28,490 nt of DNA, taken from positions 1-28,490 of the IMG/VR virus record IMGVR_UViG_3300018414_000180, one strand, 5' to 3'. The position numbers were made by a program, and so were the translations under genes. Of this stretch, positions 1 through 28,490 are shown in pieces. The DNA comes from a virus. The notes beneath the pieces were generated by a model, which searched no databases, had not been told where the DNA came from, and was given only the letters and a program-made list of their open reading frames with translations. Position 1 is the stretch's first letter, and each line of letters opens with the position of its first letter.

Positions 1-207
1 GCCCGGCGCCGGGCTCCCAACATCAGCCAGCGCCACATGAGCCCCAGCAAAGGGCCAGGGGAAGTCCTGCAGCACCTGCTCCCGCAACGGAGCGTAAAAA
101 GTACGGCACAGCTCAGCAAACTTGCTGCGCTCTGTCAGCGAGGCAATGGGCTGGGTTTGGGCGACCCTCGCCAGTGCCATGTTGCAGATCTCAACGTCGC
201 TTGGCAT
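1..207 (-). CDS. Probable phage head-tail adaptor protein, N-terminal part only
   Basis: The open frame starts with ATG at 207 and runs off the left edge, giving exactly 69 codons. GAGG lies about 8 bases upstream of the ATG. The visible protein begins MPSDVEICNMALARV and contains SLTERSKFAELCRTFY and LREQVLQDFPWPFA. This pattern (acidic start, short helices, a cysteine followed by FY, then PW.FA) resembles podovirus head-completion or adaptor proteins encoded just after the capsid genes. It is the next gene after the capsid group in the late minus-strand operon, behind a terminator at 221-247. The family assignment is by memory of the pattern and position; the C-terminal part is missing. Confidence 0.6.
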   Translation of the reverse strand, partial: MPSDVEICNMALARVAQTQPIASLTERSKFAELCRTFYAPLREQVLQDFPWPFAGAHVALADVGSPAPG

Positions 208-220
208 GAGGAAACCTCAG

Positions 221-247
221 AAAAGAAAAAGGGCCCCGAAGGGCCCT
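221..247 (-). terminator. Intrinsic terminator inside the structural operon
   Basis: On the minus strand the sequence reads GGGCCC, TTCG, GGGCCC and then TTTTTCTTTT. This is a perfect GC stem closed by the very stable UUCG tetraloop and followed by a T tract. It lies between the stop at 267 and the next start at 207, so it should end or dampen transcription after the capsid-cement group unless the polymerase is antiterminated. Confidence 0.85.
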
Positions 248-266
248 AGAGGGTTGTTGCTATGGG

Positions 267-635
267 TCAGGCGTCTGGCCCGTTGTCGTCGTCCTGGTCA
301 CCGTCACCAGGTGGTGGCGCGTCAGAGGCTGGTGGTGGGTTGAGCTCGCCGCCGGCATTGAGGCGAGCCGCTTCTGCTTCGGCTTCTGCCTTGGAGCCGG
401 TGAAGTCCCCCGCCACTCGGCCCTGGTCGTCCTTGACCAGGAACTTTCCGCCACCGGTACGCGCAGCGGCGAAGCCGCTACCCTGCGAAGCGGGAGCCTT
501 ACCAGAGCCCCCGCTAGCCGTAATCAACTTTAGATTGGAGCCTGGGCTGTCAACCTCCAGCACCACGGACTCGCCAGCCTCGTAGAGCCGACCATTGATA
601 AACGATCGCTCCAGCACCTCGTAGCGCTTAGCCAT
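267..635 (-). CDS. Hypothetical phage structural-region protein, low-complexity C-terminus
   Basis: This is a 122-residue protein of unknown function. I chose the ATG at 635 (MAKRYEVLERSFING) because GGAG lies 9 bases upstream; an earlier in-frame start at 653 would lie deeper in the preceding gene. The N-terminal 35 residues look folded (RSFINGRLYEAGE followed by a beta-rich stretch). A Gly/Ser/Ala-rich middle contains a KFLVKDDQGRVAGDF motif, and the tail is acidic and proline-rich (PPPASDAPPPGDGDQDDD). The start overlaps the end of the cement protein gene by 8 bases, so it is probably translationally coupled. By position it may be a capsid-associated or head-completion protein; no family is recognised with certainty. 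Confidence 0.75.
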   Translation of the reverse strand: MAKRYEVLERSFINGRLYEAGESVVLEVDSPGSNLKLITASGGSGKAPASQGSGFAAARTGGGKFLVKDDQGRVAGDFTGSKAEAEAEAARLNAGGELNPPPASDAPPPGDGDQDDDNGPDA

Positions 636-1020
636 TGGTCTGCACTCCTGCAACCACGCCGGCGGTGATCTTGCCCTGGGTCGGGGCCGTGCCGGTCACG
701 GTGTAGTTGAGCCGCAGAAAACGCTCGGTCTTCTGCGGCAGGGTGATTACCGGGGCCTGGTAACCCAGCTTCAAATCCGCAAGCGGGATAACCACGGAGT
801 AGAGCGAGCGGGGGGAACTGAATGCCGAATTGTCGTCGGTCTGCAGTTCTACGGTGAGGCTGGTCAAGGTGTTGAATGCTTCAACGACCTGGATAACCAG
901 AGGAATGTCACCAGCACGGCCGACGTCCTTGTTGTCGCCGCGGTCAATGACATCGGTCGATGCCGCCGAGGCAGTAATTGCCTGGGCATTCGACATGAGC
1001 AGCTTTGCATCAAAAAGCAT
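628..1020 (-). CDS. Bbp16-like capsid cement protein
   Basis: The 130-residue product begins MLFDAKLLMSNAQAITASAA, the characteristic start of the Bbp16 family of capsid cement proteins first known from Bordetella phage BPP-1. Such proteins form trimers on the outside of the head and stabilise it. The rest is beta-rich, with ERFLRLNYTVTGTAPTQGK near the C-terminus. The open frame extends upstream to 1197, but that extension only mirrors another frame of the capsid gene. The ATG at 1020 has GGAG about 8-9 bases upstream and lies 35 bases after the capsid stop. This capsid-cement adjacency is the usual order in BPP-1-type phages. Confidence 0.85.
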   Translation of the reverse strand: MLFDAKLLMSNAQAITASAASTDVIDRGDNKDVGRAGDIPLVIQVVEAFNTLTSLTVELQTDDNSAFSSPRSLYSVVIPLADLKLGYQAPVITLPQKTERFLRLNYTVTGTAPTQGKITAGVVAGVQTNG

Positions 1021-1055
1021 GGTGGTGTCTCCGAGAAGAGGAAACCGCGCAGTCG

Positions 1056-2051
1056 TCAGACTACGCGGGCTTCGGTGTTGAGAATCGCGTCGTTGCGCTT
1101 GATCGGGATGCCCAAGAACTCTGGGATCTTCTTGCCGCCGTACTCGCCGATGGTGAGGTTGACGTTTTTGGAGTTCATCGCCTGCTTGTGCAGCCACGAC
1201 TGGATCGTGCGGTTGGCGTAGATGATGGTGCGACCTTCGCCCTGCTCGGGGTTGTCGATGCGATACAGCGCGTCAATCATCAGATCGATGATGTTGGCAC
1301 CGGTCGCACCGTCGCGGGTCAGTGCAGTGACATCGATGTTCGCGATACGAGCGTTTGCGCGCCAGTCGCGGACGGACATGCCGATATCCCACTTGAAGTG
1401 GTCGCGGTACGCCTCGAAGTCGCCGCCGTTCTCCGCACGGGCGGTTTGCTGGCCGAGGAACTTGTGCTGGAAACCCGCCACGCTGCCCTTCGGATAGAGC
1501 AGGTGCGTGGTCATCTCGCCCCAGGTGACGAACCAGATGGAGGTGTTGGTGGAGCCCGTGCCGCCGGCGTCGACGATGTTGGCACCAGACTCAGCCGATT
1601 TGTCGTTGTAACGCGGCGCCAGGCCCAGGAAAGCCTGCGGCTCTGCCTGGGTATTGCCGTAGATCATGTAGCGGGCAGCTTTGTTGTTGAAGCCCTGCAA
1701 CTTGGCCATGTTTTCCGAGGTGCGGAAAGCGTCTGCGTTACCGCTCAGGTCAGCCAGCGCTTTATCGACCAGGCCGTAATCCTCCATCATGCCGGTGGTA
1801 TCAAGTACCGGCACAGTTTGGGATTTACTTGGCTGAATGCCCTGGTTGAACATCCGCCAGGTTGGTTCGGGGATGCCGGAACGCATGGTGGTCTTATGCT
1901 TGGAGCCGTCATTGCACTCCTGGTACTCAGCGTCCATGAGGATGTCGTTACGCTTAGCCATCAGCTCGACGATCTTCATGATTTTCTTGCTGCTGTCCTC
2001 CCGACTGAACTTGTCGATCAGGGTCGGCATGGTGGAAGTAAGGATGCCCAT
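1056..2051 (-). CDS. Major capsid protein, BPP-1 type
   Basis: The 331-residue protein starts MGILTSTMPTLIDKFSRED and contains features of the podovirus major head protein related to Bbp17 of BPP-1. These include an N-terminal helical arm with AKRNDILMDAEYQECN, the TTMRSGIPEPTWRMFNQG segment, and a C-terminal part ending in EFLGIPIKRNDAILNTEA. The HK97 fold is inferred from the family. The ribosome binding site is AGGAG about 8 bases before the ATG. It follows the scaffold gene by 29 bases and precedes the cement gene by 35, consistent with high-level expression from one late message. No truncation is seen. Confidence 0.92.
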   Translation of the reverse strand: MGILTSTMPTLIDKFSREDSSKKIMKIVELMAKRNDILMDAEYQECNDGSKHKTTMRSGIPEPTWRMFNQGIQPSKSQTVPVLDTTGMMEDYGLVDKALADLSGNADAFRTSENMAKLQGFNNKAARYMIYGNTQAEPQAFLGLAPRYNDKSAESGANIVDAGGTGSTNTSIWFVTWGEMTTHLLYPKGSVAGFQHKFLGQQTARAENGGDFEAYRDHFKWDIGMSVRDWRANARIANIDVTALTRDGATGANIIDLMIDALYRIDNPEQGEGRTIIYANRTIQSWLHKQAMNSKNVNLTIGEYGGKKIPEFLGIPIKRNDAILNTEARVV

Positions 2052-2080
2052 CGGTTTTTCTCCTGCGGTTTATAAGTGCC

Positions 2081-2809
2081 TTAACGAAAGGCGTCGACAA
2101 TCGTCATTTCTTGGGGTGCGTCCGCTTGGGTGCCCGGCATGACGAACTTGTCTTCCGAGATAGCCGCGCTGATGCGATGACAGAACTTGAACAGCGCCGG
2201 GTGGTTGCCCAGGCCGGACTCGTTCAAAAGGTGGGAAAGGGATTCGTCACCGAAGGCCTGAATGACCTTCACAGCACTGGCGACGCTCTTGTCGTAGTTC
2301 TCGCCGCCCAGCTGGGGGTCGTTCTTGATCTCGGCTGCCCACTGCTGCCCCTGGGCAACGACCGCCGCCTGGTAGGCCTCTGCCTGCTTGGTGGCGAGTT
2401 GGGTCTGCAGATCGATGAACTTCTGGGCCTTTTCCTGGGAAACGTTCAGTTCCTTGGCAAGGCCCTTGAACGACTCAAGAATTTCCCCGTCCATCTCGTA
2501 GCCTTCGGGCAACGTGAAGTCGGCGTAGGCCTCCGGCGCGCTGTTGGCCACCTTCTCGTCCGCCACCTTCTGGGCTGCGGCCTCGGCTTCTGCTTTCTGT
2601 TCGGGGGTCTGCTGAACGGCCTGGGCGGCAGGGTCAGCGGCTGGTGCAGCCTGGCCCAGCAGCGTCGTATCCGCCGCCGGCGCGGCTGCCGCTGGGGCTG
2701 GGGCTGCCTGGGGAGCAGCAGCCGGGACCGCGCCACCAGCTGGTGCACCATCGGCCCCGGCCTCGTTCATCACCACAAAGCCCATCAGTTTCATCATCAG
2801 GCGATTCAT
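2081..2809 (-). CDS. Capsid assembly scaffolding protein
   Basis: The 242-residue protein has the composition of a scaffold. After a short N-terminus (MNRLMMKLMGFVVMNEAG), a long Ala/Pro/Gln-rich disordered region leads into a charged helical region (QQTPEQKAEAEAAAQKVADE). The ordered C-terminal half contains YADFTLPEGYEMDGEILESF, LNVSQEKAQKFIDLQT and the WAAEIKNDPQLGGENYDKS motif that recurs in phage scaffolds and head-assembly chaperones. Scaffolds bind capsid subunits during procapsid assembly and then leave. The start has a strong AGGAGG 7 bases upstream and overlaps the preceding stop (ATGA). Its position directly before the capsid gene supports the call. Confidence 0.88.
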   Translation of the reverse strand: MNRLMMKLMGFVVMNEAGADGAPAGGAVPAAAPQAAPAPAAAAPAADTTLLGQAAPAADPAAQAVQQTPEQKAEAEAAAQKVADEKVANSAPEAYADFTLPEGYEMDGEILESFKGLAKELNVSQEKAQKFIDLQTQLATKQAEAYQAAVVAQGQQWAAEIKNDPQLGGENYDKSVASAVKVIQAFGDESLSHLLNESGLGNHPALFKFCHRISAAISEDKFVMPGTQADAPQEMTIVDAFR

Positions 2810-3141
2810 TGATCAGCCTCCTGTGCGTAGTTCATTGGTGGTTCCTCTACTGGTTGCTGGGCGTTTTCCGCAGCCATCACGGAGAACAGCGCCGGACAGA
2901 GCTCGTTGATCTCGCCCAAAAGAAAAAGGCCAACATTGCGTTGGCCTTCGTTGAAGTTCGTTGCGGCATCGGTCGGGCCGATTGAGGGCTGAAACACTCG
3001 ACAGCGCCCCATCGATCGCCACATGAAGCGGCGGCCGCGGGGGTCGTTCATCAGCCAGCGAAAGTCGGCGATCTCCTGCGCCCGGGCGATCTGCTCGGCC
3101 AGGGTCTGCTCGCGTTGCTGCTGCTCGTCCTGCTGATCCAT
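2806..3141 (-). CDS. Bbp19-like phage protein
   Basis: The 111-residue protein begins with a Gln/Glu-rich helix (DQQDEQQQREQTLAEQIARA). It continues with FRWLMNDPRGRRFMWRSMGR and ends in a stretch containing FNEGQRNVGLFLLGEINE. The motif in which a DPRGRRF-type helix is followed by an EGQRNVG-type helix is that of the Bbp19 family, found between portal and scaffold in BPP-1-type phages; its exact role is not known to me. I use the ATG at 3141, which overlaps the portal stop codon as TGATG. An in-frame GTG one codon upstream is possible. The 3' end overlaps the scaffold start by 4 bases. Confidence 0.82.
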   Translation of the reverse strand: MDQQDEQQQREQTLAEQIARAQEIADFRWLMNDPRGRRFMWRSMGRCRVFQPSIGPTDAATNFNEGQRNVGLFLLGEINELCPALFSVMAAENAQQPVEEPPMNYAQEADQ

Positions 3142-4835
3142 CACAGCGCCCCCGCCAGCTGGGTCAGCGCGTTGTTGCCGCTGGTATCGGTCTGACTCAG
3201 CAACTGCGCGCCTTCGATGGCGCTACCAAGCTGTTGCTGAATTGCCGCCTGCTGTTCCGCCTGGGCGCGCTGCTGGCGGATCTCGGCCACCATGTCGTCA
3301 GCACGGACCAGGGTTGGCGGTACACCGATGAGGTCGAAGTACTGGCGCATGGCCTCGTCAGCGTCGAGCAGGTCCAGGGGTTGGGTGCTCTGGGTCGTGG
3401 TGGCCACCGTGCCGGCAAAGCCAATCGCACGCTCAATGCTCGACACCCCAATGGCCTTCTGGGCCTGGGCCAGGATGCTGGTGAACTCGACACGCAGCTC
3501 AAGGGTTTGCAGCTCCTTGGGAGGGGGCGGGATCAGCGGCGCCCCGGGCAGAAGGCCCATCCAGCGCGGAATGGACTGTTCCAGCATCTGGTTGAAAACC
3601 ATATCGACAAGCGGGTCCAGCAGGTCATCGGTCTGGCGCTCAAGCACCGGGCCCAGCATCAGCAACTTCTCTTCCTTGCGTGTCGCGATCTCGTAGGCCG
3701 TCCGGACGCTGTCCATTTGGCTGATCATCAGGAACAGATCGACGAAAAACGCGGTATCAATGATGTTGCTGTCCGCCTGAATCTCGCCCCGAAGCTGGGT
3801 GATCCAGGCCGGGTTGACCATGTAAAGCGGCTCAAACTTGGCCCCGAGCTGCTGGTCGTTCAGGTAGGTGATACCACCAGGCAAGATCGATGCTCGCTGC
3901 CCCTTGAGGCTCACAGGGGCGCCCATCGGTGGGCGCACCCCCTTCTCTATCATTTCGGCCTTGCGGCGCTCCATCAGCTGCACAGCCTTTGTGGAGCCGA
4001 TGCAAATCGACCCTGGGCCAGTGCCATAGACGTCCTCGCCAAGCACGTCCCAACGCGGGGCCATGCATGGGAAGGTCTTGAACCCTGACTGCCGCAGAAC
4101 CGAGTCTTTGTCGCTGCCCTTCTCCCAGTACACGGAGCGGAAAGCCATGTTGGTGTTGTCCTGGCGGCCGGGCTCGCGCATGTCGTTCGGCTCCACCGCA
4201 TGGACAATGTCAATCCAGGCCTCTGGATTGTTGCTGAGGACGTTGCGGGCCGTTGGGCTCAACGCAGCTTCGCCGAACTGCTGCGCCATCTGGCGGGCCG
4301 TCATCCGATAGTCGCGATGCAGCGTGTCCACCTGGTTGCGGCTATTGTTCGCCAGCATGTAGCTACCGACCGCCAGGGGGTAGGCGCGGATCAGATCCTG
4401 CTCATCTGGCAACACAACCATGGGCGCAGTACCAAACACGCCCTCTTCCGAGTAGCGGTTTGGCAACACGCTGTACAGGTTCGACCTGGCCATGACTTCG
4501 CGCATGGCCTTCTCGACCGAGTACAACCAGGCTTTGACCGGTGCGAACTCGGCCATGCCAGGGTCCGGCGGCCCGAACTTCACCCAGGGGGATGCGGGGT
4601 TAGTCATCCCCGTATGCATGCCGGCGCCGAGCGTCCTTGCAGCGAACGTGGCCTGCGGGTTGATGATCTTCTGATCGCGCCGCCTGCCGTTGTTTGTGTC
4701 GGTGCTGGACCAGCGGCCAGAGCGCGGGCTCATGAAGTCGCCCAGGTCGCGCCACTCCGGGAGCCAATTGCTGTCCCGCTCGTTCCGCAGCCGGGCGTTC
4801 GTCTTCTCCAGACGCTCGCGGAGGGAGTCGGCCAA
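3141..4835 (-). CDS. Portal (head-tail connecting) protein
   Basis: The product of about 564 residues is the podovirus portal, the dodecameric ring through which DNA enters and leaves the head. Typical segments are WLPEWRDLGDFMSPRSGRW near the N-terminus, INPQATFAARTLGAGMHTGM and TNPASPWVKFGPPD. Further on are EDVYGTGPGSICIGS in the clip/wing region, DSVRTAYEIATRKEEKL and a Gln/Ala-rich C-terminal helix. An ATG at 4874 is in frame but lies 36 bases inside the preceding gene and adds an unconvincing MPAPARKPCWGCK stretch. I prefer the TTG at 4835 (reading M-ADSLRERLEKT), preceded by GGGGG and located one base after the upstream stop. The start is the uncertain part; the identity is firm. Confidence 0.9.
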   Translation of the reverse strand: MADSLRERLEKTNARLRNERDSNWLPEWRDLGDFMSPRSGRWSSTDTNNGRRRDQKIINPQATFAARTLGAGMHTGMTNPASPWVKFGPPDPGMAEFAPVKAWLYSVEKAMREVMARSNLYSVLPNRYSEEGVFGTAPMVVLPDEQDLIRAYPLAVGSYMLANNSRNQVDTLHRDYRMTARQMAQQFGEAALSPTARNVLSNNPEAWIDIVHAVEPNDMREPGRQDNTNMAFRSVYWEKGSDKDSVLRQSGFKTFPCMAPRWDVLGEDVYGTGPGSICIGSTKAVQLMERRKAEMIEKGVRPPMGAPVSLKGQRASILPGGITYLNDQQLGAKFEPLYMVNPAWITQLRGEIQADSNIIDTAFFVDLFLMISQMDSVRTAYEIATRKEEKLLMLGPVLERQTDDLLDPLVDMVFNQMLEQSIPRWMGLLPGAPLIPPPPKELQTLELRVEFTSILAQAQKAIGVSSIERAIGFAGTVATTTQSTQPLDLLDADEAMRQYFDLIGVPPTLVRADDMVAEIRQQRAQAEQQAAIQQQLGSAIEGAQLLSQTDTSGNNALTQLAGAL

Positions 4836-4836
4836 C

Positions 4837-5172
4837 TTACACCCCCAGCAGGGTTTTCTGGCTGGTGCTGGCATTGCCCAGCAGGCCGGCGGACCCCGTC
4901 AGAATGGTGGAGTTCTGGCCGGACTGCGCGAGACGTCGGCGGCGCTCAGCCTCGACCGCTGCCTGGACCGAGTCGCTGCTGGTGGTCGGGGCCACGGTGC
5001 TGCCCGAAGACTCAGCCGTGGCCAGGGCAGCCTGCTCAGGCGTGTTAAAGATCCCGTTCTTGTCGCCCATCACGGACGGCAGCCCCAGCTTGTCCAGGAT
5101 CACGTCGCCGCCACGCAACGGGTCAATTTTCTTGACGATACCGGTTACTTTCTTGATCGCGCTTCCGCACAT
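4837..5172 (-). CDS. Conserved podovirus virion-region protein (STILTG motif)
   Basis: The 111-residue protein begins MCGSAIKKVTGIVKKIDPLRG. Its C-terminal half carries RRRRLAQSGQNSTILTGSAG and ends GNASTSQKTLLGV. A basic stretch, then ..STILTG.., then a terminal KTLLG is a pattern I know from small proteins encoded beside portal and terminase genes in many podoviruses. They are usually annotated only as hypothetical or as tail/ejection components. The centre is Ser/Thr/Ala-rich and probably flexible. It lies between TerL (2-base gap) and the portal gene. The function is unknown; a structural role is inferred from position. Confidence 0.75.
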   Translation of the reverse strand: MCGSAIKKVTGIVKKIDPLRGGDVILDKLGLPSVMGDKNGIFNTPEQAALATAESSGSTVAPTTSSDSVQAAVEAERRRRLAQSGQNSTILTGSAGLLGNASTSQKTLLGV

Positions 5173-5174
5173 GT

Positions 5175-6683
5175 TTATGCCTCCTGGGCGTATGGGTCGT
5201 AGTCGGATTCCAGCTCGCTGCCGCGGCCGCCTCCGGTGCTGGTGAATTGGTTTTTCATCACCGGCATTGCGTAGGTCAGGGCGAGCGCGTCGGCGTCGTC
5301 TGGCGAGATCCCCAGGCGCTTTTTGATATCGGCCTTCTTCTCCAGCTGGATCTGATCACTGGCGTTGTGGGTGTATTCCGGCGACGTCAGCTCGGCCTCA
5401 AGTTCCGTGGACACGTCCAACGCCAGGCCGGCGCGGATGCCCTCGCGCATCTGCCACCACATGTAAGTCCGCATGTTCGCGTAGTGCCGGTCTGGGGCTG
5501 CGCTGGCGAAGTTGATATCGATGATCACAACGCCTGGCATCAGCCGGCGCAGTTGGTCGGCAACCGGGCCACCAACGCCCGTTGAGTCAACAAACACCGC
5601 ATCCGGCCGGTGCTCCTGCACCACCGTGCAGACCTTGGCGATGAACAGCGTGGTGTTCCGGGTTTCGCTGCCGGGAATCTTGATCGTTGGGATCGACTTG
5701 GAGTCGAGGCCGCGGCGGAACCTGATCACGTTGTTGTCAGCGCCGCCCCGGGCGATATCGATGCCGCAGACCAGGGCGTCGTCCATGCCATAGACGGGAT
5801 CGCGCCGCATCGCCTCGGCGACCCAGTCGGTCGGAATCAGTTGCAAGTCGGAAGCCCTCGGGAACATGCCGCGCACACGGATGCGGAAAAAGTCGCTGTC
5901 TTCGCCGTAGTCTTCCAACCACTTGGCGATCTGCGTTTTGTTGGTGCCGTCGACCGTGCGGCTGTCGACCTGGCGGTGCGTCCAGCGGTGGCCGTACTTG
6001 GTGAAGCACTCCCGGAAACGTCCGGTTGTCTTTGTCGGGTTGCCGAAGGCCGTCCAGATGATTTCTGTGCCCTCGTCCGTCAGGGCCCCCTCGGCAACCT
6101 CCCATACCAGATCGGCGATGGCTGACGCCTCGTCGAACACCAGCAGGATTCGTTTGCCCTCGTTGTGAAGGCCGGCGAATGCCTCGGTGTTGGTTTCCGA
6201 CCAGGGCACCGCGTCCACCCGCCAGTTCTTTTCGTGCTCGGGGTCAGTGCTGATCAGCGCCGTAGCGGTGAGCCGGAACCAGTGGCTGGTTATCGATAGC
6301 CGGTTCCACTTCGCGACCTCGGGCCAGGTCTTTGTGCGCAGCTGCGTCTCGGTGTTGGCCGTGACCACGCCGCGGGTATCAACTTTCGTATCCACCGACC
6401 ATTTGATGATCCAGGACACCAGCGCCGATTTGCCGATGCCGTGACCACTGGCCACCGCTTCATGGATGATCTCGCCCAGGTCCTGGGCCCCGGCCCGGAT
6501 CTTCTGGCCGATTGAGTCCAGAACATCGATCTGCCACTGCCTGGGCCCGGTCTTGTTCGCCAGCTCGGTGCCCGGCTCCCCCCAGGGGAAGACGTACCAC
6601 ACATAGCCCAGGGGGTCGTCGGCGAATCTAAGAATGTCCTCGACCAGCTGCTGCTCAAGATCGATTTTTGCGGGCGCGCTCAC
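5175..6683 (-). CDS. Terminase large subunit
   Basis: This is the packaging motor ATPase and nuclease, about 502 residues. The ATPase domain has the Walker A motif SGHGIGKS at residues 79-86 and Walker B LLVFDEAS at about 180-187, followed by the coupling motif TAFGNPTKTTG. The RuvC-like nuclease domain shows acidic residues in GIDIARGGADNN (about 307-318), in VFVDSTGVGG and in PDDADALALTYA near the C-terminus. An upstream ATG at 6749 would overlap the small subunit gene by 95 bases. The GTG at 6683 gives a natural N-terminus (M-SAPAKIDLEQQLVEDILRF), has AAGG upstream and overlaps terS by 29 bases. The order TerS-TerL-portal is standard. Confidence 0.93.
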   Translation of the reverse strand: MSAPAKIDLEQQLVEDILRFADDPLGYVWYVFPWGEPGTELANKTGPRQWQIDVLDSIGQKIRAGAQDLGEIIHEAVASGHGIGKSALVSWIIKWSVDTKVDTRGVVTANTETQLRTKTWPEVAKWNRLSITSHWFRLTATALISTDPEHEKNWRVDAVPWSETNTEAFAGLHNEGKRILLVFDEASAIADLVWEVAEGALTDEGTEIIWTAFGNPTKTTGRFRECFTKYGHRWTHRQVDSRTVDGTNKTQIAKWLEDYGEDSDFFRIRVRGMFPRASDLQLIPTDWVAEAMRRDPVYGMDDALVCGIDIARGGADNNVIRFRRGLDSKSIPTIKIPGSETRNTTLFIAKVCTVVQEHRPDAVFVDSTGVGGPVADQLRRLMPGVVIIDINFASAAPDRHYANMRTYMWWQMREGIRAGLALDVSTELEAELTSPEYTHNASDQIQLEKKADIKKRLGISPDDADALALTYAMPVMKNQFTSTGGGRGSELESDYDPYAQEA

Positions 6684-7149
6684 TGGCCTTTGCCATCCGT
6701 TCCGAAAGGGTGAGGCTGACGTCGACCGCCACCTGGTCGCGGAAGGCATTTACGTTGACGTGCTTGCCGATCAGCTCCAGCGCACGCAACTTGTCGTGGA
6801 ACTTGACCTTGCCCGACTTCATGTCCACTTCCTTGACCATCTGCCGCCAGATCAGCGGCCACTGACGGATGGGCAACAGCTTGCCGTCTTCGCCGTGGAT
6901 TGCGGCCAGGTCCATCTCGTCGATCTCGGTAAGCCGTTGCAGCACGTAATCTGCGTCTACCTGCGTGCGCTTGTTCCGAGCCTCCATTGCCGCCTTGATG
7001 GCTGCAGTGATCTCGGGGTTCTGCATGTTCTGCCAGGCCTGATCCTTGGCCCCCTTGGCGCTGTAACCGGCCCGGACTGCTGCCTGCGTTGCGTTGAGGT
7101 CCACCAGGTACTCGGCGACAAAACGCTGCTGCTTTGCTGTCAGGGCCAT
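6655..7149 (-). CDS. Terminase small subunit
   Basis: The 164-residue protein starts MALTAKQQRFVAEYLVDLNA followed by TQAAVRAGYSAKGAKDQAWQ. This is the signature N-terminal helix-turn-helix of the Terminase_2 family, which recognises the packaging site on phage DNA. A central helical oligomerisation region includes YVLQRLTEIDEMDLAAI. Near the C-terminus is DKLRALELIGKHVNVNAF, also typical of this family. It directly precedes and overlaps the large subunit. AAGGAA lies about 11 bases before the ATG, a somewhat long spacing. Confidence 0.93.
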   Translation of the reverse strand: MALTAKQQRFVAEYLVDLNATQAAVRAGYSAKGAKDQAWQNMQNPEITAAIKAAMEARNKRTQVDADYVLQRLTEIDEMDLAAIHGEDGKLLPIRQWPLIWRQMVKEVDMKSGKVKFHDKLRALELIGKHVNVNAFRDQVAVDVSLTLSERMAKASERARKNRS

Positions 7150-7164
7150 AGGTGGTGGTTTTCC

Positions 7165-7404
7165 TTAGGTTGCGTCGACCGGATCAGCGCTCGGCACGGG
7201 CGCAGGCTCCGGCGCGACTGGTTCGGTTGGGGCAACTGGCTCAGGTGCTGGGGCCTGTTCCTGAATCCAGAGGTAGCGGTAGAACGCCGAGGTGATGCGG
7301 TCGCCCGAGTAGAAGCGCGCCCCGACGTCGAGAAACTCCACGCGGTCGGCGGTGACGTCGAGGGTGTCCTCGAAAGTCCGGACTTTGAAATTGATCTTTC
7401 CCAT
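7165..7404 (-). CDS. Small hypothetical phage protein with Pro/Ala/Glu repeat tail
   Basis: The 79-residue protein has an ordered first half (MGKINFKVRTFEDTLDVTA, then YSGDRITSAFYRYLWIQ) and a repetitive tail of PAPEPVAP-like units, probably flexible. I use the ATG at 7404 because GAGGA stands 7 bases upstream; the ATG at 7410 would leave almost no spacing. The start lies just past the Rz stop codon, so the genes are closely coupled. I do not recognise a family. Its place between spanins and terminase gives no clear function. Confidence 0.7.
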   Translation of the reverse strand: MGKINFKVRTFEDTLDVTADRVEFLDVGARFYSGDRITSAFYRYLWIQEQAPAPEPVAPTEPVAPEPAPVPSADPVDAT

Positions 7405-7406
7405 GT

Positions 7407-7859
7407 TCATTTCCTCTTGAGGCAAACGGTGTTGACGTAGTCCTGCAGGCCAGCCAGAGCCCTTACTGCGTCGTCGCCGTCGTTGGCGATTCGGACAATT
7501 CGTTCAGCAGCCGCTGGGTTAAGTTCGGCTCGCGCTTCTGCAGCATCCAGGCCGGTGGCGCCGGCGGCGGTTCGCACAGAGGGGCAACGGGCTGGGACTG
7601 ACAGCCGGCGCTGGCCAGCAGCGACAGCAGCAAGAATGCCGGTATTGGTCTGGTTCGCACGTTCGCGCTCCTGGGTATGTTCGGTGTCGAGCTGGGCCAG
7701 CAGGCGCTGGGTGTTGCGGCGGGAAGCGGCGGCGGCTTCAAGTTGCGTGTTGCGCGCTGTTGCAGCATCGAGCGCAACGGCCTGGGTCTGGATGCGCTGC
7801 CAGCCGCCGTAGATCAGGAACAGGCAGGCCACCAGGGCGGCGATCAGATACCGGATCAT
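7407..7859 (-). CDS. Rz: Rz-like inner-membrane spanin
   Basis: The 150-residue protein begins with a transmembrane anchor (MIRYLIAALVACLFLIYGGW). A long charged periplasmic helix follows (ARNTQLEAAAASRRNTQRLL, then EHTQERERANQ). The C-terminal region has the pattern RCPSVRTAAGATGLDAAEARAELNPAAAERI, typical of Rz proteins of Pseudomonas and other phages. Rz spans the periplasm and joins Rz1 to fuse inner and outer membranes at lysis. I chose the ATG at 7859 over a GTG three codons upstream because the membrane segment then starts at once. A complete Rz1 frame is nested inside. Confidence 0.88.
   Translation of the reverse strand: MIRYLIAALVACLFLIYGGWQRIQTQAVALDAATARNTQLEAAAASRRNTQRLLAQLDTEHTQERERANQTNTGILAAVAAGQRRLSVPARCPSVRTAAGATGLDAAEARAELNPAAAERIVRIANDGDDAVRALAGLQDYVNTVCLKRK
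7463..7660 (-). CDS. Rz1: Rz1-like outer-membrane spanin lipoprotein, nested in Rz
   Basis: A 65-residue frame lies wholly inside Rz in a different frame. It starts at GTG 7660 with AGGAG 7 bases upstream. It reads M-RTRPIPAFLLLSLLASAGC, a lipoprotein signal peptide with the lipobox LASAGC, then the proline-rich segment PLCEPPPAPPAW that marks Rz1. After cleavage and lipidation the protein would sit on the inner face of the outer membrane and pair with Rz. The longer open frame up to 7777 is only the empty extension of this gene. Confidence 0.88.
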   Translation of the reverse strand: MRTRPIPAFLLLSLLASAGCQSQPVAPLCEPPPAPPAWMLQKREPNLTQRLLNELSESPTTATTQ

Positions 7860-7871
7860 GGTGGCCACCAG

Positions 7872-8228
7872 TCAGGCGAACTTGGCGGAGCGCGTGTTGA
7901 TGATGCCCAGGTAAAGCACCATTGCATCGGCCTGCATCTTCAGCAGTCGCTGCTCGTCCTCAGGCAGGCCGGCAAACAGCGGAGTGCGCAGGAACGCCTC
8001 CAACTTCTTGATCCGGTCCGCCAGTTGCTCCTGCTCGGCAATCACACGCTGCTGGTGCGGCGCCAGGTGACCGACATGCCCCATGGGCACATATGCCGCT
8101 TCAAATACGTCTTTCGGACTCCAGCTGGCGTAACCGTCCTGATACTGCACTGCATAGCCTTCACGACCATCGGCGTGCGCTTGCGGCCATGCCGTGACTT
8201 GTTTGGTGCCAACGTAGCTCTGGGTCAT
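7872..8228 (-). CDS. Small conserved phage protein with crAss001_48-like C-terminus
   Basis: The 118-residue protein starts MTQSYVGTKQVTAWPQ and has a segment GYAVQYQDGYASWSPKDVFE. This is the short domain that often precedes the C-terminal helical motif seen here: QRVIAEQEQLADRIKKLEAF, then DEQRLLKMQADAMVLYLGII. The helical motif matches what is annotated as the crAss001_48-related family, whose function is unknown. The start overlaps the stop of the Acb2-like gene (ATGA), so the two are probably co-translated. The two small proteins may be co-inherited accessory (anti-host) genes within the lysis region. I chose this ATG over an upstream frame extension to 8291, which only shadows the neighbour. 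Confidence 0.8.
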   Translation of the reverse strand: MTQSYVGTKQVTAWPQAHADGREGYAVQYQDGYASWSPKDVFEAAYVPMGHVGHLAPHQQRVIAEQEQLADRIKKLEAFLRTPLFAGLPEDEQRLLKMQADAMVLYLGIINTRSAKFA

Positions 8229-8476
8229 TTTGGCTGCTCCAGCGATGCAGCGAACGGGTCGGCAGGCTTGGCAATGGAGCGCACAAACCACATGAAACCT
8301 TGTTGCAGGTTGGTCTTGGCCAGGGCCAGCAACCGTGGGTCGACGCCTTGAATCTGGCCGATCTGCTGGAACAGCTGGCCGGCGTCAGTCTCCAGGGCCT
8401 TGATCGAGTTCATGCCGTCGATTTCGGCCTGGCTCAAATCGCGGTAGCCGGTGATTTTCTTGTGCTGGTTGTCCAT
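8225..8476 (-). CDS. acb2: Acb2/Tad1-like anti-CBASS (cyclic nucleotide sponge) protein
   Basis: The 83-residue protein reads MDNQHKKITGYRDLSQAEID, then a variable helix, then LALAKTNLQQGFMWFVRSIA and KPADPF. The N-terminal NQHKKI.GYRDLS..EI block and the C-terminal TNLQQGFM..VR..A.P block are the conserved ends of the Acb2/Tad1 domain family. Acb2 of Pseudomonas phages forms hexamers that bind cyclic dinucleotides and trinucleotides made by CBASS cyclases, which stops activation of the CBASS effector. GGAG lies 7 bases before the ATG. It sits between endolysin and spanins, an accessory position within late genes. Nucleotide specificity cannot be read from the sequence. The family call is from memory of the conserved blocks. 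Confidence 0.82.
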   Translation of the reverse strand: MDNQHKKITGYRDLSQAEIDGMNSIKALETDAGQLFQQIGQIQGVDPRLLALAKTNLQQGFMWFVRSIAKPADPFAASLEQPK

Positions 8477-8502
8477 GGTGGTGCTCCGGGGTTGGGGATT
8501 GG

Positions 8503-9018
8503 TTACTGGGCTGCCTTGCACTTGGCGTTGCGCTCAAGCTGGCGTGTCCAGACGCCCGGGCAGCGCCGGTTGCCTGGGGTTGAACAGTCGTAGCCGGCGG
8601 CGAAGCGGTACAGCAGCAGCGCCTCGCACGCGCCGACGTAGTTGCCTTCCAGCAGGTAGCGCCGCGGTGACCCTTTGCGCCAGGTGCCCATGCCGTACTG
8701 GCCGACAAAGTCCATGTAGAGATCGAACTCTTCCTGATACAGGCGGACGCCCGGCAGGCTGGCGGCGAACTCCTTTTCCGCCTGGCTGTTCAGGTTGCGG
8801 GCCAGGATCTCGGCCCGGGGCCGGGTGATCGTGTCGCCCATGCGGACCGGGGTGCCGTCTTCCCAGCGCGTCGAGCCGTAGCCCAGGGTGGGGACGTCGC
8901 CCTTTGTGGGGATGATCGCGTGATCAGTGAACCCCTCGCTGACCTTCCAGGCTCCGAAGCCGGCAGCGCTCATGCTCAGCAGGCCCACGGCAATGCGCTG
9001 GCGCAGTTGCGGGCTCAT
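8503..9018 (-). CDS. Endolysin, GH24-type lysozyme with SAR-like N-terminus
   Basis: The 171-residue protein begins MSPQLRQRIAVGLLSMSAAG and FGAWKVSEGFTD. This weakly hydrophobic, Ala/Gly/Ser-rich N-terminus resembles a signal-anchor-release domain that exports the enzyme in a tethered form. The candidate catalytic glutamate is E29 (SEGF), with D41 (GDVPT) and T50 (GYGST) in the order expected for phage lysozymes. The C-terminal part contains FDLYMDFVGQYGMGTW and cysteines in YDCSTPGNRRCPGVW, as in related Pseudomonas phage lysozymes. It cleaves peptidoglycan glycan strands. The start overlaps the holin stop (ATGA). The frame extends upstream to 9171, but that part shadows the holin. Confidence 0.88.
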   Translation of the reverse strand: MSPQLRQRIAVGLLSMSAAGFGAWKVSEGFTDHAIIPTKGDVPTLGYGSTRWEDGTPVRMGDTITRPRAEILARNLNSQAEKEFAASLPGVRLYQEEFDLYMDFVGQYGMGTWRKGSPRRYLLEGNYVGACEALLLYRFAAGYDCSTPGNRRCPGVWTRQLERNAKCKAAQ

Positions 9019-9266
9019 CGCTGGCACTGCTCGCGCAGGGCTTCGATTCGGGCGGCGCTCTCGGCGCTTTCCCGGCGATCCTTGCGCACCTGGAAGTAGA
9101 GATTGATCAGCAGGCCCAGCACGGCAACCACCACGCCAGAAATGCCGATCCAATTGACCTGGGATATCCAACCGATGAAGCCGGCAGCACCGCCGGCGAT
9201 CATGCCCTTGTTTGCGAAGGACGCACCCACCACCTCGACGATCCCTTCTGGTGCAGGGTTGGGCAT
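9015..9266 (-). CDS. Holin, two transmembrane segments
   Basis: The 83-residue protein begins MPNPAPEGIVEVVGASFANK. It has two hydrophobic stretches (about residues 21-37 and 39-58, the second IGISGVVVAVLGLLINLYF) and a strongly charged C-terminus (RKDRRESAESAARIEALREQ). This is the layout of a class II holin with a cytoplasmic C-terminal tail. It forms the membrane lesion that triggers lysis and allows the endolysin to act. I chose the ATG at 9266 because AGGAG is 7 bases upstream. It is the first gene after the tandem terminators, so it heads the late operon and should depend on antitermination. Confidence 0.85.
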   Translation of the reverse strand: MPNPAPEGIVEVVGASFANKGMIAGGAAGFIGWISQVNWIGISGVVVAVLGLLINLYFQVRKDRRESAESAARIEALREQCQR

Positions 9267-9308
9267 TTGTGAACTCCTGGCTGGGGCTTTCATGGGGCCT
9301 CCAGAAAC

Positions 9309-9335
9309 GAAAAAGCCCCGCACGATGGCAGGGCT
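9309..9335 (-). terminator. Intrinsic terminator ahead of the lysis genes (second of two)
   Basis: On the minus strand an 8-bp stem (AGCCCTGC / GCGGGGCT with one G-U pair) closes a 6-base loop and is followed by TTTTT. It lies between the GvpU-like gene and the holin, so transcription from the early operon would stop here unless antiterminated. Confidence 0.8.
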
Positions 9336-9354
9336 CAGGATTGAAATTTGGGCA

Positions 9355-9379
9355 ACAAAAAACCCGCTCTAGGCGGGTT
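9355..9379 (-). terminator. Intrinsic terminator ahead of the lysis genes (first of two)
   Basis: A 7-bp perfect stem (AACCCGC / GCGGGTT) with a 5-base loop is followed on the minus strand by a T tract. It lies 20 bases before the second terminator. The tandem arrangement downstream of 9441-9911 and upstream of the holin looks like the block that a Q-type protein overcomes in lambda-like phages. Confidence 0.8.
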
Positions 9380-9440
9380 TCTGGGTTTCGGGTGCGACTT
9401 CACACCTTGGAGAAATCATGCCGAAACCCGCACATCGGTG

Positions 9441-9911
9441 TCAAGAGCTCCCAAACCGGCCCAGATTAAAGCCAGATACAGCTGAGATTTTCCCTCGCCA
9501 CAACATACCCTCACCCGGCAGCGGCCTCTGGCCTGGAGCGTAGACCTGCGCATCCTTGAGATGGATGTAACTAAGCGGAATCCGTGAATCCTCCTCTTCC
9601 GGCAGAGGCTCGCCATAACTTGCAATCAATTCACGTAGTTTCTCTGCGCTTTCACCAGCCCATGGCCCGGCGAAACTCTCGGCGTATGCTGCGAAATACT
9701 TCTGATGAGATATCAACGTACCACTGATAACTCCTGAGGGCGTGTGAAGGGTAATACCGAACTCGATACCCATTGAGTTGGCCCACGAAGCCAACAGTTG
9801 AAGGAACCAGTCAGTCCCCCTCCCCCTCCAGTTCCTCTCGATGTCTATTTGCGCATCCAAAAGGCCCTGAAGGTCGAGTGGCTTATCGTCTTTCTGAACG
9901 TCACTTTCCAT
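9441..9911 (-). CDS. GvpU-like protein of unknown role in phage
   Basis: The 156-residue protein begins MESDVQKDDKPLDLQGLLDA. It contains TDWFLQLLASWANSMGIEFG, then ITLHTPSGVISGTLISHQKY, then IHLKDAQVYAPGQRPLPGEG and MLWRGKISAVSGFNLGRFG. The beta-rich core ITL...VISGTLISH..YF resembles the family annotated as gas vesicle accessory protein GvpU, which is spread in pseudomonads without gas vesicles. No other gas vesicle gene is here. It stands alone between the Q-position gene and two terminators. GGAA about 8 bases upstream supports the ATG at 9911. The function is unknown; the name reflects weak sequence resemblance only. Confidence 0.65.
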   Translation of the reverse strand: MESDVQKDDKPLDLQGLLDAQIDIERNWRGRGTDWFLQLLASWANSMGIEFGITLHTPSGVISGTLISHQKYFAAYAESFAGPWAGESAEKLRELIASYGEPLPEEEDSRIPLSYIHLKDAQVYAPGQRPLPGEGMLWRGKISAVSGFNLGRFGSS

Positions 9912-9971
9912 GTTGCATTCCCGACTTGTTGGTGAGCGAGCAGCATATCGCAAGAAAAAGGTGAGGTGATA

Positions 9972-10601
9972 TCAAGCAGCCTCCCGTTCCTCCCCCAGCA
10001 CGCGCCCCACCGGACGCAGGCACAGCCGATCGATCTCGCCGGCCTGGTCGAACATCAGTTGCACCAGCCAACCCCAGTTGCGGGTCCAGTTGCGGCTGTC
10101 CAGCTCGACGCCATGGTGGTCAGCCAGCCAGCCGCGGAATACCCACGGGTTTTCCATCGGGTCGGGGTTGGCGCCCATGCCGCCCTGCACCATGTGCCGG
10201 TATCGCACCAGAACGCCCCGGGCGACGTAGTACTCACGGCTGTAGTCCAGGCACCGACGCTTCTCGCCCCGCTCACGTAGCGCCAGATCAACACCGCCGG
10301 CCAGCAGCCCATGGGCGGCCTCTTCCCACGCATTCGACTGTTCGGTGGTGATAACCGGGGCATACAGGTGGTGCCCGAAGGCCTGGTACTCCAGCGGCAG
10401 GCTGGCTATGGCGTTCTGCACCCGGCCTGCTATCGCCATGTGGGCGCACCTGCCCAGGTTCTCCCAGCGTTCGGGCCGTGTTTCATTCGCCACGTAGCCG
10501 CGCTTCCCCAGCTTTGCCCCCTCCAGGCCGTGGTGCATGACGCTGTCCCAAGGCGTGTAGTAGCAATCGTGCCAGGCCATCCGTGCGCTGGTCAGTTTCA
10601 T
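9972..10601 (-). CDS. Unknown protein in the position of late antiterminator Q
   Basis: The 209-residue protein starts MKLTSARMAWHDCYYTPWDS and continues VMHHGLEGAKLGKRGYVANE. It has a conserved-looking block REYYVARGVLVRYRHMVQGG and a Trp-rich segment (ENPWVFRGWLADHHG, NWTRNWGWLVQLMFDQAGEI). I do not recognise the classical Q family motifs or cysteine fingers. The place is suggestive: it is the last gene of the replication operon, after rusA and two genes before the lysis cassette, where lambda-like phages carry Q or another late regulator. I used the ATG at 10601 with AAGGGG 5 bases upstream; a GTG two codons earlier is possible. A late-regulator role is inference from position. Confidence 0.7.
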   Translation of the reverse strand: MKLTSARMAWHDCYYTPWDSVMHHGLEGAKLGKRGYVANETRPERWENLGRCAHMAIAGRVQNAIASLPLEYQAFGHHLYAPVITTEQSNAWEEAAHGLLAGGVDLALRERGEKRRCLDYSREYYVARGVLVRYRHMVQGGMGANPDPMENPWVFRGWLADHHGVELDSRNWTRNWGWLVQLMFDQAGEIDRLCLRPVGRVLGEEREAA

Positions 10602-10632
10602 GGCCACCCCTTACCGCGTAGTTTTGCGTAGT

Positions 10633-11076
10633 TCACGATGGCAGGCCCTCCAGCGGCACCACACGGACCAGAACGCCCGGGGTTTCGGCAAAGCGCTTGC
10701 TCATGGAGACGTTGACGACCTGGACGTCATCGCGGAAGACGATCCCGTTGATCCCGTCGCAGATGGCCTTGAGCACGTTGTCGGCGTCGGGTTTCTTTGT
10801 CGGCATGACCTGGCCGGCCAGCGCCTGGGCGGTTTTCTTCTTCGACCAGGACTGCGCGATGCCCACGGCGATTTTCAGTTCCACCAGCACTGGGCCGGTG
10901 ATCAGCTCGCGGCCCTGCATGGCCTGCTCCGCAGCTACGGCAATCAGCGATTCGTAGTTTGCGGTCTTCTGCGGCGTGAACATGCGGGCATGACCGTGGA
11001 TGGTGGTAACCCTGGGCCTGCCCTTCCCCACTGCTTCCCCGGGCACAACGAACGTAACGGGTTTGTGATCAGTCAT
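10633..11076 (-). CDS. rusA: RusA-like Holliday junction resolvase
   Basis: The 147-residue protein starts MTDHKPVTFVVPGEAVGKGR and PRV, the beta-strand-plus-GKGRPR start of the RusA family. The catalytic aspartate cluster is seen in KKPDADNVLKAICDGINGIV followed by FRDDVQV, with three conserved acidic positions (D-x-D-N and D-D). RusA cuts four-way junctions during phage recombination and replication, clearing DNA before packaging. The start lies inside the end of the 54-residue ORF at 11069-11233 (overlap of 8 bases). The frame is open further upstream but that part has no family similarity. Confidence 0.92.
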   Translation of the reverse strand: MTDHKPVTFVVPGEAVGKGRPRVTTIHGHARMFTPQKTANYESLIAVAAEQAMQGRELITGPVLVELKIAVGIAQSWSKKKTAQALAGQVMPTKKPDADNVLKAICDGINGIVFRDDVQVVNVSMSKRFAETPGVLVRVVPLEGLPS

Positions 11077-11233
11077 TTGCGGCCACCTTGCCCATGGCAT
11101 CGAGCTCGTCGAGCAGGCGACGAATCTCTGCCTGAAGCGCACCGGCCTTATCGAGGTGCGGTTGCGCCAAAGCAATTTCACGCAATGCCTCGTCGTGCAT
11201 AGCGTCCAAGCGATCCCAAAATTGTTCAGACAT
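11069..11233 (-). CDS. Small hypothetical protein, coupled to rusA
   Basis: A 54-residue frame begins MSEQFWDRLDAMHDEALREI and ends in a helical stretch LQAEIRRLLDELDAMGKV. GGAATG precedes the ATG within the end of the P-like gene, which it overlaps by 8 bases. Its end overlaps the rusA start. The tight overlaps on both sides and good codon use support a real gene that fills an otherwise empty stretch. It is probably a small alpha-helical protein; I do not recognise its family. Confidence 0.65.
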   Translation of the reverse strand: MSEQFWDRLDAMHDEALREIALAQPHLDKAGALQAEIRRLLDELDAMGKVAAND

Positions 11234-11978
11234 GGTCATTCCTCCGAATGCCGAGCTTGGCCAGCAGCATGGCGCGGCAGGCCTTGGGGTCCTTGGGGAT
11301 CTCCAGAATCTCGATGATGCGGTCAGCCTCGGCCCGGGATTGCTCCAGCTGGACCTGTTCGCGTGGTCGCATGCTGTCGTGTGTGATGCCCTTTGCGATT
11401 CGCCCTTCCAGGGGCTGGCCGGTCTGGGCGCGGCGCATGACGATGGCGTAATTGCGTTCGAAGCGCTGGAACAGGGCCTTGTCGCCGTGATCCGCGGTAC
11501 TCAAGTCAAACTTGCTGGTGGCTTCGGCGGCGACTTCAACGGCCTTGTGGGTGTACGTGCCGCGCAGGGCTTCGTCCCAGGCCTGGGCCGTACTCGGCAA
11601 GCCTTTGACCTGTTGGCACATTTCCCGGAAGACGTTCGCAGGCGGCGGCCAATCGAACTCTGCGCCCTTCTCTGCCAGGGTGTTCAAGCCGTTGGCGAGC
11701 TGCGCACCAGTGATCCCCCTCAGGACCTTTGACCAGGTGTGGTCAGGATCTGCGATCACGCCAAAGCTCGACGTCCAGCGGTGCCCGTAGAACTCAGCCA
11801 TCTTGATCCAGAGCTTGTCCATCAGCGCCTGCGGCAGCTTCTCGCTCTGCGATTGCGGCGCGGACACGGTCTGGAGCAGAGAGGGGGCCCGGTTTAGCAG
11901 GTCGTTGGTGGCCACCCTGGGCACCACGGCCCGGATTGCCTTGGGAATTTCCCGGTGTTCCAGGTTGTTGGGTTGCAT
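11226..11978 (-). CDS. Replication protein P-like helicase loader
   Basis: The 250-residue protein has the core of the lambda P family: LMDKLWIKMAEFYGHRWTSS, then FGVIADPDHTWSKVLRGITG, then AQLANGLNTLAEKGAEFDWP and PPANVFREMC. P proteins bring the host replicative helicase DnaB to the phage origin. The N-terminal 50 residues are variable. GGGAG 8 bases before the ATG at 11978 supports this start, even though it lies 185 bases inside the preceding O-like gene. The C-terminal part (EQVQLEQSRAEADRIIEILE) is helical and charged. Confidence 0.88.
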   Translation of the reverse strand: MQPNNLEHREIPKAIRAVVPRVATNDLLNRAPSLLQTVSAPQSQSEKLPQALMDKLWIKMAEFYGHRWTSSFGVIADPDHTWSKVLRGITGAQLANGLNTLAEKGAEFDWPPPANVFREMCQQVKGLPSTAQAWDEALRGTYTHKAVEVAAEATSKFDLSTADHGDKALFQRFERNYAIVMRRAQTGQPLEGRIAKGITHDSMRPREQVQLEQSRAEADRIIEILEIPKDPKACRAMLLAKLGIRRNDHV

Positions 11979-12699
11979 TGGCGTTTCTCCCGCTTGCTTG
12001 GTCGCTGCGCATACCGCGCTTCAGGTGCTGGGCGAGCGCGTGCTCCCACTTGGCCTGGGTTCGGTGATCGTCTGGGGAAGCGATCCAGAAGGATTTGAAT
12101 TCGAGGAAGTGGTCTTGATCGAAGACCTGGCCCGAAAGGCCGTTGAGGGTCAGCACCGCGGCGAATGACTTCGCGTCGGGCTCCCAGTGTTCGTGCATTG
12201 CGAACTTGCAGCGCGAGTCCGGAAAGTCCTCGCGCGGTGGTGGTGGTGTTTCTTTATCTACTCTTCTCTTATCTAATCTGTCGTGACTTCCCGTGACCTT
12301 GCGTGACTCGTCGTGACCATCTTCTTTTTCCTGGGCCGCTTTCTGGCGCTCGCGCTGTTCCCTTTTACGCTGGGCAGCTGATTTGGCGCCGCTTTCGGAG
12401 CTTCCAATGTCTTCGCGCTTGGGCTGTCGTTTGCTCCAGCCAGTGACGTAGTCGCCATCAAGAACACGGCCCTGCATGGCTTCGAAAACCGATTCGACCT
12501 GTTCGTCTGTCACGTCCAAAGCTGACGCAATGTCCTCTTTCGTGACTGTCACGTGACCGCGCGTGACATTTCGTGACGCATCAACGAGCAGGTGCACATA
12601 CATGGCCTGAACCAGGGCAATTGGCTGCGCCGATACGCGGGCGATAGTTCGCCATTTGGGGTCGTTGGGCATGTCGTGCCAGAGCCTGAGCCAATCCAT
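11794..12699 (-). CDS. O-like replication protein with DnaT-type ssDNA-binding domain
   Basis: The 301-residue protein begins MDWLRLWHDMPNDPKWRTIA, a common start of phage replication initiators with an N-terminal winged helix (about residues 1-95, including VTKEDIASALDVTDEQVESV). A basic, charged linker (KRKREQRERQKAAQEKE region) leads to a DnaT-like domain containing FAMHEHWEPDAKSFAAVLTL and DHFLEFKSFWIASPDDHRTQ, then KWEHALAQHLKR. The C-terminus is low-complexity and disordered. It pairs with the P-like gene and may recognise an origin inside its own coding sequence, as lambda O does. The ATG at 12699 follows the cII stop by 2 bases; an in-frame ATG lies four codons upstream. Confidence 0.85.
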   Translation of the reverse strand: MDWLRLWHDMPNDPKWRTIARVSAQPIALVQAMYVHLLVDASRNVTRGHVTVTKEDIASALDVTDEQVESVFEAMQGRVLDGDYVTGWSKRQPKREDIGSSESGAKSAAQRKREQRERQKAAQEKEDGHDESRKVTGSHDRLDKRRVDKETPPPPREDFPDSRCKFAMHEHWEPDAKSFAAVLTLNGLSGQVFDQDHFLEFKSFWIASPDDHRTQAKWEHALAQHLKRGMRSDQASGRNANATQQPGTPGNSQGNPGRGAQGGHQRPAKPGPLSAPDRVRAAIAEREAAAGADGQALDQDG

Positions 12700-12701
12700 G
12701 G

Positions 12702-13010
12702 TCAGTCCCATTCCAACTGGTGAACGCCTTCGATCTGCTCCATATGCAGCTTGGCCATATGCAGATAGGCGGCGATATCGCGCTCACGAAAGCAGCGGGC
12801 ATCAGTCGGCACCACCTTCAGATCCAGGACGGCCAGGATCTGCGTGAACTGCTCAAACCTTTCAGGCTTCATCCGGCTAATCGTTGCTTCATCGCAACCG
12901 ACCGCATGCGCCACAGGGGCATTTCCTACAGACGCAAGGCGCTGCATGAGAACCGAGTAGTTCTTGCGGGCCCTTGCGTCCTGCTCGGGGCTTAATTTGG
13001 TCGTGCTCAT
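12702..13010 (-). CDS. cII: CII-like transcriptional activator
   Basis: The 102-residue protein carries the CII family helix-turn-helix: NYSVLMQRLASVGNAPVAHA followed by VGCDEATISRMKPERFEQFT and QILAVLDLKVVP. In lambda-like phages CII activates the repressor-establishment promoter and the integrase promoter, and so favours lysogeny. It lies directly after cro (2-base gap) and before the O-like gene, exactly as in lambda. The C-terminal segment (HMAKLHMEQIEGVHQLEWD) is longer than the core family and may carry the oligomerisation helix. Confidence 0.85.
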   Translation of the reverse strand: MSTTKLSPEQDARARKNYSVLMQRLASVGNAPVAHAVGCDEATISRMKPERFEQFTQILAVLDLKVVPTDARCFRERDIAAYLHMAKLHMEQIEGVHQLEWD

Positions 13011-13012
13011 GG

Positions 13013-13273
13013 TCAGGCCGCCACTTCAGCAGAGCCTTTGAAGCGCTCCGGGTAGAGGATGTGGATTTCGGTCAATTCCTTCTGGTCGCCGGCAAGTTCG
13101 GTGTTAAACACCCGGCAAAGGCTCTCGGCGAGCGAAACAGAGGCGCGCTGCTCTCCTCGCTCAATCCGAGAAAGGTTGCCGGTATCGACCTGGCCACCGA
13201 GCTGCGCAAGGCGTGCAGACACGTCCTTGAGCGTCCACCGGCGCTGTGTACGAGCAAGTTTTAAGGGAGTCAT
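13013..13273 (-). CDS. cro: Cro-like repressor (XRE family)
   Basis: The 86-residue protein is a single helix-turn-helix domain: PLKLARTQRRWTLKDVSARL and then QVDTGNLSRIERGEQRASVS. The recognition region DTGNLSRIERG is nearly identical to DTGNLSRLERG of the divergent CI repressor, so both should bind the same operators. It is the first gene of the minus-strand early operon and faces the operator cluster at 13306-13369. AGGG stands 8 bases before the ATG. It has no cleavage or dimerisation domain, which fits Cro rather than CI. Confidence 0.87.
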   Translation of the reverse strand: MTPLKLARTQRRWTLKDVSARLAQLGGQVDTGNLSRIERGEQRASVSLAESLCRVFNTELAGDQKELTEIHILYPERFKGSAEVAA

Positions 13274-13303
13274 GGCATTGGCCCTGAGTGAATGTCAAAA
13301 AAT

Positions 13304-13332
13304 ATTCTGCGCATAGCGCAGATTTAAAGCAA
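13304..13332 (-). promoter_or_regulatory. Candidate pR promoter for cro
   Basis: On the minus strand TTGCTT (13332-13327) and CAGAAT (13309-13304) are separated by 17 bases and flank the perfect operator at 13306-13322. The hexamers are only moderate matches to the sigma70 consensus. Position in front of cro and overlap with an operator support the call. Confidence 0.4.
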
Positions 13333-13369
13333 ACAAAATCTGCGCGTGACGCTTTGCGTGCCACGCAGT
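13306..13369. promoter_or_regulatory. Right operator region (OR-like), three repressor sites
   Basis: Three 17-bp sites share the pattern TCTGCGCNNNRCGCAGA. They are 13306-13322 (a perfect palindrome, spacer ATA), 13339-13355 (left half perfect, right half degenerate) and 13353-13369 (two mismatches, touching the second site). They fill the space between the divergent cro and cI starts. Site strength decreases from the cro side to the cI side, which would let bound repressor shut off cro first. Confidence 0.85.
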
Positions 13370-13389
13370 AAGTAATGAGAATTGCGCTC

Positions 13390-14025
13390 ATGGAAATTGG
13401 ACAGAGCATCAGAAAAGCGCGGAAAGCCAAAGGCTGGACGCTGGAAGAACTTGCGCACCAGGTCGGGTCTGACACTGGCAACTTGTCGCGCCTGGAGCGC
13501 GGCCTGCAGGGCGCAAGCCATGAAATGCTCAACAAGATCGTAAAGATTCTGGGCATTTCCTTTGAGCTGCCTCAGGACCCGGCCCTGGCCAACGTATCCA
13601 TGGCGCTGCAACCAGTGCGCGCAGAGAAGTCCTACCCATTGATCAGTTGGGTAGTAGCAGGAAACTGGGCAGAGTCCCCAGATTTGTATCAACCTGGAGA
13701 TGCTGAGGCGTGGTTGCCATCTACTGAAAACGCCGGAGAGAAAGGCTTTTGGTTGACCGTTCGCGGCGACTCGATGACCTGCACAGGCAATCCCTCTTTC
13801 CCCGAGGGCTCTAAAATCTTGGTCAAACCGGAGTCCGATTTGATCAGCGGCAAATATTACGTCGTGAAACTGCTAGACAGCGGCGAACAGACGTTCAAGC
13901 AGTACATTGAGGACGCTGGACACAGGTATCTCAAGCCCTTGAACCCGAACTACAGGACGATTGAAATCAACGGAGGCTGTCACTTTATAGGCCGTGTGAT
14001 CGATACAAAAATGACTGGGCTTTAA
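13390..14025 (+). CDS. cI: CI-like lysogeny repressor (LexA/S24 family)
   Basis: The 211-residue repressor has an N-terminal helix-turn-helix (MEIGQSIRKARKAKGWTLEE, with recognition region DTGNLSRLERG at 28-38). Its C-terminal S24 peptidase-like domain has the probable self-cleavage bond Ala90-Gly91 in SWVVAGNW, catalytic Ser128 in VRGDSM and Lys160 in GKYYVVKL. RecA-stimulated self-cleavage, and thus SOS induction, is expected from the family. I prefer the ATG at 13390 because the protein then begins like its relatives. An in-frame ATG at 13375 lies very close to the operators and would need a leaderless or very short-leader message. The next gene starts 2 bases after its stop. Confidence 0.9.
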   Translation: MEIGQSIRKARKAKGWTLEELAHQVGSDTGNLSRLERGLQGASHEMLNKIVKILGISFELPQDPALANVSMALQPVRAEKSYPLISWVVAGNWAESPDLYQPGDAEAWLPSTENAGEKGFWLTVRGDSMTCTGNPSFPEGSKILVKPESDLISGKYYVVKLLDSGEQTFKQYIEDAGHRYLKPLNPNYRTIEINGGCHFIGRVIDTKMTGL

Positions 14026-14027
14026 GA

Positions 14028-14336
14028 ATGGAATCTATTGGAAAACTGACGTCGAGCCTAAATCATCCCATCAAGCGGATAGGTTTCGTCGTACTCATTG
14101 TTGGCGTCTTGCTCGTGTTGATCGGAGCCATTCAAATAGGATCAGACCTCAGTAGCTATCGGTGGTTTGAGCGTTTCCTTGGTATCTGGTGGCAAGCGTT
14201 GAGTTTTGATCGGTACACATATCGCCGCTACCCGCTGGCCTGCATAGGGCCATATGTGTTCCTCGCTGGCTTGCTTTCCTCATACCTGTACGACAGATCT
14301 CTAGGCCGAGTGCTTGCCTGGATCCGCCACGGCTAA
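14028..14336 (+). CDS. Small membrane protein co-expressed with CI
   Basis: The 102-residue protein follows cI after 2 bases and is closed by a terminator 18 bases downstream, so it should be made in the lysogen. It has two hydrophobic segments, about residues 18-39 (IGFVVLIVGVLLVLIGAIQI) and 71-88 (LACIGPYVFLAGLLSSYLY), separated by a Trp/Tyr/Arg-rich loop (RWFERFLGIWWQALSFDRY). There is no signal peptide. I do not recognise a family. Co-expression with the repressor suggests a lysogenic-conversion role such as superinfection exclusion, which is inference. Confidence 0.75.
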   Translation: MESIGKLTSSLNHPIKRIGFVVLIVGVLLVLIGAIQIGSDLSSYRWFERFLGIWWQALSFDRYTYRRYPLACIGPYVFLAGLLSSYLYDRSLGRVLAWIRHG

Positions 14337-14353
14337 AAGTCCCCTCCCCTAAG

Positions 14354-14381
14354 AATCCCGCCGCTGTGCGGGATTTTTTTT
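14354..14381 (+). terminator. Terminator of the cI operon
   Basis: A perfect 8-bp stem (AATCCCGC / GCGGGATT) with a 6-base loop is followed by eight T residues on the plus strand. It separates the cI transcript from the left early promoter region. Confidence 0.9.
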
Positions 14382-14396
14382 GCCTGAATAAAATTT

Positions 14397-14459
14397 TCTG
14401 CGCTTGACGCAGATTTAATTCTGCGCATAATGCAAATCACTTTCTGCGCATTACGCAGA
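14397..14459. promoter_or_regulatory. Left operator region (OL-like), three repressor sites
   Basis: Three 17-bp sites lie at 14397-14413 (TCTGCGC, TTG, ACGCAGA), 14420-14436 (TCTGCGC, ATA, ATGCAAA) and 14443-14459 (TCTGCGC, ATT, ACGCAGA). Their centres are exactly 23 bp apart, close to two helical turns, which would favour cooperative binding. They share the motif found between cro and cI. Confidence 0.88.
14404..14431 (+). promoter_or_regulatory. pL promoter of the left early operon
   Basis: TTGACG at 14404-14409 and CATAAT at 14426-14431 are separated by 16 bases, each one base from the sigma70 consensus. The -35 lies inside the first operator and the -10 inside the second, so repressor bound at either site would block RNA polymerase. 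The promoter points to the plus-strand early genes. Confidence 0.75.
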
Positions 14460-14746
14460 TTTACACCGCTCTTTAGCGTCACCGCATCACCTTTGCCGGA
14501 TCACCACCGGCGGCAACAAGGCAGCGATGAACCGGCCTCAACGGTTCAGAGGGTTGGCAACTGGCCCGGGCGTGCAGCGTAAAGCGCCAAGAACAGTTAT
14601 CCGGCGGACCAGGGTCGCGGCTGGAGGAACAACACGAAGAAGGCCGGCGAGAACGTAGCCAGTAGCTGATCGCCGGCCAGCAAGGAGTTTTCACTGATGC
14701 ACCTGGTTACCCGGGTGCATTGGGAAAACAACCGGAGAACCACCAA
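14460..14746 (+). promoter_or_regulatory. Structured leader of the left early operon
   Basis: This is about 290 bases between pL and the first ordinary gene. It holds several inverted repeats: GCCGG/CCGGC with a 7-base loop (14495-14511), a 9-bp pair GGCCGGCGA/TCGCCGGCC (14642-14678) and ATGCACC/GGTGCAT (14697-14720). The first is a possible boxB-like hairpin, though its loop is longer than in lambda. Two short ORFs listed separately lie inside. Such leaders carry antitermination (nut) sites in lambda-like phages; that role is inferred. Confidence 0.45.
14527..14658 (+). CDS. Possible arginine-rich peptide in the position of lambda N
   Basis: A 43-codon ATG frame has 12 arginines and 1 lysine, for example VIRRTRVAAG and TTRRRPART. 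AAGG lies 5 bases before the ATG. It is the first frame after pL, where lambda encodes the arginine-rich antiterminator N. Against it, codons such as AGA, AGG and GGA are frequent, unlike its neighbours, and the sequence has no similarity I can recognise. It may equally be part of an untranslated leader RNA. Confidence 0.3.
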   Translation: MNRPQRFRGLATGPGVQRKAPRTVIRRTRVAAGGTTRRRPART

Positions 14747-14750
14747 ATGA
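14697..14750 (+). CDS. Short leader peptide coupled to the next gene
   Basis: A 17-codon frame reads MHLVTRVHWENNRRTTK. It has a strong AAGGAG 9 bases before its ATG, better than that of the following gene. Its stop overlaps the next start as ATGA, so it could couple translation. A hairpin (ATGCACC/GGTGCAT) covers its first codons and might control access. Translation is not proven. Confidence 0.4.
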   Translation: MHLVTRVHWENNRRTTK

Positions 14751-15010
14751 CCCACTACCTGAAGGACTACATCCGGCTTTGCCACGAATGCAGCACCGAC
14801 CGCTCGAACGTTGGAAACATGCTGTCGATCGTGATCCCAGTGATTCAAAGCCGGGCCCGCGAGATAAGGGAGGCTCTGAGCGATTTCCCGTGCGTATGGC
14901 TTTGCTGGCAAGACCTTGAGCGCGACGCAGTCGAGCTTGAACAAGCAGTTGCGGCGGGCCTTTCACGCTGCACGCTTGAGCCAGAGCAACAGGATCTATT
15001 CGCAGCTTAA
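14747..15010 (+). CDS. Hypothetical early phage protein
   Basis: The 87-residue protein starts MTHYLKDYIRLCHECSTDRS and continues with NVGNMLSIVIPVIQSRAREI and FPCVWLCWQDLERDAVELEQ, then ends EPEQQDLFAA. It is predicted helical and soluble, with several cysteines. GGAG lies 9 bases before the ATG, which overlaps the stop of the preceding short peptide. It is the first full gene of the left early operon. I recognise it only as a type of protein common in Pseudomonas prophages, without known function. Confidence 0.7.
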   Translation: MTHYLKDYIRLCHECSTDRSNVGNMLSIVIPVIQSRAREIREALSDFPCVWLCWQDLERDAVELEQAVAAGLSRCTLEPEQQDLFAA

Positions 15011-15134
15011 CGATTTCACTGACTGGCCTTCGACGAGGGCCGGACGGGAAATCAGCCGGCGCCGAGCGGTGAAATCCCGACACGATTCGATTGTGGATCA
15101 CGCGCCGGCTTCTTACCCCCTCCCCCGAATCCAT

Positions 15135-15192
15135 CCGAATGCACTCACCCCCGCGCCCATCGGCAACCGGCGGGAGGCCTGAGTGCATCCGG
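15135..15192. repeat. Large inverted repeat in the early intergenic region
   Basis: The stretch 15011-15227 has no convincing gene. It contains an interrupted 13-bp inverted repeat, CCGAATGCACTCA (15135-15147) and TGAGTGCATCCGG (15180-15192), with one mismatch that pairs as G-U in RNA. The loop contains a second repeat, CCCGC/GCGGG. No T tract follows, so it is not an ordinary terminator; an RNA structure or a protein site is possible. Confidence 0.55.
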
Positions 15193-15227
15193 CTGAATTT
15201 GGAACAACGTCACCCGAGGACATGGAC

Positions 15228-15602
15228 ATGCAAACAGCAATGCAGATCTGCCAAGAGCGGTACGACCGCCGTCTGCCACCAGAACCCGACGACAACGAAG
15301 AGCTGGTGGATGCCGAGGTTTCCCGGGTGATGGCGCTTGAATCGAATGTTGTGCCCTTCTTCGATCAGCGAGTAGGCGCCGGCCGCGGCCACGTCCCAGG
15401 CTTCGCGCTGAATGCGAGCGAGACAATGGCCAGGGCCTGCGATCACGAATGCATGGACGTCCAACTGGTGCTGGCGGTCCTGGCTGGCGACTTCGAGCGA
15501 GCCCAGGCAATCGCCGAGAAAGCTTTCCGGGAGCCGCTCGAATCCGAGGCGCGGGCCATGGTGATGACGTCCATGGGCCTGCTGACGAGGGTCTGCCAGT
15601 GA
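15228..15602 (+). CDS. Hypothetical early phage protein
   Basis: The 124-residue protein starts MQTAMQICQERYDRRLPPEP and continues DDNEELVDAEVSRVMALESN, VVPFFDQ, and ends SEARAMVMTSMGLLTRVCQ. I chose the ATG at 15228 because GAGG stands 8 bases upstream; an in-frame ATG at 15222 would be too close. It is acidic and helical. Its stop overlaps the start of the next gene (GTGA). No domain is recognised; the conserved-looking segment NASETMARACDHECMDVQLV may help a profile search. Confidence 0.7.
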   Translation: MQTAMQICQERYDRRLPPEPDDNEELVDAEVSRVMALESNVVPFFDQRVGAGRGHVPGFALNASETMARACDHECMDVQLVLAVLAGDFERAQAIAEKAFREPLESEARAMVMTSMGLLTRVCQ

Positions 15603-15832
15603 TCGCCCAGCACGATATCGCCCAGGGCATGCTCGAAAGCTACCTGGAACGGATGCAGGACCTGCAGTGTTCCGATATTGCGGTAAATGCCTCGGCCACA
15701 ACGGCCGTCCTGATCTTCCGCGCGCTGGGAGTTATCAGCGCCGAGGAAGACGCCGACTTCACCGAACAGCTGCGCAGCCTTCATGAGCGGCGCCGAGCTG
15801 GCGAACTTGGGAGCCCGACCCATGAATGGTAA
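15599..15832 (+). CDS. Small hypothetical early phage protein
   Basis: The 77-residue protein starts at a GTG that overlaps the preceding stop (GTGA), with GAGGG 7 bases upstream. It reads M-IAQHDIAQGMLESYLERMQ, then IAVNASATTAVLIFRALGVI, then SAEEDADFTEQLRSLHERRR. It is helical, acidic and probably soluble. The open frame reaches back to 15449, but that extension shadows the preceding gene. The function is unknown. Confidence 0.68.
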   Translation: MIAQHDIAQGMLESYLERMQDLQCSDIAVNASATTAVLIFRALGVISAEEDADFTEQLRSLHERRRAGELGSPTHEW

Positions 15833-15977
15833 CTGCGTGGCGATTCTCGCCAGAAATCATGAAGCCCTAGCCAAGGCCCTGAGAAATCAGGGCTTTTTTT
15901 TGGTTTCAGAGCTGAACAAGCGGATTCGCGTCGACACCACAGCACGCGGGATGCTGGTTGCGCGGGTGGCCCGGTGA
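15822..15977 (+). CDS. Small hypothetical protein containing an internal terminator
   Basis: The 51-residue frame reads MNGNCVAILARNHEALAKAL, RNQGFFLVSELNKRIRVDTT and ARGMLVARVAR. It overlaps the preceding gene by 11 bases and its stop overlaps the next start (GTGA). This chain of overlaps argues that it is translated. Oddly, a strong intrinsic terminator (15876-15901) lies within codons 19-27 and encodes part of ALRNQGFFL. The function is unknown; the peptide may serve an attenuation mechanism. Confidence 0.5.
   Translation: MNGNCVAILARNHEALAKALRNQGFFLVSELNKRIRVDTTARGMLVARVAR
15876..15901 (+). terminator. Intrinsic terminator inside an early ORF
   Basis: GCCCTGA, GAAA, TCAGGGC and then eight T residues form a perfect 7-bp stem with a GNRA tetraloop on the plus strand. 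It interrupts the pL operon upstream of the recombination genes, so readthrough would need antitermination or a translating ribosome. Confidence 0.82.
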
Positions 15978-16150
15978 GCGGCGAAGGCGCAAAGAAGCGC
16001 CAGCAGGCCGCCGCCAAGCGCTGCGCCCGGCTTCGTGACCAGGGACTGACCCTGGGCCAGATCGCCGACATAACCGGAATCGACCGAGACAAGGTTGCGG
16101 CCCGGATAACCCTCGGCGAACGGCTGATCAGCCTGGAGGTTACCCCGTGA
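15974..16150 (+). CDS. Small helix-turn-helix protein
   Basis: The 58-residue frame starts at GTG overlapping the preceding stop. It reads M-SGEGAKKRQQAAAKRCARL, then RDQGLTLGQIADITGIDRDK and VAARITLGERLISLE. The block LTLGQIADITGIDRDKVAAR has the spacing of a helix-turn-helix, and the N-terminus is strongly basic. It could be a small DNA-binding regulator. Its stop overlaps the next start (GTGA), giving three linked genes in a row. No family is recognised. Confidence 0.65.
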   Translation: MSGEGAKKRQQAAAKRCARLRDQGLTLGQIADITGIDRDKVAARITLGERLISLEVTP

Positions 16151-16263
16151 CAAACCATCAGCGCGCCCGGCGCATGTTGATCTTGCGCGGTTCCCTCCCC
16201 GTCCTTCTCGTTTTCTCCCTCCTGATGCTGGCCGGCGCCCTTGCCGACCGCGTAACTCAATAG
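16147..16263 (+). CDS. Very small membrane protein
   Basis: The 38-residue frame starts at GTG overlapping the previous stop. It reads M-TNHQRARRMLILRGSLP followed by the hydrophobic stretch VLLVFSLLMLAGALA and a short polar end. A basic N-terminus before one hydrophobic helix suggests an inner-membrane peptide with the N-terminus inside. The function is unknown. The overlap and the following closely spaced gene support translation. Confidence 0.5.
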   Translation: MTNHQRARRMLILRGSLPVLLVFSLLMLAGALADRVTQ

Positions 16264-16272
16264 GTGCGCAGC

Positions 16273-16563
16273 ATGAGCAAGCACACTCCAGGGCCTTGGC
16301 ATGCCAAAGGCCCCGACGACTTCTGGGACTTCAACATTTTGCACGGCGGCGACTCCTTGGCCGTCGCCGCTGTCGTTTCAAACATGCGCCCATTGGACGA
16401 AATCACTGCCAATGCCCGGCTGGTCGCGGCAGCACCCGAGTTACTCGCTGCCCTTCAAGACTGCGTGGCTGTGATGGAACAGGACCTGGCCGGCTTGCGC
16501 GTTATCCAGCCAGAGCTGAACCAGGCCCGGGCCGCCCTGGCTGCGGCAAGGGGTGACCTGTGA
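16273..16563 (+). CDS. Conserved SKHTPGPW-type phage protein
   Basis: The 96-residue protein starts MSKHTPGPWHAKGPDDFWDF and has the block EITANARLVAAAPELLAALQ. The HTPGPW start and the NARL(V/I)AAAPELL motif define a small family very common in phages and prophages, with no known function. AGGTG stands 6 bases before the ATG. Its end overlaps the start of the nuclease gene. It is helical in its second half (QDCVAVMEQDLAGLRVIQPE). Confidence 0.8.
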   Translation: MSKHTPGPWHAKGPDDFWDFNILHGGDSLAVAAVVSNMRPLDEITANARLVAAAPELLAALQDCVAVMEQDLAGLRVIQPELNQARAALAAARGDL

Positions 16564-17366
16564 ACAGTCCTATCAAGGTCCGCGCGTCCTCCTGGGGCTC
16601 GCTGTTCAACTGCGGCTATGCCTGGGAGTACACGCATATCCTCGGGCACCGATCCCCCAGCAGCCCGCGGGCCCAGCTGGGAACGGCTATTCACGCCAGC
16701 ACCGCCGCATTCGACGCGGCAAGGATCAACGGCAGCGACCTGTCGGCCTTCGATACCGCCGAGCTGCTGCTGCACACGCTGCGCAATCCTGAGTACGACG
16801 TCGACTGGCGCGGCTCCGATATCACCCTGGCCCAGGCCGAAGCCACGGGCCTGCAGCTGCACACTCGCTACTGCAACGAGATCAGCCCCCGTTATGAGTT
16901 CCAGGCAGTGGAGCTGACCACCAAGCCGCTGGAGATCGATTGCGGCGGTGGCGTGATCATCCAGCTCACGGGCCAGCTCGACCGGGCGCGGATCTGCAAG
17001 ACGGGTCACGGTGTTGGTATCGCCGACGTGAAGACCGGCGGCGCCGCAGTCAGCCAGGGGGTGGCGAAGACCAAGGGCCACGCCCCGCAGATCGGCACCT
17101 ACGAAATTCTCTACGAGCACACCACCGGCGAGCCCATCACCGCCCCGGCACACATCATCGGGCTGAAGACAAAGGGCAAGCCGGAAACCGGTATCGGCGA
17201 AATCAGCGGCGCCAAGCAAATGATGGTCGGAACCGAGGAATTCCCCGGCCTGATCCAGATCGGCGCCGAAATGCTCCGCTCCGGCCTGTTCCCCCCAAAC
17301 CCCCAGAGTTTCACCTGCTCGGCGAAGTACTGCCCGCGCTGGTCCACCTGCCCCTACCACGAGTAA
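16560..17366 (+). CDS. Cas4/RecB-like PD-(D/E)XK exonuclease with Fe-S cysteines
   Basis: The 268-residue protein starts at GTG 16560. It has the RecB-type nuclease layout: GTAIHAS (His45), LTGQLDRARI (Asp141), IADVKTGG (Asp156 and Lys158) and QIGTYEI (Gln177/Tyr181 motif). Cys18 in LFNCGYAW plus Cys253, Cys258 and Cys264 in FTCSAKYCPRWSTC match the four ligands of the 4Fe-4S cluster in AddB/Cas4 nucleases. It probably resects DNA ends for the RecT-like annealing protein encoded one gene downstream. No CRISPR genes are present, so a recombination role is the better reading. Confidence 0.87.
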   Translation: MNSPIKVRASSWGSLFNCGYAWEYTHILGHRSPSSPRAQLGTAIHASTAAFDAARINGSDLSAFDTAELLLHTLRNPEYDVDWRGSDITLAQAEATGLQLHTRYCNEISPRYEFQAVELTTKPLEIDCGGGVIIQLTGQLDRARICKTGHGVGIADVKTGGAAVSQGVAKTKGHAPQIGTYEILYEHTTGEPITAPAHIIGLKTKGKPETGIGEISGAKQMMVGTEEFPGLIQIGAEMLRSGLFPPNPQSFTCSAKYCPRWSTCPYHE

Positions 17367-17372
17367 CCGTCA

Positions 17373-17582
17373 ATGAAAGCCCAAGACGTCTACATCCGCC
17401 TCATTGATCCGACCGGAAAACATCGCACGGTCATCAACCACCACCGCGTTTGGGACCGCGAGCGGTTCTACCAGGCCCAGGTCAAGCTGTACGAAGACCC
17501 GAAGAAAAAGATCGAAGACCGCCGCCTGGTCCAGACAGCCACAGAAAACGACTACAACGAAGCCCGGAGGGCAAAGCCATGA
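17373..17582 (+). CDS. Small hypothetical protein between nuclease and annealase
   Basis: The 69-residue basic protein starts MKAQDVYIRLIDPTGKHRTV and ends RRLVQTATENDYNEARRAKP, with a helical region RVWDRERFYQAQVKLYEDPK. It lies 6 bases after the nuclease stop, and its own stop overlaps the RecT-like start (ATGA). The ribosome site is weak. It might be a partner of the recombination pair, but no family is recognised. Confidence 0.7.
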   Translation: MKAQDVYIRLIDPTGKHRTVINHHRVWDRERFYQAQVKLYEDPKKKIEDRRLVQTATENDYNEARRAKP

Positions 17583-18511
17583 CTCAGCCCACCACCCTGG
17601 CGCAGATGCAGACCAGCGCTGTAGCCAAGCCAAACGACGCCCCCATGTCGCTGCTGACCGGCTCCGGCTTCGATCAGTTGCAGAGGGTCGCGAAGGCGCT
17701 TTGTGCTTCCACGTTGGTGCCTGCACAGTACCGCGCATTCACTGAAGTGAAAGCCTACGGCAAGGTGACCGGACACAACCCAAACCCTGCCGGCCTGCCC
17801 AACTGCGTTGTGGCGCTGAACATGGCCATGCGTATGGGTGCCGACCCGCTGATGGTCATGCAGAACCTGTACGTGATCGAGGGCCGGCCAAGCTGGTCCA
17901 GCCAGTTCATCATCGCTGCGATCAATAGTTGCGGCCGATTCAGCCCGCTGCGCTTCGAACTGAGCGAGCCGGGAAAAGATCAGGTCGTGAAGTACAAGGC
18001 CGTGGTCTGGAAGAACGACAAAAAGACCGAAGAGCCCCGCGAGGTCACCATCCAGCACCGCACCTGCCGTGCCTGGGTGATCGAGAAAGAAACCGGCGAC
18101 CGCCTGGACGGGCCCACCGTATCCATGCAGATGGCTATCGATGAGGGCTGGCTCACCAAGAACGGCAGCAAGTGGCAGACGATGCCAGAAATCATGCTGC
18201 GTTACCGGGCGGCGAGCCTATTCGGCCGGCTGTACGCGCCTGAGCTGCTGATGGGCCTGCAAACCCAGGAAGAGGTCCACGACTTCATCGACGCCACTCC
18301 GGACGGTGCCGGTAATTACGCGGTCGATCTCAACGATCTGCGCAACAAGGAGCCTGAGCCGCCGGCGATCCTCGACCAGGAGGACGGCCCGGGCGACGCA
18401 CCCGAGACAGCCCCCCTTGAAACCGAGACGAAAGCAGCCGAAACCGCAACGGACCAGGCTGAACCCGCAACAGCTGATGCAGATCTACCCGACGATCTGG
18501 CGTTCGAGTAA
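17579..18511 (+). CDS. RecT-like single-strand annealing protein
   Basis: The 310-residue protein has the order of motifs seen in RecT-type annealases: LQRVAKALCASTLVPAQYR, then NCVVALNMAMRMGADPLMVM, then QNLYVIEGRPSWSSQFIIAA and, toward the C-terminus, EIMLRYRAASLFGRLYAPEL. The tail is acidic and Ala/Glu/Thr-rich and ends DADLPDDLAFE, as in proteins that contact SSB or nucleases. It pairs complementary single strands during phage recombination. GGAGG 8 bases upstream supports the ATG at 17579. The neighbouring Cas4-like nuclease would supply the single strands. Confidence 0.82.
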   Translation: MTQPTTLAQMQTSAVAKPNDAPMSLLTGSGFDQLQRVAKALCASTLVPAQYRAFTEVKAYGKVTGHNPNPAGLPNCVVALNMAMRMGADPLMVMQNLYVIEGRPSWSSQFIIAAINSCGRFSPLRFELSEPGKDQVVKYKAVVWKNDKKTEEPREVTIQHRTCRAWVIEKETGDRLDGPTVSMQMAIDEGWLTKNGSKWQTMPEIMLRYRAASLFGRLYAPELLMGLQTQEEVHDFIDATPDGAGNYAVDLNDLRNKEPEPPAILDQEDGPGDAPETAPLETETKAAETATDQAEPATADADLPDDLAFE

Positions 18512-18517
18512 ACCGCC

Positions 18518-18718
18518 ATGGCCGCTCAATCAGTCGTCGAGATCTACGACCGCATTGAGGAATTCACAACCCTACTCGCCGCCGCTGAGCTTCACGCCAG
18601 CGGCGCCTGGGAATTGGAATTCACCCAAGACATGCGGGCCAACTTCGCGCGCTACGGCGCCCACACCCACCTGAGCCCGGCGCAAAAGCTGACGCTTGAG
18701 CGCATCGCTAAATCCTGA
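18518..18718 (+). CDS. Small hypothetical early protein
   Basis: The 66-residue protein starts MAAQSVVEIYDRIEEFTTLL and ends LSPAQKLTLERIAKS. It is acidic and largely helical. It lies 6 bases after the RecT-like gene and 11 bases before the FtsK-gamma protein gene. The ribosome site is weak, so coupling to the upstream gene is likely. No family is recognised. Confidence 0.65.
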   Translation: MAAQSVVEIYDRIEEFTTLLAAAELHASGAWELEFTQDMRANFARYGAHTHLSPAQKLTLERIAKS

Positions 18719-18729
18719 GGAAGTCCCCG

Positions 18730-19803
18730 ATGAACATGGAACACAAGGCCATCATTGACCGCGCCAAGCTGCACGACATGCCGCCGTCGGCAATCGCACA
18801 CGAACTGCTGGTGCATGACCTGGTAAATGCGGGTCTGTTTGAGCTGAAAAACCTGCACTCACCATACGGCAAGTTGAACGAAGGCCAGCAGCAGGAAGTC
18901 ATCGACCGCCTGACCGAAGCGGCAGAGAAAGCAGCGCATAACGCGATCTCCATCATCAGCTCGCGCAACGTCTCGACAATCGAAGTCACCATGAAAGAGG
19001 TCAAGTTCAACTCCAAGCAGCTGACCTTGACGTCGATTGTCGACGCCAAGGACCCGAACCGGCACGACCTGATCGACAGCGCAGGCCGCATTTGCCTGCT
19101 GGTTATGGCTCCCGACGATTATGCCGACGGCCTGGACTTCATCCAGCCCGACCGCGATCAGCGCGACCTGCCGCTGCACAGCAGCGAGCTGACCGGTAGC
19201 CTGTTCGACCAGCGCCGGAACAGCCCAGACGAGCCCGACGGCGAACATGAAACGGTGTTCGTAGGTCATGACCAAGACCCGCTGTACGGCGAGGCCGTGG
19301 CGTTCGTACTGGATACCCGGCGCCCCAGCGTTTCGGCCGTCCAGCGCCACCTGAAAGTCGGCTACAACCGCGCTACCCGCATGCTGGGTTGGATGGAAGC
19401 CCAGGGCATCGTCACGCCGGTGGACAGCAACGGCGGCCGCGAGGTGCTGGCACAGAGCCCGGCGCCTGCTGCAGATGCCACGGACATTCAACAGCCTGAA
19501 CAGGTGGACCTGGAGCACGCCCCAGAGCAGCACGGCGAAGCCTTGGCCGAGCATGATCAGCAGTTCGGCAAGGAGTTCGGCGAGTACAGCTATGAGGACG
19601 CCGCGCAGCTGGTGGTCCTGCACGCGCAAACAGTCGACGTCGCCTGGCTGCAGCGCCGGCTCGCAATCGACAGCGACCAAGCCACCACCCTCCTGCTGCG
19701 CCTGGTCGATAACGAGGTGATCACCCTGGAAGCCGAGGGCGAAACATCGATCGACAACACCTATACGGTCCTCGCCAAGCTCGAAGACCTTACCCTGGAG
19801 TAA
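18730..19803 (+). CDS. Recombination-region protein with an FtsK-gamma DNA-binding domain
   Basis: The 357-residue protein has no ATPase motif. Residues 1-135 form an unassigned domain (KAIIDRAKLHDMPPSAIAHE, NVSTIEVTMKEVKFNSKQL). Residues 183-240 are a clear FtsK gamma winged helix: DPLYGEAVAFVLDTRRPSVS followed by AVQRHLKVGYNRATRMLGWM and EAQGIVTP. In FtsK this domain reads the KOPS sequence that directs DNA translocation and activates XerD. A second winged-helix-like segment follows at about 288-335 (EDAAQLVVLHAQTVDVAWLQ, RRLAIDSDQATTLLLRLVDN), after an acidic linker. GAGGAA 7 bases upstream fixes the start. The function in the phage is unknown. Confidence 0.8.
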   Translation: MNMEHKAIIDRAKLHDMPPSAIAHELLVHDLVNAGLFELKNLHSPYGKLNEGQQQEVIDRLTEAAEKAAHNAISIISSRNVSTIEVTMKEVKFNSKQLTLTSIVDAKDPNRHDLIDSAGRICLLVMAPDDYADGLDFIQPDRDQRDLPLHSSELTGSLFDQRRNSPDEPDGEHETVFVGHDQDPLYGEAVAFVLDTRRPSVSAVQRHLKVGYNRATRMLGWMEAQGIVTPVDSNGGREVLAQSPAPAADATDIQQPEQVDLEHAPEQHGEALAEHDQQFGKEFGEYSYEDAAQLVVLHAQTVDVAWLQRRLAIDSDQATTLLLRLVDNEVITLEAEGETSIDNTYTVLAKLEDLTLE

Positions 19804-19809
19804 GCCGCC

Positions 19810-21573
19810 ATGCGCCTGAATCATCTTTTCATCGAGAACTTCCAGGGCCTGCGCCTGGCGAACCTGGATCTGCACGCCCCCATCACTCTGGTGGCCGGCC
19901 CGAACGGCGCCGGCAAGTCCAGCCTGCAGGAAGCAATCAACCTGGCGCTGGGCGGCCAGGCGCGGGTGGCCTTGAAGAAGGACTACAAGCAGCTGATCAC
20001 CGATGGCCAGGACAAGGCCCAGATCATCGTCAGCCACGACGACGTGGCCAGCAGCTACACCCTGCCGGCCGGCAAGGGCGACCACACCACCGCCACAGGC
20101 GACGAGTACCTGCCTTACGTTCTGCGCCCGGCCACCTTCGCCGCCCTGGACGACAAGGCCCGCCGAAAAATGCTGTTTGCCCTGACCAAGTCCAGCAGCA
20201 AACCCCAGGTTGTGGTCGACAAGTTGCTGGCCAAGGGCGCCGACGCCGGCAAGGTCGATAAAATCAAGCCGCTGCTGTTGAGCGGCTTTGCCGCTGCGCA
20301 GGACCAAGCCAAGGCATACGCCAGCGAAAGCCGCGGTGCCTGGAAGGCAACCACCGGCGAGAACTACGGCAGCGAGAAGGCCGAAGGCTGGATCGTCACC
20401 ATTCCCGCACTGCCAGACGGCGCCCCGGAGGTCACCCAGGACGACCTGGCCCAGGCTCAAGCGGACCACGCCAAAGCAGTCGAGGAAATCGGCAAGGGTG
20501 ATCAGCACCTGGGCGGCCTGCACACCCGGCGCGATGCCGCTGCAACCCACGAAACCCGGAAAGCCCAACTGCAAGAAACCTTCTCCCAGCTGGAGCGGCG
20601 CAAGGCCAAGCTTGAAGCCACCAACAAGGAGCTGGAAGGCTGGAAATCCAAGGTCAGCGAAGCGGAAGTGCAGGTGCAGGCCTACAACGGTGAAAGCCCC
20701 TGTGAGTGCCCGAGCTGCCACGTCAAGCTGAAGGTTGTCGGGCGTCTGGTCGAGCTGTTCAAAGGCAAGACCGCCGACGCGGCCAAGCTGGCCACCGCCC
20801 AGGCGGAACTCAAGAAAGCGAACGAGGCCTACAGCCTGCTGACCCGCACCCAGGTCAACGACCAGAAGGCGGTCACAGAGGCCGAACAGGCCGGCCGTGA
20901 CCTCGCCGCCCTGGACAAGTCCGCCGGCGAGCCGGTGACCGACGCAATGCTCAAGCGTGTGGAAGATGCAATACAGGTACAGCGCAAGCTGCGAGACACC
21001 GCCCACGCCAAGGTCGAAGCCATGCGCGAACGCCTCGACCTGATCGCCACAGCCACGCAGAAGGCAGCAGACGCCGCCGGCCATCATGCCGACCTCAAGG
21101 CCTGGACCCTGATTGCCGACCTGCTGGCACCCGATGGCATTCCGGGCGAGATCCTGGCCGGCGCCTTGAAGCCCTTCAATGACAGCTTGGCCAAGGGGTC
21201 ACAGGTTGCCGGCTGGCCGCTGGTACAGATCACCGCCGACATGGCGATCACCGCCGGCGGGCGCGCCTACACGTTACTGTCGGAGTCGGAGCGCTGGCGT
21301 GTCGACGCCCTGCTGGCCCTGGCCATCGCAGAGCATTCAGGCCTGCGCTTCCTGGTCCTCGACCGCTTCGACGTGCTCGACCCGCCCCCCCTGCCCGCTC
21401 GCGGTCAGCTGTTCCGCCTGCTGATGGCGGCCAACAAGGCCGGAACCCTGGACAGCGCCATTGTCTGCGGCACCTTGAAAGAGAAGCCCGCCAAGCTGCC
21501 GCCAGAAATAAACGCGGTCTGGATCGAGAACGGCATTGCCGGCGGTGACCAGCAGTTGCAGAAAGCCAGCTGA
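19810..21573 (+). CDS. SbcC/Rad50-like ATPase
   Basis: The 587-residue protein begins MRLNHLFIENFQGLRLANLD and has the Walker A motif GPNGAGKS at 30-37. Long helical segments (about 210-290 and 320-430) flank a Cys pair, CPSC, at 300-303 with an extra Cys298. This looks like the zinc hook of Rad50/SbcC. The C-terminal head has the signature-like LLSESERWRVD (489-499) and a Walker B-like FLVLDRFDVLD (514-524). The usual Asp-Glu after the strand is replaced by Asp-Arg, which may alter hydrolysis. No SbcD nuclease is adjacent, but a DnaQ-like exonuclease follows. It probably acts in phage DNA end processing. Confidence 0.85.
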   Translation: MRLNHLFIENFQGLRLANLDLHAPITLVAGPNGAGKSSLQEAINLALGGQARVALKKDYKQLITDGQDKAQIIVSHDDVASSYTLPAGKGDHTTATGDEYLPYVLRPATFAALDDKARRKMLFALTKSSSKPQVVVDKLLAKGADAGKVDKIKPLLLSGFAAAQDQAKAYASESRGAWKATTGENYGSEKAEGWIVTIPALPDGAPEVTQDDLAQAQADHAKAVEEIGKGDQHLGGLHTRRDAAATHETRKAQLQETFSQLERRKAKLEATNKELEGWKSKVSEAEVQVQAYNGESPCECPSCHVKLKVVGRLVELFKGKTADAAKLATAQAELKKANEAYSLLTRTQVNDQKAVTEAEQAGRDLAALDKSAGEPVTDAMLKRVEDAIQVQRKLRDTAHAKVEAMRERLDLIATATQKAADAAGHHADLKAWTLIADLLAPDGIPGEILAGALKPFNDSLAKGSQVAGWPLVQITADMAITAGGRAYTLLSESERWRVDALLALAIAEHSGLRFLVLDRFDVLDPPPLPARGQLFRLLMAANKAGTLDSAIVCGTLKEKPAKLPPEINAVWIENGIAGGDQQLQKAS

Positions 21574-21595
21574 CGACCAAACACGCACACCACAC

Positions 21596-21618
21596 GGCGC
21601 CTACGGGCGCCTTCTTTT
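21596..21618 (+). terminator. Intrinsic terminator after the SbcC-like gene
   Basis: GGCGCC, TACG, GGCGCC and TTCTTTT form a 6-bp GC stem with a short T tract in the gap 21574-21634. It may reduce transcription of the exonuclease and methyltransferase genes downstream. Confidence 0.68.
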
Positions 21619-21634
21619 CGCCTGGAGAAAACCA

Positions 21635-22246
21635 ATGTCCGACCTGATTTGCGTCTTCGACACCGAAACCACCGGCCTGCCCAAGTTCAAAGATCCCAGC
21701 GATCACCCCGATCAACCCCACATCGTGGATATCTGCGCCCTGCTCTACACGCCCCTGGGTGTGCTGGTTGACTCGTTCGAGGCAATGGTGCGGCCAGACG
21801 GCTGGACCATCCCAAACGACGTGTCGGTAATTCACGGCATCGACGATGTCATGGCCTTGGAACATGGGATCGACGAAGGCCTGGCCCTGGAAGGATTCAT
21901 GGATATCTGGCGGCGGGCCGGCCTGCGCGTGGCGCACAACGTTTCATTCGACGACCGCATCTTGCGGATCGGATTGAAACGCTTTTTCGGCGACGTTGCG
22001 GCCGACGAATTCAAGGCCGGACCGAAGTACTGCACCTGCCAGAACAGCACCAACCTGGTGAAGTGCCCGCCCACTGAAAAGATGATCGCCGCCGGCCGGG
22101 GCCTCCAGTTCAAGCAGCCATCCGTTGCCGAGGCCCTGCTGCATTTCACGGGTGAAGAGCTGATCGGCGGCCACCGCGCGCGACCCGATGCCGAGGCTTG
22201 CGCCCGTGTGTACTTCGCGTTGAACCCACCCGCTCAAGTTGCCTGA
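21635..22246 (+). CDS. DnaQ-like DEDDh 3'-5' exonuclease
   Basis: The 203-residue protein begins MSDLICVFDTETTGLPKFKD, giving the first acidic pair of the DEDD family (FDTETTGL). The second motif appears in VAHNVSFDDRIL and the last in HRARPDAEACARVYF, with His and Asp in the DEDDh spacing. A long insertion of cysteines and basic residues (KYCTCQNSTNLVKCPPTEKM) is unusual compared with the short DnaQ core. GGAG lies 8 bases before the ATG at 21635. It probably trims single strands during phage recombination or recycles host DNA. Confidence 0.88.
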   Translation: MSDLICVFDTETTGLPKFKDPSDHPDQPHIVDICALLYTPLGVLVDSFEAMVRPDGWTIPNDVSVIHGIDDVMALEHGIDEGLALEGFMDIWRRAGLRVAHNVSFDDRILRIGLKRFFGDVAADEFKAGPKYCTCQNSTNLVKCPPTEKMIAAGRGLQFKQPSVAEALLHFTGEELIGGHRARPDAEACARVYFALNPPAQVA

Positions 22247-22258
22247 CACGCCTTATCC

Positions 22259-22280
22259 TGCGCCGGCACTCGCCGGCGCA
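22259..22280. repeat. Perfect 9-bp inverted repeat before the methyltransferase gene
   Basis: TGCGCCGGC, ACTC, GCCGGCGCA is perfectly complementary and lies 24 bases before the methyltransferase ATG. There is no T tract. It could be an mRNA hairpin that limits readthrough or translation, or a protein-binding site. Confidence 0.6.
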
Positions 22281-22303
22281 ACTGCAAATCAAGGAACCGC
22301 CGC

Positions 22304-24097
22304 ATGATGCTCAAGCGAGTTTTTAAACACTTCCACTTCTGCTGCGGCCTCGGCGGCGGCGCCAAGGGCTTCAACCGGGCCAGGTCCGTAGTCGGCAACA
22401 TGCTGGGCACTTGGCAGTGCATCGGGGGCGTCGACGTTGACCCGGTCGGCCTGCGCGACTTCGAACGCCTCGCCGGTGTCCCGGGCACCCAACTGGACCT
22501 GTTCACCCGGGATCAATACGTTCGATTCCACGGGAAAGAGCCACCACCAGGGTGGCGCGAGGCAACAGCAGAGGACATTCGCCGGGCGGCCGGGTGTCAG
22601 CGACCCGATGCGATATTCATTTCCAGCCCCTGCAAAGGCGCTTCGGGCCTGCTGTCCGAGAAAATGAGCCTCACACCCAAATACCAAGCCCTGAACGAGC
22701 TGACGCTGCGCTGCATCTGGTTGATGGGCGAGGCCTGGCCAGATGATCCTGTGCCGTTGATCGTCTTCGAAAACGTGCCACGGCTCGCTACCCGCGGACG
22801 GCACCTGCTGGACCAGATCAACAAGCTGCTGAGCCACTACGGCTATGCCTCGGCTGAAACCACCCACGACTGCGGCGTCATCGGCGGCCTGGCCCAGAGT
22901 CGCAAGCGGTTCCTGCTGGTGGCCCGCCACATCGAGAAGGTGCCGCCCTTCCTGTACGAGCCTGAGAAAAAGTCGCTCAAGTCAGTGGGTTCGATCCTTG
23001 GCCGCATGCCGATGGCCGGAGATATTGAGGCCGCGGGGCCCATGCACCGCGTGCCGTCACTGCACTGGAAAACCTGGGTGCGCTTGGCGCTGGTCCAGGC
23101 CGGCAAGGACTGGCGCAGCCTGAATGACCTGGCCATCGAGGGCGGGTATCTGCGCGACTTCGTGATAGTGCCCGAGGCTTACGGCGGCTATCTGGGGGTG
23201 AATAAGTGGGACGACTCAATGGGCGTTGTCGCCGGCCGGAGCCGGCCAACCAATGGCGCGTTCTCTGTGGCAGATCCACGGGCCAGGGACGGCGCCCTGC
23301 AATACCAGCAGTACGGCGTGCGGCGCTGGGATGAAACCAGCGGCGCGGTGATCGGCGTCAAGTCGCCCGGGCAAGGGACGTTCAGCGTTGCCGACCCTCG
23401 ACCTGCAGGTGTTCGACACAACAACGTGTACCGCGTCTGCAAGATGGACGGCCCCGCCGGCACAGTCACCGGCGGCCAGTCCCCAAGCGCCGGCGGCCAA
23501 TGCATTGCAGACCCTCGGCGCCCGGGCGAAGGCTTTGGCAAGTACCTGGTGACGCCTTGGAACCAAGCGGCCGGCACTGTGATTGCCGGCAGCACCACCG
23601 GACAGGGGGCATTTGCTGTTCAAGACCCAATGCCCGGCATGAAGCGGGTGAAGGGAGACGCCTACCTGACCGGCGGCCATTACGGGGTTGTCGACTGGAA
23701 CGGCCAGGCCGGAGCTGTTTCGGCGAGCGCACGCCAGGATAACGGTCGCTGGTCCGTCGCAGATCCGCGTATGCCAGAGCCCAGTGAAAAGCTCACCTGC
23801 GTAATCGAAAGCCTCGATGGCACCTGGCATCGCCCCTTCACCACACTGGAGCTGGCCGCCCTGCAGAGTCTGGTCGAGCCCGAGGAATGGCTTGAGCTGG
23901 ACGGCCTGAGCGACCAGGCCTGGCGGGAGCGAATCGGTAACGCAGTCCCACCAGCAGCGGCCGAAGCGATCGCCCAGGTCATGGGCACCACGCTCCTCCT
24001 GGCCGAGGCCGGCGAGACGTTCATGCTCAACAGCATGCCGGTCTGGGTTCAGCCCGTAGCGATCGCGCTCAGCCTGGCCCAGCAAGAAAACCAATAG
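22304..24097 (+). CDS. Large C5-cytosine DNA methyltransferase with tandem repeats
   Basis: The 597-residue protein has the ordered motifs of C5-cytosine methylases. These are the SAM-binding loop FCCGLGGGAKGF (12-23), the catalytic Cys110 in ISSPCKG, Glu156-Asn157-Val158 in VFENVPR, the QSRKR motif (198-202) and the C-terminal RIGNAVPP (543-550). Between the catalytic and C-terminal parts, where the target-recognition domain lies, there are five repeats of about 30-45 residues (roughly 298-490). Each has an aromatic/W-D start, a GAV/GTV core and an end like FSVADPR. AAGGA 8 bases upstream supports the first ATG. It likely modifies phage DNA against host restriction; no partner restriction enzyme is visible. 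Confidence 0.9.
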   Translation: MMLKRVFKHFHFCCGLGGGAKGFNRARSVVGNMLGTWQCIGGVDVDPVGLRDFERLAGVPGTQLDLFTRDQYVRFHGKEPPPGWREATAEDIRRAAGCQRPDAIFISSPCKGASGLLSEKMSLTPKYQALNELTLRCIWLMGEAWPDDPVPLIVFENVPRLATRGRHLLDQINKLLSHYGYASAETTHDCGVIGGLAQSRKRFLLVARHIEKVPPFLYEPEKKSLKSVGSILGRMPMAGDIEAAGPMHRVPSLHWKTWVRLALVQAGKDWRSLNDLAIEGGYLRDFVIVPEAYGGYLGVNKWDDSMGVVAGRSRPTNGAFSVADPRARDGALQYQQYGVRRWDETSGAVIGVKSPGQGTFSVADPRPAGVRHNNVYRVCKMDGPAGTVTGGQSPSAGGQCIADPRRPGEGFGKYLVTPWNQAAGTVIAGSTTGQGAFAVQDPMPGMKRVKGDAYLTGGHYGVVDWNGQAGAVSASARQDNGRWSVADPRMPEPSEKLTCVIESLDGTWHRPFTTLELAALQSLVEPEEWLELDGLSDQAWRERIGNAVPPAAAEAIAQVMGTTLLLAEAGETFMLNSMPVWVQPVAIALSLAQQENQ

Positions 24098-24113
24098 CCT
24101 CCCGAGGTACACC

Positions 24114-24242
24114 ATGAACCCAACAGCACAGCGGGCGCTTGACCGTGCCCGCGAAAAGCCAGCGTCCGCCCTGCTCCCGCCGATCCTGGCCAACCCGCCA
24201 CTGCCAGAGATCGTGATCACCGGCCTCATCAACCGCGAATGA
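24114..24242 (+). CDS. Small hypothetical protein after the methyltransferase
   Basis: The 42-residue frame reads MNPTAQRALDRAREKPASAL, LPPILANPPLPEIVITGLIN and RE. GAGG lies 6 bases before the ATG, and it starts 16 bases after the methyltransferase stop, so it is probably the last gene of the left operon. It is GC-rich like the phage backbone. No family is recognised. Confidence 0.6.
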   Translation: MNPTAQRALDRAREKPASALLPPILANPPLPEIVITGLINRE

Positions 24243-24447
24243 GAACTACCTGTACGCCTCATACCTTCGGCGCAACCGGGGCTAGGACAAAAACAGAACT
24301 AGTCTCAACGCCGTGTCCAGTTCATCTCGTCCTGATCTATCAGGCATGCCCCCATCTGCTAGCGGAGCTGAAAAAACAATCACGCTGAAGTACTATCGTA
24401 GTAGTGTTTCAAAAAGCGATATCAATTCAATCTTCAAAGGATGAAGC
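24243..24447. other. Junction between phage backbone and AT-rich cargo
   Basis: No gene is seen here. Base composition falls from the GC-rich backbone to AT-rich sequence within this stretch, mostly after about 24360. Short inverted repeats occur: CCTGA/TCAGG at 24334-24347 and TACTA/TAGTA at about 24392-24404, the second in a likely promoter region for the protease gene. I could not identify a convincing sigma70 promoter. Confidence 0.5.
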
Positions 24448-25425
24448 ATGAACGAGAGAGAGCGCTACTCAAGACTCGAACCACTTTCAATAAAAAAACA
24501 AATATACCTAGCTAGAGAGGCATGCAGTTACTTCTCCCCATTAAACTACCCAGAGGCATGCAGAGAAAAAGGAGAAAAAATCGGCAACACCATAAAATCA
24601 CTGTCAATCACTGACTTTATGACCCACTTATCCTCAAATAAAAAGCTTGAAGAGCCGTTCAAATACTACTTCAGGATAAAGCAACTTCTTGACTCGCTTC
24701 ACCAAGCTGGAATTTTGACCAGCACGTCCCATCAATCTTATATTTTCATTAAAGAATACACTAAAATAGAAGAAAAATTTTCGCTCTGGCTAGCTCCCGC
24801 ACTAGGCCCTAAATTTATAAAGTACATTTATGAAACCTCAACAATACATATAACCGGAAAAACCGATAAAAATGACGCTCATGCCGGAACAGGAATATTA
24901 GTTAACAATACGCAGATAATTACATGTGCGCACGTTATTAACGACATGATTCTGGACACAGAGCAGATAGTTAATGGAGCATCTCGAAAAGTACTAAAAA
25001 AAGAAGTACATCCCAAAATTGATGTTGGATTAATTACACTAGCCGACCATACGGACCAGCCTTTACCACCAGTAGCGTTCCGTGACCCAGAAATTGCAGA
25101 GCGCGTACATACACTTGGCTACCCTAGAATACCACTTTCTCGGGAACCAGCATTAATAATGCAAAGTGGCGAGGTTGTTTCCGAAAAAATAAAAACAATA
25201 CCTGGTGACGATGTTTTTTTGTATTCCGCTATCGCCCGCCCTGGCAATAGTGGAGGACCAATTATCTCAGAAAGCGGCCACATTGTTGGGATTGTCTCTC
25301 AAGATCTATCGAATAAAGACTCACAAGATGCTCCGTTCTACGCAGGAGTACCGACATCTCTCATTCAGCAGGCGCTACTCGACCTTGAATCAGGAATACA
25401 GCTACCAATCGAAAATTACCAATAG
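24448..25425 (+). CDS. Intracellular trypsin-like serine protease (cargo gene)
   Basis: The 325-residue protein has a chymotrypsin-fold protease domain from about residue 130. His162 stands in ITCAHVIN, Asp192 in KIDVGLI and Ser268 in ARPGNSGGPI, a full catalytic triad in the order seen in HtrA/trypsin_2 peptidases. There is no signal peptide or membrane anchor and no PDZ domain, so it should act in the cytoplasm. Residues 1-125 are helical and unassigned; LLDSLHQAGILTSTSHQSYI could be a small winged helix or adaptor domain. AAAGGA 6 bases upstream fixes the ATG. AT-rich codons contrast with the backbone. It converges on an ATPase gene. A defence effector role is inferred. Confidence 0.88.
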   Translation: MNERERYSRLEPLSIKKQIYLAREACSYFSPLNYPEACREKGEKIGNTIKSLSITDFMTHLSSNKKLEEPFKYYFRIKQLLDSLHQAGILTSTSHQSYIFIKEYTKIEEKFSLWLAPALGPKFIKYIYETSTIHITGKTDKNDAHAGTGILVNNTQIITCAHVINDMILDTEQIVNGASRKVLKKEVHPKIDVGLITLADHTDQPLPPVAFRDPEIAERVHTLGYPRIPLSREPALIMQSGEVVSEKIKTIPGDDVFLYSAIARPGNSGGPIISESGHIVGIVSQDLSNKDSQDAPFYAGVPTSLIQQALLDLESGIQLPIENYQ

Positions 25426-25437
25426 TTGAACTACTTC

Positions 25438-25462
25438 GAGCTGCCTCAACAGGAGGCAGCTC
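25438..25462 (+). terminator. Strong hairpin after the protease gene
   Basis: GAGCTGCCTC and GAGGCAGCTC form a perfect 10-bp stem with a 5-base loop, 12 bases after the protease stop. No clear T tract follows, so termination efficiency is uncertain, but position suggests a transcript end. Confidence 0.55.
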
Positions 25463-25635
25463 TATTGCAGCTACCTACGGGAGTGCCTGAGAGCTTGGAC
25501 GACATCACGGCCCGCATCAAATAGCTCGGGAGCTCTGGACTTGGATAGAAGGACATAGGCAGGGCGAACGCCTGAAACAGTGCCGCGGCGCAACGCAGGC
25601 AGCGCTCAGACAAATCTGCAACGAGGCTGCCATAA
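25463..25635. other. GC-rich remnant between the two cargo genes
   Basis: This stretch is clearly more GC-rich than either flanking gene. One plus-strand frame stays open for more than 50 codons from about 25493, with no good start or ribosome site (it includes ELWTWIEGHRQGERLKQCRG). It may be a decayed fragment of an older phage or mobile gene. I cannot name a parent gene. Confidence 0.4.
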
Positions 25636-25652
25636 AACGTCTCCTAGACGTT
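25636..25652. terminator. Hairpin between the convergent cargo genes, possibly bidirectional
   Basis: AACGTCT, CCT and AGACGTT form a perfect 7-bp stem just past the ATPase stop codon. On the plus strand a run of seven T residues follows six bases later; on the minus strand TTTTA follows. It is probably the end of the ATPase transcript and may also stop the protease transcript. Confidence 0.55.
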
Positions 25653-25655
25653 GAG

Positions 25656-26894
25656 CTATTTTTTTGGACGAGAGCCAAACAACTTGATCCATAGGGCAAA
25701 GCCGCGTTGCTGTAGTCGATACTCACCTATTTTTGATGGATTCTTAAGAATTATTTTCCTTGAAGTAAGAGCTTTAAGCGCATCAGTCAATGTCTGATCA
25801 TCACCTGTAAACTTATGCCGAATGTCACTTTTCTTAATCCAATCACTCATATTTTCGGCCATAATCATCAACACCTGCCGATACTCATCAGACTTAATTT
25901 TAGAATGATAATCTGTCGCATAATAACGTGACCCAATAGAGTCAAGCGCCCCACCTTCTTTGAAAGCCCCTTCAAGAACATCATCGGCCGAAATCTCGCC
26001 ATCTGAATTATGTTCATACGCAGAGTGAGCAAACTGCTGAATAAAGTGAGGATATCCCTCAGACAAATTAGCGACGTGATCCTTTGCATAATCGCCCATC
26101 GCAGTCTGTTCATTATTTATTTTATTTCCCTCAGCAATCCCTCGATCAAGGACATACTTTGTATCCGCAAAGCTTAATTCTTTAACACTAAGGTGATTGA
26201 AAATCCTGATTGATGACTCGTGTGACTTCGCCAACTTCTCTACAATATCCGGCAACCCTGCCACTACAAACATGACTCGCTCACAACCATGCTGCTGAAG
26301 CATTTCTGTAACAGCTTTAAAAAAGTAGCCTACATGTAGACTCGGACTCGCATTGTCAGCCTCATCAATAATAAACACTATCCCATCCTTGGATAACTCA
26401 CCTTTTTCCGGATTGGATATACGATTACAAGTTTGAGTTAGTGAATATGCAAAATCATCAATAACAATATCAGCATCATCAATCACTTCGGCCTTTTCCA
26501 AGCCGGAGTCCATCAGCTTTAAACGCTGAACAAAAGACCAAGTATCGGCAAGAAACTTCCTGACTGTTTCTGTCTTCCCCAACTCACGACTAATACTTTT
26601 CTCTATCAACCGAATCAGAGTGAGCAAGCTAGTACGTTCGGAAACGATCACATTTACAGCAATAAAATTAAAAGTGCCGAGACCACTCGGAATATCACCA
26701 ACCGCAAGATGCCTCAACAAATTCATTAGCGACGATTTACCGATACCGCGCTCACCAGTAATCAATACATTTGATGGAAATCCATTTTTTGTTTGAAGCA
26801 ACGCTTTCTCAAGAGCACGTATTTCCTTTACGCGCCCAGCGAACATACCACTACTGACTGGACTATTTGGTTTAAACGGATTGATTTTACTCAT
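25656..26894 (-). CDS. Orc1/AAA_16-type ATPase with C-terminal winged helix (cargo gene)
   Basis: The 412-residue protein starts MSKINPFKPNSPVSSGMFAG and has the FAGR..EI..L start of Orc1/Cdc6-like AAA ATPases. Walker A is GERGIGKS (47-54), Walker B IVFIIDEAD (172-180), and a sensor-1-like strand follows (MFVVAGLP, 208-215). A lid region with LSEGYPHFIQQFAHSAYE (277-294) completes the ATPase. Residues 335-412 resemble a winged helix (DALKALTSRKIILKNPSKIG). AGGGA 7 bases before the ATG supports the start. Codon use is AT-rich, as in the convergent protease gene. ATPases of this type act as switches or sensors; a sensor or regulator role here is inferred. Confidence 0.87.
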   Translation of the reverse strand: MSKINPFKPNSPVSSGMFAGRVKEIRALEKALLQTKNGFPSNVLITGERGIGKSSLMNLLRHLAVGDIPSGLGTFNFIAVNVIVSERTSLLTLIRLIEKSISRELGKTETVRKFLADTWSFVQRLKLMDSGLEKAEVIDDADIVIDDFAYSLTQTCNRISNPEKGELSKDGIVFIIDEADNASPSLHVGYFFKAVTEMLQQHGCERVMFVVAGLPDIVEKLAKSHESSIRIFNHLSVKELSFADTKYVLDRGIAEGNKINNEQTAMGDYAKDHVANLSEGYPHFIQQFAHSAYEHNSDGEISADDVLEGAFKEGGALDSIGSRYYATDYHSKIKSDEYRQVLMIMAENMSDWIKKSDIRHKFTGDDQTLTDALKALTSRKIILKNPSKIGEYRLQQRGFALWIKLFGSRPKK

Positions 26895-26928
26895 TAACTG
26901 TTCCCTGAAATCCCCTAAAAGACAACTG

Positions 26929-26964
26929 AGCGACTGCTGTTTACTGAAGGAAACAGCAGTCGCT
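26929..26964. repeat. Perfect 14-bp inverted repeat upstream of the ATPase gene
   Basis: AGCGACTGCTGTTT and AAACAGCAGTCGCT are exact reverse complements separated by 8 bases. It lies 34 bases before the ATPase start codon and near the right edge of the AT-rich segment. It may act as an operator, an mRNA 5' hairpin or a boundary terminator; no adjacent T tract is present. Confidence 0.75.
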
Positions 26965-26970
26965 ACTTCA

Positions 26971-26988
26971 TGTTTTCACCCGAAAACA
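26971..26988. repeat. Second inverted repeat at the cargo boundary
   Basis: TGTTTTC, ACCC, GAAAACA is a perfect 7-bp inverted repeat 6 bases beyond the 14-bp repeat. Its form is also that of a repressor operator. It is in the likely promoter zone of the ATPase gene. Confidence 0.6.
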
Positions 26989-27102
26989 CTAGAAGACCAC
27001 GCTTACGCGGTAACCATGCCATAGCGCTCCCTCGCAGCGCCATAGGCCATTTCTTCCCTTCAACAATCGGAAAGCCTGCAGCTCTGCGGGCGGGATCGAC
27101 GC

Positions 27103-27444
27103 ATGTCCGAGAAAGACGAACTACCCGAAACGTACCCCTTCGACAAAGTGCCCGAGAAGCGTATGGCGCAACTCGTTGGCACCACCCCCCGCGCACTCGA
27201 AAGCAAGCGGGCCCGCGGGATCATCCCCGAAGGCGTCTGGAACAAGATCGACAACCGCATTTTTTACAGCATCAGGAGATACGAGGCATGGCAAGAAAGC
27301 CAATGGGACTGCCCACAGGAGTTGAATTCGCTGGTGATTCAATCCGAATTCGATTCACTTGGAAGCGTCGGCGCTGCGAAACACTCCCCTACCCTCAAAC
27401 GGCCAAGGGGATCAAAGCGGCCGCAGACCTCCGTGCTCACGTAA
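27103..27444 (+). CDS. xis: Excisionase-like DNA-binding protein
   Basis: The frame of 113 codons begins MSEKDELPETYPFDKVPEKR. Its core MAQLVGTTPRALESKRARGI followed by IPEGVWNKIDNRIFYSIRRY and EAWQE has the small winged-helix layout of phage excisionases (helix-turn-helix, a wing with I..R.F, and a terminal helix with Y..W). The last 45 codons overlap integrase in another frame and look unstructured (PTLKRPRGSKRPQTSVLT). It lies directly before int, as expected for a directionality factor that tilts the reaction toward excision. The start has weak upstream ribosome binding, but no better ATG is present. Confidence 0.78.
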   Translation: MSEKDELPETYPFDKVPEKRMAQLVGTTPRALESKRARGIIPEGVWNKIDNRIFYSIRRYEAWQESQWDCPQELNSLVIQSEFDSLGSVGAAKHSPTLKRPRGSKRPQTSVLT

Positions 27445-28490
27445 TCAGCCTGGCCAAGCACGGAGCCCTGAACGACGAAAAATATGCAGAGCTGTTTCCT
27501 AACTCCAGCTACGTGGCGACAACTGAATCAGCGGTCGTCACGTTTGGGGAGTACGCACAGACCTGGCTCGACAGCCGGGAAGTGGTAAAGGGCACCCGGG
27601 ATAACTACAAGGGGACACTCAACCTTTACTGGATGCCGGCGCTTGCTGGCATCCCCATGAACGACATCACCCCTATGGCCCTACGCAAAATCATTGCGGC
27701 CACAGACTGGACAAGCCCAGGGGTGAAGCGCGCCGCTATCTCCCGGGTGAATGCGCTGTTCAATACGGCGGTGCAGGATGAGGTAGTCGCGCGCAATCCC
27801 GCGACTTCGATCAAGTTGCCCGCCAGAAAGAAAAAGATCGTCGATCCGTTTACCTCCGAAGAGGCAGACGCAATCATCGAGTGGATGTATGCGAACTTCA
27901 CCAGGCCGGTGACCATGATCTATGCAGCCTATTTCGAGTTTGCTTTCTACAGCGGCATGCGGACCGGCGAACTGCTCGGCTTGCGCTGGGACGAGATCGA
28001 CCTGGCGGCCAAGACAGCACACGTCTGTCGGATCGTTGTGAGGGGCGTCGTTGAGGAGCGCACGAAAACCAAATACGCGAGGACAGTGATGTTGAACTCT
28101 CGCGCCATGAATGCCCTGACCAAGGCACAAGAAATTGCGCAGGAACGAGACAGCGACCGGCGCCGGGTGCGCAAGTCATCGCCCTACGTGTTCCAGCCGT
28201 CCGGAAGTTCACCCTTCATTAAGGGGCCAACCACTACATCCGGACACTTCGCGAAAGCGCTGGAGGCCTTGAAAATAAAGGCCCGCAACCAATACAACTG
28301 CCGCCACACCTACGCTACGATGTGCCTCATGTCGGGCATGAACCCTGCGTTCATCGCCGGGCAGCTTGGGCATAGCGTCCAGGTGCTGCTCTCGACTTAT
28401 GCTCGCTGGCTGAGCTCAACAACGGATTGGACCGAACTCGGGAAGCTCGAAAGCAGAATTGGTACAAAATTGGTACAGGATGAAAAATAA
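27288..28490 (+). CDS. int: Tyrosine recombinase integrase
   Basis: The 400-residue integrase begins MARKPMGLPTGVEFAGDSIR and IRFTWKRRRCETLPYPQT, an Arm-DNA-binding domain of the Min27-like type. A core-binding domain follows at about 83-165 (FGEYAQTWLDSREVVKGTRD). Catalytic residues are Arg225 in YSGMRTGELL, a lysine at about 260-262, Arg339 in YNCRHTYAT, His362 in QLGHS and the nucleophile Tyr371 in LLSTYARW. The first His of the H-x-x-R motif is replaced by Tyr336, a substitution seen in active relatives. AGGAG 9 bases before the ATG at 27288 fixes the start; the frame upstream to 26970 is empty. It overlaps xis by 157 bases, and its stop is the last codon of the window. Confidence 0.93.
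   Translation: MARKPMGLPTGVEFAGDSIRIRFTWKRRRCETLPYPQTAKGIKAAADLRAHVISLAKHGALNDEKYAELFPNSSYVATTESAVVTFGEYAQTWLDSREVVKGTRDNYKGTLNLYWMPALAGIPMNDITPMALRKIIAATDWTSPGVKRAAISRVNALFNTAVQDEVVARNPATSIKLPARKKKIVDPFTSEEADAIIEWMYANFTRPVTMIYAAYFEFAFYSGMRTGELLGLRWDEIDLAAKTAHVCRIVVRGVVEERTKTKYARTVMLNSRAMNALTKAQEIAQERDSDRRRVRKSSPYVFQPSGSSPFIKGPTTTSGHFAKALEALKIKARNQYNCRHTYATMCLMSGMNPAFIAGQLGHSVQVLLSTYARWLSSTTDWTELGKLESRIGTKLVQDEK

Follow-up and report, generated by a model that had tools for sequence, protein, structure and literature searches.

A gene for a cytosine-5 (C5) DNA methyltransferase in the viral DNA analyzed here raises the question of why five tandem repeats lie where such enzymes usually carry their target-recognition domain. 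The window, i.e., the whole stretch of DNA under study, comprises 28,490 nucleotides (IMG/VR record IMGVR_UViG_3300018414_000180, positions 1 to 28,490). A sequence-only reading of the gene had observed that C5 methylases ordinarily have a single compact target domain. As a rule this is correct; exceptions among phage C5 methyltransferases, in the form of tandem recognition domains, have been known since the 1980s. The reading that we favor, with a probability of roughly three in four, is an orphan, multispecific C5 methyltransferase of a temperate phage, which uses five minimal recognition domains for anti-restriction; its activity, motif assignment, module docking and benefit to the phage are what we infer.

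Catalytic Domain and Repeat Array of the Window Enzyme

The open frame at 22304–24097 (+) encodes a protein of 597 amino acids, which is organized as follows.

22304–24097, + strand: predicted orphan multi-module DNA (cytosine-5) methyltransferase (PF00145, PHROG, PADLOC, and Foldseek matches)
22304–23140, + strand: catalytic domain, residues about 1–279 (invariant residues; AlphaFold pLDDT)
23189–23281, + strand: module 1 core, residues 296–326, near-fixed first type, YLGVNKWDDSMGVVAGRSRPTNGAFSVADPR (module profile)
23309–23401, + strand: module 2 core, residues 336–366, near-fixed second type, QYGVRRWDETSGAVIGVKSPGQGTFSVADPR (module profile)
23426–23518, + strand: module 3 core, residues 375–405, interchangeable type, VYRVCKMDGPAGTVTGGQSPSAGGQCIADPR (module profile)
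23540–23632, + strand: module 4 core, residues 413–443, interchangeable type, KYLVTPWNQAAGTVIAGSTTGQGAFAVQDPM (module profile)
23678–23770, + strand: module 5 core, residues 459–489, near-fixed last type, HYGVVDWNGQAGAVSASARQDNGRWSVADPR (module profile)
23813–23983, + strand: motifs IX (RPFTTLELAALQSL) and X (RIGNAVPPAAAEAIA) (match to PF00145 positions 270–322; AlphaFold pLDDT 82–97)

The protein matches PF00145 above the Pfam cut-off (E 2.5e-11), PHROG 116 (DNA methyltransferase; E 3.6e-52), phrog_32684 (E 9.9e-145) and the PADLOC model MTase_II (E 9.6e-16). Motifs I (FHFCCGLGGGAKGF), IV (SSPCKG, including the catalytic Cys110), VI (FENVPR), VIII (QSRKRFLLVA), IX, and X are present in the canonical order of C5 methyltransferases. 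Residues C110, E156-N157-V158, R200, and R202 are invariant across 109 diverse homologues, as are T513, E516, Q521, and G545-N546 in the motif IX–X region. In the AlphaFold model built with these homologues, pLDDT in the catalytic domain is mostly 86–98 up to residue 260, with one block at 77. A Foldseek search with the modeled catalytic domain retrieved M.HaeIII (1dct; E 1.3e-9), M.HhaI (2i9k; E 2.8e-9), and DNMT1/MET1 structures (down to E 1.5e-12), whereas a sequence search of PDB with the full-protein profile gave no match, so that the fold search alone succeeded. As judged from its sequence and modeled fold, the protein is a C5 methyltransferase with the Rossmann-type fold of M.HhaI, M.HaeIII, and DNMT1, and methyl transfer is predicted. 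A reverse-strand gene at this locus was rejected: the minus-strand reading in register is broken by internal stops, and minus-strand ORFs in other frames are disfavored by the conserved plus-strand protein.

The sequence-only reading had placed five degenerate repeats at residues about 298–490, and the module profile agrees, locating the five cores between motifs VIII and IX at residues 296–489 (window 23189–23770). The W-D start, GAV/GTV core, and SVADPR-like end that it described are also borne out, except in module 4, which ends in VQDPM. In pairwise comparison, the 31-residue cores share 10–16 identical residues, and their mean BLOSUM62 pair score is 61.5, compared with 18.1 ± 1.2 (maximum 22.4) for shuffled cores (1000 shuffles). 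A scan of the catalytic domain for internal repeats found nothing comparable to the array. The repeats of the window array are almost invisible at the DNA level, which indicates a protein-level repeat rather than a recent DNA duplication.

Copies of the module were found by profile in all homologues. The 934 unique cores yield the consensus Y-x-V-x-x-W-[DE]-x-x-[AS]-G-T-V-x-[GA]-x6-G-x-x-[SA]-V-A-D-P-R, in which columns 4–5 and 16–20 are hypervariable. Modules follow one another at a regular spacing of 35–47 amino acids; the linker is mostly 6–17 residues and its ADPR motif is conserved. Structure prediction, which had been proposed as a check, was of use for one part of the protein: the catalytic domain is modeled confidently in the 109-homologue run, but array pLDDT is 20–53 over two AlphaFold runs (44 close homologues; 109 diverse homologues) and about 35–53 in the 109-homologue run. 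Given these low values, we draw no conclusion on module structure. The module profile matched no solved C5 methyltransferase in PDB, and the only sequences that it retrieved, fragments of NF-kappaB (E about 0.2), are taken as chance matches.

By its predicted gene content, the window is a temperate phage. Pfam matches among its ORFs include an S24-type repressor, a PD-(D/E)XK nuclease, RecT (a weak match), an SMC/RecN-type ATPase, an RNase T-type exonuclease, a head-tail connector, and a tyrosine integrase; temperate-phage gene regions were noted at 13375–14022, 16560–18508, and 19810–22246. Two further genes lie between the methyltransferase and the integrase: a trypsin-like peptidase gene (24448–25422, +; PF13365, E 1.6e-18), whose protease part is also matched by PADLOC RT-Protease_XI and LmuA, and an AAA_16/NACHT-like ATPase gene (25659–26894, −). 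Their domain types and proximity to the integrase suggest that both could be prophage-borne defense cargo. A Pfam search of the ten ORFs neighboring the methyltransferase gene in this 28.5 kb fragment found no restriction enzyme.

Modules as Candidate Target-Recognition Domains

The array occupies the usual place of the target-recognition domain, between motifs VIII and IX. In known C5 enzymes, the C-terminal part of this domain has the consensus [YFW]x[RK]x5P[STCA]PT[ILV][TASV] and lies 10–50 amino acids before motif IX, and the structures of M.HhaI and M.HaeIII define the DNA-contact scheme NNNx10TLx3CCC around its TL dipeptide (PMC2413257). Each module of the window enzyme contains a TL/TV-like dipeptide in the published register, and the last such pair lies about 40 residues before motif IX, within the published range. 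Across the 934 unique cores, a mean of 4.20 of the eight anchors of the TL consensus are found at the predicted register, whereas shuffling the cores lowers this mean to 1.21 and no other offset exceeds 2.15. At the [RK] position, two residues after [YFW], the anchor occurs in 0% of these cores (V or I stands instead), and the second P is present in 8% of modules.

The positions that distinguish module types are concentrated around the dipeptide. Type-separating information is high at columns −7 to 0 (with a peak of 2.49 bits at column 0), at columns 16–20 and at column 24, i.e., in flanks just upstream and just downstream of the TV pair, whereas the framework columns contribute little. The type definition made no use of columns −7 to 0, so that the result is non-circular there; for columns 1–30 it is partly circular. 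The N-TL and C-TL contact triplets, as defined on M.HhaI and M.HaeIII, fall within the variable flanks. These triplets are all different in window modules 1–5 (GYL/SRP, QQY/KSP, NVY/QSP, GKY/STT, and GHY/ARQ, in order), and in interior modules the flank variants are conserved within a module type across different backbones.

The sequence evidence is best read as an array of minimal target-recognition domains, one per module, in a multispecific enzyme, with an independent specificity predicted for each module from its sequence. Several specificities are favored because of the TL register, the type-specific variation of the contact flanks, the precedent of Bacillus phages, and the relaxed specificity published for enzymes that are related to array-bearing ones (see below).

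Exchange of Modules Among Phages and Plasmids

The family occurs in 36 phage records (mostly Pseudomonas, plus Marinobacter, Achromobacter, and Sinorhizobium PBC5) and in 167 plasmid records, 66 of which are conjugative, with carriers in Pseudomonas (including pWW0), Roseomonas, Burkholderia, Bacillus, Paenibacillus, and others; Pseudomonas genomes and hundreds of viral contigs carry it too. In Pseudomonas phage PA8 (L342), the methyltransferase copy is broken: two pieces cover 59% of the query and no full-length gene is annotated. The gene adjoins rdgC, which encodes a recombination-associated protein, in two plasmid-borne cases (L072, L073). In four records (L067, L077, L079, L066), a second DNA methyltransferase gene lies near the multi-module gene, perhaps extending protection; it is annotated as a SAM-dependent, adenine, or site-specific DNA methyltransferase, and in PBC5 by a signature note.

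Module number was compared among homologues, as the sequence-only reading had advised, in 258 non-identical proteins from phages, prophages, plasmids, and genomes, a sample biased to Pseudomonas. It ranges from 2 to 10: five modules are the most frequent (109 proteins), followed by six (62) and four (51), and the remaining proteins have two (2), three (12), seven (11), eight (4), nine (6), or ten (1). Clustering of the modules at a distance of 0.45 gave 17 types with at least 10 members and 102 architectures among the 258 proteins; types depend on this threshold. The near set was clustered at 0.40, and type letters differ between the two sets. At the evolutionary level, these figures give good support to the suggested modular recognition array. 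Arrays of the near set begin with two almost fixed types and end with another, and between them stand interchangeable types, in an order that is also permuted (BADFEC in 35, BAFDEC in 3). The near-fixed first, second, and last types are seen across Proteobacterial members; some of these modules may serve as structural caps and not as readers, or they may provide universal specificities.

Architectures differ even where catalytic domains are 98–100% identical (L040 BAGI and L044 BAI; L006 BAFDC and L054 BADEC; L001 BAFDC and L002 BAFDEC). Between such near-identical enzymes, one whole module has been inserted, removed, or replaced, and at the DNA level the difference is a single in-frame segment of 117–126 nt, i.e., one module. 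The segment is 120 nt in L040/L044, where the catalytic domain is 100% identical, 126 nt in the window and L002, and 120 nt in L049/L063. The near relative L053 is without the module 3 of the window, and both L002 and L053 have one extra module following the module 4 position. A tree of catalytic-domain DNA from 193 genes requires at least 78 changes of architecture and 46 of module number, counts that undetected recombination within the catalytic domain could inflate. Single interior modules have been gained or lost 11–21 times each on this tree, the fixed second type 9 times, and the last type 4 times.

At the module ends in L040/L044 there is an 11-bp direct repeat (GCCGACCCGCG) that encodes the ADPR end; in other pairs the corresponding repeat is 0–6 bp. 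A search of the window array for tandem DNA repeats found none over the array. Slipped-strand or DNA-repeat origin was judged less likely on these grounds, and the restriction of the 11-bp repeat to L040/L044 favors exchange between the arrays of related elements over slippage. The suggestion that recombination changes specificity is sustained at the evolutionary level by the whole-module differences between near-identical genes, and on the best reading the set of specificities evolves through module exchange.

Multispecific Reading, Its Alternatives, and Known Systems

In the proposed mechanism, a single catalytic domain (motifs I–VIII, then IX–X) would be served by five recognition domains of ~38–46 amino acids. 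The module framework, Y-x-V-x2-W-[DE]-x2-[AS]-G-T-V … V-A-D-P-R, would offer DNA two variable stretches, before and after TV, which may act like the loops around TL250 of M.HhaI and TV238 of M.HaeIII. One module would dock beside the active site per event and choose its own short cytosine-containing motif, while the linkers with their conserved ADPR would keep undocked modules out of the way. Phage DNA would thereby be methylated at several motifs, which would potentially protect it from several host restriction enzymes.

C5 methyltransferases such as M.HhaI and M.HaeIII flip one base, and there is room for one recognition element at the active site. This geometry bears on the idea that the modules lie side by side on DNA and jointly recognize one long or bipartite target, as repeat-based DNA-binding arrays do. 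The regular 35–47-residue spacing, the conserved ADPR linker, and the near-fixed first, second, and last types would suit such a cooperative structure, but site length would then change each time a module is gained or lost, whereas arrays have 2–10 modules and single ones come and go on near-identical enzymes. Since the interior order is also permuted, with both D-F and F-D found, and only one recognition element fits next to an active site that flips one base, joint recognition is very unlikely. A different division of labor, in which the last module alone (or the fixed modules alone) would read DNA and the interior repeats serve as non-specific binding elements or spacers that relax specificity or raise processivity, is rather unlikely. 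It fits the nearly fixed last type, whose distance from motif IX is the canonical one, and the published descriptions of enzymes of a related array family speak of relaxed specificity, not of multiple discrete motifs; yet the interior modules share the TL register and show strong type-specific variation of the contact flanks, for which spacers would have no need.

The broken copy in phage PA8 could point to a methyltransferase in decay, or the array could be hypervariable for a reason other than specificity, e.g., to evade an inhibitor or immune sensor of the host. Both notions are highly improbable, as the frame of the window copy is intact and none of its catalytic residues is missing, and variation falls on positions that in known C5 enzymes are turned toward DNA.

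The principle of a multispecific C5 methyltransferase is already known, and what sets this family apart is its homologous, shuffled module library; searches of open-licence papers returned no description of these modules, which may have been described elsewhere. Whether the family amounts to a recombining library of DNA-reading modules of about 40 amino acids, shared by phages and plasmids of Proteobacteria and Bacillota, is in our estimate evenly balanced: this broader view would entail chains of 2–10 modules, put together by each element for itself on a common methyltransferase, with one short motif per module, contact positions that form a decodable and transplantable code, and arrays that are a widespread anti-restriction strategy rather than a Bacillus peculiarity. 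If it is true, one enzyme family would let mobile elements adjust their protection against many restriction systems, and the ‘relaxed specificity’ reported for phage m5C enzymes would be explained. The natural one-module variants would be ready-made experiments for assigning a DNA motif to each module, specificity encoding by C5 recognition domains could be tested on hundreds of natural modules, and a swappable toolbox for targeted cytosine methylation would be available. The annotation ‘DNA cytosine methyltransferase’ with a single motif would then miss most of the activity of such genes.

Type I HsdS specificity subunits contain exchangeable recognition domains, two of which read one bipartite site, and the methylation subunit is separate. 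As is proposed for the window family, specificity is changed by recognition-domain exchange, but the proteins are unrelated and the likeness is one of analogy only. M.HhaI and M.HaeIII share with the window enzyme the catalytic fold, the motif order, and a TL/TV dipeptide whose contact triplets stand at a fixed distance from it (PMC2413257), but have one recognition domain rather than five.

In Bacillus temperate phages, several recognition domains are arrayed in one methyltransferase, which protects from many restriction systems (PMC12707154; PMC5923457; PMC8936443). Phages SPR, phi3T, SPbeta, rho11, and H2 encode orphan C5 enzymes with one core and several tandem TL/TV domains between motifs VIII and IX, a layout that is shared by the window enzyme, itself a predicted orphan. 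In the SPbeta/phi3T enzyme, two TL units (‘KRVYSPEGLSPTLTT’ and ‘RRFKENGEPAFTVNT’) can be recognized by eye in the same place as the window array; the module profile did not match the SPbeta/phi3T multispecific enzymes even at E 1000. Unlike the Bacillus-phage enzymes, the window family has mutually homologous modules with an ADPR framework, in 2–10 copies that are freely recombined across phages and plasmids.

The m5C enzymes of relaxed specificity from phages of Alpha- and Gammaproteobacteria form a more distant group, which like the window enzyme belongs to phrog_116 and has tandem modules (5–8) around a P-x-x-T-[VI]-T core, but in which the module framework is DEPxxTVT…LV, of about 32–40 amino acids, without ADPR. 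The ARM81, RR1-A, and PBC5 records match PHROG 116, as does the window enzyme. The tandem arrays of this group contain eight modules in Pyei1_p05 and RR1-A and five in phi2LM21_p23, ARM81mr (ARM81mr_p29), and ARM81ld (ARM81ld_p31); its records are L338, L339, L340, L343:2480-4501, and L344:2468-4312. An hhalign comparison of distant-group and window modules puts their TV positions in register, at an insignificant E of 0.17. In E. coli, expressed phi2LM21_p23 showed no activity (PMC5537653). The m5C methyltransferases JCM7686_0772 and _2655 give partial protection of CCNGG, CCWGG, AGCT, CCGG, and other sites (PMC3925955), and the phage homologue Pyei1_p05 is 69% identical to them (PMC6536676). 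By analogy, this multi-site protection fits what a tandem recognition array would predict, such arrays being known from relatives such as Pyei1_p05.
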